Positions 1 through 64,000 of a stretch of 64,000 nucleotides of DNA are shown one piece after another. The notes below the pieces were generated by a model. The model saw only the letters and a list, made by a program, of their open reading frames with translations. It was not told the DNA's origin and made no database searches. How positions within the stretch are numbered: position 1 is the stretch's first letter; each line of letters starts with the position of its first letter. Origin of the DNA: Deltaproteobacteria bacterium (GTDB taxonomy: Bacteria > Desulfobacterota > Syntrophia > Syntrophales > UBA2210). Location: the NCBI GenBank assembly GCA_016933965.1, contig JAFGTS010000036.1, positions 1-64,000 of the forward strand, given 5' to 3'. The position numbers and the translations under genes are program-made.

Positions 1-28
1 AAGTACGTGAATATACATGGTTTCGGTT

Positions 29-104
29 GCTGGCGTAGCTCAATCGGTAGAGCAGCTGATTTGTAATCAGCAGGTTGCGGGTTCGAGTCCCATCGCCAGC
101 TCCA
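29..104 (+). tRNA. tRNA-Thr (anticodon TGT)
   Basis: The sequence folds as a full cloverleaf. The seven-base acceptor stem GCTGGCG pairs with CGCCAGC, the anticodon stem is GCTGA/TCAGC around loop 60-66, and the T-arm is GCGGG/TCGAGTC-like. The anticodon TGT is at 62-64. The discriminator base and CCA end (102-104) are encoded. It is the first of four tRNAs whose order matches thrU-tyrU-glyT-thrT of E. coli. Confidence 0.96.
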
Positions 105-118
105 GTGGCTCAGATACG

Positions 119-206
<88 letters not shown>

Positions 207-227
207 TATGTGGATATACGTGAGGAT

Positions 228-303
228 GCGGGAGTAGCTCAGTGGCTAGAGCATCAGCCTTCCAAGCTGAGGGTCGCGGGTTCGAATCCCGTTTCCCGCT
301 CCA
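228..303 (+). tRNA. tRNA-Gly (anticodon TCC)
   Basis: The acceptor stem GCGGGAG pairs with TTCCCGC (one G-T pair). The anticodon stem is TCAGC/GCTGA and the anticodon TCC is at 261-263. The discriminator T and encoded CCA (301-303) complete a standard 76-base tRNA. Confidence 0.96.
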
Positions 304-351
304 TTTTTTTGAGGGATCTCCAGGAAGGGAAGAAATACTGAGTTTGGAACG

Positions 352-427
352 GCCCACGTAGCTCAGTCGGTAGAGCACATCCTTGGTAAGGATGAGGTCA
401 CCAGTTCAATCCTGGTCGTGGGCTCCA
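352..427 (+). tRNA. tRNA-Thr (anticodon GGT)
   Basis: The acceptor stem GCCCACG pairs with CGTGGGC. The anticodon stem is CATCC/GGATG around a loop with GGT at 385-387. The CCA end is encoded at 425-427. With the TGT isoacceptor at 29 it gives two threonine tRNAs in one cluster. In E. coli tufB follows here, but in this genome rpmG does. Confidence 0.96.
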
Positions 428-449
428 TTTCAGTGAAAGCAGGTTCGGA

Positions 450-599
450 ATGAGAGATATTATCACCCTTGCATGCAGCGAATGTAAACGGAGAAATTAC
501 TCAACAACGAAGAACAAGAGGACGACCAAAAATCGCCTCGAGTTAAAGAAGTATTGCCGGTTCTGCAGAACCCATACGGTTCACAGAGAAACCAAATAG
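450..599 (+). CDS. rpmG: 50S ribosomal protein L33, zinc-binding form
   Basis: This 49-residue protein belongs to the large ribosomal subunit. It begins [17 protein letters not shown], which is typical of L33. The two Cys pairs C9-x2-C12 and C36-x2-C39 form the zinc ribbon of the C+ paralogue. The gene sits between tRNA-Thr and tRNA-Trp and is probably co-transcribed with them and with secE. The ATG at 450 is chosen because it starts at the conserved N-terminus. Zinc-containing L33 implies zinc-replete ribosomes unless a zinc-free copy exists elsewhere. Confidence 0.95.
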
Positions 600-617
600 G
601 CAGGATGACAGGAAAAC

Positions 618-694
618 AGGCCAGTAGCTCTAATGGATAGAGCACCGGACTCCAAATCCGGGTGATGGGGGTTCGAGTCCCTCCTGGCCTGCCA
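618..694 (+). tRNA. tRNA-Trp (anticodon CCA)
   Basis: The acceptor stem AGGCCAG pairs with CTGGCCT. The anticodon stem is CCGGA/TCCGG and the anticodon CCA is at 652-654. The discriminator G and encoded CCA end (692-694) are present. It lies 18 bases after rpmG and 23 bases before secE. Confidence 0.96.
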
Positions 695-717
695 TTTTTA
701 TTGAGCCGGGTCCGTCG

Positions 718-921
718 ATGGAAAAGATAAAGGAAAACTATAACAACATACGGCAGTTCCTCAATGAGGCCAGGGTTGAGTTGCGGAAAGTGGCATGGCC
801 CACGCCGAAGCAGACCATTGCGTCGACATCGGTGGTCATTATCGTCGTCATGGTCGTTTCTTTCTTCCTTGGCGCCGTCGACCTGGGTCTCACGAAGATC
901 GTTCGCATGATTTTAGGATAG
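718..921 (+). CDS. secE: Preprotein translocase subunit SecE
   Basis: SecE is the small inner-membrane subunit that clamps SecY in the SecYEG protein export channel. The 67-residue protein has the cytoplasmic amphipathic stretch with the conserved VELRKVAWPTPKQ motif (about residues 20-32), followed by a single hydrophobic transmembrane segment (about 36-58). This is the short one-segment form, unlike the three-segment SecE of E. coli. It lies three bases upstream of nusG, the usual pairing. Confidence 0.95.
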   Translation: MEKIKENYNNIRQFLNEARVELRKVAWPTPKQTIASTSVVIIVVMVVSFFLGAVDLGLTKIVRMILG

Positions 922-924
922 GGC

Positions 925-1455
925 ATGGCGTTTCACTGGTACGTCGTTCATACATATTCAAGTTTTGAGAACCGGGTCAAGCAGTCCCTCGAGGAGCGGA
1001 TCCAGGCCGCGGGGATGGGTGATTTTTTCGAAGATATCCTGATCCCCGAGGAGGACGTGGTAGAGCTCAAGAAGGGCGAGAAGAAGACGTCCAAGCGCAA
1101 ATTCTTTCCCGGGTACATCCTCGTGCGGATGGAGATGAATGACGATACCTGGCACCTGGTGAAGAACACGCCGAAGGTAACGGGGTTCATCGGGGTCAAC
1201 GACCGTCCAACGCCGATCCCCGACGCCGACGTGGAGTCGCTCAAGACCCGGATCGACGAGGGTACGCTGAAGCCGAAACCCAAGTTCGAATTCGAGGTGG
1301 GTGATCATGTGCGGGTCATCGACGGTCCCTTCACCAATTTTGACGGCATCGTCGATGAGGTCAAGCCGGAAAAAGGCAAATTGCGTGTTATCGTAAGTAT
1401 TTTCGGCCGGTCCACGCCGGTCGAGCTCGAGTTTATACAGGTCGTTCAGAACTGA
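925..1455 (+). CDS. nusG: Transcription termination/antitermination factor NusG
   Basis: NusG binds the RNA polymerase clamp and links it to Rho or ribosomal S10. The 176-residue protein starts [20 protein letters not shown], typical of the N-terminal NGN domain (about 1-115), and ends in a KOW domain (about 123-155, [17 protein letters not shown]). Its length is normal. The ATG is three bases after the secE stop, so the two genes are likely one message. Confidence 0.98.
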
Positions 1456-1476
1456 CCGCCAGGTGTGACGCCGGCG

Positions 1477-1499
1477 GAAAGTTCTGTACGGGAACTTTC
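1477..1499 (+). promoter_or_regulatory. Hairpin leader upstream of rplK, candidate L1 control site
   Basis: A perfect eight-base inverted repeat GAAAGTTC (1477-1484) / GAACTTTC (1492-1499) with a seven-base loop lies just before the rplK ribosome binding site (AAGGGG, 1505-1510). No T-run follows, so it is not a terminator. L1 is known to repress translation of the L11-L1 operon by binding its leader RNA. Assigning this hairpin to that role is inference. Confidence 0.4.
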
Positions 1500-1516
1500 A
1501 CGGTAAGGGGAACGAA

Positions 1517-1942
1517 ATGGCAAAAAAGGTAATCGCGAACATTAAGCTCCAGATCCAGGCGGGCAAGGCGACACCGTCGCCGCCGATCGGCCCGGCCCTG
1601 GGCCAGCATGGCGTGAACATCATGGAATTCTGCAAGGCGTACAACGCCTTGACGCAAAGCCAGGAAGGAACGATCATTCCTGTCATTATTACCGTTTACG
1701 CCGACAAGTCGTTCACCTTTATCACCAAGACACCGCCCACGTCGGTTCTTCTGAAACAGGCGGCCAAGATCGCCAAGGGCGCCGGTGACCCGAAGCGTGA
1801 GCAGGTGGGGCAGGTGACGGAAAAGCAGCTGAAAGAGATTGCCGAGGTCAAGTATAAAGACCTGAACGCGGTTGACATGGAAGGCGCGTTGAAGATCGTT
1901 GAAGGCACGGCGCGGTCCATGGGCATCGAGATTATTCCTTAA
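1517..1942 (+). CDS. rplK: 50S ribosomal protein L11
   Basis: L11 forms the GTPase-associated centre of the large subunit together with L10 and L7/L12. The 141-residue protein has the N-terminal proline-rich motif [20 protein letters not shown] (residues 14-33), where thiopeptides act, and the C-terminal RNA-binding domain ending MGIEIIP. Its length equals the family norm. The ATG has an AAGGGG Shine-Dalgarno six bases upstream. rplA follows after 21 bases. Confidence 0.98.
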
Positions 1943-1963
1943 AACGGTTCGGAGTTTGAGCAC

Positions 1964-2674
1964 ATGTCTAACAGGGGCAAACGATACACGGAAGTAAAAA
2001 AGAAAATTGAGCCGGGCACGCGGTATACGCTGCGTGAGGCAATGGAAATAACCCTTTCGTCGGCGGGCGCGAAGTTCGACGAAACGGTCGATGCGGCCAT
2101 TCGGCTCGGAGTGAATCCGAAACACGCGGACCAGATGGTTCGCGGGAGCTGTGTCCTTCCCCACGGGCTGGGGAAAACGGTCAGGGTGCTCGTCTTCGCG
2201 AAGGGTGACAAGGAACGCGAAGCCCTTGAGGCGGGTGCCGATTACGCGGGTTCCGACGAGCTGGTCGAAAAGATCAAGGGAGGGTGGCTCGACTTTGACC
2301 GGGTGGTGGCGACCCCTGATATCATGGGGACCGTCGGCAAGCTCGGGAAGATCCTGGGCCCCCGGGGCCTGATGCCCAATCCCAAGGTTGGTACGGTGAC
2401 CTTCGACGTGAAGGACGCCGTTCAGGAACTCAAGGCAGGTAAAGTAGAATTCAGAGTGGAAAAAGCAGGTATTGTCCATAGTCCCGTCGGAAAAGCATCC
2501 TTCGGCGCCGACAAGCTCGTGGAGAACCTCCTGGCGCTGATCGATACGATTATAAAACTGAAACCAGCATCGAGTAAGGGAACCTACCTCAAAACCATTT
2601 CACTTTCCACAACCATGGGTCCGGGAGTCAAGGTGGATACTACGGATGTGAGGAACATTTTAAGAGCGGGATAA
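1964..2674 (+). CDS. rplA: 50S ribosomal protein L1
   Basis: L1 builds the mobile stalk near the E site and represses its own operon. The 236-residue protein has the family core including [20 protein letters not shown] (about 126-145) and the C-terminal [20 protein letters not shown] region. Its length is standard. It forms a two-gene unit with rplK. The following 167-base gap holds the L10 leader. Confidence 0.98.
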
Positions 2675-2686
2675 GATCAAAAACAT

Positions 2687-2791
2687 AAAGTCAGAGACAG
2701 CAGGTACAGGATGTTTAATCGAACAGCGTTTCGGCCTGCCGAGACAATCGTGGTGTTTTCTGTTTTCTTCCTGTATGGGCGGTCTGACTTT
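2687..2791 (+). promoter_or_regulatory. Ribosomal protein L10 leader (rplJL autoregulation)
   Basis: The gap before rplJ has long-range pairing: AAAGTCAGA (2687-2695) with TCTGACTTT (2783-2791), ACAGG (2706-2710) with CCTGT (2770-2774), and GCAGG (2700-2704) with CCTGC (2735-2739). This multi-stem arrangement matches the known L10 leader class, which binds L10-L12 and represses rplJL translation. The alternative pairings suggest mutually exclusive folds. A covariance-model match to the Rfam L10 leader would confirm it. Confidence 0.85.
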
Positions 2792-2841
2792 CATGGATTG
2801 TAAAAGCAGGGGGTTAGCCCCTATCGAAAGGAGGCCGGAGA

Positions 2842-3369
2842 TTGGATCGAAGTACAAAAGAACAGGTTGTTGCCGAGCTTCACGGTAAGCTGAAAGACAC
2901 GAAGTTGGCCGTCCTTGTCGACTACAAGGGCATGAACGTGCGACAGATAACCGAGTTGCGCAATCAGCTCCGCAAGGTCGACGGCGAGATGAAGGTTGTG
3001 AAGAACAGTCTTCTCAGGATCGCCCTCAAGGATACGGACTTCGTGCTCCTGGAGGAGTACCTCAAGGACCCCCGGGCGCTTATCATGAATTACGGCGATG
3101 TGGTTGAACCGACGAAGGCTCTCGTGGAGTTCGCGAAGAAGAACGCCGAACTGGAGGTCATCACGGGCGTTCTCGAAGGCAGGCTCCTGACGGGCGACCA
3201 GATCAAGGTGCTTGCCGATCTGCCGAGCAAGGACGTGCTCATCGCGAAACTGCTTTCGCTCATGGTGGCCGTGCAGACACAACTGGTCACCGTCCTCAGC
3301 GCCGTTCCGAGGAGCTTCGTACAGGTCCTTGAAGCCTATCGGGTGAAAAGAGAAGAATCTGAGAATTAA
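2842..3369 (+). CDS. rplJ: 50S ribosomal protein L10
   Basis: L10 anchors the L7/L12 dimers to the ribosome stalk. The 175-residue protein has the expected N-terminal RNA-binding domain (LAVLVDYKGMNVRQITELRN) and a C-terminal helix that binds L12. The start is TTG at 2842, chosen because an AAAGGAGG Shine-Dalgarno ends seven bases before it. The gene lies directly downstream of the L10 leader and 24 bases before rplL. Confidence 0.97.
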   Translation: MDRSTKEQVVAELHGKLKDTKLAVLVDYKGMNVRQITELRNQLRKVDGEMKVVKNSLLRIALKDTDFVLLEEYLKDPRALIMNYGDVVEPTKALVEFAKKNAELEVITGVLEGRLLTGDQIKVLADLPSKDVLIAKLLSLMVAVQTQLVTVLSAVPRSFVQVLEAYRVKREESEN

Positions 3370-3393
3370 CACATACAGGAAGGAAGATGGAAA

Positions 3394-3783
3394 ATGGCAA
3401 AGATCACGAAGGAAGACGTAATCAAGTTTATCGAGGAAATGACGGTCATCGAACTGTCGGAACTGGTAAAGGAACTGGAAGAAAAATTCGGTGTTTCCGC
3501 GGCGGCGCCCGTGGCGGTTGCGGCGGCCGGTGCGGCCCCGGCGGCCGGTGCGGCTGCGGCGGCGGAAGAGAAGACCGAGTTTGACGTTATTCTCACCGGG
3601 TACGGTGACCAGAAGATCCAGGTCATCAAGGTCGCCCGCGCCGTGACAGGTCTCGGGCTGAAAGAGGCCAAGGACCTCGTCGAGGGCGTTCCGAAACCGG
3701 TGAAAGAGGGTGTCTCCAAACAGGAAGCTGAAGATATTAAGGCGAAACTTGAAGAAGTAGGCGCCACCGTTGAGATCAAGTAA
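3394..3783 (+). CDS. rplL: 50S ribosomal protein L7/L12
   Basis: This is the multi-copy stalk protein that recruits translation GTPases. The 129 residues show the N-terminal dimerisation domain (about 1-32), an Ala/Pro-rich hinge (about 37-62), and the C-terminal factor-binding domain with [21 protein letters not shown]. The acidic, Lys-rich composition is typical. It is the last gene before the gap that precedes rpoB. Confidence 0.98.
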
Positions 3784-3843
3784 CGAGGAAACGATACCCA
3801 TCTACATCAAAAAAATGAGCTGCGGCTCAGAATAAGGGTTGTG

Positions 3844-6800
3844 ATGGATACAATCAGAAAGAATTTCGGTCGGATCAAGAAGATCGTTGAGATCCCGAAT
3901 CTCATCGAGATTCAGAAAAAGTCATATGCAAAATTCCTGCAGGCCGATGTGTCCCCGGAAAAGCGGAGCAATGTCGGCCTTCAGGGGGCCTTCAAGAGCG
4001 TCTTTCCCATCGTCGATTTCGGCGGGAAGTGCTCTCTGGAGTTCATCAGTTACAAGATCGGCACCCCCCGGTATGACGTACGGGAGTGTACCGAAAAGGG
4101 TATGACCTTCAACGCACCGCTGCGCATCGTGGTGCGGCTCGTTGTGTTTGACAGCAACCGGGGAAGCGAACAGCGGACCATCCGGGACATGAAAGAGCAG
4201 GAGATCTACTTCGGCGAGATACCGCTCATGACGGAGAACGGTACCTTCAATATCAACGGTACCGAGCGGGTCATCGTGAGCCAGCTCCACCGCTCGCCGG
4301 GCATCTTTTTTGATCATGACAAGGGGAAGACCCACGCGAGCGGCAAGCTCATCTATTCCGCCCGCATCATCCCCATCCGCGGTTCCTGGCTGGACCTGGA
4401 GTTCGACCCCAAGGACATTCTCTATGCCCGGATCGACCGGCGGCGGAAGATGCCCGTCACGATCCTCCTGAAGGCGATGGGGTATTCCGCCGGGGACCTC
4501 ATGCGGTACTTCTACAACGTGGAGACGGTGGTGAACCGCGAAGGCCGGTTCTTCCTCGTCGTTGACGATGCCCTCGTCGGTGAGAAGGCGCCCGAGGACA
4601 TCAAGGAGCCCAAGTCGGAGGAGTCCCTCGTCAAGAAGGGCCGGAAGATCACCAAGGTGGCCCTGAAGAAGATGGTCGACGCGGGCCTGAAGCATATAGA
4701 AGTTCCTGAGGATTACGTGGTGGGAAAGGTCCTCGCCGCCGACGTGAAGGACCCCGGAACGGACGAGTCCTTCATGAAGTGCAACGATGAGATCACCGCC
4801 GAGGGGGCGCAGCAGCTCATCGAGAAGGGGGTGAAGGAAGTTCATCTCATTCAGCTCGATGAGGAAGGGGTGAACGCCTACATCAGGAACACCATGCTCC
4901 TGGAGCGGATCGACAGCGAAGAGGAAGCGATCATTGATATCTACCGTCGGCTGCGGCCCAGCAATCCCCCGACCCTCGAAACGGCCCAGAAGTTCTTCAA
5001 CAGCCTCTTTTTCAACGCCGACACCTACGACCTCTCCGACGTGGGACGGGCGAAGATCAATTACAAACTTCGCCTGAAGGACGTTCCCACGGACATCTGC
5101 GTGCTGCGGAAAGAGGACGTGATGGATGCCGTCAAGTACCTTATCAATCTCAAGAACAACATCGGCGATTACAGCGTCGACGACATCGACCATCTGGGCA
5201 ACCGGAGGATCCGTTCCGTGGGTGAGCTGATAGAGAATCAGTACCGGATCGGCCTGGTGCGGATGGAACGGGCCATCAAGGAAAAGATGAGCCTGCTCGA
5301 CGTGGAGACGATGATGCCCCACGACCTGGTGAACGCCAAGCCCGTCACGGCCGTTGTCAATGAGTTCTTCGGGAGCAGCCAGCTCTCGCAATTCATGGAT
5401 CAGACGAACCCCCTGTCGGAGGTCACCCACAAGCGGCGTCTTTCCGCCCTGGGCCCCGGCGGCCTGACGCGCGAGCGGGCGGGGTTCGAGGTCAGGGACG
5501 TTCATAATACCCATTACGGCCGTGTCTGCCCCGTGGAAACCCCGGAAGGTCCCAATATCGGCCTGATCGTTTCACTGAGCACCTATGCCCGTGTCAACGA
5601 GTTCGGCTTCATCGAGACGCCCTCGGTCATCGTGAAGGACGGCAAGGTGGGCAGCGAGATCGTCTATCTCACCGCCATCGAGGAGGAGGACCACGTCATC
5701 GCCCAGGCCGACAGCAAGCTCGACTGGCAGGGACGGTTCACGGAGCTTCTGGTAACGGCGAAAAAGGGCGGCGATTACGTCACCGTCGATCCCACTGAGA
5801 TCACCCTGATGGACGTGTCACCGAATCAGCTCGTCAGTGTCGCCGCCGGCCTCATACCGTTCCTCGAGCACGACGACGCGAACCGGGCCCTCATGGGTTC
5901 AAACATGCAACGCCAGGCGGTTCCGCTCATGAAGCCGGAAGCGCCGCTGGTGGGAACGGGAATGGAAGGCGTGGTGGCCCGTGATTCCGGTACGGTCATC
6001 GTGGCGGAACGCTCAGGTCTCATCGAGGACGTCGACGCCTCGCGGATCGTCATCAAGTGCGACGACGGCGAGGGCGACCTGTCCGGAACGGGCGTGGACA
6101 TCTACAATCTCATCAAGTACCGGCGGACGAACCAGAATACCTGTTTCAACCACAAACCCATCGTTACGCGGGGAGACCGGGTCAAACGGGGCGACGTCAT
6201 CGCCGACGGCTCGTCCACCGACAGCGGCGAGCTGGCGCTGGGGCGTAACGTCCTCGTGGCGTTCATGTCCTGGGGTGGTTACAATTTTGAGGATTCCATC
6301 CTGGTGAGCGAGCGCATCGTCAAGGACGATATCTACACGTCGGTCCACATCGAAGAGTTCGAGACCGTGGCCCGGGATACGAAGCTCGGCAAGGAAGAGA
6401 TAACCAAGGACATCCCGAATGTCGGCGAGGAGGCCCTGCGGAACCTCGATGAGAGCGGCATCGTCCGGATGGGCGTTTCCGTGAAGGCCGGCGACATCCT
6501 CGTGGGCAAGGTGACGCCCAAGGGTGAGACGCAGCTCTCGCCTGAGGAGAAACTGCTGCGGGCCATCTTCGGTGAAAAGGCGGGTGATGTCCGCGATACC
6601 TCGTTGCGCGTACCGCCCGGCGTCGAAGGCACGGTGATCGACGCGAAGATATTCAGCCGGAAAGGTGCCGACAAGGACGCGCGGTCACAGAAGCTCGAGG
6701 ATGAGGATATCGCCGCGCTTCTGAAGGACCGTGACGACGAGAAAAAGATCATTACGGAAAACGTCAAGAAAAAGGTCGCTGAAATGCTCATCAGCAAGAC

Positions 6801-7935
6801 CGTCGTGTCGCGCCTGATGGACACGAAGAAACGGAAGATCCTGATCAAGAAGGGCGAGGTTATCACCGACGAACTTCTGAAGAAGACCCCCTTCGAATTC
6901 TGGAAGGAGATCGCCCTTGACGACGCGGATGCGGAAGAGCGCTTGAAACGGATCTGCAGGAACCTCGACGACAAGATAGATGTGATAGACAATTTCTTCG
7001 CCGAGCGGATCGAAAAGGTCAAAATGGGCGATGAGCTGCCGCCGGGCGTCATCAAGCTGGTCAAGGTCTACGTGGCGATCAAGCGGAAGCTTTCCGTGGG
7101 CGACAAGATGGCGGGACGGCACGGGAACAAGGGTGTTCTTTCCCGCATCCTTCCCGAGGAGGACATGCCCTTCTTTGAAGACGGGACACCCGTGGACATC
7201 ATTCTGAACCCCCTTGGCGTTCCTTCCCGCATGAACGTGGGCCAGATCCTGGAAACGCACCTGGGGTGGGCTGCCAAGAAGCTGGGAGAGGATGTGCAGC
7301 GGCTTCTGGAAGAACGTTTCAGCGTCAAGAAAATAAAAGAAGAGCTGAAGAAGCTGTACAACACTGATGAGTTCTCCCGCTTTGTGGACGGCATGAACGA
7401 GGGCGAGTTGAAGCGGTTCGTGTCGAAACTCAAAAGTGGTATTCCCATGGCATCTCCCGTTTTCGACGGGGCCAAGGAAGGCGAGATCAAGGAAATGCTG
7501 AAGATGTCGTCCCTTCCCGAGGTAGGGCAGGTCAGACTCTATGATGGGCGGACAGGTGAGCCCTTCGACCAGCAGATCACGGTGGGCATGATCTACATGC
7601 TCAAGCTCCACCACCTGGTCGATGACAAGATCCATGCCCGGTCAATCGGTCCCTATTCGCTGGTGACCCAGCAGCCGCTGGGCGGGAAGGCCCAGTTCGG
7701 CGGGCAGCGTCTCGGCGAGATGGAGGTCTGGGCCATCGAGGCCTACGGAGCGGCCTATTCATTGCAGGAATTTCTCACCGTCAAGTCTGATGACGTGGCG
7801 GGGAGAACAAGAATGTACGAGTCAATTGTTAAGGGCGATCATACACTGGAACCGGGGTTGCCGGAGTCGTTCAATGTCCTCGTAAAGGAATTGCAGGGTC
7901 TCGGTATCGATGTGGAAATGATAGAGGACGCCTGA
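3844..7935 (+). CDS. rpoB: DNA-directed RNA polymerase subunit beta
   Basis: This is the catalytic beta subunit of RNA polymerase. The 1363-residue protein carries the complete rifampicin-binding cluster, [20 protein letters not shown] followed by [10 protein letters not shown]. The Gln, Asp, His and Ser positions altered in resistant mutants are wild type. The C-terminal [20 protein letters not shown] block is intact. ATG 3844 is preferred over the in-frame GTG at 3841 because AAGGG (3834-3838) is five bases away. It is a separate polypeptide, not fused to RpoC. Confidence 0.98.
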
Positions 7936-7989
7936 GATACCGATGATCGGCCCTCAAGGAAAACGATACTATAAAGGGAGTTGAATCCA

Positions 7990-12141
<4,152 letters not shown>

Positions 12142-12208
12142 TACACAGACCGAATTTCTGCGTGTACTTGATTAGTTCGGCGGCAGTGAATATTGCAGTG
12201 GAGGAAGA

Positions 12209-12580
12209 ATGCCAACAATCAACCAGTTGATACGAAAAGGGAGACAGAAGGTACGGAAAAAGACGGCCGCCCCCGCGCTGGCGGAATGCCCCCAGCGGCG
12301 AGGTGTCTGTGTTCGTGTGTATACGACGACGCCCAAGAAGCCCAATTCCGCTCTGCGAAAGGTCGCCCGTGTGCGCCTCACGAGCGGATATGAAGTGACG
12401 TCTTACATCCCGGGGATCGGCCATAATCTGCAGGAACATTCCGTCGTACTGGTGCGTGGCGGCAGAGTCAAGGACCTTCCCGGCGTGCGATACCACATCG
12501 TGCGTGGCACGCTCGATGCCATTGGAGTGCAGGATAGAAAACAGGGACGTTCAAAATACGGAGCAAAGAGAGAGAAGTAA
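12209..12580 (+). CDS. rpsL: 30S ribosomal protein S12
   Basis: S12 is a decoding-centre protein and the target of streptomycin resistance mutations. The 123-residue protein begins [14 protein letters not shown]. It has the loops [18 protein letters not shown] and [18 protein letters not shown], with lysines at both classical resistance positions, so it looks wild type. It is the first gene of the str group rpsL-rpsG-fusA-tuf, 67 bases after rpoC. Confidence 0.98.
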
Positions 12581-12595
12581 GCAGGGATAAGTGCC

Positions 12596-13066
12596 ATGCC
12601 GAGAAGACGAGAGGTAACAAAACGAAAGGTTCTGCCGGATCCGAAATATAACAGCGTGCTCGTGGCGCGCTTCGTCAACAACCTTCTGAAGAAGGGGAAG
12701 AAGAGCACCGCCGAGTCGATCCTTTATGGGGCCTTTGACATTATTGAACACAAGAGCAAGGAGTCGCCCATCGATGTCTTTGAGCGGGCGATGAGCAATG
12801 TCAAACCCGTTCTCGAGGTGAAATCGCGGCGGGTAGGCGGGGCCACCTATCAGGTCCCCACGGAAGTGCAGCCGGACAGGCGGGTCGCCCTGGCGATCCG
12901 GTGGCTGATCGGCAACGCGAATGGTCGTGCCGGAAAAAGCATGAGGGAAAAGCTTGCAGCCGAGTTGATTGATGCGGCCGAAAACAGAGGCGGAGCGATC
13001 AAAAAGAAAGAGGACACCCATAAGATGGCCGAGGCCAACAAGGCCTTTGCCCATTATCGGTTTTAA
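12596..13066 (+). CDS. rpsG: 30S ribosomal protein S7
   Basis: S7 nucleates assembly of the small-subunit head. In E. coli it also represses the str operon from the rpsL-rpsG spacer. The 156-residue protein starts [20 protein letters not shown] and contains [16 protein letters not shown]. Length and order are standard. The rpsL-rpsG spacer here is only 15 bases, so an S7 site like that of E. coli has little room. Confidence 0.98.
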
Positions 13067-13110
13067 GGGCGTCCCTCCGCGACGGTTTATTCAGAGCAGG
13101 TGAACATCTC

Positions 13111-15189
13111 TTGGCACGGCAGGTTCTTTTACAGCATATACGTAATATCGGCATCATGGCCCATATCGATGCGGGGAAAACCACGACCACGGAGAGGGTT
13201 CTCTATTACACGAAGGTTTCCCACAAGATGGGCGAAGTGCATGACGGCGCCGCTGTCATGGACTGGATGGAACAGGAACAGGAGCGGGGAATCACCATCA
13301 CCTCCGCCGCGACGACCTGTTTCTGGAAGGATAACCGGATTAATATTATCGATACCCCGGGGCATGTTGATTTTACGATTGAAGTTGAGCGGTCGTTGCG
13401 GGTTCTTGATGGTGCCGTCGCCCTGTTCTGTGCCGTCGGCGGTGTTGAGCCCCAGTCGGAGGTCGTCTGGAGGCAGGCCGACAAATACGGTGTTCCCCGG
13501 ATCTCTTTCATCAACAAGATGGACAGGGTCGGGGCCGATTTCCGGGGAGTTGTCAGAGCCATAAAAAACCGGCTGGGAGCGAACCCCCTGCCGCTGCAAA
13601 TACCCATCGGCTCGGAGGAAACGTTCCGAGGCGTTGTCGATCTCATCCGGATGCGGGCGATCATCTATGATCAGGATACCCTGGGCTCCGAATATACCAC
13701 GAGCGAGATACCTCCCGATCTGAGAGAAACGGCTGAAAAAGAGAGAGAAGCACTCATCGAGTCCCTCGCCGACTATGACGAGGAACTGATGACGAAATAT
13801 TTGAACGAAGAAGTTCTTTCACATGAAGACATCATGCAGGCGGTCAGGAAAGCGACCCTGTCGATGAAGATAACACCGGTTCTGTGCGGCTCCGCATTCA
13901 AGAACAAGGGCGTGCAGCCGCTGCTCGACGCCGTCATCGACTACCTTCCGTCGCCGCTGGATCTGCCGCCCGTGGTCGCGCGGGATACCAAAGGCGGGAC
14001 CCTGTCGGTCGAGCCCCGGGACGAGGCTCCCTTTGCGGCGCTTGCCTTCAAGATCATGACCGATCCCTACGTGGGCCAGCTGACCTACTTCAGGGTGTAC
14101 GCCGGCGTTCTGGAGAGCGGTTCCTATATTTACAACGCCTCGAAGGAAAAGCGCGAACGGATCGGGCGCCTTCTGAAGATGCACGCGGACAAGCGCGAGG
14201 ACATAAAGGAAGTACGGACCGGTGATATCGCCGCCGCGGTGGGCATGAAGGTGACATCCACGGGAGACACGCTCTGCGATGTGAACAGCCCGCTCCTGCT
14301 GGAAAAGCTCGAATTTCCCGAACCCGTCATCGCCATTGCCATCGAGCCGAAAACGAAGGTGGACGAGGAAAAGCTTGACACGGCGCTGCAGAAGATCAGC
14401 CGTGAAGACCCGACCTTCCGGGTCAGGCAGGACAGGGACACGGGACAGACCCTGATATCGGGCATGGGCGAGCTTCACCTTGAGATCATCGTGGACCGGC
14501 TCTCGCGGGAATTCGGCCTCGGAGCGAATATCGGAAATCCCCAGGTGGCCTACAAGGAGACGATCCGGCGGGGTGGACGGGCCGAAGGCAAGTTCGTCAG
14601 GCAGTCGGGCGGACGAGGCCAGTACGGTCATGTCTGGCTGGAGATAGAACCGCAGGTGCCCGGCGGCGGGTTCGAGTTCAAGGACAGGATCATCGGCGGC
14701 GTCATTCCCCGCGAGTTTGTCCCGGCCGTCGAAAAGGGTGTCCGGGAAGCCCTGGAAGAGGGAGTACTGGCAGGCTATCCCGTTGTGGATGTCCAGGTGA
14801 GCCTGGTCGACGGCTCGTACCACGAGGTGGATTCATCGGAGCTCGCTTTCAAGGTGGCCGGTTCCATGGCCTTCAAGGAAGCCGCCAGGCGGTGCCATCC
14901 GATCCTCCTGGAGCCCATCATGTCTGTTGAAGTCGTCGTTCCAAAGGAGTACCTGGGCGATGTCATCGGCAGCCTCAGCTCCCGGCGGGGAAAGATTGTC
15001 AGCCTGGAATCGAGGCCCGCGTCGGAAGCGATCCACGCGGAGGTCCCCCTCGCGGAGATGTTCGGCTACGCGACCGATCTGCGGTCAAAGACGCAGGGAC
15101 GAGCCGCCTTTACGATGAAGTTTTTGAATTATAATGCCTTGTCAGAAGATTTGGCTCGGGATATTGTTGAAAAAAAGCAGAGGAAATAA
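13111..15189 (+). CDS. fusA: Elongation factor G
   Basis: EF-G is the GTPase that drives ribosome translocation and, with RRF, recycling. The 692-residue protein has the P-loop [13 protein letters not shown], switch I with [15 protein letters not shown], switch [10 protein letters not shown], the NKMD specificity motif, and domains II-V ending in a Lys-rich tail. It starts at TTG 13111. The switch sequences match canonical EF-G rather than a diverged paralogue. It lies between rpsG and tuf as usual. Confidence 0.97.
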
Positions 15190-15241
15190 TAATCAGGAAT
15201 TCTGAATACAACCATTTGATAACCAAAAGGAGGTAATGGTT

Positions 15242-16435
15242 ATGGCTAAAAAGAAATTCGAGAGGACGAAGCCGCATTTGAATATCGGCACCATCGGCCA
15301 TGTCGATCACGGTAAGACGACCTTGACGTCGGCAATAACGAAGCACCTCGCCAGCAAGGGAATGGCCGAATATATGGCCTTTGACGCGATCGACAACGCG
15401 CCGGAGGAGAAGGAACGCGGCGTCACGATCAATATCGCCCACGTTGAGTATCAGACGGATAAGCGGCACTATGCGCACGTGGACTGCCCGGGTCATGCCG
15501 ACTATATCAAGAACATGATATCGGGGGCCGCCCATATGGACGGTACCATCCTGGTCGTTGCGGCGTCGGACGGTCCCATGCCGCAGACGCGGGAACACAT
15601 CCTCCTTGCACGCCAGGTGCAGGTTCCCTCGGTTGTTGTGTATATGAACAAGGTTGACCTTGTCGATGATCCGGAGCTTCTCGACCTCGTCGAGCTCGAA
15701 CTGCGGGAGCTCCTGAACGAATACAAGTTCCCCGGTGATGATATTCCCATCATCAGAGGGTCCGCCCTGAAAGCACTGGAGAGCGATGACCCCAATTCCG
15801 AGGACGTGAAGAGCATCTGGGAACTGCTTGAGGCGGTCGACAGTTATATCCCCGAACCCCAGCGGGATCTGGACAAGCCCTTCCTGATGCCCATCGGTGA
15901 CGTGTTCACCATTTCCGGTCGCGGTACCGTCGTGACGGGGCGAGTGGACCGTGGGATCGTCAAGACCGGTGAGGAAGTGGAAGTCGTCGGCATTCGGCCG
16001 ACCTTCAAGACCGTCTGCACGGGCGTTGAAATGTTCCGCAAGACCCTGGATGAAGGACGGGCCGGTGATGACATCGGTGTCCTGCTCAGGGGTACGAAGC
16101 GGGAAGAGGTGGAAAGAGGCCAGGTCGTCGCGAAACCGGGCTCCATTACGCCGCACACGAAGTTCAAAGCCCAGGTCTACGTTCTGACCAAGGAAGAGGG
16201 CGGACGGCATACCCCCTTCTTTGATGGATACCGTCCCCAGTTCTACTTCAGGACGACCGACGTGACCGGTGTCTGCCATCTGCCGGAAGGTACGGAGATG
16301 GTCATGCCCGGAGACAACGTGGAAATGACTGCTGAATTGATCACCCCCATCGCGATGGAGGAACAGCTGCGGTTCGCCATTCGTGAAGGCGGGAGGACGG
16401 TCGGCGCCGGAGTGATCAGCCAGATTATAGAGTAG
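15242..16435 (+). CDS. tuf: Elongation factor Tu
   Basis: EF-Tu carries aminoacyl-tRNA to the ribosome. The 397-residue protein has [13 protein letters not shown] (P-loop), [12 protein letters not shown] (switch I), DCPGHADY (switch II) and NKVD, followed by beta-barrel domains II and III. ATG 15242 is chosen over ATG 15236 because the AAAAGGAGG Shine-Dalgarno ends at 15233, eight bases from 15242. This is the only tuf gene in the window. The second copy expected after the tRNA cluster is missing. Confidence 0.98.
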
Positions 16436-16439
16436 GGAA

Positions 16440-16748
16440 ATGGAAAATCAGAAGATACGAATTCGGCTCAAGGCGTACGATTACAAGCTGCTTGACAGAT
16501 CGGCGCAGGATATCGTGGAAACGGCGAAACGGACCGGCGCCCGCGTGGCGGGCCCCATCCCGCTCCCCACGGTGATCAACAAGTTCTGTGTAAACAGATC
16601 TCCCCATGTGGATAAGAAGTCCCGGGAACAGTTTGAGATACGAACGCACAAGCGGCTCATCGATATTATCGAACCGACGCAGGCGACCGTGGATACCCTG
16701 ATGAAGCTGGACCTCTCGGCCGGCGTTGATGTGGAAATCAAATTGTAG
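16440..16748 (+). CDS. rpsJ: 30S ribosomal protein S10
   Basis: S10 (NusE) works in the ribosome and in NusB-dependent antitermination. The 102-residue protein carries the motif [35 protein letters not shown], split here as residues about 37-71. It begins four bases after the tuf stop, so it is read with the str genes rather than with rplC. An intrinsic terminator follows immediately. Confidence 0.98.
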
Positions 16749-16761
16749 GGTTACTCGGAGT

Positions 16762-16802
16762 GAGGAGATGGCACTGGTGGTTTTTCCATCTCCTCCTTTT
16801 TT
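16762..16802 (+). terminator. Intrinsic terminator or attenuator between rpsJ and rplC
   Basis: A perfect ten-base stem GAGGAGATGG (16762-16771) / CCATCTCCTC (16786-16795) is followed by CTTTTTT (16796-16802). This is a textbook Rho-independent signal. It splits the str-rpsJ genes from the rplC-led genes, which must then use readthrough or a promoter in the 33 bases before the rplC start. Attenuation control is possible. Confidence 0.85.
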
Positions 16803-16834
16803 GTCAATACCTTAAACGGGAATGTGTCATTATT

Positions 16835-17464
16835 ATGAAGAAGGCGCTGATTGGAAAAAAGTTAGGAATGACCCAGATATTCTGGGAGGACGGCTCTGTG
16901 GTGCCCGTTACGGCCGTTGAGGTCGGGCCCTGCGTCGTTATCCAGAAAAAGCTGGAAGATACGGACGGTTACAACGCCATCCAGCTTGGGTACGGTCGGG
17001 TGAAGGAGAAGAACATCACGAAGCCGCTTCGGGGGCATTTCGCGAAGGCGGACAAGGGGGCGTTCCGGGTGCTCAAAGAGGTCAGGACCGACGATGTCGA
17101 CGAATACGAGGTCGGACAGGAACTGCGGGCGGACATCTTTGAGATCGGCGACCATGTCGATGTAGTGGGCACGACGAAGGGAAGAGGTTTTGCCGGTGTC
17201 ATCAAGCGGCACGGCTTCAGAGGCGGAAGGGCCTCGCACGGTTCCATGTTCCACCGGGCGCCGGGCTCCATCGGCGCGAGCGCCGATCCCTCCCGGGTAT
17301 TCAAGGGAACGAAACTGCCGGGACAGATGGGCGACAAGCGCAAGACCGTTCAGAACCTCATCATCGCCGGCGTGCGGCCCGAGCATAACATCATATTAAT
17401 CAAGGGAGCCGTCCCCGGCAGTATCAACGGGATCGTTCTCGTGCAGGATTCTGTCAAATACTGA
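16835..17464 (+). CDS. rplC: 50S ribosomal protein L3
   Basis: L3 is an early assembly protein that reaches toward the peptidyl transferase centre. The 209-residue protein starts MKKALIGKKLGMTQIFWEDG. It has the conserved loop GFAGVIKRHGFRGGRASHGS and the Gln-methylation region GSIGASADPSRVFKG. ATG 16835 gives this standard N-terminus. A longer in-frame reading to 16760 would run through the upstream terminator hairpin and is rejected. Confidence 0.97.
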   Translation: MKKALIGKKLGMTQIFWEDGSVVPVTAVEVGPCVVIQKKLEDTDGYNAIQLGYGRVKEKNITKPLRGHFAKADKGAFRVLKEVRTDDVDEYEVGQELRADIFEIGDHVDVVGTTKGRGFAGVIKRHGFRGGRASHGSMFHRAPGSIGASADPSRVFKGTKLPGQMGDKRKTVQNLIIAGVRPEHNIILIKGAVPGSINGIVLVQDSVKY

Positions 17465-17481
17465 GGGTGCAGAGTTGTATC

Positions 17482-18105
17482 ATGTCGATTCTCAACGTGT
17501 ACGATATTGAAAAGAACAAGGTGGCGGAAATAGAGGTCGATGACGCTGTTTTCGGCGCGCCGATAAAAGAACATGTCATGCATGAGGTCGTGCGGATGCA
17601 GATGGCATGCAGACGGCAGGGGACCGCCTCGACGAAGGGCCGCAGCGACGTGAGCGGCGGCGGCAAAAAGCCCTGGCGCCAGAAAGGAACGGGACGGGCC
17701 CGCGTCGGCACGCTCCGGTCGCCCATCTGGAGGGGTGGAGGGATCGTTTTCGGACCCAAACCCCGTGATTACGCGTACAAGGTCCCCAAGAAGGTCAGAA
17801 AGGTCGCCCTGCGGTCGGCCCTGAGCCTGAAGGCGCAGGAAAACAGGATCATCGTCCTCCGGGACTTCCCCATGGAGGAGATCAAGACCAGGAAATTCAA
17901 GGAAGTTCTTGACCGGTTCGAATTGAAAAAGGTCCTTTTCATCATCGACAGGGAAAATGCGATCCTGGAAAAGTCCTCCCGAAACATCAAGGATGTGAAG
18001 ATGTTGCGCTCGGAAGGCGTGAATGTGTACGACCTTCTGAAGTACGATACTCTGGTCCTCCTGGAACCGTCGGTGAAACAGATAGAGGGAGCGTTGCTGT
18101 CATAA
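17482..18105 (+). CDS. rplD: 50S ribosomal protein L4
   Basis: L4 lines the exit tunnel and in enterobacteria represses the S10 operon. The 207-residue protein has the extended loop [20 protein letters not shown] followed by [17 protein letters not shown] 17482 is chosen for its spacing from an AGAG motif and the MSILNVYD start. GTG 17467 is an alternative start. Its stop overlaps the rplW start by one base (TAATG). Confidence 0.97.
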
Positions 18106-18392
18106 TGGATATGTACTCGATTATAAAAAAGCCGGTGATCACGGAGAAATCCACCTTTCTCAGAGAGGATGGGAACAAGTATATCTTCGAAGTGGCTTCC
18201 GACGCCACGAAGGTCGATATTCGCGCCGCCGTCGAGAAGATCTTCAAGGTCAAGGTCGTGGATGTTCATACGATCAGTATGAAGGGAAAACGCAAAAGAC
18301 TGGGAAGGACAATGGGCAGGAGAAAAGACTGGAAGAAGGCCGTTGTCACCCTTGCCCCCGGCAACAGCATCGAAGTATTCGAAGGAGTTTAA
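18105..18392 (+). CDS. rplW: 50S ribosomal protein L23
   Basis: L23 sits at the tunnel exit and docks trigger factor and the signal recognition particle. The 95-residue protein has [20 protein letters not shown] near its start and [19 protein letters not shown] in the RNA-binding loop. It is translationally coupled to rplD by a TAATG overlap and is followed by rplB after 18 bases. Confidence 0.97.
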
Positions 18393-18410
18393 CGAGAGAA
18401 GGCTTGGATA

Positions 18411-19232
18411 ATGGCTATTAAACAATACAAACCGACATCGCCCGGCAAGAGATTTCGAACCGGTTCTTCCTTTGAGGAGATCACGAAATCGAAACCCGAA
18501 AAGGGTCTTCTCGAACCGCTGAAGAGATCGGGCGGACGCAACAATCTCGGCCGGATGACGAGCAGGCATATCGGCGGCGGCCACAAGCGGCGTTTCAGGG
18601 TCGTTGATTTCAGGCGTGACAAGATGGATGTTCCTGCAAAGGTGGCGGCCATCGAATACGATCCCAACCGCTCGTCCCGGATAGCCCTGCTGCATTACGC
18701 CGACGGAGAGAAGCGCTACATCATCGCCCCCAACGGTCTTCAAGTGGGAGCCACCATCGTGAGCAGCGAGAGGGCCGACATCAAGGAGGGGAACACGATG
18801 CCCCTGAAGAGCATCCCCCTGGGTTCGCTCATTCACAATCTTGAGTTGAAGATCGGAAAAGGCGGGCAGATGATCCGCAGCGCCGGTTCCTACGGGCAGT
18901 TGATGGCGAAGGAAGGAAGTTACGCGCAGATCCGCCTTCCCTCGGGAGAGGTCAGAAAGGTCCATGTGGAATGCAGGGCCACCATCGGCCAGGTGGGGAA
19001 CATCGAGCATGAGAACATCAGCATCGGAAAGGCCGGCAGGTCCCGCTGGATGGGCAAGAGACCCAAGGTCCGCGGCGTTGCCATGAACCCCATCGACCAT
19101 CCCATGGGCGGCGGTGAAGGAAAATCATCGGGCGGAAGACATCCCTGCACTCCCTGGGGTATTCCGACCAAGGGATACAAGACACGGAAGCGCAAGGAAT
19201 CCGATAAATACATCGTGAAGAAGAGAGGTTAA
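18411..19232 (+). CDS. rplB: 50S ribosomal protein L2
   Basis: L2 is a conserved primary 23S rRNA binder needed for subunit joining and peptidyl transfer. The 273-residue protein starts [20 protein letters not shown]. It contains [20 protein letters not shown] and the C-terminal [20 protein letters not shown], which holds the universally conserved His. Its length is standard. Confidence 0.98.
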
Positions 19233-19235
19233 AGG

Positions 19236-19520
19236 GTGGCGCGTTCAATCAAAAAAGGTCCCTATATTTCTGAGAAGCTTCTGAAAAAGGTCAGAAAGGT
19301 CGAGGAGACCGGTGACCGAGGAGTCATCAAGACGTGGTCCCGCCGTTCGATGGTCGTTCCGGAACTGGTAGGCCATACCTTTGCCGTTCACAACGGGAAG
19401 AAATTCATTCCCGTCTATATAACGGAGGACATGGTCGGCCATAAGCTCGGTGAATTCGCGCCGACGCGAACTTTCTTCGGGCACGCGGGAGACAGGAAAA
19501 CGAAGGTAAAGAAGCGCTAA
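19236..19520 (+). CDS. rpsS: 30S ribosomal protein S19
   Basis: S19 pairs with S13 in the small-subunit head and contacts the A-site tRNA. The 94-residue protein begins [19 protein letters not shown] at a GTG codon three bases after rplB. It contains the core [21 protein letters not shown] and the terminal [14 protein letters not shown]. Confidence 0.97.
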
Positions 19521-19553
19521 CGCAGAACGTGACTCATGGAGTTTTGAGATTCA

Positions 19554-19886
19554 ATGGAAGCAAGAGCTATTGCCAAATATGTTCGGATATCGCCCCAGAA
19601 GGCGAGACTGGTCGTTGATCTGATCAGGGGAAAAGAAGTCGACGAGGCGGAGCGGATACTTGCCTTTACGCGTAAAAAGGCCGCCTTGATTGTGAACAAG
19701 GTCCTCAAGTCCGCCCGGGCGAACGCGACGCAGAACCCCAACATCGACGAAAATATCCTCTATGTGAAGGAAATTTTTGTGGGCGCCGGCCCGACGCTGA
19801 AAAGATGGCGGGCCCGGGCGCAGGGTCGTGTGGCGCCCATCCGGAAACGAACGAGTCATATAACAGTCGTGCTTGATGAACGGTAG
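19554..19886 (+). CDS. rplV: 50S ribosomal protein L22
   Basis: The beta-hairpin of L22 helps form the exit-tunnel constriction where macrolides bind. The 110-residue protein starts [20 protein letters not shown]. Its hairpin region [20 protein letters not shown] has no visible deletion. It sits between rpsS and rpsC as usual. Confidence 0.97.
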
Positions 19887-19904
19887 GAAGTGAGGAGGTG
19901 AAGC

Positions 19905-20555
19905 TTGGGGCAGAAGGTTAATCCCATCGGATTCAGACTGGGCGTCAATAAAACCTGGAAATCCCAGTGGTTCTCGGAGCGCAATTACAGTGAATTGCTC
20001 CATGAGGACATGCGGGTGAGAGAGCATCTCAAGAAGAAGTTCTATCATGCCGGTATCGCGGGGATCGATATTGAACGAGCCGCCGACAAGGCGAAGATAA
20101 ATATACACACCGCCCGCCCGGGGATCATTATCGGACGGAAGGGTTCCGAGATAGAAAAGGTCAAGAAGGACCTTGAATCGATCATGTCCGGCGAGGCGAT
20201 CATTAATATTCTTGAAGTACGGAAACCGGAGATCAACGCGCAGCTCGTAGCTGAGAACATAGCGCTCCAGCTTGAGCGAAGGGTCGGTTTCAGGCGGGCC
20301 ATGAAGCGTGCCGTCACCACGGCTCTCAAGTTCGGGGCCCAGGGCATCCGGGTGGCCTGCGCGGGCCGGCTGGGCGGCGCTGAAATGGCACGACGGGAGT
20401 GGTACCGGGAAGGAAGGGTCCCCCTCCACACGTTGCGGGCCGACATCGATTACGGTTTCGCGGAAGGTCGCACCACCTATGGCGCCATTGGTGTCAAGGT
20501 TCTCATATTTCACGGTGAAGTTCTGCCCGACAGGGAAAGCCCCGTGAGTGCGTGA
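19905..20555 (+). CDS. rpsC: 30S ribosomal protein S3
   Basis: S3 forms part of the mRNA entry channel. The 216-residue protein starts at TTG 19905 with [20 protein letters not shown], after a GAGGAGG Shine-Dalgarno. The KH domain holds the GxxG loop in [20 protein letters not shown], and the C-terminal domain includes [20 protein letters not shown]. Its length is typical. Confidence 0.97.
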
Positions 20556-20597
20556 TCGCTGTTGTGCCGGCGGGCACAACGGACAGGATGGAATACT

Positions 20598-21020
20598 ATG
20601 TTATCACCGAAGAGAGTCAAGTACAGAAAGATTCAGAAGGGCCGGGTCGGCGGAAAGGCCCAGAAGGGCAACACGGTAGATTTCGGCGAGTTCGGATTGC
20701 AGGCCCTGGAGCCGGGCCGGATAACGGCGCGTCAGATCGAGGCGGCTCGAATCGCCATATCCCGCCGGGTACGGCGTGGCGGCAAGATATGGATCCGCAT
20801 ATTCCCGCACAAATCCCTGACGAAAAAGCCGGCGGAAACGCGTATGGGGAAGGGAAAGGGATCACCCGAGGAATGGGTTGCCGTGGTAAAGTCGGGAACG
20901 GTCCTCTATGAGATGGAAGGCGTGCCGAAGGACATCGCCTTTGACGCTCTCAGGCTCGCGGCCCAGAAGCTTCCCATAAAGACGAAAATTCTTTCCAGGG
21001 AGATATTCGATGAAGATTAA
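20598..21020 (+). CDS. rplP: 50S ribosomal protein L16
   Basis: L16 organises the A-site tRNA binding region. The 140-residue protein starts [20 protein letters not shown] at ATG 20598. An upstream in-frame reading (from 20562) adds twelve unrelated residues and is rejected. The [20 protein letters not shown] motif, with the conserved Arg, is present. Its end overlaps the rpmC start by eleven bases. Confidence 0.97.
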
Positions 21021-21210
21021 ACAGATCAGGGATCTCAGCATCGAGGAACTGAAACAGAAGGAACGGGATCTCTCGAAGGAACTCTTTAAACTGCGGTTCC
21101 AGTTCGCGTCGGGGCAGCTTGATTCCACGGCGTCCCTGACCTACACGAAGAAGGATATCGCCCGGATCAAAACAGTTATCAGGGAACGGGAGATTGCGGA
21201 GTCACGATGA
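21010..21210 (+). CDS. rpmC: 50S ribosomal protein L29
   Basis: This is a small two-helix protein near the tunnel exit. The 66 residues include the family pattern [20 protein letters not shown] and the closing [13 protein letters not shown]. The start overlaps the last codons of rplP, and its stop overlaps the rpsQ start (ATGATG). This indicates translational coupling. Confidence 0.96.
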
Positions 21211-21467
21211 TGGAAGGAAGAGGCATTAAGAGAACCCTGCAGGGCATTGTTATCAGCGACAAGATGGACAAGACCGTCGTGGTGCGGACGGAACGGCTGG
21301 TGAAACACCCGAAGTTCCATAAATACATCAGGCGACATATGAAATACAAAGCCCACGACGAAGGGAATCAGTGCGGCGTGGGAGATACGGTACTGATAGT
21401 TGAATCACGTCCTCTCAGCAAGGATAAGCGCTGGAGGGTTCGAACGATCCTGGAAAAGGCGAAATAA
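21207..21467 (+). CDS. rpsQ: 30S ribosomal protein S17
   Basis: S17 is a primary 16S rRNA binder. The 86-residue protein has the motif [25 protein letters not shown] and the [19 protein letters not shown] end, given here as separate short conserved blocks. It can start at ATG 21207 or 21210. The first overlaps the rpmC stop. Confidence 0.96.
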
Positions 21468-21497
21468 CAGGTCGAGTTTTGCGGAGAACATGAAGTC

Positions 21498-21866
21498 ATG
21501 ATCCAGATGCAATCCATGTTGAATGTGGCGGATAATTCCGGAGCGAAGAAGGTCTGCTGCATAAAGGTACTTGGCGGATCGCGGAAGAGATATGCCCGCG
21601 TGGGAGACGTTATCGTCGTGTCGGTCAAGGAAGCGATCCCCAATTCCAAGGTGAAGAAAGGCGATGTCGTCAAGGCGGTCGTGGTGAGGACCAGGAAGGA
21701 GATCGGCCGGGAAGACGGGTCCTATCTGCGTTTTGACGATAATTCAGCCGTTTTGATAAATGAATCTCTCGAGCCCCTGGGAACCCGGATATTCGGACCG
21801 GTGGCGCGCGAGCTGCGGGCCAAGCAGTTCATGAAGATCGTGTCCCTGGCTCCCGAGGTGATATAG
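21498..21866 (+). CDS. rplN: 50S ribosomal protein L14
   Basis: L14 lies at the subunit interface and is the docking site for the silencing factor RsfS. The 122-residue protein starts [20 protein letters not shown] and contains the expected [14 protein letters not shown] and [20 protein letters not shown] blocks. It is the first gene of the classical spc group, here continuous with the S10 genes. Confidence 0.98.
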
Positions 21867-21887
21867 AGAGGTGGAAGGTATATAGCG

Positions 21888-22208
21888 ATGGAGCGGGTCC
21901 ACATAAGAAAAGGTGATATGGTCGAAGTGATCGCCGGCAGGGAGAAGGGAAAGACCGGCAAGGTGGTCAGCATCAACCATGACAAGAATCGGGTGATCGT
22001 CGAAAAGCTGAATTTCGTCAAGAAGCATCAGAGACCCGACATGAAGGGAAAGGGAGGGATCCTGGAAAAGGAAGGCTCGATCCATCTGTCGAACGTGAAG
22101 ATCATCTGCAACAAGTGTGACAAGGGCGTCCGCATCGGATACAAGATCCTCGAAGACGGCAAGAAGGTTCGCATCTGCAAGAAGTGCCAGGAAATTCTGG
22201 ATGAATAA
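21888..22208 (+). CDS. rplX: 50S ribosomal protein L24
   Basis: L24 initiates large-subunit assembly. The 106-residue protein opens with a KOW motif ([20 protein letters not shown]). It has the C-terminal extension [12 protein letters not shown] ending CKKCQEI, two CxxC pairs that could bind zinc. This extension is seen in many deltaproteobacterial and Gram-positive L24 proteins. Confidence 0.97.
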
Positions 22209-22223
22209 GCAGGGGAATGATTG

Positions 22224-22763
22224 ATGGCGCGATTAAAGGAACAGTATGACAAGGAAATAATCCCCGAGCTCACCAAAGAGTTCGGGTATCGAAATAGAAT
22301 GGAAGTGCCCAAGGTCGAGAAGATCGTCGTCAACATGGGCCTGGGCGAGGCGATCCAGAACGCCAAGATACTGGAAAGCGCCGTGGAGGAGCTTGGTCTC
22401 ATTGTCGGCCAGCGGCCGGTCATTACAAAGGCAAAGAAGTCCATCGCCACCTTCAAGCTCAGGAAAGGCATGTCCATCGGCTGTACGGTGACGCTGCGGA
22501 AAGACCGGATGTACGAGTTCCTTGACCGGCTCGTCAATGTAGCCGTTCCCCGGATCAGGGACTTCCGGGGGATATCGCCCCGCTCCTTTGACGGCAGGGG
22601 AAATTTCTCCATGGGCATCAATGAACATTATATTTTCCCCGAGATCGAGTATGACAAGATCGACAAGGTCAAAGGCATGAATATCACTATCGTAACGACA
22701 GCCAAGACGGATGATGAAGCGCGCCGACTGTTGCAATTGCTGGGTGTGCCGTTCAGAACGTAG
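22224..22763 (+). CDS. rplE: 50S ribosomal protein L5
   Basis: L5 binds 5S rRNA and contacts the P-site tRNA. The 179-residue protein has [19 protein letters not shown], the P-site loop region [18 protein letters not shown], and the closing [19 protein letters not shown] 22224 is used because AGGGG (22211-22215) lies eight bases upstream. TTG 22221 in the same frame is less likely. Confidence 0.97.
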
Positions 22764-22775
22764 GGAGGAGTGAGC

Positions 22776-22961
22776 GTGGCCAAGAAATCCTTGATGGCAA
22801 AGGCCAAGAGAACGAAGAAATTTGACGTGAGAGATTACAATCGATGCCCGCTCTGCGGGAGACCACGTGCCTATTACCGGAAATTTGACATGTGCCGGAT
22901 ATGCCTCAGAAAGCGGGCGCTCAACGGAGAGATCCCCGGCATGATCAAGTCGAGTTGGTAG
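22776..22961 (+). CDS. rpsZ: 30S ribosomal protein S14, zinc-binding type
   Basis: This is the short form of S14. Its 61 residues carry [20 protein letters not shown], a CxxC-x12-CxxC zinc knuckle. The long zinc-free form of E. coli is about 101 residues. The start is GTG 22776, giving [16 protein letters not shown], five bases after GGGAGGAG. An earlier in-frame GTG at 22770 overlaps that site. Together with L33 and L36 it shows a zinc-type ribosome. Confidence 0.95.
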
Positions 22962-22973
22962 AGGAGAAACACT

Positions 22974-23378
22974 ATGGGAATGAGCGATCCTATCGCTGAC
23001 ATGCTGACGCGTGTTCGAAACGCCAATCGAATGAAGTTCAAGAGCGTTGATGTCCTGCTTTCCAAGTTGAACATCAATATAGCCAAGACATTGAAGAAAG
23101 CGGGATATATCAGCGGGTTCGATATTGTAAAGAACGATGCGAAGACCCATGATATGTTGAGGGTCCATCTGAAGTATACCGACAGGAAGGAACGGGTCAT
23201 CACCGGCATTCAGAGGATGAGCAAGCCGGGCAGGCGCATGTACACGTCAAGCTCGAAAATACCCAAGGTCCTGAACGGGTTCGGCATATCCGTCCTGTCC
23301 ACGTCGCGGGGCGTCATGACCGACGCGGAGGCGCGGGCGCTGAACGTGGGAGGCGAGATCCTCTGTAATGTCTGGTAG
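22974..23378 (+). CDS. rpsH: 30S ribosomal protein S8
   Basis: S8 binds helix 21 of 16S rRNA and in E. coli represses the spc operon. The 134-residue protein begins MGMSDPIADMLTRVRNANRM and ends with GISVLSTSRGVMTDAEARAL followed by NVGGEILCNVW. ATG 22980 is a possible second start. Length and order are normal. Confidence 0.97.
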   Translation: MGMSDPIADMLTRVRNANRMKFKSVDVLLSKLNINIAKTLKKAGYISGFDIVKNDAKTHDMLRVHLKYTDRKERVITGIQRMSKPGRRMYTSSSKIPKVLNGFGISVLSTSRGVMTDAEARALNVGGEILCNVW

Positions 23379-23415
23379 AAAAGCATCAGTGCGCAAATAA
23401 CCGGGAGAGTATTTC

Positions 23416-23955
23416 ATGTCCAGAGTTGGAAAAAAACCGATTGAAATTCCTGCGGGTGTGGCAATAAAGATGGAGGAGTCCCTCGTCAGCGTTGAAGGTC
23501 CGAAAGGGTCGCTGTCGCGGACGATCCCCCGGGAGGTCGCCCTCGATATAGACGATAAGCTCATCACGGTCAGGCGGCTGACCGACGATAAACGAGGGCG
23601 GGCGATGCACGGTCTTGCCAGGACGCTCGTCTCCAATATGGTGACCGGTGTCAGCACGGGCTTCGAAAAAGGGCTCGAGATCGTCGGTGTCGGCTACCGG
23701 AGCGAGATAGATGGAAACCTTCTCCGTTTGATGGTCGGCTACTCCAAACCGGTGGAATATCAAGTGCCGGAGGGGATCTCCATCCGCATCGACAAGCAGG
23801 TGAATATTGTTGTTTCCGGCATAGACAAGGAACTGGTCGGAAGCGTGGCCGCCCAGATCAGGCGGATACGGAAACCGGAGCCGTACAAGGGCAAGGGTAT
23901 CCGGTACGCCGGTGAGAAAGTCCGCAGAAAAGTCGGGAAGTCAGCGGGAGCTTAA
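23416..23955 (+). CDS. rplF: 50S ribosomal protein L6
   Basis: L6 lies near the factor-binding site and the sarcin-ricin loop. The 179-residue protein starts [20 protein letters not shown]. It has two related domains and the C-terminal signature [20 protein letters not shown]. Its length is typical. Confidence 0.98.
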
Positions 23956-23978
23956 TTCAGGATAACAGGGGAAAAGCG

Positions 23979-24347
23979 GTGACGTCGATTAAGAAGATAA
24001 AGAAAATACGGGCACGGCGCAAACAGAGAGTCAGGGGCAAGATATCCGGTACGGCGGAACGTCCCCGCCTTTCGGTGTTTCGCAGCAACCGGGCCATCTA
24101 TATCCAGGCCATCGATGACGTGAGCGGCGTGACTCTTGCCGAAGCGTCGTCCATGAGCAAGGACCTTCAGGGAAAGCTGTCCGGATTGAAGAAGACCGAG
24201 GTCGCGAAGGAAGTGGGAAAACTTCTGGCGAAACGGATGCAGGAAAAGAACCTTCGGTCGGGTGTGTTCGACCGCGGCAGATACCTTTATCACGGACGGG
24301 TGAAAGCCCTTGCCGATTCGGTCAGAGAATCGGGAATACAAATTTAA
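23979..24347 (+). CDS. rplR: 50S ribosomal protein L18
   Basis: L18 binds 5S rRNA. The 122-residue protein has an Arg/Lys-rich N-terminal arm ([18 protein letters not shown]), then [20 protein letters not shown], and ends [20 protein letters not shown]. The start codon is GTG 23979 after AGGGGAAAAG. Confidence 0.97.
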
Positions 24348-24372
24348 TATTTACGTGCGGACAAGGATGGCT

Positions 24373-24852
24373 ATGGAAGAGATCGAACTTCTTGACAAGG
24401 TAATAAAAATCAAGAGAACGGCAAAAGTCGTGAAAGGTGGAAGACGGTTCAGATTCAGCGCCCTCGTGGTCGTCGGTGACGGAAACGGCTCGGTGGGCGT
24501 CGGACTCGGAAAGGCCCAGGAAGTGCCGGAGGCGATCAGAAAAGGGACGGAACTGGCCAAAAAGAACATGATCACCGTGACCATTAATGAGGGAACGATC
24601 CCCCATGAGATCATGGGTCATTACGGCGCGGGACGGGTCCTCCTGAAACCGGCGTCTCCCGGTACCGGTCTGATAGCGGGTGGGGCCGTACGGGCCATTC
24701 TTGAATGCGCCGGCGTGCAGAACATACTGACCAAGTGTATCGGCTCACACAATCCCCACAACCTGGTCAAAGCGACGATGGATGGACTTGAAAATCTGAA
24801 GAACCCTGACGATATCGCTTCCAAGAGGGGAAAGGAAGCCTTTCAGGCATAG
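24373..24852 (+). CDS. rpsE: 30S ribosomal protein S5
   Basis: S5 helps mRNA unwinding and decoding fidelity. The 159-residue protein starts at [20 protein letters not shown]. It contains the [20 protein letters not shown] core (the spectinomycin loop precedes it) and the [20 protein letters not shown] region. ATG 24373 is favoured by AAGG six bases upstream, and ATG 24367 is close behind. Longer readings overlap rplR and add unrelated residues. Confidence 0.96.
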
Positions 24853-24881
24853 GAACAGCGGGGTTGCAGTGAGGTGATGGC

Positions 24882-25076
24882 GTGGAAAAACAACTGAAGA
24901 TAACGCAGATCAGGAGCCTTATCGGAAGGCCGCAGAAACAGAGAAAGGTCCTTCAGGGAATGGGGCTTGGAAAGATGCATAAAACGGTATATCTGAAAGA
25001 TACTCCTGAGGTCCGGGGTATGGTGAACAAGGTTTCCCACCTGGTCGCCGTCGAGGAATGTGAGGTGGCTTCGTAA
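24882..25076 (+). CDS. rpmD: 50S ribosomal protein L30
   Basis: This small 64-residue protein has the family pattern [20 protein letters not shown] and [19 protein letters not shown]. It starts at GTG 24882 after a GAGGTGATG-type ribosome site. Its stop overlaps the rplO start (TAATG). Confidence 0.96.
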
Positions 25077-25516
25077 TGAATTTGAGTGAACTGAAACCCC
25101 CCGAGGGTTCTCGGAAAAAGAAAAAACGGGTGGGCCGGGGCACCGGTTCAGGCCATGGCGGAACCTCCTGCAAGGGTTCGAAGGGGCAGAACGCCCGATC
25201 CGGCGGCAAGGTGAAACCGGGCTTCGAGGGCGGACAGATGCCCTTGACGAGACGGCTGCCCAAGAGAGGATTCTTTAACAAGTTCCGGAAGGATATCGTT
25301 GTCGTGAACCTGGAGCAGCTGAAGAAATTCCCTGAAGGCTCGGTCGTCGATGCCGATTCCCTTCTTGAAAAGGGCATCATCAAGAAACGGGGTGACGGGA
25401 TCAAGATCCTCGGCAAGGGGTCGATCGAATATCCCCTTTCGGTCAGGGTGAACGGGATCAGCCGGCAGGCACGGGAAAAAATAGAAACATCAGGCGGGAC
25501 GATAGAGGTCATCTGA
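25076..25516 (+). CDS. rplO: 50S ribosomal protein L15
   Basis: L15 is a late assembly protein. The 146-residue protein has the glycine-rich N-terminal tail [20 protein letters not shown] and [20 protein letters not shown], then a globular C-terminus. It is coupled to rpmD by a one-base overlap and followed by secY within two bases. Confidence 0.97.
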
Positions 25517-25517
25517 A

Positions 25518-26825
25518 GTGCTCGAAGGTTTCAGGAATATAACGAAAATACCCGAACTCCAGAAGAGGATCCTCATGACCTTCGCTCTTCTGGCAATATA
25601 CCGGGTCGGGGCCCATGTTCCCACGCCCGGTATCGATACAGCCGCCCTTGCGGCATTCTTCGAACAGGCGCGGGGTTCGTTGATAGGCCTCTTTGATATG
25701 TTCGCCGGCGGGGCGCTGAGTAATTTGTCGGTCTTCGCTCTCGGCATCATGCCGTACATCAGCGCGTCCATTATCCTGCAGCTTCTGACAGTGGCCGTGC
25801 CTTACCTGGAAAAGCTTTCCAAAGAGGGGGAGCAGGGCAGGAAGAAAATAACCCAGTACACGCGGTACGGGACGGTTCTTTTAAGTATAATCCAGGGATT
25901 CGGAATATCCATCGGACTGGAGAACATGGCCGGTCCCACGGGTCTCTCGGTCGTCATTCACACCGGATGGGGGTTCCGTCTCATGACGGTCATAACCCTC
26001 ACCGCCGGAACGGCCTTCATTATGTGGCTCGGCGAGCAGATCACCGAGCGGGGTATCGGGAACGGCATCTCGCTCATCATCTTCGCCGGTATCGTCTGCA
26101 GGGGGCCGGCCGGTGTGTACAACACGATCCGGCTTCTCTCGACGGGTGAGATGGGGATATTCTTTATCGTTCTCCTGCTGGTGCTGATGGTGGCCACCGT
26201 CGGTTTTATCGTTTTTGTGGAAAGCGGCCAGCGGCGGATCCCGGTCCAGTACGCGAAACGTGTCGTCGGCCGGCGCATGTACGGCGGCCAGGCGACCCAT
26301 CTGCCACTGAAGGTAAACACCTCGGGGGTCATCCCGCCGATCTTCGCGTCCTCGATCATCATGTTTCCGGCAACGATCGCGAATTTTGTCCCTCATCCCT
26401 GGATGAAGGCGATGTCGGATTTTCTGATGCCGGGTCACGTGGTGTACAATCTTCTGTATGTGGCCCTGATCGTCTTCTTCTGCTATTTTTACACGGCCGT
26501 CACCTTCAATCCCGTGGATGTGGCCGATAACATGAAGAAATACGGCGGTTATGTGCCGGGCATACGGCCGGGAAAGAAAACGGCCGAGTATATCGACAGC
26601 GTGCTGACCCGGCTGACCTTCAGCGGGGCCATATATGTTTCGGCGGTCTGCGTACTGCCGAGTATTTTGATCAGTCAGTTCAATGTTCCTTTTTATTTCG
26701 GGGGTACGGCGCTCCTCATCGTGGTCGGTGTCGCCCTCGACACGGCGGGTCAGATAGAGACGCATCTGCTGACACGGCAATATGAAGGTTTCATGAAGAA
26801 GGGGAGGATCACCAGAAGACGTTGA
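25518..26825 (+). CDS. secY: Preprotein translocase subunit SecY
   Basis: SecY is the protein-conducting channel of the inner membrane. The 435-residue protein has about ten hydrophobic segments. It carries the signature [20 protein letters not shown] and a positively charged cytoplasmic loop with [15 protein letters not shown]. It starts at GTG 25518, two bases after rplO. It partners with SecE at 718. The adk gene often found next is absent, and map follows. Confidence 0.97.
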
Positions 26826-26856
26826 TGTGGGGATTCTCACAGGGGGAACACGGTGA

Positions 26857-27606
26857 ATGGTTATCCTGAAGTCTCCCGAAGAAATCGAAAAAATGCGCCG
26901 GAGCAATGAAATTGTCGCCCGCATTTTAAAAGGATTGTCGGAACTGGTCAAACCGGGTGTTACCACCCGTGAGCTTGATGAATATGCCGAGTCGGAAGCC
27001 CGGAAGGAAGGCGCGGACCCGGCGTTCAAGGGATACGGCGGATATCCCTTTGCTCTCTGCACATCGGTTAATTCGGAAGTGGTCCATGGATTCCCTTCCG
27101 ACGTGCCACTGAAGGAAGGCGATATCGTCAGCCTTGATTTCGGGGTCCGCTATGACGAGTATTACGGTGATTCGGCGGTGACACTGCCCGTGGGGAAGAT
27201 AACGAAAACGGCGTCCCGGTTGATGAAGGTCACCCGAGAGGCCCTCTATCAGGGTATCGACAAGGCGCGGGCCGGCAACCGGCTGGGCGACATATCCTAC
27301 GCCGTTCAAAACTTCGTGGAGCGTGCCGGGTTCTCCGTTGTCCGGGATTACGTAGGTCACGGGATCGGCAAGAGCCTTCACGAGGACCCTCCCGTTCCGA
27401 ACTTCGGCGTGCGGGGGCGGGGCATAGAGTTGAAGCCGGGAATGGTCCTGGCCATCGAGCCAATGGTGAATGAGGGGATCTACAAGGTCCAGGTAAAGCC
27501 TGATGGATGGACCGTCGTTACCGGCGACGGTAAACTGTCGGCTCATTTTGAGCATACCGTGGCGATAACCGAGGATGGGCCGGAGATATTGAGCAAGGTC
27601 CTGTAA
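26857..27606 (+). CDS. map: Methionine aminopeptidase, type I
   Basis: This metalloenzyme removes the initiator Met from nascent proteins. The 249-residue protein has the pita-bread fold ligands: Asp in SLDFGVRYDEYYGDSAVTLP, His in DYVGHGIGKSLHEDP, Glu in AIEPMVNEG, and Glu near the end (AITEDGPE). It lies between secY and infA. Confidence 0.97.
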   Translation: MVILKSPEEIEKMRRSNEIVARILKGLSELVKPGVTTRELDEYAESEARKEGADPAFKGYGGYPFALCTSVNSEVVHGFPSDVPLKEGDIVSLDFGVRYDEYYGDSAVTLPVGKITKTASRLMKVTREALYQGIDKARAGNRLGDISYAVQNFVERAGFSVVRDYVGHGIGKSLHEDPPVPNFGVRGRGIELKPGMVLAIEPMVNEGIYKVQVKPDGWTVVTGDGKLSAHFEHTVAITEDGPEILSKVL

Positions 27607-27639
27607 GCGCGGAAACGGCGAAGGGAAACAGCGGAGATT

Positions 27640-27858
27640 ATGGCGAAAGAGGAATCAATAGTTGTGGAAGGAACGGTGATCGAGCCCCTTCCCAACGCGA
27701 TGTTTCGAGTCGAACTTGAAAACGGTCACCGTGTGCTCGCGCATATATCCGGTAAAATGAGGATGCATTTTATAAAGATACTGCCGGGAGATAAAGTGAC
27801 GGTCGAACTGTCACCCTATGATCTGACCCGGGGACGGATCACCTATCGGTCGAAATAG
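27640..27858 (+). CDS. infA: Translation initiation factor IF-1
   Basis: IF-1 is a single S1-like OB domain that binds the A site during initiation. The 72-residue protein starts [20 protein letters not shown] and contains [20 protein letters not shown]. Its length is exactly that of the family. It is followed by rpmJ after 18 bases. Confidence 0.98.
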
Positions 27859-27876
27859 CATAAAGGGAGTAATATC

Positions 27877-27990
27877 GTGAAAGTACGGGCATCAGTAAAA
27901 AAAATATGTGATAAGTGCAAGATCGTCAAACGACGCGGTGTACTGAGGGTCATCTGCGAGAACCCGAAGCATAAGCAGCGGCAGGGATAA
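27877..27990 (+). CDS. rpmJ: 50S ribosomal protein L36, zinc-binding type
   Basis: This 37-residue protein starts [20 protein letters not shown] and carries the zinc ligands C11, C14, C27 and H32. It starts at GTG 27877 with AAAGGGAG upstream and ends at TAA 27988-27990. The short L36 with intact ligands is the zinc-dependent form. Confidence 0.96.
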
Positions 27991-28008
27991 GAAAAGGGAG
28001 GTATCACG

Positions 28009-28380
28009 GTGGCACGGATTGCAGGTGTTGATTTACCAAAGAACAAACGGATGGATATCGCTCTTACCTACATTTACGGTATCGGTCCCTCAAAGGCCCG
28101 CCAGATCCTCGAGCAGGCCGGGGTTGATCTGAATACCAGGACCGATGACCTTGCCGACGACCAGATAACCGCCATCAGAAATATCATTGACAAGGAACAC
28201 AAGGTTGAGGGTGACCTGAGGCGGGAGATCGCCATGTCCATCAAGCGGCTCATGGACATCGGGACGTACCGCGGATTGAGGCACAGGAAAGGTTTGCCCG
28301 TGAGGGGACAGAGAACATGCACGAATGCCCGGACCCGGAAAGGTCCGCGGCGGGCGATCGGCGGTAAACGAAAGAAGTAA
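28009..28380 (+). CDS. rpsM: 30S ribosomal protein S13
   Basis: S13 contacts the P-site tRNA and bridges to the large subunit. The 123-residue protein starts [20 protein letters not shown]. It contains [17 protein letters not shown] and the C-terminal [20 protein letters not shown] followed by a basic tail. The start codon is GTG 28009 after AAGGGAGG. It opens the alpha-operon genes rpsM-rpsK-rpsD-rpoA-rplQ. Confidence 0.97.
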
Positions 28381-28392
28381 GCTGGAGGCAAA

Positions 28393-28785
28393 ATGGCTCG
28401 ACCGAATCGAAGAGGCGTCAAGAAAAAAGAGAAGAAGAATATTGCCGAGGGGATTGCCCATATTCAATCCACCTTCAACAATACGATCGTGACGATAACG
28501 GATATGAGCGGTAACGTGATCGCCTGGTCTTCCGCCGGGGAGCAGGGATTCAAGGGGTCACGCAAGAGCACTCCCTTTGCGGCGCAGTTGACCGCGACGG
28601 AGGCGGTGAAAAAGGCGCGGGTCCACGGTCTGCGGTCCGTGCAGGTTTTTGTGAAAGGACCCGGCGCGGGGCGCGAGTCCGCCCTGCGGGCGATCCAGGC
28701 GGCCGGGTTGAATGTCACGCTGATCAGGGACGTCACCCCGATTCCCCATAACGGGTGCCGCCCGCCGAAGCGGAGAAGAGTGTAA
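28393..28785 (+). CDS. rpsK: 30S ribosomal protein S11
   Basis: S11 forms part of the platform near the E site. The 130-residue protein has [20 protein letters not shown] and [20 protein letters not shown]. It ends with the classic [15 protein letters not shown], where an isoAsp-prone Asn-Gly is conserved. Confidence 0.98.
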
Positions 28786-28834
28786 CACAATGCGATAACG
28801 CCCGGTCATATGATGCCGGGAACGGAGGATTACG

Positions 28835-29461
28835 TTGGCACGATATACAGATTCATTATGCAGGCTTTGCCGGAGTGAGGGCGTGAAGCTCTTTCTCAAG
28901 GGTGACCGCTGCTACAGCGATAAATGCGCGTTCGAGAGAAGAGGATACGCGCCCGGCGAGCACGGCCAGATGCGTCGAAAGAAATCCGACTACGGTGTTC
29001 AGTTGCGCGAGAAGCAGAAGCTGAGAAGAATGTACGGCCTGCTGGAAAAGCAATTCGCCGGATATTTTGTCAGGGCTGACCGGCAGAAGGGCGTGACCGG
29101 CTCGAACCTCCTGCTGCTCCTTGAGCGGCGGCTTGACAACATGGTCTATCGGATGGGATTTGCCAGTTCGAGGAACGAGGCGCGGCAACTGGTCCGCCAC
29201 AGCCACTTTCTCGTGAACGGCAGGAAGGTCAATATTCCGTCCTATATCGTGAACGTGGGGGATACGATCCAGGTCAAGGAAAAAAGCCGGACCATGGGAT
29301 GCATCATCGAAGCGATGGATACCGTCGCCCGGCGCGGTGTTCCGGAATGGCTTGAACTGAACAAGGATGCATTTACCGGTACGGTAAAGGCTCTGCCGAC
29401 GAGGGAAGAACTGACGATGCCCATTCAGGAGCAGCTCGTGGTAGAGTTTTACTCAAAATAA
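28835..29461 (+). CDS. rpsD: 30S ribosomal protein S4
   Basis: S4 starts small-subunit assembly and in E. coli represses the alpha operon. The 208-residue protein has the N-terminal Cys cluster [12 protein letters not shown] with a further Cys pair near YSDKC, giving a possible zinc site. It also has the S4 RNA-binding domain with [20 protein letters not shown]. It starts at TTG 28835. Confidence 0.97.
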
Positions 29462-29492
29462 CAACACAACAAAATCGATAGGAATCGTAAAC

Positions 29493-30491
29493 ATGGAGAA
29501 AAATTGGCGCAGTCTTATAAAGCCGAAGCGGATAGAAGTTGACGACAAAACCCATAGCCGTTCCTATGGGGAATTTGACTGTCAGCCTCTGGAAAAGGGA
29601 TTCGGCATAACCCTCGGGAACGCACTGCGACGGGTGCTCCTTTCTTCGATCTACGGCGCGGCGATCACATCCGTCAAATTCGAGGGTGTGCTGCACGAGT
29701 TTTCCACGATTCCCGGTGTCAAGGAAGATGTTACCGATATCATTCTGAATCTGAAAGGGATACGGCTCAAGCTCAACCAGCAGGGACCGAGGACGGTCCG
29801 TCTTGATGTGAAACGGGAAGGTGCCGTGACGGCGGCTGATATCATAACCGATGCCACGGTGGAAATACTGAACCCCGAGCACTATATCGCCACTCTCTCG
29901 GGAGAGGGAGGGCTGAAGGCGGAGATGACGGTGGAGATCGGCAAGGGGTATGTTCCGGCCAGGCGCGAGCGTGACGAGGACCAGCCGGAAGGGACGATAA
30001 ACATCGATGCCGTGTTTTCGCCGATAAAGAAGGTGAGCTATACGGTCACGAACGCCAGGGTCGGCCAGATCACCGACTTTGACCGCCTGATCCTTGAAGT
30101 ATGGACCGATGGGAGCGTCCAGCCCGAGGATGCCGTTGCCTTTTCGGCAAAGATCCTCAAAGAGCAGCTTGACGTGTTCATCAATTTTGAAGAGGAAGAA
30201 GAAGAGGAAGTGTCCGAATCCGTGGAGGAGAGCGATCATATCAACGAAAATCTCTACAAGAGCGTTGAGGAACTGGAGCTCTCCGTCAGGTCCGCCAACT
30301 GTCTGAAGAATGCCGGTATCCAGTACATCGGAGAGCTTGTTCAGAAAACGGAAGCCGAGATGCTGAAGACAAAGAATTTCGGGCGGAAGTCACTCAATGA
30401 GATAAAGGAAATCCTCCAGGAAATGGGTCTGGGACTTGGAATAAAGATAGATTTCACGCCTCCCGCGAGTGTGGAGAGCAAGGAAGAGTGA
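29493..30491 (+). CDS. rpoA: DNA-directed RNA polymerase subunit alpha
   Basis: This is the alpha subunit that dimerises to start RNA polymerase assembly and contacts UP elements and activators. The 332-residue protein has the N-terminal domain with [20 protein letters not shown]. An acidic linker ([14 protein letters not shown], about 230-245) follows. The C-terminal domain includes [20 protein letters not shown]. Length and domain order are normal. Confidence 0.98.
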
Positions 30492-30580
30492 CATTTACAG
30501 GCATGAAGGTTTCGTGAAAATCCGCGGTATGCGGGTTTTCCCGAAGTCGCCGATATTCGTTTTGAAAGGAATAATACACG

Positions 30581-30985
30581 ATGCGTCACAGGAAGGCCGG
30601 GAGAAAGCTGGGAAGGACATCGAGCCATAGAAAGGCCATGCTGCGTAATATGGTGACATCCCTCCTGAGACACGACAAGATAGTTACCACCGACGCGAAA
30701 GCGAAGGAATTGAGGAGTGTTGCCGAGAAGATGATCACTCTGGGCAAGCGGGGGACGTTGCATGCCCGCAGGCAGGCCCTCGCGTTCATCCGGGACCGTT
30801 CCGTGACGGAGCGGGTTTTCGATGAACTGGCGAGCCGTTATAACGAGCGGCCCGGCGGATATACCCGGATCATCAAGGCGGGCTACCGGGTCGGCGACAA
30901 CGCGCCCATGTCCATCATCGAACTCGTCGTGGATGAAAAGAAAAAGAAGGAAAAGGCAAAACCGAAGGCGGCCAAGTCAAAATAG
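30581..30985 (+). CDS. rplQ: 50S ribosomal protein L17
   Basis: L17 lies near the tunnel exit. The 134-residue protein starts [20 protein letters not shown], has [17 protein letters not shown], and ends in a Lys-rich tail. It is the last gene of the 31 kb translation block. A strong terminator begins 26 bases after its stop. Confidence 0.97.
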
Positions 30986-31010
30986 GACCACCGGGTTCAC
31001 GGGATCAATG

Positions 31011-31043
31011 AAAGGCAAGGAGCGATGGCTCCTTGCCTTTTTT
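31011..31043 (+). terminator. Intrinsic terminator after rplQ
   Basis: A perfect twelve-base stem AAGGCAAGGAGC (31012-31023) / GCTCCTTGCCTT (31028-31039) with loop GATG is followed by a T-tract (31038-31043). It ends the ribosomal-protein block. Confidence 0.92.
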
Positions 31044-31047
31044 ATTC

Positions 31048-31075
31048 TTGCTTTTTTCGTCGTGAAAGATATATA
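31048..31075 (+). promoter_or_regulatory. Candidate sigma-70 promoter for the EF-Tu-domain-like gene
   Basis: TTGCTT (31048-31053) and TATATA (31070-31075) are separated by 16 bases, immediately after the rplQ terminator and about 65 bases before the next start codon. The hexamers are imperfect, so this is a placement by position and similarity. Confidence 0.45.
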
Positions 31076-31138
31076 AGAAAGAACACGTTACGGCGGGATG
31101 ACGTCTTTTCCAACGAGAAGTCTCAGGAGGAATCAACC

Positions 31139-31399
31139 ATGGCAGAAGAAAAAATCGGTGAGGTGGTAAAATTTTTCGCGAAACCAAGTGTCGCAGCCGT
31201 AAAAATTACGGGTGGTGAACTGCTGGTCGGTGATACGGTGCGATTCGTAGGACACACGACGGATTTCGAAGATGCCATCAAATCCATGGAAATCAATAAC
31301 GAAAAAATTGAGAAGGCCGTCGTTGGAGATTATATCGGAATCAAGGTAGCCGATCGAGTTCGTCCCGGGGATGAAGTTTTCAGGGTAACCCCTGAATAA
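31139..31399 (+). CDS. EF-Tu domain-2-like small protein
   Basis: This 86-residue protein resembles one beta-barrel domain of translation GTPases (domain II of EF-Tu), with ITGGELLVGDTVRFVGHT and GIKVADRVRPGDEVFRV. There is no GTP-binding domain. Proteins annotated as translation elongation factor-like occur in archaea and some bacteria, and their role is unknown. The start has a CAGGAGGA ribosome site. It is flanked by a promoter-like sequence and its own terminator, so it is probably monocistronic. An RNA- or ribosome-related role is only inferred from the fold. Confidence 0.85.
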   Translation: MAEEKIGEVVKFFAKPSVAAVKITGGELLVGDTVRFVGHTTDFEDAIKSMEINNEKIEKAVVGDYIGIKVADRVRPGDEVFRVTPE

Positions 31400-31431
31400 G
31401 AACCTTTCATGTTTTTCTTAGGGTAGTTATT

Positions 31432-31469
31432 GCCACGGGATGAGAGACTTCGTTCCGTGGCCTTTTTTT
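31432..31469 (+). terminator. Intrinsic terminator after the EF-Tu-domain-like gene
   Basis: GCCACGGGA (31432-31440) pairs with TTCCGTGGC (31453-31461, one G-T pair) and is followed by CTTTTTTTA. It separates the small gene from the downstream hydrolase. Confidence 0.88.
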
Positions 31470-31543
31470 ACTCAGTGACGCAGGGGGAGTGGAAAAGTCG
31501 CCGGGGAATTGCGGGGTGCCCGGCGATGGGCGGGGGTCACGTA

Positions 31544-32317
31544 ATGAAAATAAGGGTTCTCGGGTGTTACGGTGCGCAGATGCCCGGTTTCAATACAACG
31601 GGCTTTCTGGTGGATGATACCATGCTGGTTGACGCGGGTACGGTAACGAAGGTCCTTTCCCTGGAAGAGCAGCTTGCGATAAACAACGTATTGATAACGC
31701 ACGGACATCTTGATCATGTGCAGGACCTGTTGTTCCTGGCCGACAATCTCAGTATCGCCAATTCCAGGACCAAGCCGGTCTGCGTTATTTCAACCGAAGA
31801 CATCCTCAATGACCTTCGTACCCATCTCTTCAATGATGTCATCTGGCCGGATTTTTCCGTTATCCCCTCGCCGGAGAAGCCGGTCATCACGTTCAAAGCC
31901 ATAACGCCGGGGGTTCCCTTTGTACTGAACGATCTCAGGGGCACGGCCGTCAGCGTTTCCCACGCGGTCAACGCCGTTTCCTATATCCTGGAAAAGGACG
32001 GCTCAATGGTCCTTTTCATCAGCGACACGGGACCGACGGAAGACGTCTGGAAGGAGGCGAACAGGATTGGCACCTCTCTGAAAGCGCTGTTCGTGGAAGT
32101 ATCCTTTCCCAACAGCATGAGCGCGATGGCGCTTGCCGCGGGTCATCTGACCCCCGAGCACCTCAAACAGGAACTTAGCAAGCTTGATGTCGATGACATC
32201 CCTATATTCATCTACCATATCAAGCCTCAGTACCGGGAGGCCATCACCGAGGAGATCGGCAGGATCCAGCGGAAGAATCTCAGGATCATCAGTGACGGCG
32301 ACATTCTTCAGGTATGA
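31544..32317 (+). CDS. Metallo-beta-lactamase-fold hydrolase, possible class II cyclic-nucleotide phosphodiesterase
   Basis: The 257-residue protein has the metal-binding motif THGHLDHVQDLLFLADN, with HxHxDH near residue 52, and later His/Asp ligands (VSHAVNAVS, ISDTGPT). The way the motif continues, and the late FIYHIKPQY segment, resemble class II cAMP phosphodiesterases (the yeast PDE1 type) more than glyoxalases or beta-lactamases. The start is ATG 31544, where the conserved MKIRVLGCYGAQ begins. Upstream in-frame sequence covers the terminator. A cyclase-domain gene at 51241 offers a possible functional partner. The substrate is unproven. Confidence 0.82.
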   Translation: MKIRVLGCYGAQMPGFNTTGFLVDDTMLVDAGTVTKVLSLEEQLAINNVLITHGHLDHVQDLLFLADNLSIANSRTKPVCVISTEDILNDLRTHLFNDVIWPDFSVIPSPEKPVITFKAITPGVPFVLNDLRGTAVSVSHAVNAVSYILEKDGSMVLFISDTGPTEDVWKEANRIGTSLKALFVEVSFPNSMSAMALAAGHLTPEHLKQELSKLDVDDIPIFIYHIKPQYREAITEEIGRIQRKNLRIISDGDILQV

Positions 32318-32342
32318 AGTGAGCCGGCGTGATGATTGATTG

Positions 32343-33629
32343 ATGCCGTCCATGAGAAATCCATCAGACCCCTATACATTCCTCTCACAATTGCAGAGTA
32401 AGGGTATCAGGCTCGGGCTCGAACCGCTCGCAGAAGTGCTCCGGAAGTGCGGTAATCCACACCTGCACTATCCGACGGTCTTGATTGCCGGCACCAACGG
32501 CAAGGGTTCCGTTGCCGCCATCCTGGCCGCCTTTCTGCAGGCGGGTGGGTATACGGTCGGTCTCTATACATCCCCCCATCTTGTTGATTTCAGAGAACGA
32601 ATTCAGGTAAACGGGGAAATGATCTCCCCCTGCGACCTCCGGTGGGTCCTCGCCGAGGTCCGCCAAAAGGGCGGCGATGAACTGACCTACTTCGAATGTG
32701 CCACGGCAATGGCCTTCATGCATTTCGCCCGGTCGTCGGTCGATATCGCGGTTCTCGAGGCGGGCATGGGGGGGAGGCTCGACGCGACCAACCTGGCCCG
32801 GCCGGCATGCTCCATCATAACCAATATCTCCCGTGAACACTGTGATTACCTGGGGAGGACCCTTGCCGACATCGCCGGTGAAAAGGGAGGCATCATCAAG
32901 GACGGTGGTGTATGCATAACAGCCGCCCGTCAGCCGGCGGTCCTGGCGGTCATCGAGGCTATCTGTCACGAAAGAAGGGCGCGCCTCTATCGCATGGGCA
33001 GGGATATTAAGGTCAGGCGGCGGAAAAACGGCCATATTTCCTACTATGGAATTTCAATGAACATCCCTTCTCTGCCGCTTCCACTGCCCGGCGGTCACCA
33101 GCGGGGGAATACTGGCCTTGCCCTGGCCGCTCTTGAAATACTTGCAGCCGGGGGCATTGGTGTTCCCCTTGATGCAATCGCCGGAGGACGCATGCGGGTA
33201 CACTGGGAAGGCCGGTTCGACATGGTGAGATCCGTTCCCCCCATTCTCCTGGACGGCGCCCATAATCCCGCCGCCGCGGCGGTGCTTGCCGGGGCCCTGA
33301 GAGAGGAATTGACCTATGAAAAACTTGTCCTTATCTTCAGCGTGCTTCGTGACAAGAATTACCGGGCCATCCTCAAGATACTGGCGCCCCTGGCCGATCG
33401 TGTGATAGTGACCTCCATCTCCCAGGAACGGGCACTGCCCCCGGAGCGGATAGAGCCGGTCGCCCGTCGTTTCGCGAACCGGGTGGAGTCCATCAGTGAT
33501 CCGATACAGGCGCTGGCACGCGCCCGTGCCCTGGCCGGTCCCGGTGATCTCATCCTGGTGACTGGTTCGCTCTATCTCGTGGGGCGCATGAAGGAGATCC
33601 TTTCCTCGGAGCACGCATCACAACGGTAA
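32343..33629 (+). CDS. folC: Folylpolyglutamate synthase / dihydrofolate synthase
   Basis: FolC adds glutamate to dihydropteroate and folates in an ATP-dependent Mur-ligase-type reaction. The roughly 428-residue protein has the P-loop VLIAGTNGKGSVAAILAAFL, the FECATAMAF and EAGMGGRLDATN motifs, and LLDGAHNPAAAAVLAGAL in the C-terminal domain. ATG 32343 is chosen. TTG 32340 and ATG 32352 are also possible because no clear ribosome site is visible. Confidence 0.93.
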   Translation: MPSMRNPSDPYTFLSQLQSKGIRLGLEPLAEVLRKCGNPHLHYPTVLIAGTNGKGSVAAILAAFLQAGGYTVGLYTSPHLVDFRERIQVNGEMISPCDLRWVLAEVRQKGGDELTYFECATAMAFMHFARSSVDIAVLEAGMGGRLDATNLARPACSIITNISREHCDYLGRTLADIAGEKGGIIKDGGVCITAARQPAVLAVIEAICHERRARLYRMGRDIKVRRRKNGHISYYGISMNIPSLPLPLPGGHQRGNTGLALAALEILAAGGIGVPLDAIAGGRMRVHWEGRFDMVRSVPPILLDGAHNPAAAAVLAGALREELTYEKLVLIFSVLRDKNYRAILKILAPLADRVIVTSISQERALPPERIEPVARRFANRVESISDPIQALARARALAGPGDLILVTGSLYLVGRMKEILSSEHASQR

Positions 33630-33770
33630 AACCGGCCGCATTCCATGGATGTCGCGGCCATGGCCGTCCGCTGTCTGCCGAAAGTGCAGCCCCATCACCT
33701 TTTTGTGATTTTTGAAAACCTGAATTTATGCTATGCAACGGGAAATCCCCATTGCCCGAAGGAACGCGCT

Positions 33771-35963
33771 GTGACAAACGCCGGGAAACCCCTTCTCATA
33801 CTTGCTGTTCTCCTGATCCTCCTCTTTCAGGTTCCCTCCCTGTTCGCGGCGGAACGAAGCGTCCCGGCGGGGCCGGTAACGATCGAGGCGGACCGGCTGG
33901 AGTATGATGAGAGAACACAGACCTACCTTGCCGAGGGACGGGTCCTCATCACCTTTGAAGACGGACTGCTCCGGGGCGACCGGGTCCTCATGAACAGAGA
34001 GACCGGGGATGTCGAGGCGCGGGGACATGTCTTTCTCAGAAGCGGCCTCGATACCATGGAGGGCGAACGGCTGGATTTCAATATCGAAAGCCGGCAGGGG
34101 TCCCTCGACCGGGGAACGCTCTTTATCGAGCAGAACAACTTCTATCTCACGGCGGAAGAGATCCGGAAAACGGGGGATGCGTCGTATTCGCTCAGGGACG
34201 CCCGGGCCACGACCTGCGACGGACCGGAGCCGGACTGGCGCTTTACCGGCAAAGAAGTGGATGTCACCATCGACGGGTACGGAACCATCCGGGACGGGAC
34301 ATTCCAGGTCCGGAACGTCCCCCTGCTGTACGTGCCCTATCTCCTGTTTCCCGCGAAAACCAAGCGGCAGACCGGTTTCCTCTTTCCCCGGTTCGCCTAT
34401 TCGCAGGACAAGCTCGGCTGGGACGTGGAGGTACCCTTCTACTGGGTCCTGTCGGACAGCGCCGATGCAACCTTCTACGAGCGGTACATGGATAAACGGG
34501 GGATGCAGTTCGGGACGGAGTTCCGGTACTGCCTGTCGGAAGATTCGGCGGGAACAGTCTACGGCGATTACCTGAATGACTCCATGGACGTCTCCGGGGA
34601 AGAGGATGACCTGGAGCGGGACTGGGAGGGGAACCACAAGCGCTGGTCCTGGTACGTCAATCATGAATCCCGCTTCGATCACGGCATATCTTTCCGGGCC
34701 GACCTCAGGAAGATATCCGACATCTGGTATTTCAGGGATTTCGATTCCTATAATTACTACAGCGCCCATTACGGCGGGAACAGCGGCGGTCCCTTCGACG
34801 GCGTGTCCTTTCTCGGTGACCGGTCGCTGGCCTCCCTCGATTCAACGGCGCGGCTCGTAAAGGATGGGCCTCTCTATAACGCCACCGCCCTCGTGCAATA
34901 CACCGACGACCTGCAGCGTATCTCCAACGAAAACACCCTGCAGAAATATCCCGAGGTGACCTTTTCCCTCATACAGCAGCCCCTCTTCGGCACGCCCTTC
35001 ACGGTCGAAAGCGAGACCCAGTACGATAACTACTACCGCAGGACCGGCTACCGCGGCCATTTTTTCGATGAATATCCCACGGTGTCCCTGCCGCTTCGCT
35101 TCCGCCACTACCTCGAGTTCACGCCGGAGATGGCGGTGCGCTTCACCGCCTGGGACAGCCAGGATACGCTCACACCCGAACAGAGTACCCACGCGAGCCG
35201 CACACTCTACGAAGCGGGAGGAACACTCTCAACGGAGGTTCAGCGCATCTTCACCATCGGTGGCGGTCATCTTGATAAACTGAGGCACTTGATAAAACCG
35301 GAGGTGGCCTATCGGTATATCCCTTACAAAAACCAGGACGACATGCCCGACTTCGTGCCTGTGATCGACGAAACAAACGCGCTGACCTATTCGGTGACGA
35401 ACTTTATAACGGCGAGACTCAAGGATGAAAAGGGGAACATCAGCTACCGCGAGGTCATGCGGCTGAAACTGAGCCAGACCTACGACATCCGGGAAGCCCG
35501 GCGCACGCTGGAATCGCCCGATGACGACCGGCGGCCGTTCGGAACCTTTGACATGGAACTCGACGTCAACCCCTTCCAGTACCTCTCCTTCAGTTCCGAC
35601 GCCCGGTTTGACACGGAGAGCGGCGAATGGAAGCGGCTCAACGCGAGTCTCGACACGACGGACCCCCGGGGCGACAGCGCCGGTATCGAGTACCGGTACA
35701 CGCAGAATTCCGTCGAAGAGGTCAACCTTTCCCTGGCGGGTGTCGTGACGGAGAACCTCACTCTTTCCTATATTCTGAAGAAAAACCTTCTCGATCACCG
35801 GTACATCGAAACGGCTTACGGCATCGACTATCACAAGCAGTGCTGGAGCGTGAACTTCAGTTATACCGATTCATCGGATGACCGGGGTTTCATGGTCATC
35901 TTCACCCTGCTGGGCCTCGGCAAGGTGGGGAAAGTGTCGGGGAGCGTTCCCGAGGAGTGGTAG
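33771..35963 (+). CDS. lptD: LPS-assembly protein LptD
   Basis: LptD is the outer-membrane beta-barrel that inserts lipopolysaccharide at the cell surface. The 730-residue protein starts at GTG 33771, seven bases after a GAAGGAA site. It begins with a signal peptide (KPLLILAVLLILLFQVPSLFA). The LptA/OstA-like periplasmic domain follows (VTIEADRLEYDERTQTYLAE). The large C-terminal domain includes GTIRDGTFQVRNVPLLYVPY and LLFPAKTKRQTGFLFPRFAY and ends in aromatic-rich barrel strands. It implies an LPS-bearing outer membrane. A longer in-frame reading to 33645 would hide the signal peptide and is rejected. Confidence 0.94.
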   Translation: MTNAGKPLLILAVLLILLFQVPSLFAAERSVPAGPVTIEADRLEYDERTQTYLAEGRVLITFEDGLLRGDRVLMNRETGDVEARGHVFLRSGLDTMEGERLDFNIESRQGSLDRGTLFIEQNNFYLTAEEIRKTGDASYSLRDARATTCDGPEPDWRFTGKEVDVTIDGYGTIRDGTFQVRNVPLLYVPYLLFPAKTKRQTGFLFPRFAYSQDKLGWDVEVPFYWVLSDSADATFYERYMDKRGMQFGTEFRYCLSEDSAGTVYGDYLNDSMDVSGEEDDLERDWEGNHKRWSWYVNHESRFDHGISFRADLRKISDIWYFRDFDSYNYYSAHYGGNSGGPFDGVSFLGDRSLASLDSTARLVKDGPLYNATALVQYTDDLQRISNENTLQKYPEVTFSLIQQPLFGTPFTVESETQYDNYYRRTGYRGHFFDEYPTVSLPLRFRHYLEFTPEMAVRFTAWDSQDTLTPEQSTHASRTLYEAGGTLSTEVQRIFTIGGGHLDKLRHLIKPEVAYRYIPYKNQDDMPDFVPVIDETNALTYSVTNFITARLKDEKGNISYREVMRLKLSQTYDIREARRTLESPDDDRRPFGTFDMELDVNPFQYLSFSSDARFDTESGEWKRLNASLDTTDPRGDSAGIEYRYTQNSVEEVNLSLAGVVTENLTLSYILKKNLLDHRYIETAYGIDYHKQCWSVNFSYTDSSDDRGFMVIFTLLGLGKVGKVSGSVPEEW

Positions 35964-36000
35964 CAAGACAGGAGTAAAATAATTCGGGCTGATACACAAA

Positions 36001-36555
36001 ATGCTTTATCGTGACAATGCCATGGAGACCTTCACAGCACTGAAAGAACTGGTTGAGAATCCGGATTACCAGGAACAGCGGCGAAAGACCCTGGCCGTTT
36101 TGAGTGATGATATAATCGATGCTCCCATCATCGGGCTTGTCGCGGCATTCAATACACTGCCCCATTGTTTCACACTCCAGAGCTGTTATGGACATTTCCT
36201 CTGTTCAGGCCGCAGTGAACCCCGTACTCTTGAACCGCTGCCAGTGTCGGATACCATCGAGAAGGTAACATACCGGATCGCCTATATCGCGCTTTGCGTC
36301 GAGAACAGTATCCCGGGCAAAGCGTTGCTCAGGGCGTTGCGGGGGCTCACGGCCATCGATCCCGAAAATATCCAGTTCTGCTGTGCCCAGTGGTTCTGGG
36401 AACGGCAGGTCAATTCCTACGCCCTGCAGGTGCTGCCGGACCGGTTCAAGCATCAGGACACGGCGATACTGGACTACCGGGAGGCGGTGCATATAGAACA
36501 GGTGCGCGACAGGTTTTTCACCCGTCTTGGAAAAATACCACAGGAACAACGGTGA
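36001..36555 (+). CDS. Hypothetical protein with TYW3-like motif
   Basis: This 184-residue protein is not assignable with certainty. Residues about 38-65 (DAPIIGLVAAFNTLP then FTLQSCYGHFLC) resemble the TYW3/Taw3 signature, in which a D-x-P-I stretch precedes an F-T-x-x-S-C-S-G-R motif that binds S-adenosylmethionine. The Ser-Cys is kept, but Gly-Arg is replaced by Gly-His. The protein is soluble, with no signal peptide. ATG 36022 is an alternative start. It lies between lptD and the rplM promoter with no obvious operon partner. Confidence 0.6.
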   Translation: MLYRDNAMETFTALKELVENPDYQEQRRKTLAVLSDDIIDAPIIGLVAAFNTLPHCFTLQSCYGHFLCSGRSEPRTLEPLPVSDTIEKVTYRIAYIALCVENSIPGKALLRALRGLTAIDPENIQFCCAQWFWERQVNSYALQVLPDRFKHQDTAILDYREAVHIEQVRDRFFTRLGKIPQEQR

Positions 36556-36630
36556 GATCGATCGACGGGAGCGGGAACGCGGCCGGCCCCATATTCTTTG
36601 CATAGGAACGATGAAATCTGAGTTTTTTCC

Positions 36631-36659
36631 TTGACAAAAACGCCGTTATTGCATAGCGT
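36631..36659 (+). promoter_or_regulatory. Sigma-70 promoter for rplM-rpsI
   Basis: A perfect -35 TTGACA (36631-36636) is followed after 17 bases by TAGCGT (36654-36659), which keeps T, A and the final T of the -10 consensus. The transcript would start about 30 bases before the rplM start at 36696. Confidence 0.65.
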
Positions 36660-36695
36660 ACCGTTTTCGTTATTCATGAATATATATGGTGTGCT

Positions 36696-37124
36696 ATGAA
36701 GACATTCAGTGCGAAGAAAGAAGATGTATCACAAAACTGGTATCTGATCGATGCCGATGGGAAGATCCTCGGAAGGCTGGCGGCTGAGATCGCCTCGCGG
36801 CTGAGGGGGAAAAACAAACCGATCTATACGCCGCATGTCGACACGGGTGATTTCATCGTCGTGATCAATGCCGAGAAGATCGCCCTTACCGGGAACAAGC
36901 TGCTCGACAAGAAGTACTATCGTTACAGCGGGTACCCCGGCGGGTTAAAAGAAACATCGGCCGAGAAGCTGCTTGAGACAAAACCTGAAAACCTGCTGCG
37001 GTTCGCCGTGAAGGGGATGCTTCCCAAGAACCGTCTGGGGCGGCAGATGATCAAGAAGCTGAAAATCTACAGCGGCAGTGAGCACCCCCACGAGGCTCAG
37101 GCACCGCAGGCGTTGGAACTATAG
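36696..37124 (+). CDS. rplM: 50S ribosomal protein L13
   Basis: L13 is an early large-subunit assembly protein. The 142-residue protein has [20 protein letters not shown] and the C-terminal [20 protein letters not shown], with AQAPQALEL at the end. It forms a two-gene unit with rpsI, 21 bases downstream, as in most bacteria. Confidence 0.98.
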
Positions 37125-37145
37125 TTCGCTCAGGAGTAGTATCGT

Positions 37146-37538
37146 ATGGCAGATAAGAAATACTATGCAACGGGAAAAAGAAAAACCTCGATCGCCCGGG
37201 TCTGGATGAAGGAGGGGAGCGGTAATTTCACCGTCAACAAGCGGAAGTTTGATGAGTACTTCACGCGCGACAGCCTGAAACGGTTGATCATGCAGCCCCT
37301 GGCCGTGGCGGAGCAGAAGGACAAGTTCGATTTCGACATCAACGTGCGCGGCGGAGGCATATCGGGGCAGGCCGGCGCCATCAAGCACGGCATTTCGAAA
37401 GTTCTCGTTGAATATGATGAAAATCTCAGGTCGGTCCTGAAAAAGGCGGGCTTTCTCACGAGAGACTCGCGGGTGAAGGAGCGCAAGAAGTACGGTCAGC
37501 CCGGGGCGCGAAAGCGGTTCCAGTATTCAAAGAGATAA
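37146..37538 (+). CDS. rpsI: 30S ribosomal protein S9
   Basis: The C-terminal tail of S9 touches the P-site tRNA. The 130-residue protein starts with [20 protein letters not shown] and ends [17 protein letters not shown], including the invariant terminal Lys-Arg. It is followed by a terminator. Confidence 0.98.
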
Positions 37539-37552
37539 AAAGAACATGCAAC

Positions 37553-37574
37553 GGGGGCTTCGGCCCCCTTTTTT
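37553..37574 (+). terminator. Intrinsic terminator after rpsI
   Basis: The stem GGGGGC (37553-37558) / GCCCCC (37563-37568) has a stable TTCG loop and is followed by TTTTTT. The argC start is only about 17 bases beyond, so argC may depend on readthrough. Confidence 0.92.
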
Positions 37575-37591
37575 GTGTCCGGAGATGAGCT

Positions 37592-38629
37592 ATGGTGAAG
37601 GTAGGAATTTACGGAGCAAGCGGGTATACGGGGCAGGAACTGCTTCGCTTTCTTGTCCGGCATCCCCAGGCTGAGGTGGTGGCGCTCACATCGAGAGCGT
37701 ACAAGGGGACACCTGTCGCTGATGTCTACCCCCTCTTCGCGGGGTTGACCGACCTGGTGTTCATCGACGCGTCGCCGGAGCAGGTGGCAGAGGAATGCGA
37801 TGTCGTGTTTCTCGCGGTCCCCCACGGCGAGGCCATGGAAGCGGCGCTAGTCTTTTACGACCGTGGGTTGAAGATCATCGACCTCAGCGCCGATTTCCGC
37901 CTGCGGGATATAGCCCTTTACGAATCGTGGTACAAGGTTCACACGGCCCCCGCGCTGGTAGAAAAGGCCGTGTACGGACTTCCCGAGCTGTATCGGGACG
38001 AGATCAGGAAAACCGCCCTGGTGGCGAATCCCGGCTGTTATCCCACGGGCGCGATTCTCGGTCTGGCCCCGCTTCTGAAGGGAGGCCACATACAAACATC
38101 CCCTATCATTGTGGACTCAAAATCGGGTGTCAGCGGAGCCGGGCGGAACCTTCAGATCGGGTCGCTCTTCTGCGAGGTGAATGAAGGGTTTAGGGCGTAC
38201 AAGATCGGCTCGCACCGCCACACGCCCGAGATCGATCAGGAGCTGAGCCTCCTGGCCGGTTCCGCCCTGTCGGTCACTTTCGTTCCCCATCTCCTACCGG
38301 TGAACCGGGGTATCCTGAGCACCATGTATGTGGAGCTTTCAGAGGAACTCTCAATGGACGAGATATTCACCGTCTTCGATAAGTTCTATCACAAAGAGCC
38401 CTTTGTGCGGCTTTACCGTCCCGGCCGGACGCCCGACATATCGTCCGTCAGGGGTTCCAACTTCTGCGATATCGGGTTTGTCCGGCCCGGCGGGTCCCGA
38501 TTGCTCATCGTGGTGGCGGCCATCGACAATCTTGTCAAGGGCGCCGCCGGACAGGCCATACAGAACATGAATATCATGTGCGGGTTTCCCGAAACCGCGG
38601 GTCTGGACGTGGTTTCCCTGTATCCATAA
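37592..38629 (+). CDS. argC: N-acetyl-gamma-glutamyl-phosphate reductase
   Basis: ArgC catalyses the NADPH-dependent third step of arginine synthesis. The 345-residue protein has the nucleotide-binding GIYGASGYTGQELLRFLVRH at its start. The active-site Cys149 lies in VANPGCYPTGAILGLAPLL, with a His in IGSHRHTPEI. GGAG lies eight bases before ATG 37592. Other arginine genes are not in the window. Confidence 0.96.
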   Translation: MVKVGIYGASGYTGQELLRFLVRHPQAEVVALTSRAYKGTPVADVYPLFAGLTDLVFIDASPEQVAEECDVVFLAVPHGEAMEAALVFYDRGLKIIDLSADFRLRDIALYESWYKVHTAPALVEKAVYGLPELYRDEIRKTALVANPGCYPTGAILGLAPLLKGGHIQTSPIIVDSKSGVSGAGRNLQIGSLFCEVNEGFRAYKIGSHRHTPEIDQELSLLAGSALSVTFVPHLLPVNRGILSTMYVELSEELSMDEIFTVFDKFYHKEPFVRLYRPGRTPDISSVRGSNFCDIGFVRPGGSRLLIVVAAIDNLVKGAAGQAIQNMNIMCGFPETAGLDVVSLYP

Positions 38630-38687
38630 GAAAACAGGCACAGCCGGTACGCGGGGGCTGCCGGTGGAGTGAGCAAGGAGTTCAACC

Positions 38688-40169
38688 ATGGGTTTGCGGT
38701 TTTACAACACCCTGACGAGAAAAAAAGAAGACTTCCGACCCCTGGAGGAGGGAAAGGCGGGCCTCTATGTGTGCGGCATTACGGCCTATGATATTTGTCA
38801 CATCGGTCATGCCCGGTCAGCGATCGTCTTTGACATCATTTACAAGTATCTCAAGTCCCGGGGGTACGCGGTGACCTTCGTGAAGAATTTCACCGATGTG
38901 GACGACAAGATCATAGCCCGGTCCAATGAAGAGGGCGTTGATATTCATGAGATCGCGGAACGGTATATCCGGGAGCACAACGAGGACATGGATATGCTCA
39001 GCGTGGCGCGCCCGACGGTCGCGCCGAAGGCCACGGAAAACATCAAGGGCATGATCCGCCTGGTGGAGCAACTCCTGGAAAAAGACCTGGCCTACGTCGT
39101 GAACGGCGACGTGTACTTTTCCGTCGATGCGTTCAAGGGTTACGGAAAACTGTCCCGCCGCAATCTGGATGACATGATGGCCGGTGCCCGGGTCGGCGTG
39201 GATGAGAAGAAGAAAAACCCCCTCGATTTTGTCCTCTGGAAGTCAAGTAAGGAAGGTGAGCCCTGGTGGGACAGCCCCTGGGGGCGCGGAAGGCCGGGCT
39301 GGCACATCGAATGTTCCGTCATGAGCCAGCGGTACCTGGGAGAGACCTTCGATATTCACGGCGGCGGCGAGGACCTCATATTCCCCCACCATGAGAACGA
39401 GATCGCGCAATCGGAGGGGGCCTCGGGGAAGCCCTTCGCCCGCTATTGGATCCATAACGGGTTCATCCGCGTGAACAATGAAAAGATGTCAAAATCCCTG
39501 GGTAATTTTTTCACCATCAAGGATATCCTGAAACTCTATCATCCCGAAACGCTGCGGCTCTTTGTTCTGCAAAGCCATTACCGGAGCTATATCGATTTTT
39601 CCGACGAATCGCTCGCCGAGGCCCGGGCCGGTATGAACCGGTTCTATGAAACACTGCTGCGGGTGAAGCAGCTCCTCGGCGGTGAGATGGATTTTTCCGC
39701 CATAACCGAAAAGGACCTTGAAGGCGCGGAACGTGAGGTGTACGCAAAGGTCGAGGCGCTCGACGGCCGGTTTGTGGAGGCCATGGATGATGATTTCAAC
39801 ACGGCGCGCGCCATCGGCTATATGTTCGATGTCATTCGACTGATCAACGGATACCTGGACGAAAAGAAATTTCGCCCGACCCCGGCGTCGCTCTTCGTTC
39901 TCGACAAAACACGCTCCACCATGCACGAGCTGGGGAAGGTCCTGGGATTGTTACTCGAGGACCCCGACGAATACTTCGAAAAGGACCGGACACGGGAACT
40001 GCTCAAACGCGGCCTTGACAGAGAGAAGATAGAGTCTCTGATCCGGGAACGGGTGGAAGCGCGGGCAGCCAGGGACTGGCAGAAGGCGGATGAGATCCGC
40101 GCTACCCTTTCGGAACAGGGCATCATACTGAAAGATACGCCTACCGAGACGACCTGGAATATCCAGTAA
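38688..40169 (+). CDS. cysS: Cysteine--tRNA ligase
   Basis: This class I synthetase charges tRNA-Cys. The 493-residue protein has the zinc-binding Cys in LYVCGITAYDICHIGHARSA, which also holds the HIGH motif. It has WHIECSVMSQRYLGETFDIH with GGGEDLIFPHHENE, and the KMSKSLGNFF loop. Length and domain order are normal. An AAGGAG site precedes ATG 38688. Confidence 0.97.
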   Translation: MGLRFYNTLTRKKEDFRPLEEGKAGLYVCGITAYDICHIGHARSAIVFDIIYKYLKSRGYAVTFVKNFTDVDDKIIARSNEEGVDIHEIAERYIREHNEDMDMLSVARPTVAPKATENIKGMIRLVEQLLEKDLAYVVNGDVYFSVDAFKGYGKLSRRNLDDMMAGARVGVDEKKKNPLDFVLWKSSKEGEPWWDSPWGRGRPGWHIECSVMSQRYLGETFDIHGGGEDLIFPHHENEIAQSEGASGKPFARYWIHNGFIRVNNEKMSKSLGNFFTIKDILKLYHPETLRLFVLQSHYRSYIDFSDESLAEARAGMNRFYETLLRVKQLLGGEMDFSAITEKDLEGAEREVYAKVEALDGRFVEAMDDDFNTARAIGYMFDVIRLINGYLDEKKFRPTPASLFVLDKTRSTMHELGKVLGLLLEDPDEYFEKDRTRELLKRGLDREKIESLIRERVEARAARDWQKADEIRATLSEQGIILKDTPTETTWNIQ

Positions 40170-40222
40170 GGGATATGCCGGACCCCGGAGACGGGACCCG
40201 GCATTCCCCGTGACGCCATTTC

Positions 40223-40699
40223 TTAAAATTCCACCGTGATGTCGATCACTTCCAGGTCTCTGACCCCCCCGGGGGTTTTGACCGTCACCGCATCGCCCAC
40301 TTTCTTTCCGATAAGCGCCTTTCCAATCGGTGACGTGACGGATATCTTTTTCTGGCGGACGTCGGATTCGAGCGGTCCCACGAGCTGATAGGTGGTCACA
40401 TCCCCCGTTTCCATATCTTCTATCGTGACGCTGGACCCGAATGCGGCCCGGTCGGCGGTCATGTCCTTCGGATCGATCACAACGCAGTTTGCCAGGTTGT
40501 TTTCTGTTTCCTGGATCTTACCCTGAATAAAGGCCTGGCGTTCCTTGGCGGCTTCGTACTCGGCGTTTTCCGATATGTCCCCGTGGGAGCGGGCCTCCTC
40601 GATCTCCCGTATATTTTCAGGAACCGCCACATTCTTCAATTGCTCCAGGTCCTTCTTCAATTTATCGTATCCGGCGCGTGTGATCGGGATCTGGCTCAT
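40223..40699 (-). CDS. greA: Transcription elongation factor GreA
   Basis: GreA rescues backtracked RNA polymerase by stimulating transcript cleavage. The 158-residue protein has an N-terminal coiled coil (about 1-75) with the tip Asp/Glu cluster in IREIEEARSHGDISENAEYE. The C-terminal domain contains GPLESDVRQKKISVTSPIGK and ALIGKKVGDAV. It is convergent with cysS. A GGGGAGG site and a good promoter lie upstream. Confidence 0.97.
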   Translation of the reverse strand: MSQIPITRAGYDKLKKDLEQLKNVAVPENIREIEEARSHGDISENAEYEAAKERQAFIQGKIQETENNLANCVVIDPKDMTADRAAFGSSVTIEDMETGDVTTYQLVGPLESDVRQKKISVTSPIGKALIGKKVGDAVTVKTPGGVRDLEVIDITVEF

Positions 40700-40713
40700 C
40701 TGTTATCCTCCCC

Positions 40714-40742
40714 TGTATATCTATCCCTGCAATATATGACAA
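40714..40742 (-). promoter_or_regulatory. Sigma-70 promoter for greA
   Basis: On the minus strand TTGTCA (40742-40737) and TATACA (40719-40714) are separated by exactly 17 bases, five of six matches in each hexamer. The -10 lies about 15 bases from the greA start codon at 40699, which gives a very short leader. Confidence 0.65.
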
Positions 40743-40745
40743 GAT

Positions 40746-40810
40746 CGTCATTCCCATGGAGGCGGGAATCCAGGGTTGAGCTGGATGCCGGACCACGTCG
40801 GGTATGACGG
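40746..40810. repeat. REP-like palindromic intergenic element
   Basis: The segment starts CGTCATTCCCATGGAGGCGGGAATCCAG and ends CTGGATGCCGG...GGTATGACGG, so the outer ends CGTCAT/ATGACG and inner TTCCC..GGGAA and TCCAG/CTGGA form nested inverted repeats. This wording (cgtcattcccgc...gcgggaatccag) is typical of short palindromic repeats scattered through proteobacterial genomes. It encodes nothing and lies between greA and the acyl-CoA dehydrogenase terminator. Only one copy is in the window. Confidence 0.7.
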
Positions 40811-40821
40811 ATAGCCGAAGT

Positions 40822-40860
40822 AAAAAAAACCAGAGAGCCGGACTGCTGATCGGCTCTCTG
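40822..40860 (-). terminator. Intrinsic terminator after the acyl-CoA dehydrogenase gene
   Basis: On the minus strand the stem CAGAGAGCCG (40860-40851) / CGGCTCTCTG (40840-40831), a perfect ten-base pairing, is followed by G and a run of eight T (40829-40822). It ends transcription of the minus-strand gene at 40904. Confidence 0.92.
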
Positions 40861-40903
40861 AATCAATGGTTACAACTTCTTCGATTATACGACCTTCTGC
40901 GGC

Positions 40904-42154
40904 TTATTCGTATATCTTTTCCTCTTCCGCGAAGGCTTCTTCAGCGTCAGCCTCGTAATTGCGCGGCTGCGCCGCCGCCTTCTTCGTCAGGAACTCCCGG
41001 TACCATTCGTGGGCCGTTATCATCGACATGACCTCACTGGTGCCCGTCCAGATGGACGCGAGCCGGACGTCCCGGTATATCCGCTCGATGGGGAATATGT
41101 TCGTGTAGCCGATACCGCCGACGACCTGCATCGAGTTATGCACCACTTTCTGGCAGGCCTCGGTGATGAATTTCTTGCTCTCCGACACCATGCGACGGAT
41201 CAGGTGCATGTCCTCGCCCGCGTCGACGGCACGGGACGTTATATAGGCCATTGCCCTGGCCGCGTCAAGAAGCATGACCGCCTCCGCCACCTGAAAGCTG
41301 ACCCCCTCGAACTGGGCGATCACCTGGCCGAAAGCCTTCCGGCGCGTCGTGTAGTTCGTGGCGATCTCCAGCGCCGGCCTGGCGGCGCCGATCGTCATGG
41401 CCGCCGTTCCGAGCCGTTCCGGGATCATCATGGTATTAAAGACGGGATAGGCGCCGTGAACCTCGCCGATGACGTTCTCACGGGGGACCTTCGCGTCCTT
41501 GAAGACAAGGCGAGCGGTACCGCCACCGCGGCATCCCATCAGGCCGTAAAGATATTTTGTTTCCACGCCGGGACCGCGGTCGACGATGAATGCCGTAATG
41601 GCTTTCTGGGGTTTTACGCCGGGGTCAAAATTGGTCCGGGCGTAGACAAGAAAGAAGTCCGCGCCCTCACCGCCAACGATAAAACGCTTCTGGCCGTTGA
41701 GCAGGAAATAATCCCCGTGGTCCTCGGCCTTCGTCGTGGCGCCGAAGAAGTCCGAACCGCCCCGGGGTTCCGTCAGACACTCGGCGGCGAACAGATCGCC
41801 TTTCAGGAGCGGCGCCACATACTTTTCCTTCTGCGCGTCCGTTCCGTGCTGGATGATGGCGTCGCAGACCAGTTCCGCGCCGACGCCGAAGACGCAGGCG
41901 AACTCGTATCCGAGGGTTCCCACTTCTTCCATGACCATGCAGGTGGTGACCCAGTCCATGTCCCGGCCGCCCCACTTCCGGGGGTACCTGCACCCCATGA
42001 GATTCCGGCGCCCCGCTTCCTGAAGGAATTCGCGGGGGAATTTTATGGCATCCCTGTCCATGTCAAGGATCATTTCGCGAGGTACCCACGCGACGAGGTC
42101 CCGGACCTCATCCCGGATCTTGAGCTGTTCCGCGGTCATCATATAATCAAACAT
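40904..42154 (-). CDS. Acyl-CoA dehydrogenase family protein
   Basis: This 416-residue flavoprotein should oxidise an acyl-CoA at the alpha-beta position and pass electrons to ETF. It has the FAD/substrate signature FAAECLTEPRGGSDFFGATT and the helix NYTTRRKAFGQVIAQFEG. The usual catalytic Glu of medium-chain enzymes, in the C-terminal Tyr-Glu-Gly-Thr motif, is Thr here (IWTGTSEVM). A Glu at residue 246 (IPERLGTA) takes the position used by isovaleryl- and long-chain enzymes. Start ATG 42154 follows GGAGGAGT. The substrate is unknown. Confidence 0.93.
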   Translation of the reverse strand: MFDYMMTAEQLKIRDEVRDLVAWVPREMILDMDRDAIKFPREFLQEAGRRNLMGCRYPRKWGGRDMDWVTTCMVMEEVGTLGYEFACVFGVGAELVCDAIIQHGTDAQKEKYVAPLLKGDLFAAECLTEPRGGSDFFGATTKAEDHGDYFLLNGQKRFIVGGEGADFFLVYARTNFDPGVKPQKAITAFIVDRGPGVETKYLYGLMGCRGGGTARLVFKDAKVPRENVIGEVHGAYPVFNTMMIPERLGTAAMTIGAARPALEIATNYTTRRKAFGQVIAQFEGVSFQVAEAVMLLDAARAMAYITSRAVDAGEDMHLIRRMVSESKKFITEACQKVVHNSMQVVGGIGYTNIFPIERIYRDVRLASIWTGTSEVMSMITAHEWYREFLTKKAAAQPRNYEADAEEAFAEEEKIYE

Positions 42155-42309
42155 CGGTACTCCTCCGTTTTTTAAATGTGGATGCTGCCTGGGCGACAGC
42201 CTGTTTTCCATGACCCGCGGTCACCCTATCAGGTTCCGCCGGTATTGTAAAGTCCAAGGTTTTCAAACGTATCTGTAATGAGGCAACGGCGACGGCCGCC
42301 ATGTTTTTC

Positions 42310-42338
42310 TTGAATTGTGCATGTCCATTTGCTATCAA
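42310..42338 (+). promoter_or_regulatory. Candidate sigma-70 promoter for the CoA-ligase alpha gene
   Basis: TTGAAT (42310-42315) and TATCAA (42333-42338) are separated by 17 bases in the divergent region between the acyl-CoA dehydrogenase and the plus-strand CoA-ligase gene. Each hexamer has about four consensus matches. Confidence 0.4.
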
Positions 42339-42402
42339 GCTCCAGAGTCTCAAAAAAATGTTGCGGGCCGGTCCCGTTGACGAATATGGAAGGAGAATGC
42401 TG

Positions 42403-43872
42403 GTGCAATCGATTGCCGACAGTCCCGTCTATCGCGTGGTGAATCCGCGGAGCATCGCCTTCTTCGGGGCATCCAACAACATCGCCGCCATGGGAACGAC
42501 CCAGCTTTCCTCGCTGCGGGCCCTCGGCTTTCCGGGCGCCATTTATCCCGTTCACCCGACGGAGACCGTTGTACAGGGGCTTACCGCGTACCCGACCGTC
42601 ATGGATATACCGGACGTTCCCGACCTTGCCGTGATGACCCTGCCGGCACGCATTATATGCGAGACGATGGAAGCCTGCGGGCAAAAGGGCATCAAACACG
42701 CCATAGTGATCTCAGGAGGCTTCAAGGAATCCGGCGACGAGGGCGCGGAACTCGAAAGAAAACTTGTCGATATCGCCGGGCGTTACGGCATCCGCTTCAT
42801 CGGTCCCAACTGCATCGGTGTGGCCAATCCCCATCAGAAACTCAACACCACGTTCCTCCAGTATGAAGGAAAACCGGGATTCATTGGAATGGCATCCCAG
42901 AGCGGAAGCTTTGTGACCCAGATATTCAATTATCTTGCCCGCTTCGGGCTCGGGTTCAGCACGGCCTTCAGCGTCGGGAACGAGGCGAATATCGATATCG
43001 TCGACTGTATGGAATATCTTGGCGCCTGCCCGCATACCCGGGTGATCGCCATGTATATCGAAGGCATACGGCGCGGCGCAGAGTTCATCAGGGTCGCCCG
43101 TTCCATCGTTCCCCACAAGCCTATCGTCGCCTATTACGTCGGGGGGTCGGAAACGGGCAGTAAAGCTGGATATTCCCACACGGGAGCCATGGCGGGACCC
43201 GATGTCCTCTATGACGGGGTGTTTCGTCAGAGCGGCGTGATCCGTGCCGAGTCGGTGGCGGAGCTTTTCGATTTCTGTGCCGTCCTGGGGCGCCTGCCCG
43301 AACCGGAAGGCCGCGGCGTGGTGATCCAGACCCATTCCGGCGGGCCGGGGGCGGCGGCGGCTGACGCCTGCGGCAGGATGGGGCTTGAGGTGCCCGAACT
43401 GTCGCTGGAGACCATCGAAAAGTTGTCTCCCTACATGCCCAATACGGGAAGTATCCGGAATCCAGTTGATATTACTTACAGCAAGAACTGGAATGACTTC
43501 TTTTCCGATATCCCCCGGGTGTTGCTGGAAGAAAAGAACGCCGCCGTGCTTCTCGCCTATTTTCTCATGCCTTCGGAAATGATCAGGCAGTCCATGGTAC
43601 GTCTCGGTGTTTCCCAGGAGGAGGCCGGAGACAAAAGCAGGGAATTCATCGAGAGCCTCTGTGATTCCTTTGTCGCCCTGGTCAGGGAGAAAGGAAAGCC
43701 CGTGATCGGTTACACCTTCCGCAGTCTGGAAGAGGAGTTCATCAGGGGGCTTCTGGAACGGGGCGTGCCCGTGTTCCCCGGTCCCCATCGGGCCGTCCGG
43801 GCGATCCACGCCCTCGTGGAATATCATGAACGGCGGAAACGCTGGAACACCGGCGACCATGACGCGGCATAA
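42403..43872 (+). CDS. Acyl-CoA synthetase (NDP-forming) alpha-type subunit
   Basis: This protein of about 489 residues resembles the alpha chain of ADP-forming acetate/acyl-CoA synthetases. It has a CoA-binding Rossmann domain (NPRSIAFFGASNNIAAMGTT) and a succinyl-CoA-ligase-like region (GPNCIGVANP, ASQSGSFVTQIFNYLARFGL). The phospho-His motif SHTGAMAG has its His near residue 259. The ATP-grasp beta domain is missing, and no beta gene is adjacent. GTG 42403 is preferred because AGGAG (42391-42395) is seven bases away. ATG 42397 is the alternative. It is divergent from the acyl-CoA dehydrogenase gene. Confidence 0.9.
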   Translation: MQSIADSPVYRVVNPRSIAFFGASNNIAAMGTTQLSSLRALGFPGAIYPVHPTETVVQGLTAYPTVMDIPDVPDLAVMTLPARIICETMEACGQKGIKHAIVISGGFKESGDEGAELERKLVDIAGRYGIRFIGPNCIGVANPHQKLNTTFLQYEGKPGFIGMASQSGSFVTQIFNYLARFGLGFSTAFSVGNEANIDIVDCMEYLGACPHTRVIAMYIEGIRRGAEFIRVARSIVPHKPIVAYYVGGSETGSKAGYSHTGAMAGPDVLYDGVFRQSGVIRAESVAELFDFCAVLGRLPEPEGRGVVIQTHSGGPGAAAADACGRMGLEVPELSLETIEKLSPYMPNTGSIRNPVDITYSKNWNDFFSDIPRVLLEEKNAAVLLAYFLMPSEMIRQSMVRLGVSQEEAGDKSREFIESLCDSFVALVREKGKPVIGYTFRSLEEEFIRGLLERGVPVFPGPHRAVRAIHALVEYHERRKRWNTGDHDAA

Positions 43873-43876
43873 GCAT

Positions 43877-45070
43877 ATGAATGAACCACGCACGGCAGAC
43901 AACTGTATCTATTTCGACAATGCCGCCACGTCCTTTCCCAAGCCGCCGGCGGTCACCGAGGCGGTGGTCGATTACATGACCCGCGTCGGCGGGAACCCGG
44001 GCCGTTCGGGTCATCCTCTGTCGGTGAGGGCGGGTGAGATCGTCTTTTCGGCGCGGGAGGCCGTCGCGTCCCTCTTCGGGGTGTCACACCCCATGCACGT
44101 CATATTCTGCTCCAATGCCACCGAGGCGCTCAACCTCGCCATCCTGGGCATTACCCGTGAAGGCGATCATGTCATTACCACCGGCATGGAGCATAACAGC
44201 ACTTTCCGACCCCTGACGGAGTTGGAGCGGCGGGGAAGGATCACCCTTTCAATGGTGCCCTGCTCGCGCGCGGGGATCATCGACCGTGTCGCCCTGGAAA
44301 AGACCATCACCGGTGAAACACGGCTCATGGTGGTCAACCATGCCTCCAACGTGAACGGGACCGTGCAGCCCCTCCGGGAGATCAGCGCGATATGCAGGAA
44401 AAAGAACATCATCCTGATCGCCGATTGCGCCCAATCCGCCGGCGTTGTCGACATAGACATGGGAGATGACGGCATCGACCTTCTTGCCTTCTCGGGGCAC
44501 AAGGGCCTGTACGGGCCGACCGGCACGGGCGGGCTCGTCATTTCCGACGGGTTCGACGCGTCAATGCTCGTGCCGCTCAAGTATGGCGGGACGGGGAGCT
44601 ACTCGGAAAAACCCATACAGCCGCCCTTCCTGCCCGACCGGTTCGAGAGCGGCACCCTGAACGCCGCCGGCATCAGCGGTATGCTGGCCGGCATCGAGCA
44701 TATACGAAACACCGTTCCTGGCGGCCTGAAGGAGGTTCGGGAACACAAAAAGGCCCTTGTCGCTCATTTCCTTGAAGAGGCTTCGAAGCGGGTTCCCGGA
44801 TTTATCTCCTACACGCCCGCCGACTTGCTCAACACCGGGGTTGTATCATTCAACATCCGGCCCAATGCACCGTCATCGATCGCCGGTATCCTCGCCGACA
44901 CTTACGGGATCATGTGCCGGGCCGGCCTCCACTGCGCCCCTCTCGCTCACCAGACGCTGGGGACCTTTCCCCGCGGAACGGTTCGGTTTTCGTTCAGTAT
45001 CTTCAATACAGTGGACGAGATCGATACGGCCCTCGACGCCCTGGAGGAGATCACCCGGCGGGAGATATGA
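43877..45070 (+). CDS. Cysteine desulfurase family protein (EF2568-like class V aminotransferase)
   Basis: This 397-residue PLP enzyme has IYFDNAATSFPKPPAVTEAV at the start and the PLP Lys209 in FSGHKGLYGPTGTGGL. The candidate persulfide Cys353 lies in CRAGLHCAPLAHQTLGT. The GLHCAP context and direct coupling to DUF3343 match the EF2568-type branch, described with selenium-dependent molybdenum hydroxylase loci, rather than IscS or SufS. The start at ATG 43877 lies just after the preceding stop. In-frame ATG 43859 overlaps it. Its likely role is to mobilise sulfur or selenium, but the acceptor is unknown. Confidence 0.88.
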   Translation: MNEPRTADNCIYFDNAATSFPKPPAVTEAVVDYMTRVGGNPGRSGHPLSVRAGEIVFSAREAVASLFGVSHPMHVIFCSNATEALNLAILGITREGDHVITTGMEHNSTFRPLTELERRGRITLSMVPCSRAGIIDRVALEKTITGETRLMVVNHASNVNGTVQPLREISAICRKKNIILIADCAQSAGVVDIDMGDDGIDLLAFSGHKGLYGPTGTGGLVISDGFDASMLVPLKYGGTGSYSEKPIQPPFLPDRFESGTLNAAGISGMLAGIEHIRNTVPGGLKEVREHKKALVAHFLEEASKRVPGFISYTPADLLNTGVVSFNIRPNAPSSIAGILADTYGIMCRAGLHCAPLAHQTLGTFPRGTVRFSFSIFNTVDEIDTALDALEEITRREI

Positions 45071-45072
45071 AC

Positions 45073-45306
45073 ATGTCGGAATACCTGGTCGTGCTTTTTC
45101 ACTCCACCAATTATGCAGTGTGGGCCTCAGATACCCTGAAGAGATCGGACATCTGGTATAAGATGGTCCCCGTCCCCCGTCACCTGAGTTCCGATTGCGG
45201 TTCCTGTGTCCTTCTGCGAAAGGATGATGAGCAAAGGGTCCGGACGCTACTTGACGAAAGAGGTATCGAGTACGACCGGTTCGCCGCGTTTGAATATCCT
45301 GACTGA
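45073..45306 (+). CDS. DUF3343 family protein
   Basis: This 77-residue protein has the family layout: YLVVLFHSTNYAVWASDTLK, then MVPVPRHLSSDCGSCVLLRK, a small ferredoxin-like fold with a conserved Ser-x-x-Cys-Gly. ATG 45073 is eight bases after GGAG. ATG 45067 overlaps the previous stop. Such genes recur next to EF2568-type cysteine desulfurases and YedF/SelD-type selenium genes. The conserved Cys may accept persulfide or selenide from the upstream enzyme, which is an inference. Confidence 0.82.
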   Translation: MSEYLVVLFHSTNYAVWASDTLKRSDIWYKMVPVPRHLSSDCGSCVLLRKDDEQRVRTLLDERGIEYDRFAAFEYPD

Positions 45307-45732
45307 CCGGGTTCACCCTGTTGGGGAAAGATGCACTTGTCAAACTTTTTATTGGAATATCAATAACATATTTTGTTATCCATGCAATTTCTTGTCTGTC
45401 TGAATCTTTTTCAGCTAATCAACCGATACACATCATGTTTGAGAAAAACAGGAACTGTGAAGATGTTTATTGAGAAAATTCGTCTTATTATTTGTTATTA
45501 CAGATAAAATCGGAACAAGCCAATCCCGCTCAATTTCCTTATCTACAATTTTTGTAGGCAAAAATCAGAAGCCACAGCAAACAATGATGTTCCCACAGGA
45601 ACATTATCCCTACAGCAATGCTGCCAAGTGATTGATATTATGCGTATAGAATTTTTATTATGGAAAACTACCGATAAGGCATGACTCGTGCACATCAATA
45701 CATCAAATAATAGCATCAAGGGGGCAAGAATA
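45307..45732. other. AT-rich intergenic region with several inverted repeats
   Basis: No credible gene was found in these 426 bases, which are clearly more AT-rich than the flanking genes. Three short perfect inverted repeats stand out: ATAACA/TGTTAT (45363-45379), CTACAA/TTGTAG (45543-45557) and ATGTTCC/GGAACAT (45587-45604). None is followed by a T-run, so they may be operators or RNA hairpins in the leader of the downstream ATPase gene. No convincing -35/-10 pair was identified. Confidence 0.5.
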
Positions 45733-47997
45733 ATGTATCGAGATGTCATATTAGAGTTGAGGGACGGTCGAAGAGAATCCGGAATTCTCTCGCATGATTT
45801 TGATCCTCAAGTCGAATCATTGGAAATTATGACTAAGCATGATGGTAAACGGCATAATTATAATTTCTCCGATGTTTGCTGTGTAAAAATGATTCCTGAT
45901 TCGAATTGGATCTTATCTTCAGGCCATCGATGGGTCAACAAATGTATTACCACCATTACGGGTCAGCAGTATGTTGTCTATTCTCTTGGTGAGAAAAAAA
46001 GTGATACCGGTTTCTTCGCTTTGAACACAAACAGTAATGGAGATGGTGACTACAAGCTTATTTTTTTCAATTACTCTGCAATTGATAGCCGCGCTCCCAT
46101 AAATGTGATTGAAAATAATCAATCAGAGAATCCGGGAGCCTCGCCGACGCTCTATAAGTATTTGTTCAAGCAGCAGCAACGCGTTGCAAGTGGTCGAAAG
46201 GATGCGAACGAAGCGTTATCATTACCCGAAGATAAAAGTAAAGGGATGTTCTCCAGCCTGTATGATGACATGCAGAAGTTTCGCGTTGGTCAGATTCTGG
46301 TACTTGCTGATCTAATTACGCAAACACAACTCGATGAAACCCTGGAAGAGCAAAAAAATGTAAGGAACAAGAAAATCGGTAAGTTACTTATGGAAAAGAA
46401 AATGATAACCGAGGAGCAGCTTCTGAAGGCTCTGGCTATCAAACTGAGGATGAAGTATGTGGATCTCACGAGAATTATTCCTGATAAGTGTGCCCTTGAT
46501 ATGATACCGGGAAATATTGCCAAGTCTCTCAATGTTATTCCCATTGAAAAGGATGAGGCACGTGTCATTGTTGCAACTGCAGATCCGACAGATATTAGAA
46601 TAGAAGATCTTCTCAGATTCTACACAAGAAAACGGATTGAATTTGTTGTCGCCACATCAAAACAAATAACGGAAGGGATTACTCATTATTATTATGAGGG
46701 TAATTTCGGGGTCAAAGACCTGATTGATGATATCACCGATACTTCCTTGGTGTCTTGGGAAGATGAAAAGGAACAGCAGGATCAAATCAGCGAATCGGAT
46801 TCTTTGATAATCAGTCTTGTGAACAGAATTCTCCGGGAAGCATACCTTCGGGGGTCTTCAGATATCCACTTCGAACCGGGGATGAGAAAGGAACCTTCCC
46901 AGGTCAGATATCGGATCGATGGTGTCTGCAGCGTCGCTCACCATATACCGGCTGTTTACAAGAGGGCGCTTGTGTCGAGAATCAAGATCCTTGCCAATCT
47001 GGATATATCGGAACACCGACGTCCGCAAAGCGGTAAGATCGCCTTGCGATACGGTGCCGAACAGGTCGAATTCAGGGTTGAAGTGACGCCGACCGCCGGC
47101 GGCAATGAGGATGTTGTGCTCAGGGTTCTCAGGTCGTCACGGTTGTTCCAGTTGGAAGAATTGGGATTCAGTGATTACAATCTCCAAACATTCAAGGAAC
47201 TTGTTGAAAAACCATACGGCATGCTGCTCTGTGTGGGACCCACAGGTTCTGGGAAAACAACAACACTTCATGCCGCCTTGGCACATCTGAACACGCCGGA
47301 TCGGAAAATATGGACTGCAGAAGACCCGGTTGAAATCACCCAGCGCGGGCTGCGGCAGGTTCAGGTCAATCCAAAAGTGGGATACTCGTTTCAGGAAGCA
47401 CTGCGGTCTTTTCTGAGATCGGACCCGGATGTCATCATGATCGGGGAGATGAGGGATTCTGAAACGGCGAATACAGCTATAAGTGCGGCATTGACGGGCC
47501 ATCTGATGCTCAGCACGCTTCACACCAACAATGCTCCGGAAACGATTACCCGTCTGATAGAAATGGATATGAATCCCCTGAATTTCGCTGATTCGATACT
47601 GGGGATCCTGGCACAGCGACTGACCAGGAAATTGTGTGACCACTGCAAGGAGGCTTATCATCCCGAGTATGAAGAATATGAGAAAATGATTCAAATCTAT
47701 GGGGCTGACCCTGATTCCACGAACAAATTACCTGTCTATTCCAATGATTTAGTTTTGATGAAGAAACGGGGTTGCGAGCGTTGCGAAGGGACTGGTTATA
47801 AAGGACGGATTACAATTCATGAATTGCTCAAAACATCTCCAGCCATGAAACAGGCGATCAAGAAGAAGAATTCCATAGATGAAATACGGGAACTTGCTGT
47901 TGCGGAAGGTATGAAGACATTGGTGATGGATGGGATTGAAAAGGTATTTGCCGGTCTTACTGATCTTGAACAAGTCATGAAAGCGGTTATCAAGTAA
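45733..47997 (+). CDS. GspE/PilB-type secretion ATPase with unusual N-terminal domain
   Basis: This 754-residue protein is an ATPase of the type II secretion/type IV pilus family. Residues about 1-120 form a beta-rich domain (ELRDGRRESGILSHDFDP) that I do not recognise. An MshEN-like domain follows (FRVGQILVLADLITQTQLDE). The motor has Walker A GPTGSGKTTT near 502, the Asp box TAEDPVE, Walker B and His boxes, and the zinc tetracysteine CDHC...CERC (about 634-684). ATG 45733 is eight bases after AGGGGG. No pilus or secretion genes are adjacent. The AT-rich codon use differs from its neighbours and suggests transfer. Confidence 0.92.
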   Translation: MYRDVILELRDGRRESGILSHDFDPQVESLEIMTKHDGKRHNYNFSDVCCVKMIPDSNWILSSGHRWVNKCITTITGQQYVVYSLGEKKSDTGFFALNTNSNGDGDYKLIFFNYSAIDSRAPINVIENNQSENPGASPTLYKYLFKQQQRVASGRKDANEALSLPEDKSKGMFSSLYDDMQKFRVGQILVLADLITQTQLDETLEEQKNVRNKKIGKLLMEKKMITEEQLLKALAIKLRMKYVDLTRIIPDKCALDMIPGNIAKSLNVIPIEKDEARVIVATADPTDIRIEDLLRFYTRKRIEFVVATSKQITEGITHYYYEGNFGVKDLIDDITDTSLVSWEDEKEQQDQISESDSLIISLVNRILREAYLRGSSDIHFEPGMRKEPSQVRYRIDGVCSVAHHIPAVYKRALVSRIKILANLDISEHRRPQSGKIALRYGAEQVEFRVEVTPTAGGNEDVVLRVLRSSRLFQLEELGFSDYNLQTFKELVEKPYGMLLCVGPTGSGKTTTLHAALAHLNTPDRKIWTAEDPVEITQRGLRQVQVNPKVGYSFQEALRSFLRSDPDVIMIGEMRDSETANTAISAALTGHLMLSTLHTNNAPETITRLIEMDMNPLNFADSILGILAQRLTRKLCDHCKEAYHPEYEEYEKMIQIYGADPDSTNKLPVYSNDLVLMKKRGCERCEGTGYKGRITIHELLKTSPAMKQAIKKKNSIDEIRELAVAEGMKTLVMDGIEKVFAGLTDLEQVMKAVIK

Positions 47998-48015
47998 CCG
48001 CCCGTTGTTAGAAGA

Positions 48016-48093
48016 AAAGGGTGGCCCATACTCTTGCCCCAGATTCACCGTCCTCTTGAGCCCTAGAGGAACCCCGGCCACCCTTTCTTTTTT
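48016..48093. terminator. Bidirectional terminator between the GspE-type gene and pal
   Basis: AAAGGGTGGCC (48016-48026) pairs perfectly with GGCCACCCTTT (48076-48086). The long loop contains an inner stem CCTCT/AGAGG. A T-tract follows on the plus strand (48088-48093) and a TTTTC run on the minus strand, so it can serve both convergent genes. Confidence 0.75.
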
Positions 48094-48112
48094 ATATCTG
48101 TCCTTTAATCGC

Positions 48113-48646
48113 TTATTTCATAACCTTGAATTCATCCCTTCGGTTTTGTGCCCAGGATGCCTCGTCATGACCCGGAGCGACAGGCTGCATCTCTCCGTAA
48201 CTCACGGTCGCGATCCTGGCGGCCGCGATTCCGAGGGTGGTGAGATAGGACATGGCTGCGTCGGCGCGCCGCTGGCCGAGAGCGAGGTTATACTCCGTCG
48301 TTCCCCGCTCATCGCAATTACCCTCGATCGATATGGAGAATTCGGGGTGTGCCTGGAGCCACGCGGCCTTCCTCGTCAGCATTTCCCGGGCCTCCGGTTT
48401 CAGGTCATACTTGTCGAAATCAAAAAATATCTTCTCCGACTCGAACAGTTCAATTTCCGACAGAACCGTGGCCTGAATACCCGCCACCGCGGGTTCCGCC
48501 TTTTCCGGTGCCGCTTCCTGGTAAGTGACTGCCGCGGGTGCCGTTGCCGGCTCGCTTGTCACCGCCTGTTTTTTCGCGCATCCCGTTACAATAAGCAATG
48601 CCGACAGAACGAGTGGAAGCGCAATCAGTACAAGTTGTTTTTTCAC
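48113..48646 (-). CDS. pal: Peptidoglycan-associated lipoprotein, OmpA/Pal family
   Basis: Pal links the outer membrane to peptidoglycan. The 177-residue precursor has a lipoprotein signal ending LLIVTGC, an Ala/Glu-rich linker, and the OmpA-like domain with IFFDFDKYDLKPEAREML and ISIEGNCDERGTTEYNLALG, followed by QRRADAAMSYL. This holds the Asp and Arg that bind meso-diaminopimelate. The start is GTG 48646, seven bases after GAGGGG. ATG 48652 is too close to that site. No tol genes are adjacent. Confidence 0.92.
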   Translation of the reverse strand: MKKQLVLIALPLVLSALLIVTGCAKKQAVTSEPATAPAAVTYQEAAPEKAEPAVAGIQATVLSEIELFESEKIFFDFDKYDLKPEAREMLTRKAAWLQAHPEFSISIEGNCDERGTTEYNLALGQRRADAAMSYLTTLGIAAARIATVSYGEMQPVAPGHDEASWAQNRRDEFKVMK

Positions 48647-48750
48647 GTTCATGCCCCTCGGTGTTCTGGGGACACCATGCTTATTCACTGATCAACATCC
48701 ATGGGAAAAAGAAAAATGAGTATGATGTCCCCGGAAATACGATGCTGTTA

Positions 48751-49044
48751 TTAAATTTCCTCAAAACTCGAGATCGTCAGGGTTTTTGCGTCCCCTTCAC
48801 CCTGGACCGTTCCCATTACCTGTACTTTCTTGCCGGCCATTGCAGCAAGTTCTTTCCCCGCGTCGTTCTGGTCGATGAAGTATGAGTTTCCGTCTTCAGC
48901 GACCAGCTGCCCTGATGGATTGACGACACCGATGATCACCATCTCATCAGCAGCACAGACGTTCGTGACCATTGCGGTCGTGAGGAACATCGATACTGCC
49001 GCCAGACAAAACACTACCATCAATACTCTCAAATTCCTTTTCAT
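48751..49044 (-). CDS. Small exported protein, OB-fold-like
   Basis: This 97-residue protein has a Sec signal peptide (about 1-33, ending NVCAADE). It has a short beta-rich mature part of about 64 residues (IIGVVNPSGQLVAEDGNSYF, then GKKVQVMGTVQGEGDAKTLT). The layout resembles periplasmic OB-fold proteins that bind small ligands or oligomers. ATG 49044 has GGGAGG eight bases upstream. It follows the gene at 49070-49384 closely and is likely co-transcribed with it. The function is unknown. Confidence 0.75.
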   Translation of the reverse strand: MKRNLRVLMVVFCLAAVSMFLTTAMVTNVCAADEMVIIGVVNPSGQLVAEDGNSYFIDQNDAGKELAAMAGKKVQVMGTVQGEGDAKTLTISSFEEI

Positions 49045-49069
49045 GCCATTACCTCCCTTTCGAAATAAA

Positions 49070-49384
49070 TTATGAGCTCTCTGCTCCTTTATTACCGGTT
49101 CCATCATCTGATAGTTCACCCGGTTTTCTTGTGATCCTGTACTCTCTGACATCGAGACAGGGCCTCTCGTTGTGCCTGTGTTCAATGATCCCTTCAATTT
49201 CCACAAAACATCGGACATGGGCGGCGAGTTCCCTGTTTTTCTCCACCGGGACGGGGACATATCGCTGTTCCTCTTCTGTGTCGATGACGACCTCGACAAC
49301 CGCACCCGCTCGATCCCACGACCAGGGTACGATTATTCCCCGCACACAGGTAAGCTTTCCCTCGTCTCGCCGTCTTGCATCCAT
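49070..49384 (-). CDS. Hypothetical protein, OB-fold-like
   Basis: This 104-residue protein has no signal peptide. Its core (VRGIIVPWSWDRAGAVVEVV, VRCFVEIEGIIEHRHNERPC) has the alternating beta pattern and Gly placement of an OB barrel. It lies 25 bases upstream of a secreted OB-like protein on the same strand. ATG 49384 is chosen, with GTG 49387 just before it. No ribosome site is obvious, and the function is unknown. Confidence 0.55.
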   Translation of the reverse strand: MDARRRDEGKLTCVRGIIVPWSWDRAGAVVEVVIDTEEEQRYVPVPVEKNRELAAHVRCFVEIEGIIEHRHNERPCLDVREYRITRKPGELSDDGTGNKGAESS

Positions 49385-49528
49385 CACCGTCAGGGTGAAC
49401 CGCTGTTATTGGGGAATTCCATTGCCCGCATCCCGCTGCATCATCCGTTCACGTTACCGGATACACAAAGCATCACCTGTGCCATTTTCATAACTAATTG
49501 ATATTGTGTATAATATTATTTTCGATAG

Positions 49529-49557
49529 AAAAAAACGGAACGCGTGTTCCGCTTTTT
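49529..49557. terminator. Bidirectional intrinsic terminator
   Basis: CGGAAC (49536-49541) pairs with GTTCCG (49546-49551) around a GCGT loop. Seven A precede the stem (49529-49535) and CTTTTT follows it. On the minus strand it would end the sigma-54 activator transcript about 110 bases after that gene's stop. No plus-strand gene reads into it. Confidence 0.7.
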
Positions 49558-49663
49558 GTACGTGGAAGCATGAAACTGGTGATGGAATATCTATCTGGAA
49601 TCGTTGGAGGAATGGGATGATCGGAACATTCTTTCCGATTTCCGTACCGGTGAACGAAAGTTC

Positions 49664-51082
49664 CTATTTATCAGATGGGTGTTTGTTTCCCTTGAAATCT
49701 TCCTTCTGAAAACCGTATTTTTTCATGAGCTTGTGGATCTGGCGGGTCGAAACACCGGCCTGCTCGGCCGTTTTCCGGATATTCCCCCGAAATTCGTAAA
49801 GGAGTGTTCGAAGATACCCTTTTACCGTGGCGTCCCTGGCCTCTGCCAGAGAGCCGGCGGTTCTCGCCACTCCATGATACCCGTTATGGTATTCGTGGGA
49901 CAGTTCCTTGGGAATGCTCGCTACGGTGATGACCTCCGACTTTTCAATAATAAAGGCCCGCTCGATAATATTCTTCAGTTCACGGATGTTTCCCGGCCAC
50001 GAGTAGCGCTGAAAAATTTCTATCACATGGGGATCGATAGTGCTTATCACCTTTGTGTTGATCCGGTTGAGTTCTCTGAGAAAGCTGTCGGCCAGCAGGG
50101 AAATGTCCTCGCTCCGTTCCCGCAGAGGCGGGATCTCGATGGGGAAAACACTGAGACGATAGAAGAGATCGTTCCTGAAAAGGCCCTCTTCGATCATCTC
50201 TTCCAGGTTCGTATTTGTCGCCGCGATGACGCGGACGTCCACGGGGATGTCTATTTCGCTTCCGACCCGTTGCATCGTCTGTTCCTGCAGGACCTGGAGC
50301 AGTTTCACCTGCGCTGAGGGTGTCAGGGTGCCCACCTCATCGAGGAAGATGGTGCCTTTATCGGCGATCTCGAACTTTCCCAGTTTCCGGCGGTCCGCCC
50401 CGGTAAAGGACCCTTTTTCATGGCCGAATAATTCGCTTTCTATCAGGGTGTCCTGAATGGCTCCGCAGTGGACCTGTATGAATTGCTCGTTTGCCCGATT
50501 GCTGTACCGGTGCATGATTCGGGCGAGGACGCTTTTGCCGGTCCCTGTCTCACCGGTTAGAAGAACCGTTGTTTTCATGGGAGCGACGGCCATGAGGTTA
50601 TCGATAGCGCTTTTCATTACCGGACTTTCCGTATGAATGATGTCCATGCTGTCCTGCAGCAGTCTGTTCCGAAGATAATGCAGTTCCGACTTCATGAGAA
50701 GCGTCCGGTACACGCTTTCCGTGATATATTTCAATTCAACCCGGTCGATGGGGCGGGTGATATAATTGCTTGCCCCGCCCTTTACGGCCATGACGGCCTT
50801 TCGAATGTGCTCGGCGGAGGTAAGGACGATGATCTGTGCCGTTGGAAATGCCTGCCAGAAGTTCATCAGTGCCGCTTTGAAATGCGGGTCTTCAGCGTGC
50901 GCCGGTTGGAGGTGTTCCAGAAATTCGATGTCGATGAAGAGGTACTCGCATCGTTTCTTCCTGAACATTTCAATGCATTGTGCCGCGCTTGCCGCCACGT
51001 CGACCCGGTACTCCGCCTGGAAGGACTCCCTGATGGCCTGTACATCTTTCCTGTCGGTCGTTGCCACAAGAATGAGTTTCAT
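49664..51082 (-). CDS. Sigma-54-dependent transcriptional activator (NtrC family)
   Basis: This 472-residue regulator has a receiver-like domain (1-120), an AAA+ domain (about 145-385) and a Fis-type helix-turn-helix (GNIRKTAEQAGVSTRQIHKL). The AAA+ domain has Walker A TGETGTGKSVLA, the sigma-54 loop GSFTGA in place of GAFTGA, Walker B GTIFLDEV and the Arg finger region. In the receiver Asp51 is kept. The acidic pair near residues 7-8 is absent (ILVATTDRKD), and the usual Lys-Pro is Arg-Pro (YITRPID). Phosphorylation control may be altered. No partner kinase is adjacent. Confidence 0.93.
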   Translation of the reverse strand: MKLILVATTDRKDVQAIRESFQAEYRVDVAASAAQCIEMFRKKRCEYLFIDIEFLEHLQPAHAEDPHFKAALMNFWQAFPTAQIIVLTSAEHIRKAVMAVKGGASNYITRPIDRVELKYITESVYRTLLMKSELHYLRNRLLQDSMDIIHTESPVMKSAIDNLMAVAPMKTTVLLTGETGTGKSVLARIMHRYSNRANEQFIQVHCGAIQDTLIESELFGHEKGSFTGADRRKLGKFEIADKGTIFLDEVGTLTPSAQVKLLQVLQEQTMQRVGSEIDIPVDVRVIAATNTNLEEMIEEGLFRNDLFYRLSVFPIEIPPLRERSEDISLLADSFLRELNRINTKVISTIDPHVIEIFQRYSWPGNIRELKNIIERAFIIEKSEVITVASIPKELSHEYHNGYHGVARTAGSLAEARDATVKGYLRTLLYEFRGNIRKTAEQAGVSTRQIHKLMKKYGFQKEDFKGNKHPSDK

Positions 51083-51183
51083 ACGTTCGTTGTTCCCCTC
51101 ATCTGCTTACAGCATACTGATCCTCAGGCGTCCTTTTAGTCCTAACTGACTATAAATACAAGGAGAAAGATGGGGTAGAAGGT

Positions 51184-51239
51184 GGGGTCAGGTCTTGCAA
51201 TATAACATGGCAAGAGTCAACGGTAGACTTGATCCCTTT
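51184..51239 (+). repeat. 56-base direct repeat, copy 1
   Basis: The segment GGGGTCAGGTCTTGCAATAT...CTTGATCCCTTT is repeated at 57877-57932 with 53 of 56 identical bases in the same orientation. Both copies contain ATGGCA and then codons reading MARVNGRLD, which resembles the start of REP-associated transposase genes, but the frame closes soon after. This copy ends one base before the stop codon of the minus-strand cyclase gene. Confidence 0.9.
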
Positions 51240-51240
51240 A

Positions 51241-54200
51241 TCACAGGGAGGCTGATTCCTCCTGTGCCTGCTTCAGGAAGATTTCGGCCCCGATCTGTTC
51301 GAATATGTGAGTTGCTTCAGTAAGGTACTTCGCGGCCTCCTCTTTTTTCCCTTTCAGTTTATGCAGTCTTCCCATATCGAGGCAGGCTTGGCCATGAACG
51401 CTTTTGGCACCGATCTCCCCGGCCTTTTCAATGGCCGTCATAAAATATTCCGCCGCCGTTTCATGAGCGGTGGGCAGAGTATCTTTCAGAAAGGCTGCAT
51501 TTCCTCCGAAAGCGGCAAGGTCCGTTTCTCCTCCAGGCAATTGAGCCAACTGTAAATATACCTTGCCCAGGCTATGATTCACTACGGCAAATCTATACCA
51601 ATTGTGCTGCCTGAGGTACTCCTTCAAAACGTTTTCGACAACAGCGATGCCCTGTTCAAATTCTCCCTTGACGATCATGAGCATTCCCGAAAAGGCCCTG
51701 GATGCGCTTCCTAAATATTCATAACCGTGCTTTTCGAAGTATTCGTTGACTTCATTCAGTACGTTTTCAGCCTCAGCATACTGGGAATTGAAAAGATAGG
51801 TGGTTCCGAGAAAGAATTTTCCATTCAGCAGGAACATCGGTTCACAGGAAGCACGGGACTGTTTCTCGAAGGACGCTATGGCGTTCGGATAGTTGCCTTG
51901 CACTAAATATCCAAATCCATGACACATGTGGCCATGGGCAATGGAACCCATGTCCGAATGCTCGTGACCGTAGTCCAGCAGGATATCTCCGATTTCATGG
52001 GCCTTCCCGCCCTCTCCCCTGAGATAGTAATTTGATCCTATGGCGCCCATGAGCAATTGATGCAGCACCCGGTCATGTTCACACACATCCAGCTCTCTCC
52101 CTTTTTCCCCGAGTTCCAGGGCATCATCCAATCGTCCCAGGCCATAACACGTCTGGACAAGCCAGCCACAGGCGTAACAACACATCGTTTTATCGCCAAG
52201 AGCATGAGCAATATCGTGGGCTTGTGAAAGGTGTTCATAGGATTCCAGGTATCTCTCCGTTCTCTGCAGGGCCGCCCCCTTCCAGATATGAAACATGCCG
52301 AGTCTGTTTGTATCCCCCAGTGAAATGACCAGGGATTCAATATCCGTGAGAAGGTCAAGCAACTCGTGAAAGACCGATCGATGGTGGAACACAAACGCCC
52401 AGTCGAAGATGAGGTCGATGAGCAGTTCATTTTCCTCTCTCGTCCGGTCGGGCTTGCCGGAAAGGAGCTCATAGGCCTCCCGGTAGTGGGCGTGGGCCTC
52501 ATCGATGGCATAGCGGCTGAAACTCTTTTTCCCTGCCTTCATCAGGTAATCGACGGCCTTGAGCAGGGAGCGCCCCTGCCGGAAGTGATACGCCAGGGTC
52601 TCATAAAATTCCGGCAGCCGGTCGTGAAAAAGCTCCTCCATGACCTGGCCGATCCGTTCATGGATGAACTGGCGGTCCTTCTTCAGGATGCCGTTGTACA
52701 CCACTTCCTGGGTGAGGGCATGCTTGAACATGTATTCCAGATCAGGCTGGATGGCGCGCGCCTGGATAAGGTCCAGCCGCTCCAGGCTGCTGAGGCTCCG
52801 GTCGATGGACTCCCGCAGCTCTGTGATCCTTCCCAGGATATCATAGAGGAACGCCCTGCCGATCACCGAGGCCTCCTGGAGGATGCGCTTTGTCTCCCGT
52901 TCGAGACGATCCAGCCGCGCCGCGATGATCTCCTGGACCGTGTAAGGGATATCAGCGTCAGTCAGTGGTTTGGTGAGTCGCCACCGGGCATCTTCCCTGA
53001 CCAGGGTATCCGACTCGATGAGGGCGTTGATGGCCTCCTCCAGATAGAAGGGGTTTCCTTCCGCCTTGTCCTGAACGAACCGGCTTAATTCCGCCGGGAT
53101 ATCCCGGGTATCGAGAAGCGACTCCACCATATCCCGGGACTCCGACGGGGAGAGGTCCTGGAGCCTGATCTCATGGTATGAACGGAGGCTCTTCATCTGA
53201 TGTGCCGTAAAGAGGCTGAAGGGTGGACGATGAATGCACAGAAAAATGGCAGGATGACGAAAGTCGGTAAGGACCTTTTTCAACAGCTCGATAGTTGACG
53301 GGTCCGCCTGGTGGAGGTCTTCGATGCGTATGATGGTGGGAGCACGGCCGCACAGATTGGCCAGGATCAGCTGCACCGCTTCGTGGAGGCGCGCCTTCCA
53401 GGTTTCCGGGCTCAACTGCTCGGTTTCGGGATAGGAAAGGGCATAGAGGCTGCCGATGGAGGGAATGAGGTCCCTCCGCTCCCCGATGATCGCCCGTGCC
53501 CCCGCTTCCACCTTCTTTCGCACCTGTCCCGTCGTGTCACTCTCCTGTATGTGCCAGGTGCGGTTCAGCAGGTCGATCAGAGGAAAGTAAGGGATGTTCT
53601 GTGCATAGGCATAGGCATGGCCTTCCCGCCACTGAACCGATCCCGGCTCAAGGGAGCTCTTGAACTCCTCGATGAGACGGGTCTTTCCCGTCCCGGCGTC
53701 TCCCACAATTGAGAAAATGGACCCCCGTCCCTGCTTCAGTTGTTCGACGGCCTCCTGCAGACGCTCCATCTCCACCTTTCGGCCGATCAAGTCCGCCCTC
53801 ATGCCGGAGAGGCGGTGCACCTTGATGGGCGCCTCTTTGGTTGAGAGGACCTTGTATATGCGGATCGGCTCCGCCTTCCCCTTGACCGTGGCCGGTGTCA
53901 GCGTCTCAAAATCAAAATATCCCTCCGTCCGGTGGTACGTCTCGAACCCCACGATGACCTCATCGGCCCGGGCCAACCCCTGGAGGCGGGAGGCCACGTT
54001 GATGGTATCTCCCAGCACTCCCGGCGTACCCTTTTCCAGGTCGAGTTCCCCGGTGATCACCAGTCCCGTGTTGATCCCCGTGTGCATCGTGAGGGGCTTG
54101 CCGATGCGCGTCTCAAAGGAGACGCCGATGGCCTTTACTACCTCGTGGATCTCCAGGGCGGCACGAATGGCGCGAACCGGATCATCTTCGTGGACCCGAG

Positions 54201-54606
54201 GAACCCCGAAAAGCGCCATCACGGCATCACCGACGAACTTCTCGATGAACCCTCCGTACTTGACGACCACCTGGGCGATCTCCCCGAAGATCCGGCCCAT
54301 GATCTCTCCAACCTCTTCGGGATCGAGCCGCTCCGTCATGGCCGTGTATCCCGAAAGGTCGCTGAAAAGGACGGTGATGTATTTACGCTCGGGGCCGGTG
54401 ATGATCTGTGCAGCGGGGATCGGTTCAGGCTGCTGCGGGCTTTCTGAAGATGCCGCCGTCAGGTCATGACCGCACTCATCACAGAACTTACTGTCAAATG
54501 GATTTACGGTATTACAGGCAGGACAGGTAATTTGAAATTTACAGCCGCATTCCTTACAGAATTTCGCGCCCTCTCTATTCTGAAACCTGCACCGGGGACA
54601 TTCCAT
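51241..54606 (-). CDS. Zinc-ribbon / adenylate cyclase / ATPase / TPR signalling protein
   Basis: This 1121-residue protein starts with two zinc ribbons (C3, C6, C17, C20 and C28, C31, C42, C45). A class III cyclase domain follows (about 72-255), with metal Asp83 (LFSDLSGY) and Asp127 (KFVGDAVMA), the adenine-selecting Lys123 and Asp of GDTINVASRL, and the catalytic Asn and Arg, so the site looks active for cAMP. An AAA-type ATPase with Walker A VGDAGTGKTRLI and IEDLHQADPS follows. The C-terminal third has TPR-like helices. It is probably a cytoplasmic sensor with intrinsic cyclase output. The gene is flanked by a 56-base repeat. Confidence 0.93.
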   Translation of the reverse strand: MECPRCRFQNREGAKFCKECGCKFQITCPACNTVNPFDSKFCDECGHDLTAASSESPQQPEPIPAAQIITGPERKYITVLFSDLSGYTAMTERLDPEEVGEIMGRIFGEIAQVVVKYGGFIEKFVGDAVMALFGVPRVHEDDPVRAIRAALEIHEVVKAIGVSFETRIGKPLTMHTGINTGLVITGELDLEKGTPGVLGDTINVASRLQGLARADEVIVGFETYHRTEGYFDFETLTPATVKGKAEPIRIYKVLSTKEAPIKVHRLSGMRADLIGRKVEMERLQEAVEQLKQGRGSIFSIVGDAGTGKTRLIEEFKSSLEPGSVQWREGHAYAYAQNIPYFPLIDLLNRTWHIQESDTTGQVRKKVEAGARAIIGERRDLIPSIGSLYALSYPETEQLSPETWKARLHEAVQLILANLCGRAPTIIRIEDLHQADPSTIELLKKVLTDFRHPAIFLCIHRPPFSLFTAHQMKSLRSYHEIRLQDLSPSESRDMVESLLDTRDIPAELSRFVQDKAEGNPFYLEEAINALIESDTLVREDARWRLTKPLTDADIPYTVQEIIAARLDRLERETKRILQEASVIGRAFLYDILGRITELRESIDRSLSSLERLDLIQARAIQPDLEYMFKHALTQEVVYNGILKKDRQFIHERIGQVMEELFHDRLPEFYETLAYHFRQGRSLLKAVDYLMKAGKKSFSRYAIDEAHAHYREAYELLSGKPDRTREENELLIDLIFDWAFVFHHRSVFHELLDLLTDIESLVISLGDTNRLGMFHIWKGAALQRTERYLESYEHLSQAHDIAHALGDKTMCCYACGWLVQTCYGLGRLDDALELGEKGRELDVCEHDRVLHQLLMGAIGSNYYLRGEGGKAHEIGDILLDYGHEHSDMGSIAHGHMCHGFGYLVQGNYPNAIASFEKQSRASCEPMFLLNGKFFLGTTYLFNSQYAEAENVLNEVNEYFEKHGYEYLGSASRAFSGMLMIVKGEFEQGIAVVENVLKEYLRQHNWYRFAVVNHSLGKVYLQLAQLPGGETDLAAFGGNAAFLKDTLPTAHETAAEYFMTAIEKAGEIGAKSVHGQACLDMGRLHKLKGKKEEAAKYLTEATHIFEQIGAEIFLKQAQEESASL

Positions 54607-55374
54607 GGATCCATTACCTCACGTATGAGATATCAAAGAGGCTCCTGATGATATGAAGCAGTACTCAGGGAGGCGGCATGGGTCCCACGGGATGGTGAAC
54701 CGGAACCTCCACAGGCAAACGGTTACATTCCAGAGTGGTGCGAGAAACGATTTTTCTTCTGAATTGGGCCCCCTTGCGTGGAAAGATAAGAGATATCATA
54801 GGAGAAATCAACATTAATTTTATAGTGCCATCCACCCCCGATGAATACATGGATGATACCCTCGGGTTTTTCCTTCTGTTGCCTTGGAAGATCTTTGCCG
54901 TCCAATATCGCGATCTTTCATAACTGTACATCACTTATTCATTAATAATATCGTGAGCGGTTATGGAGCACGATAAAGTGAGATACAGGTGAATTCCAAA
55001 CGGGTTGTATTATATTGTTATTTTTTGATAGCCGTTGATTTTTTATCAGAAATGAACCGTCTCAAGAGACACAATTATTTACTTGACTCTTAGGTCATAC
55101 TAATACAGTATAAGAAAGCAGAAAATCCCATGATACGTCGGATACGGTCGCGCGGCAGTGCGTAATGCCACCACAAGAGGAATTGTTACCCTGGTATAAT
55201 TTCCTGCCCATCGTATGGATATAGTGCGGCAGGGGTCATGTCGTTATGAACGGACAGAGGGATCGCTCAGCGACACGAGCGAAGGGGGTTCCGATAATGA
55301 GAGGCGGATATTCATGAAAATGCTGCCTCCTCGGAACTTCAACTGGTGACAGAGAAAAACCAAGGGGGTACACA
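54607..55374. other. 768-base intergenic region between divergent genes
   Basis: No protein-like reading frame was accepted here. The region is AT-rich in its centre and should carry promoters for the minus-strand cyclase and the plus-strand ferredoxin. A TTGACT (55083-55088) precedes an overlapping palindrome TAATACAGTATAA (55101-55113), with suboptimal spacing for a standard promoter. A second imperfect palindrome lies at 55179-55204. These may be operator sites. Confidence 0.45.
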
Positions 55375-56352
55375 GTGGCGACTTCATCTTCCGATCAATC
55401 GCGCAATTCCACCAAACGTGACAGATACACGGGAAGGCCGATGGATTTCTGGCGATTGCACGGCTGGCGGCATCCTTTCCTGTTCTTGCATGCAATTTAT
55501 TATTTCGGTGATCCGAGAAAATATATCGCAAAGTTGATCAAGATATTCAACTTCGTTGATAAACATGTTCCTAAAAGGATCTGGCAGCTCCCGTTCATAA
55601 AACCCATTGTTACCTACCTGCCCGGACGATATCATGGAAAAGTCCTCACGATCGATCATGTCAGCAAAATAATAAACCTGAATGAGGACATACAGGTCGA
55701 TGTGCAGCGGGCAAAACGGGTGCTTACGTACGAGCACGTGAATCAGATCGTTATCAATAGCCCGGATACGATCGCTCTCGGTGACTGCATCTGTCGCAGC
55801 CTGGTAGAGAATCCCTGCAAGCCGAACCACGTGTGCATGTTTATCGGCGAACCCTTTTCCACCTATGCCGTCAAGCGCGGAAAGAAGCTGAACATCCACT
55901 ATGCCACCAAGGAAGAGGCACTCGACGCGATCCGTCAGGCCCATGAAGCAGGCTTCGTACACAATGCCTTTTTCAAGGATGCCGCCGGGGACCGGCTCTT
56001 TGCGCTCTGCAATTGCTGCAGTTGCTGCTGCAAGGGGATCGAGCTGACAAATATTTTCAAGGATATTTATGCCTCCGACGTGCCGACGCCACGGATGGTC
56101 GAGCCTTCAGGGTATTTTGCCGTTCATGACGATGACCGCTGCATTGGATGCGGGACCTGTGAAGATGCCTGTCATTTCAATGCGGTGACGATGGTCTCCG
56201 TCGATGGCGGTCAGAAAGCCCGGATTGATCATTTTCGGTGTTTCGGCTGCGGTATCTGCGTGGACAAGTGCGAAAGCGGCGCTATCAGGCTTGTAAAGGA
56301 CCCCTATGGGACCATGCCGCTCGACATGGATCAGTTGCTCGATAAAAAATGA
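55375..56352 (+). CDS. 4Fe-4S ferredoxin with extra Cys-rich motifs
   Basis: The 325-residue protein ends with two classical [4Fe-4S] motifs, CIGCGTCEDAC and CFGCGICVDKC. Before them are two unusual Cys groups: GDCICRSLVENPCKPNHVC (about 138-156) and LCNCCSCCCKG (about 213-223), which could hold more clusters. There is no signal peptide or obvious membrane segment. It starts at GTG 55375 after AAGGGGG. It lies upstream of a GMC-type flavoprotein on the same strand and is probably its electron partner. I do not recognise a named family. Confidence 0.85.
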   Translation: MATSSSDQSRNSTKRDRYTGRPMDFWRLHGWRHPFLFLHAIYYFGDPRKYIAKLIKIFNFVDKHVPKRIWQLPFIKPIVTYLPGRYHGKVLTIDHVSKIINLNEDIQVDVQRAKRVLTYEHVNQIVINSPDTIALGDCICRSLVENPCKPNHVCMFIGEPFSTYAVKRGKKLNIHYATKEEALDAIRQAHEAGFVHNAFFKDAAGDRLFALCNCCSCCCKGIELTNIFKDIYASDVPTPRMVEPSGYFAVHDDDRCIGCGTCEDACHFNAVTMVSVDGGQKARIDHFRCFGCGICVDKCESGAIRLVKDPYGTMPLDMDQLLDKK

Positions 56353-56535
56353 TAAAGGCGGCAATGGAACGCGCCGGCAACGGTATGTGGCGACGCCTCC
56401 ATTCCCGCGGACGCGAAGATCCGGGACAGGACCGGAAGCCTGATCACATCCGGCATGACAGGTGGTATCTTTCGTTGCCGGAGGAATAAATAAACGTCGT
56501 ATGGACAGGGGGATGTTGCACAAAAGGAGGAATAC

Positions 56536-57849
56536 ATGAAACCGGTCAGAAAAATGTCTGCGGATTATGTGGTTGTCGGCTCAGGCCCCGGCGGGGCTAC
56601 CGTAGCGCGAGAACTCTCAGTGCTCGGCAAAAGAGTCATCCTTCTTGAACGGGGAGCTGATCACCAGTTTTACGGCAATCTCGTAGGCTGCGCTTTCATG
56701 CTTGAAAGACTGGGTTTTACCTGGACCGTGGAAGGCCACAGTATGCTCAGGGCCTTAACGACGGGGGGAAGTTCCATGATATACGGCGCCGCCGCCATCG
56801 ATCCGCCGAAGTGGCTGAAGCAGAATCACGATATCGACCTTGCGCCCTATGTCACGGCCCTGAAGAATGAGCTCCGCATTAAACCGACCCCCGATCATAT
56901 GATCGGGCCCAGAGCGAAGATGATCATGAAAGCGGCCCATGATCTCGATATTCCATGGGAGCCCATGAACAAATTTATCGATCATGATCGCTGTGACCAG
57001 AAATGCCCGGAATGTTTGTATGGATGTAAAAAAGAGGGTGTCAAGTGGACCGCCAGGGATTACGCGTATGAAGCCGTCAGGAACGGGGCGACACTGATAA
57101 ACAAGGCCACGGTGCGGAAGGTCAAGATCACGAATGGAAAAGCCCTGGGTGTTATCGCCGACACACCGGGCGGAAGGCTTGACGTAACATCCAAGGTCAC
57201 CGTTATTTCCGCCGGCGGTCTGGGGACTCCGACGATCCTGCTGCGTTCCGGCCTGACGGAAGCAGGTGACCGGCTCTTTGCGGATCCCCTGATCATCACG
57301 TACGGGACCGTTGGAAAAGATGTACCCGATTCCCCCAAGGAACCGCCGATGCTCTGCGGGAAACTCGACAATGCGGACGGCCTTCTCATCGGTGACCTCC
57401 CCGAACCCCTCCCCATGTTCATCCTGCAGATGTTCTACAAGGGTATCGGAAAAATGAGGCACGCACTGGACTTTTCACGAAGACTTGCCGTCATGGTCAA
57501 GGTCCGGGACGAGATGGAAGGATACGTCAGGGCCGACGAAACCTGTTCAAAACACTATACACTGCCCGACCTGGAAAAAATGGAACGGGGGATCGAAATT
57601 TCAAGGCAGATCCTTTTGAAAGCCGGGTGCGATCCGCGTTCCATCGTTTCCACCCCTCCGAGGGCCGCCCACCCCGGCAGCACCGCCCGGATCGGGAAGA
57701 TCGTCGACAGGGACCTGGAGACAAAGATCAAAAATCTGTATGTCTGTGATGCCAGTGTGCTCCCGGAATCCTGCGGGATCCCGCCCGTGCTGACGATACT
57801 CGCGTTCGGCAAACGACTTGTTGGTGAGCGCCTGAAACATGTCGTGTGA
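56536..57849 (+). CDS. GMC-type FAD-dependent oxidoreductase with Cys cluster
   Basis: The 437-residue flavoprotein has the FAD loop VVGSGPGGATVARELSVLGK and an ERG motif. Its GMC C-terminal region is HPGSTARIG...NLYVCDASVLPESCGIPPVL, with the likely active-site His. Residues about 155-170 (CDQKCPECLYGCKKEG) hold four Cys spaced C-x3-C-x2-C-x3-C, which may bind an Fe-S cluster. The upstream ferredoxin suggests that electrons pass to or from it rather than to oxygen. An AAAGGAGG site precedes ATG 56536. The substrate is unknown; alcohols or steroid-like compounds are family possibilities. Confidence 0.88.
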   Translation: MKPVRKMSADYVVVGSGPGGATVARELSVLGKRVILLERGADHQFYGNLVGCAFMLERLGFTWTVEGHSMLRALTTGGSSMIYGAAAIDPPKWLKQNHDIDLAPYVTALKNELRIKPTPDHMIGPRAKMIMKAAHDLDIPWEPMNKFIDHDRCDQKCPECLYGCKKEGVKWTARDYAYEAVRNGATLINKATVRKVKITNGKALGVIADTPGGRLDVTSKVTVISAGGLGTPTILLRSGLTEAGDRLFADPLIITYGTVGKDVPDSPKEPPMLCGKLDNADGLLIGDLPEPLPMFILQMFYKGIGKMRHALDFSRRLAVMVKVRDEMEGYVRADETCSKHYTLPDLEKMERGIEISRQILLKAGCDPRSIVSTPPRAAHPGSTARIGKIVDRDLETKIKNLYVCDASVLPESCGIPPVLTILAFGKRLVGERLKHVV

Positions 57850-57876
57850 ACACAGGCCGCGCGAAAGCCTAAAGCC

Positions 57877-57932
57877 GGGGTCAGGTCTTGCAATATAACA
57901 TGGCACGAGTCAACGGTAGACTTGACCTCTTT
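57877..57932 (+). repeat. 56-base direct repeat, copy 2
   Basis: This copy differs from 51184-51239 at only three positions (57906, 57926, 57928). It starts 27 bases after the flavoprotein stop and ends 27 bases before the promoter of the ligase gene. The two copies bracket about 6.6 kb. Confidence 0.9.
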
Positions 57933-57958
57933 GTGGAGCCCGATCTCCGATTTCTTGC

Positions 57959-57987
57959 TTGACACACACCCCTTCTCCTCATATGTT
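57959..57987 (+). promoter_or_regulatory. Sigma-70 promoter for the acyl-CoA ligase cluster
   Basis: A perfect TTGACA (57959-57964) and TATGTT (57982-57987, four of six) are separated by 17 bases. They give a leader of about 80 bases before ATG 58077. It is the best promoter in the second half of the window. Confidence 0.6.
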
Positions 57988-58076
57988 CTCACTGTAAACA
58001 TTTCCTATCAATTCACATCTAAACACTAACAATGCATCGTGTCGGATGCAGGAATACCAGAAAGGGGAGGTGTCCT

Positions 58077-59603
58077 ATGGATCTTGGTGGACTGGTCGCA
58101 CGAAATGCCCGGATGATTCCCGACAAGGAAGCGGTCATTTACGGAGACAAACGGTACACGTGGAAAGAGGCAAATGACAAGGTAAATACCGTATCGAACG
58201 TCCTTCTCAAAGGAGGGCTCAAGAAAGGAGACAAGGTCGCCTTCTGGATGTTCAATTCGGACATGTTCTTCTTTGTTTTCTACGGCATTGTGAAAGCGGG
58301 AGGTGTGGCCGTTCCCGTCAACTTCCGTCTCGCCTCGCCGGAGGCCGAATATATCTTCAATAACTGCGATGCCGTGGCCTTGATCGTTGATGACGTCTTC
58401 GAGCCCGTCGTTCGCGAGATGAAGCCGCGCCTCACGAATATCAAGGCCTTCTACACGGCGGGCAGCGGGCGTTTCGAGGGGTTCGATGCCCTCGAAGACG
58501 TGCTCGCATCGGGCGATACGAGTGAGCCCGGCATAGAGGTGGACGAGTTTGATGAGAGCGAGGTCCTCTATACATCGGGAACCACGGGAAGACCGAAGGG
58601 CGCGCTCTTCGTCCATCACAATCACATTACCCTGGTGACCACGATGGCAGCCCTGGTGGAGATCCACCCGAAGGACGTCATCCTTCACGCCGCGCCGCTC
58701 TTTCATTCGGCGGAGCTGAATCTCTATATGAACCCCGGCACATACCTCGGGGCCACCCATGTTATCATGAGGGACTTCATCCCCGACAAGGTCCTCGGAC
58801 TGATCGAAAGGGAAAAGGTGACCCAGTTCTTCGGGGCGCCGATCATGTTCACCTTCATGATGATGGTTCCCGACTTTGAAAAATACGATCTCTCTTCCAT
58901 CCGGTATTACGGCTATGGCGCGGCCCCCATGGCGGCGGAGTCGGTGCGGGCCATGATGGAGAAATTCAAGTCGACGAACTTTTTCTGCCTCTGCGGTTTT
59001 ACCGAAGGCGGCCCCGGCGGTATCGGCCTCCTGCCGGAGGATCAGATACGAAAGGCCGGCGCGGGAGGGAAATACGTCGTCAACATGGAATGCCGCCTTG
59101 TCGACGATGCGGGGAACACCGTCACCGAACCGGGTGTGGTGGGCGAGCTCGTCATCAAGGGTGAAACCATCATGAAGGGATACTACAAGAACCCGGAGGC
59201 GACGAAGGACGCGATAAAGGACGGCTGGGTCCATTCGGGAGACCTGGGCGTCATGGATGATGAGGGGTACATCACGCTGGTGGACAGAAAGAAGGACATG
59301 ATCATCACCGGCGGAGAAAATGTCTACAGCAAGGAAGTGGAAGACGCCATATACGAAAACCCGAAGATAAAGGAGGCCGTCATCGTCGGTGTTCCCCATC
59401 CGGACTGGGGGGAAACGGTGGTCGCCGTGACAAGTCTCCAGGAAAATACCACCCTTACCCTTGATGAGTTGCGGGAATTCCTGAAGACCAGGATCGCCGA
59501 TTACAAGATCCCTCGACGGCTTGAGATCATGGGCCAGTTGCCGAGGAACGTGTCGGGGAAGGTCCTGAAATATCAGCTGAGAGAATCCCTGCAGAAGAAG
59601 TAA
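58077..59603 (+). CDS. AMP-dependent acyl-CoA synthetase (first)
   Basis: The 508-residue ligase activates a carboxylate with ATP to an acyl-AMP and then to the CoA thioester. It has the P-loop YTSGTTGRPKGALFVHH, the adenylation core YGYGAAPMA and SGDLGVMDDEGYITLVDRKK, and the C-terminal catalytic Lys in NVSGKVLK. ATG 58077 is chosen for AGGGGAGG seven bases before it. A terminator after the stop may reduce transcription of the next two genes. The substrate cannot be read from the sequence. Confidence 0.92.
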   Translation: MDLGGLVARNARMIPDKEAVIYGDKRYTWKEANDKVNTVSNVLLKGGLKKGDKVAFWMFNSDMFFFVFYGIVKAGGVAVPVNFRLASPEAEYIFNNCDAVALIVDDVFEPVVREMKPRLTNIKAFYTAGSGRFEGFDALEDVLASGDTSEPGIEVDEFDESEVLYTSGTTGRPKGALFVHHNHITLVTTMAALVEIHPKDVILHAAPLFHSAELNLYMNPGTYLGATHVIMRDFIPDKVLGLIEREKVTQFFGAPIMFTFMMMVPDFEKYDLSSIRYYGYGAAPMAAESVRAMMEKFKSTNFFCLCGFTEGGPGGIGLLPEDQIRKAGAGGKYVVNMECRLVDDAGNTVTEPGVVGELVIKGETIMKGYYKNPEATKDAIKDGWVHSGDLGVMDDEGYITLVDRKKDMIITGGENVYSKEVEDAIYENPKIKEAVIVGVPHPDWGETVVAVTSLQENTTLTLDELREFLKTRIADYKIPRRLEIMGQLPRNVSGKVLKYQLRESLQKK

Positions 59604-59647
59604 AAGGTGTCTGTATCCATAAAAGCACCTGTAAGTCGATACATACA

Positions 59648-59677
59648 GGGGGCCGGTGTATCGGCCCCCTTTTTTTA
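59648..59677 (+). terminator. Intrinsic terminator between ligase and dehydratase-like genes
   Basis: The stem GGGGGCCG (59648-59655) pairs perfectly with CGGCCCCC (59662-59669) and is followed by eight T or T-rich bases. It lies 45 bases after the first ligase and 43 bases before the next start, so it may act as a partial barrier or define a separate transcript. Confidence 0.9.
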
Positions 59678-59719
59678 CGTGATACACATATATCCGATCA
59701 GAGGAGGAGACCATAATCA

Positions 59720-61156
59720 ATGGGCATCAAAACGAGCGCGGAATACCTTGAAAGCCTGAAGAAACTGAAACCGAACGTGTACATCGCTGGCGAGAAGGTT
59801 GAGGATGTCTCGGCGAACAAGTTCTTCCAGCCTTCCATTCAGGAGATCTGTAAATTCTACGATTGGACCAATGACCCGGAAATGCGCGACGACTTTGTCT
59901 ACTGGTCGTCCCTTGTCAATGAAGAGGTCAGTTTCTGGACCCATATCAGGGAGACGAAGGAGGCGTTTGTCAAACTCCTGGAGATCATGAAGAAGAACAA
60001 CGCGCGAAACTTCTGTTCCTTCTGCATGGGCATCGGCCCCTGTGTTTTCTGGGCCACCACCTACGATATCGATCAGGCAAAGGGCACCAATTATCAGGAA
60101 CGGCTCAAGGAATTTTTCAAAAAACTCCAGCGGGAAGACCTGCGGTTCTGTCTCGGTGTCATGGATCCCAAGGGCGACCGGTCGCTCCCGCCGAGCAGGC
60201 AGGCCGACCCCGATCTTCACCTTCGCATTGTCGACAGGAACAGCGAGGGCATTGTCGTCAACGGTGCCAAGATGCACACCTCGAGCGCGCCGCTCGCCCA
60301 TTACATCTTCTGCGCCCCCGGCGGGTTTCTCGCCGAGGAGGACAAGGACTATGCCGTCTCCTTTGCAATTCCCATCGACACAAAGGGGATCACCTACATA
60401 ACCCGTCCCTCGCCGTGCCCCCTGAACGCGACCCCGATGACCAATCCCGCCAGCATCCGGCACAACATGGTCGAGTGTTTGACCGTGTTCGACAACGTGT
60501 TCGTCCCCTGGGAAAATGTCTTCATGGCCGGTGAATGGGAATTTACCGACCGTTTCATCCACTATTTTTCTTCCTACGGCAGGCCCGTAAAGGCCACCTG
60601 CATTTCGGCCCGGACCGACATGATCATCGGGGCGGCGTCCCTCATCTCCGAATACAACGGTGTCTCCCGGGCAAGCCATATACGGAGCAAGATCAACGAA
60701 ATGATGATCACCTCCAATATCGGGTGGGGGTGCGTCCTCGGCGCCGTGGCCAATTCGGTCCAGCATCCAAGCGGCATTCCGATCCCCGATATATCTCTCA
60801 GCAATTCCGGTCTCTATTACAGCAGGCTCAGATTCGTTGAATTCCTGGGCATGCTGATGGAGATCGCCGGCGGCGTGGTCACCACCATGCCGATCGAGGC
60901 GGATCTCAAAAACGAGGAAACGTGGCCCCTCATCGAAAAATACTTCAAGGCAAAAAGCGATATTCCCACCGAGGACCGGCTGAAGCTTCTTTATTTTATC
61001 CAGGAACTCACCGCGTCGCGATTCGGCGGCTATTTCCTTTCCAGCGCCATCTGCGCCGTGGGAACACCGGAGACCAATAAACTCGAAGTGCTCAGAAACT
61101 ACGATCTTCTGACACAGATCGAAAACGTGAAGGACATCTGTAACATCAAAAGCTGA
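59720..61156 (+). CDS. 4-hydroxybutyryl-CoA dehydratase / HpaB family protein
   Basis: This 478-residue protein belongs to the fold shared by 4-hydroxybutyryl-CoA dehydratase and 4-hydroxyphenylacetate 3-hydroxylase: an N-terminal helical part, a beta barrel (DPKGDRSLPPSRQADPDLHL) and a helical C-terminus (PTEDRLKLLYFIQELTASRF). Candidate Fe-S ligands are C99, C102 and C108, then H281 and C294. In the characterised dehydratase they are C99, C103, H292 and C299, so spacing and possibly chemistry differ. AGGAGGAG precedes ATG 59720. It lies between two acyl-CoA ligase genes and may act on an acyl-CoA made by one of them. Confidence 0.85.
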   Translation: MGIKTSAEYLESLKKLKPNVYIAGEKVEDVSANKFFQPSIQEICKFYDWTNDPEMRDDFVYWSSLVNEEVSFWTHIRETKEAFVKLLEIMKKNNARNFCSFCMGIGPCVFWATTYDIDQAKGTNYQERLKEFFKKLQREDLRFCLGVMDPKGDRSLPPSRQADPDLHLRIVDRNSEGIVVNGAKMHTSSAPLAHYIFCAPGGFLAEEDKDYAVSFAIPIDTKGITYITRPSPCPLNATPMTNPASIRHNMVECLTVFDNVFVPWENVFMAGEWEFTDRFIHYFSSYGRPVKATCISARTDMIIGAASLISEYNGVSRASHIRSKINEMMITSNIGWGCVLGAVANSVQHPSGIPIPDISLSNSGLYYSRLRFVEFLGMLMEIAGGVVTTMPIEADLKNEETWPLIEKYFKAKSDIPTEDRLKLLYFIQELTASRFGGYFLSSAICAVGTPETNKLEVLRNYDLLTQIENVKDICNIKS

Positions 61157-61187
61157 AGATGCATACAGATCAAGGAAGGAGGAAGTC

Positions 61188-62798
61188 ATGACCGGACGCA
61201 ATCCAATGATCGAGCTCTTGCAGAAAGAGACAACGCTGGGAGAAATGATCGAAAACAGGGCCCGGGAACTGCCCGACAAAACGGCATTGATCTTCTATGA
61301 CACGGAGATCACGTACGGGGAGCTCAACGAGAAGATCGACGCGCTCGCCACGGCCCTTCTCGAACGGGGGATCACGGCACAGGACCGCATAGCCATTATC
61401 ATGCCCACGAGGCCGGAGTTTCTGTATCTCTGGTTTGCCGCCTCGAAGATCGGCGCCTCTGTGGTGGGCCTCAATTTCCGTTACCAGCAGGAAGAAGTCG
61501 TTTACATGGTCACCAATTCAAAGCCGTCGGTCCTTGTCTGTATCAACGAATTCGCCTTCACCAACTACAATACCTTTCTCTCGGAGATCAAGGACAGGAT
61601 CCCCTCGGTAAAGCAGTTCATCTTTCTCGGGAAGACGGAATTTCCCGGTGCCATCGACCTCGATACGCTCATCGCGACCGAACCGGATCGTGCCGCGTTA
61701 TCGAAAGCGGCGCAGGCAGTGACGGGGAAAAATGATAATTTCATCATTTACACCTCGGGCACGACGGGAAAACCGAAAGGGGCCGTCCTGACCCAGAAAA
61801 GCATCCTGGCGATGATGAAAAGCTGGACAAAGAACCTGGAGCTGTCACCGGAAGACAGGATCCTCTGCATCCTTCCCCTGAACCATGTGGGAGGAGGCAC
61901 GATCATGGCCCTCTCTTCGCTCGCGAGCGGCATCACCCTCGCTCTGCACGATATGTTCGTCCCCGACCAGGTCGTTGATATAATCCGGAAGCACAACATC
62001 ACCCTCTTCGGCGCCGTTCCCACTGTTTTTGAGATCCTCTTTGCCGCCCTCCCCGATCTGGAGGCCGGCATGTTCCCAAGCGTTAAACTGACCGCCTACG
62101 GCGGTTCCCCGGCGACCCCGGAGGTCCTTAAGTTAATGAAAAAGAAGTTCGACGCGCCGGTCATGGCCTGTTACGGCTCCACTGAAACGAGCGGGTTCAT
62201 CACCTACACGAAACGGGACGATCCCTTTGAAAAGGCCATGACGGCAGGGCGGGTACCCGAAAGCGTCGAGGCGAAGATCGTCAAACCCGATACACGGGAA
62301 GAACTGCCCGCCGGGGAGATCGGTGAGATCGCCGTCAGATCCGACATGGTCTTCGACCGCTATCTCGACATGCCTGAGGAAACGCAACGGGCCTTCGATA
62401 AAGACGGCTGGTTCTACATGGGTGATCTCGGTTATTTTGACAAGGACGGTTTTCTCGTCATCGCGGGGAGAACCAAGGAGATGTATATCTCCGGAGGATT
62501 CAACGTCTATCCGAAGGAAGTTGAGGACTGCCTCGCTAACCATCCCGATGTGATCATGGCGGCTGTCGTCGGAGTTCCCCACGCCATCATGGGTGAAACG
62601 GGCGTCGCCTTCGTGATCAAGAACCCTGCGTCGGAGATCACCGGCGAGGACCTCAAGGAATTCTGCAAACCCAGACTGGCCGATTACAAGGTGCCGTCGA
62701 AGGTCTTTCTCGAAAACTCACTTCCCATGACCACCATCGGAAAGGTGCAGAAAACGGTCTTGCGGGAGACGGCCTGCGAGAGGCTGGGCCTGAAATAA
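61188..62798 (+). CDS. AMP-dependent acyl-CoA synthetase (second)
   Basis: This 536-residue ligase is clearly different from the one at 58077. Its motifs are YTSGTTGKPKGAVLTQKS, LTAYGGSPATPE, YMGDLGYFDKDGFLVIAGRT and the C-terminal TTIGKVQKT with the catalytic Lys. AAGGAGGAA precedes ATG 61188, 31 bases after the dehydratase-like gene, so the two are co-transcribed. A fatty- or aromatic-acid substrate is possible. Confidence 0.92.
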   Translation: MTGRNPMIELLQKETTLGEMIENRARELPDKTALIFYDTEITYGELNEKIDALATALLERGITAQDRIAIIMPTRPEFLYLWFAASKIGASVVGLNFRYQQEEVVYMVTNSKPSVLVCINEFAFTNYNTFLSEIKDRIPSVKQFIFLGKTEFPGAIDLDTLIATEPDRAALSKAAQAVTGKNDNFIIYTSGTTGKPKGAVLTQKSILAMMKSWTKNLELSPEDRILCILPLNHVGGGTIMALSSLASGITLALHDMFVPDQVVDIIRKHNITLFGAVPTVFEILFAALPDLEAGMFPSVKLTAYGGSPATPEVLKLMKKKFDAPVMACYGSTETSGFITYTKRDDPFEKAMTAGRVPESVEAKIVKPDTREELPAGEIGEIAVRSDMVFDRYLDMPEETQRAFDKDGWFYMGDLGYFDKDGFLVIAGRTKEMYISGGFNVYPKEVEDCLANHPDVIMAAVVGVPHAIMGETGVAFVIKNPASEITGEDLKEFCKPRLADYKVPSKVFLENSLPMTTIGKVQKTVLRETACERLGLK

Positions 62799-62893
62799 GG
62801 CCGGCTGATCAGGGAATACAATTGTCTTTTTGCAAAGGATCGGTGGGCGGACCACGGTGAGCCCGCGTGATATCGAACCCTATCCGACACGGG

Positions 62894-63205
62894 TCACTTT
62901 GTCGTTTTCTGAATGATATTTGTGTTCGTTTTCTGAGCGATAAAGCTGGCAATGCTCATCGCCGTGTCATTCGACAGTTCCTTCCGTATCTGCGCTCTGC
63001 CATGAAGTTCCGTCCTTGAAGACAACCGTGATGGATATTCTTTTTTGTGGCGATTTCCTGTTTTTGATAACTCCCTGCATTCTTGGGGAATTGGTCGGCA
63101 CCGGGCAATAAGGTGAAAAAGATATACGGAGCAAGCAGGAACAATAACGGCGATTGCGAATAATGCTATGAATGAAGACACGTTGCTTTCAATTATTTTG
63201 GTCAA
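62894..63205 (-). CDS. Small membrane protein, hypothetical
   Basis: This is a frame of about 103 residues with one strong hydrophobic segment near its start (SFIALFAIAVIVPACSVYLF), followed by a polar, Arg/Lys-rich tail. TTG 63205 has AGGAG nine bases upstream. TTG 63214 touches that site. It lies 28 bases downstream of the RhuM-Fic gene on the same strand and may be co-transcribed. No homology is recognised, and it could be non-coding. Confidence 0.4.
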   Translation of the reverse strand: MTKIIESNVSSFIALFAIAVIVPACSVYLFHLIARCRPIPQECRELSKTGNRHKKEYPSRLSSRTELHGRAQIRKELSNDTAMSIASFIAQKTNTNIIQKTTK

Positions 63206-63233
63206 CGTGGTCAACTCCTGCTTTCTTGATTGG

Positions 63234-64000
63234 TCAATTGTCCTTATTGATGAGATTGACGATTATGGTCGTTATGACGTCTTTCTCCTTCGGATCGCTC
63301 ATGGCGATCATCAACGTTAATGCCACCAAAGCGTTATCCGCTATCCTTTTTACTCCGTCGGGTCTGTAAAGCAAACCATTCCGTTCAAGAAACCAGGTAA
63401 AGATGGCAGCGGCAATACGCTTGTTCCCGTCCACGAATGAATGATTCTTTACAATGAAATACAGGAGATGGGCTGCTTTTTCTTCGATGCTGGGATACAG
63501 GTCCTTGCCGTCAAACGTCTGGTAAATCGTATCGAGAGAGCTGCTGAACGAGTTATCCTTTTCTTGTCCGAACAGGGTGGAATCGCTGAATCTTCCCCGC
63601 ATTGTTTTAATTGCCTTCTTCGCCTCTTTATAGGTGATTTGTTGTACGGTCCGGTCGGATGTGCCGCCTAACTCAAGCTTTCCGTAGTCGTACCGGTCAA
63701 GCGTGTCCAGAGCATAGTTGAAATCACCGATGACTTTCAGAAGGCCTTCCGATTCAGTGGTAGAAAGAAGTTTGCGGTCTGTTATATTTTCGATGAGCCT
63801 GATCGATTGTTTGAGTGCTTCGTATTTTTCGATCTGTGCCTGCAATCTCTTTTCATTAAGGGCATAACCGGTAACGAGATACTCTTTCAGTATTTTGTTG
63901 GCCCAGATGCGGAACTGGGTGCCCCGTAATGAATTGACACGATAACCGACAGAGATGATCATATCCAGATTATAAAAATCGATATTACGCGTTATTTCCC
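63234..64000 (-). CDS. RhuM-Fic/Doc fusion protein (partial, runs off right edge)
   Basis: At least 255 codons are open from the window edge to the stop at 63234, so the true start lies beyond 64000. The N-terminal part (NIDFYNLDMIISVGYRVNSL, GTQFRIWANKILKEYLVTGY) is the RhuM virulence-protein domain. The C-terminal part has the Fic/Doc motif HSFVDGNKRIAAAIFTWFL, whose GNKR resembles Doc (which transfers phosphate to EF-Tu) more than AMP-transferring Fic (GNGR). Such fusions are often found in defence or mobile regions. No antitoxin gene is visible in the window. Confidence 0.88.
   Translation of the reverse strand, partial: EITRNIDFYNLDMIISVGYRVNSLRGTQFRIWANKILKEYLVTGYALNEKRLQAQIEKYEALKQSIRLIENITDRKLLSTTESEGLLKVIGDFNYALDTLDRYDYGKLELGGTSDRTVQQITYKEAKKAIKTMRGRFSDSTLFGQEKDNSFSSSLDTIYQTFDGKDLYPSIEEKAAHLLYFIVKNHSFVDGNKRIAAAIFTWFLERNGLLYRPDGVKRIADNALVALTLMIAMSDPKEKDVITTIIVNLINKDN

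Follow-up and report, generated by a model that had tools for sequence, protein, structure and literature searches.

A histidine-less clade of the 4-hydroxybutyryl-CoA dehydratase family, in part paired with an acyl-CoA ligase, in acid-degrading anaerobes

Gene organization and family of the enzyme

The window, by which we mean the whole stretch of DNA analyzed, comprises bases 1 to 64000 of a 72480-base contig from a genome of 2.85 Mb. Between positions 58077 and 62798 it contains three genes on the same strand (Table 1): a gene for a 478-residue protein of the AbfD/HpaB family lies between genes for two AMP-forming acyl-CoA ligases, which are only 31% identical to each other. All three genes are real, and the arrangement is as an earlier note on this DNA had described it. 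A strong rho-independent terminator lies between the upstream ligase and the gene for the enzyme. Just 3' of the downstream ligase, on the opposite strand (63234–63962), is a gene whose product has a RhuM N-terminal domain and a Fic domain.

The structures nearest to the enzyme by sequence are two 4-hydroxybutyryl-CoA dehydratases (6vjr and 1u8v), and the same two lead the fold comparison with Z scores of 39.5 and 38.8 over approximately 450 aligned residues. The structural alignment gives 30–32% identity to AbfD-type structures. HpaB monooxygenases reach Z scores of at most 35.1 (2yyg and 6qyh fall in the range 31–35), and acyl-CoA dehydrogenases and their relatives at most 18.9. The NCBIfam equivalog models for HpaB both fall below cut-off (TIGR02309, 176.2 against 480.2 bits; TIGR02310, 127.9 against 885.2 bits). 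Membership of the 4-hydroxybutyryl-CoA dehydratase family, which the earlier note had proposed for the middle gene, is thus borne out by both sequence and fold.

Table 1. Positions of the genes, the terminator, the residues discussed and three paralogs from the same genome
Feature	Position	Strand	Remarks
Upstream AMP-forming acyl-CoA ligase	58077..59603	+	PF00501+PF13193
Rho-independent terminator between upstream ligase and enzyme gene	59647..59670	+	10-pair stem, 8 GC, then T run; fold z -3.3
AbfD/HpaB-family enzyme, 478 aa	59720..61156	+	PF11794 260 bits, PF03241 161 bits
C99-S-F-C102, first two predicted cluster cysteines (CxxC)	60014..60025	+	invariant 16/16; CxxC also in sister clade
G287, position of AbfD histidine ligand H292	60578..60580	+	G/A/V in clade, never H
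K291-A-T-C294, K at AbfD Y296 and third predicted cluster cysteine at C299	60590..60601	+	K291 and C294 invariant in clade
E381, candidate replacement ligand or base	60860..60862	+	E 16/16; D in AbfD and all sisters; chemical role inferred
S442-A-I-C445, S at AbfD E455 and C at AbfD H458	61043..61054	+	S442 and C445 invariant 16/16
Downstream AMP-forming acyl-CoA ligase, conserved partner	61188..62798	+	PF00501+PF13193
HpaB-family paralog L004	G000:C31:21480-22796
HpaB-family paralog L002	G000:C35:4620-5912
HpaB-family paralog L005	G000:C55:3899-5266

Predicted active site

Residues 99, 103, 292 and 299 of 1u8v are cysteine, cysteine, histidine and cysteine, which we take, as established knowledge of AbfD, to be the ligands of its [4Fe-4S] cluster. 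In the alignment C102 of the enzyme corresponds to AbfD C103 and C294 to AbfD C299. C99 most likely replaces AbfD C99, the loop having become shorter and CxxxC having turned into CxxC; CxxxC persists in the basal member (L077), whose first cysteine falls in the AbfD C99 column. Alignment with AbfD therefore places three of the four ligands. At the fourth position there is a glycine, G287, which sits seven residues before C294, so that the AbfD spacing is unchanged and the histidine itself is gone. The cluster cysteines are absent from the aligned HpaB structure 2yyg. At the level of sequence, then, the loss of the histidine, the conservation of three cysteines and the replacement of several catalytic residues (below) are clear, and the enzyme is predicted to contain FAD and a [4Fe-4S] cluster.

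The ligand set of the earlier note (C99, C102, C108, H281 and C294) stands in part. All 16 members of the clade described below have C99, C102 and C294, and the replacement of AbfD CxxxC by C99xxC102 is confirmed. The supposed displacement of the histidine, with a gap of 13 residues to the cysteine instead of seven, came from choosing the wrong histidine; the ligand is absent rather than moved. H281 is shared by the window sequence and its two nearest relatives alone; the rest of the clade has Y, R, D, S, G, Q, N or K at this position. It also lies 13 residues before C294 in a long helix of the model (273–312), which by helix geometry would put it on the wrong face. C108 is a cysteine in only four of the 16 members, the others having N, S, A or G, and a further candidate, C144, is not conserved in L067 and L070.

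Three more residues of the AbfD site are replaced: Y296 by K291, E455 by S442 and K300 by I295 (I, T or V across the clade). The equivalent of AbfD E257, E252, is invariant in the clade. Two residues are candidates for the missing ligand. C445 would be a putative fourth ligand; the same position is asparagine in all 14 sister-group rows, and the model around it is poor (residues 440–463 have pLDDT below 50). In an alignment, E376, the base in medium-chain acyl-CoA dehydrogenase, would fall two residues past C445, and C445 would then be close to the substrate. The other candidate is E381. The coupling of histidine loss to the gain of C445 and E381 suggests a replacement of the ligand, but these changes form a single event on the stem branch and are not independent evidence for it. 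Glutamine replaces the histidine in L086 and L034, which lack the gain of C445; these are two other lineages with apparently independent losses.

Distribution of the clade and its paralogs

The histidine-less clade consists of 16 sequences, that of the window and 15 others with 52–91% identity to it, all of which have C99, C102, C294, K291, S442, C445 and E381 together with G, A or V at position 287. Its members come from Syntrophales genomes, Desulfatibacillum alkenivorans DSM 16219, another Desulfobacterota genome (G204), a Syntrophomonas MAG, a Bacillota MAG of the same class (Syntrophomonadia) and a planctomycete MAG. The planctomycete member lies on a small MAG contig that could be misbinned. 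Tree support is 100/100 for the clade and 100/98 for the wider clade with CxxC. The dN/dS values, where they can be estimated, are 0.05–0.09, which indicates purifying selection and argues that the residue pattern is not due to chance. As far as the sequences tell, this is a rare, conserved and previously uncharacterized branch found in acid-degrading anaerobes, and our literature search found no description of this histidine-less clade.

The sister group keeps the histidine, with the exception of L086, and has aspartate at 381. Sister-clade enzyme genes occur in an apparent operon (L049, 2–8710, and L050, 9120–17852) with genes for BKACE, paired thiolase-like, ChsH2-type OB-fold and acyl-CoA dehydrogenase proteins and an AMP-forming ligase.

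Four paralogs in the genome of the window bear on the interpretation. Three of them (L004, L002 and L005) have no cluster cysteines and keep the histidine, and are probably FAD-only proteins in an anaerobe. The three cysteines are present in 16 of 16 clade members and in none of these paralogs, and so appear to be kept together or lost together. Since the cysteine-free proteins retain the histidine, its loss in the clade may alter catalysis beyond the coordination of iron. The fourth paralog (L001) has the full AbfD residue set, and with it the organism has no need for a second enzyme acting on 4-hydroxybutyryl-CoA. The viral contigs searched yielded one relative only, of the AbfD type; this complete gene lies at 1825–3273 of an IMG/VR contig classed as viral (L094).

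Genomic context

We surveyed the 17 genomes that have the enzyme for orthologs of the downstream ligase. Six of them, including that of the window, have one, with 54–82% identity in the other five. In every one of the six the enzyme gene is followed immediately, on its own strand, by the ligase gene, with gaps of approximately 28–50 nt. No ortholog was found at the cut-off used in the remaining 11 genomes, so the partner is not universal. It is the sole conserved ligase partner of the enzyme gene. At the other loci retrieved, the upstream ligase was not found next to the enzyme, and in the window the terminator intervenes; this ligase is probably outside the unit. The cluster of ligase, enzyme and ligase proposed in the earlier note is thus reduced to the enzyme and the ligase that follows it. 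The best matches of the downstream ligase among solved relatives are fatty-acyl, malonyl, oxalate and 4-coumarate ligases, which is uninformative on its substrate.

Close orthologs of both enzyme and ligase also occur in the Bacillota MAG (L061, 77% identity), which suggests that the genes passed between syntrophs belonging to two phyla, unless the contig is misbinned.

A gene for a PadR-type regulator is found 5' of the enzyme–ligase pair in L044 and L087, and just upstream of the enzyme also in L066 and L069. Such a neighbor hints that the substrate of the enzyme may induce its expression. Genes for CoA-transferases lie near the enzyme in L070, L061 and L064, and genes for an enoyl-CoA hydratase and an acyl-CoA dehydrogenase in L064 and L069. 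These neighbors point to acyl-CoA catabolism. A 4Fe-4S dicluster protein and an adjoining GMC oxidoreductase are encoded just upstream in the window (55375–57849), and G020 and G039, which belong to a single genus, have a similar pair at a distance of approximately 6 kb from the gene for the enzyme. However, the best GMC match in D. alkenivorans (57%) is on a different contig from the enzyme, and we do not include the pair in the module, the link being weak.

Proposed function

AbfD is a textbook example of a redox-neutral radical dehydration that uses a flavin and a histidine-ligated cluster. The enzyme described here should not be filed as a 4-hydroxybutyryl-CoA dehydratase, since it lacks the defining histidine and departs from AbfD in the active site, nor should it be filed as HpaB; the automatic names (HpaB-type monooxygenase, 4-hydroxybutyryl-CoA dehydratase) are both misleading for these genes. 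It probably works in part like a radical enzyme of the AbfD family. Because Y296, E455 and K300 are replaced while the frame of the site is kept, the acid/base steps and the substrate probably differ from those of AbfD.

For the fourth ligand, the reaction type and the substrate we infer the following, and give the whole about an even chance of being right: an enzyme with flavin and a [4Fe-4S] cluster performs a redox-neutral elimination or isomerization at the gamma carbon of a ligase-supplied acyl-CoA other than 4-hydroxybutyryl-CoA. The downstream ligase of this two-gene module would convert a carboxylic acid to its CoA thioester, which in some relatives a neighboring CoA-transferase may make instead, and the AbfD-like enzyme would turn the thioester into an ordinary intermediate of beta-oxidation. 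Its AbfD fold would hold FAD and, most probably, a [4Fe-4S] cluster with C99, C102 and C294 as ligands. In AbfD, His292 binds the fourth iron; here that iron may be open for the substrate, as in the three-cysteine dehydratases, or held by C445 or E381. K291, S442, C445 and E252 would take over from the acid/base residues of AbfD. The chemistry would most likely be a flavin-radical, redox-neutral elimination or double-bond shift. For AbfD itself, the proposed route of 4-hydroxybutyryl-CoA dehydration has a flavin semiquinone and an allylic ketyl radical as intermediates (summarized in PMC13101534), and cluster ligands other than cysteine, such as glutamate, are known (PMC11574389).

In a more specific form, which we put forward only tentatively, this flavoenzyme of syntrophic anaerobes would have a three-cysteine [4Fe-4S] cluster whose open iron binds the acyl-CoA, and would combine aconitase-like Lewis-acid chemistry with flavin ketyl-radical chemistry in a new gamma-elimination. 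The 2-hydroxyacyl-CoA dehydratases have a three-cysteine [4Fe-4S] cluster with an open iron site that acts on or binds the acyl-CoA (PMC8473912).

The general idea of the earlier note, activation of a carboxylate followed by the reaction of an AbfD-family enzyme with changed cluster ligands on an acyl-CoA yet to be named, survives, and gains strength from the conservation of the clade and of the enzyme–ligase pair in six genomes; the ligand set as given and the 13-residue gap do not survive, and the upstream ligase probably does not belong to the unit.

It is unlikely, in our judgment, that the enzyme carries out some other acyl-CoA reaction in which the cluster serves as a redox relay, for example as an isomerase only, of the kind acting on vinylacetyl-CoA, or as an electron-transferring desaturase. 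With Y296 changed to K, E455 to S and K300 to I, T or V, water elimination need not have persisted, and the fold also resembles that of acyl-CoA dehydrogenases (Z approximately 18). However, no conserved electron-transfer partner gene was found beside the enzyme at the loci examined.

We are more doubtful still of a flavin-only enzyme, in which the cluster is lost or merely structural and FAD alone drives the elimination or isomerization. The missing histidine and the cysteine-free paralogs of the same genome are compatible with it, and there is a precedent in BbuA, an acyl-CoA dehydrogenase-type flavoenzyme with approximately 10% identity to the dehydratase that is proposed to remove trimethylamine from gamma-butyrobetainyl-CoA (PMC8364193). 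Against this, C99, C102 and C294 are invariant in the clade, whereas the cysteine-free paralogs lack all three.

That the enzyme is an ordinary 4-hydroxybutyryl-CoA dehydratase with another residue in place of His292 strikes us as improbable. It has the same fold, and CoA-transferases of the acetyl-CoA hydrolase/transferase type are among its neighbors, just as they are beside the AbfD-like paralog, but H292, Y296, E455 and K300 are all replaced, the clade is separate with identity of approximately 30%, and the same genome encodes the paralog with the full AbfD set. A two-component aromatic monooxygenase (HpaB) can practically be set aside, for although PF11794 and PF03241 bear the HpaB name, the HpaB models score far under cut-off (176 against 480 and 128 against 885), 2yyg lacks the cluster cysteines, and most members come from strictly anaerobic groups such as Syntrophales and Syntrophomonadia.

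Comparison with known systems

The enzyme shares domain families and overall fold with the HpaB monooxygenases (Z 31–35), but differs from them in its cluster cysteines, which 2yyg is without, and in missing the NCBIfam equivalog cut-offs. The CxxC sister clade (for example L085, L088, L091 and the L049 gene at 7259–8710) shares CxxC, a lysine at the Y296 position, C294 and the loss of E455; it differs in keeping the histidine (glutamine in L086) and in having asparagine at 445 and aspartate at 381. With the 2-hydroxyacyl-CoA dehydratases there is an analogy only. If the open-site reading is right, both would have a three-cysteine [4Fe-4S] cluster with an open site and act on an acyl-CoA, but those enzymes belong to another protein family, have no flavin in the described mechanism and require an ATP-driven activator.

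The 4-hydroxybutyryl-CoA dehydratases (AbfD, 1u8v; archaeal, 6vjr) are the nearest relatives of solved structure. The fold over approximately 450 residues, the three cluster cysteines, the KGDR motif and the glutamate at 257 (here E252) are shared. In contrast to AbfD, the clade has CxxC for CxxxC, G, A or V for His292, K for Y296, S for E455, C for H458, I, T or V for K300, and S or T for T190. A natural clade in which the cysteines stay while the histidine, the tyrosine and the glutamate are gone reveals what in the AbfD site can change, and is a direct test case for the role of the AbfD histidine ligand. It also points to an acid, as yet unknown, that is used by syntrophic degraders of at least two phyla.
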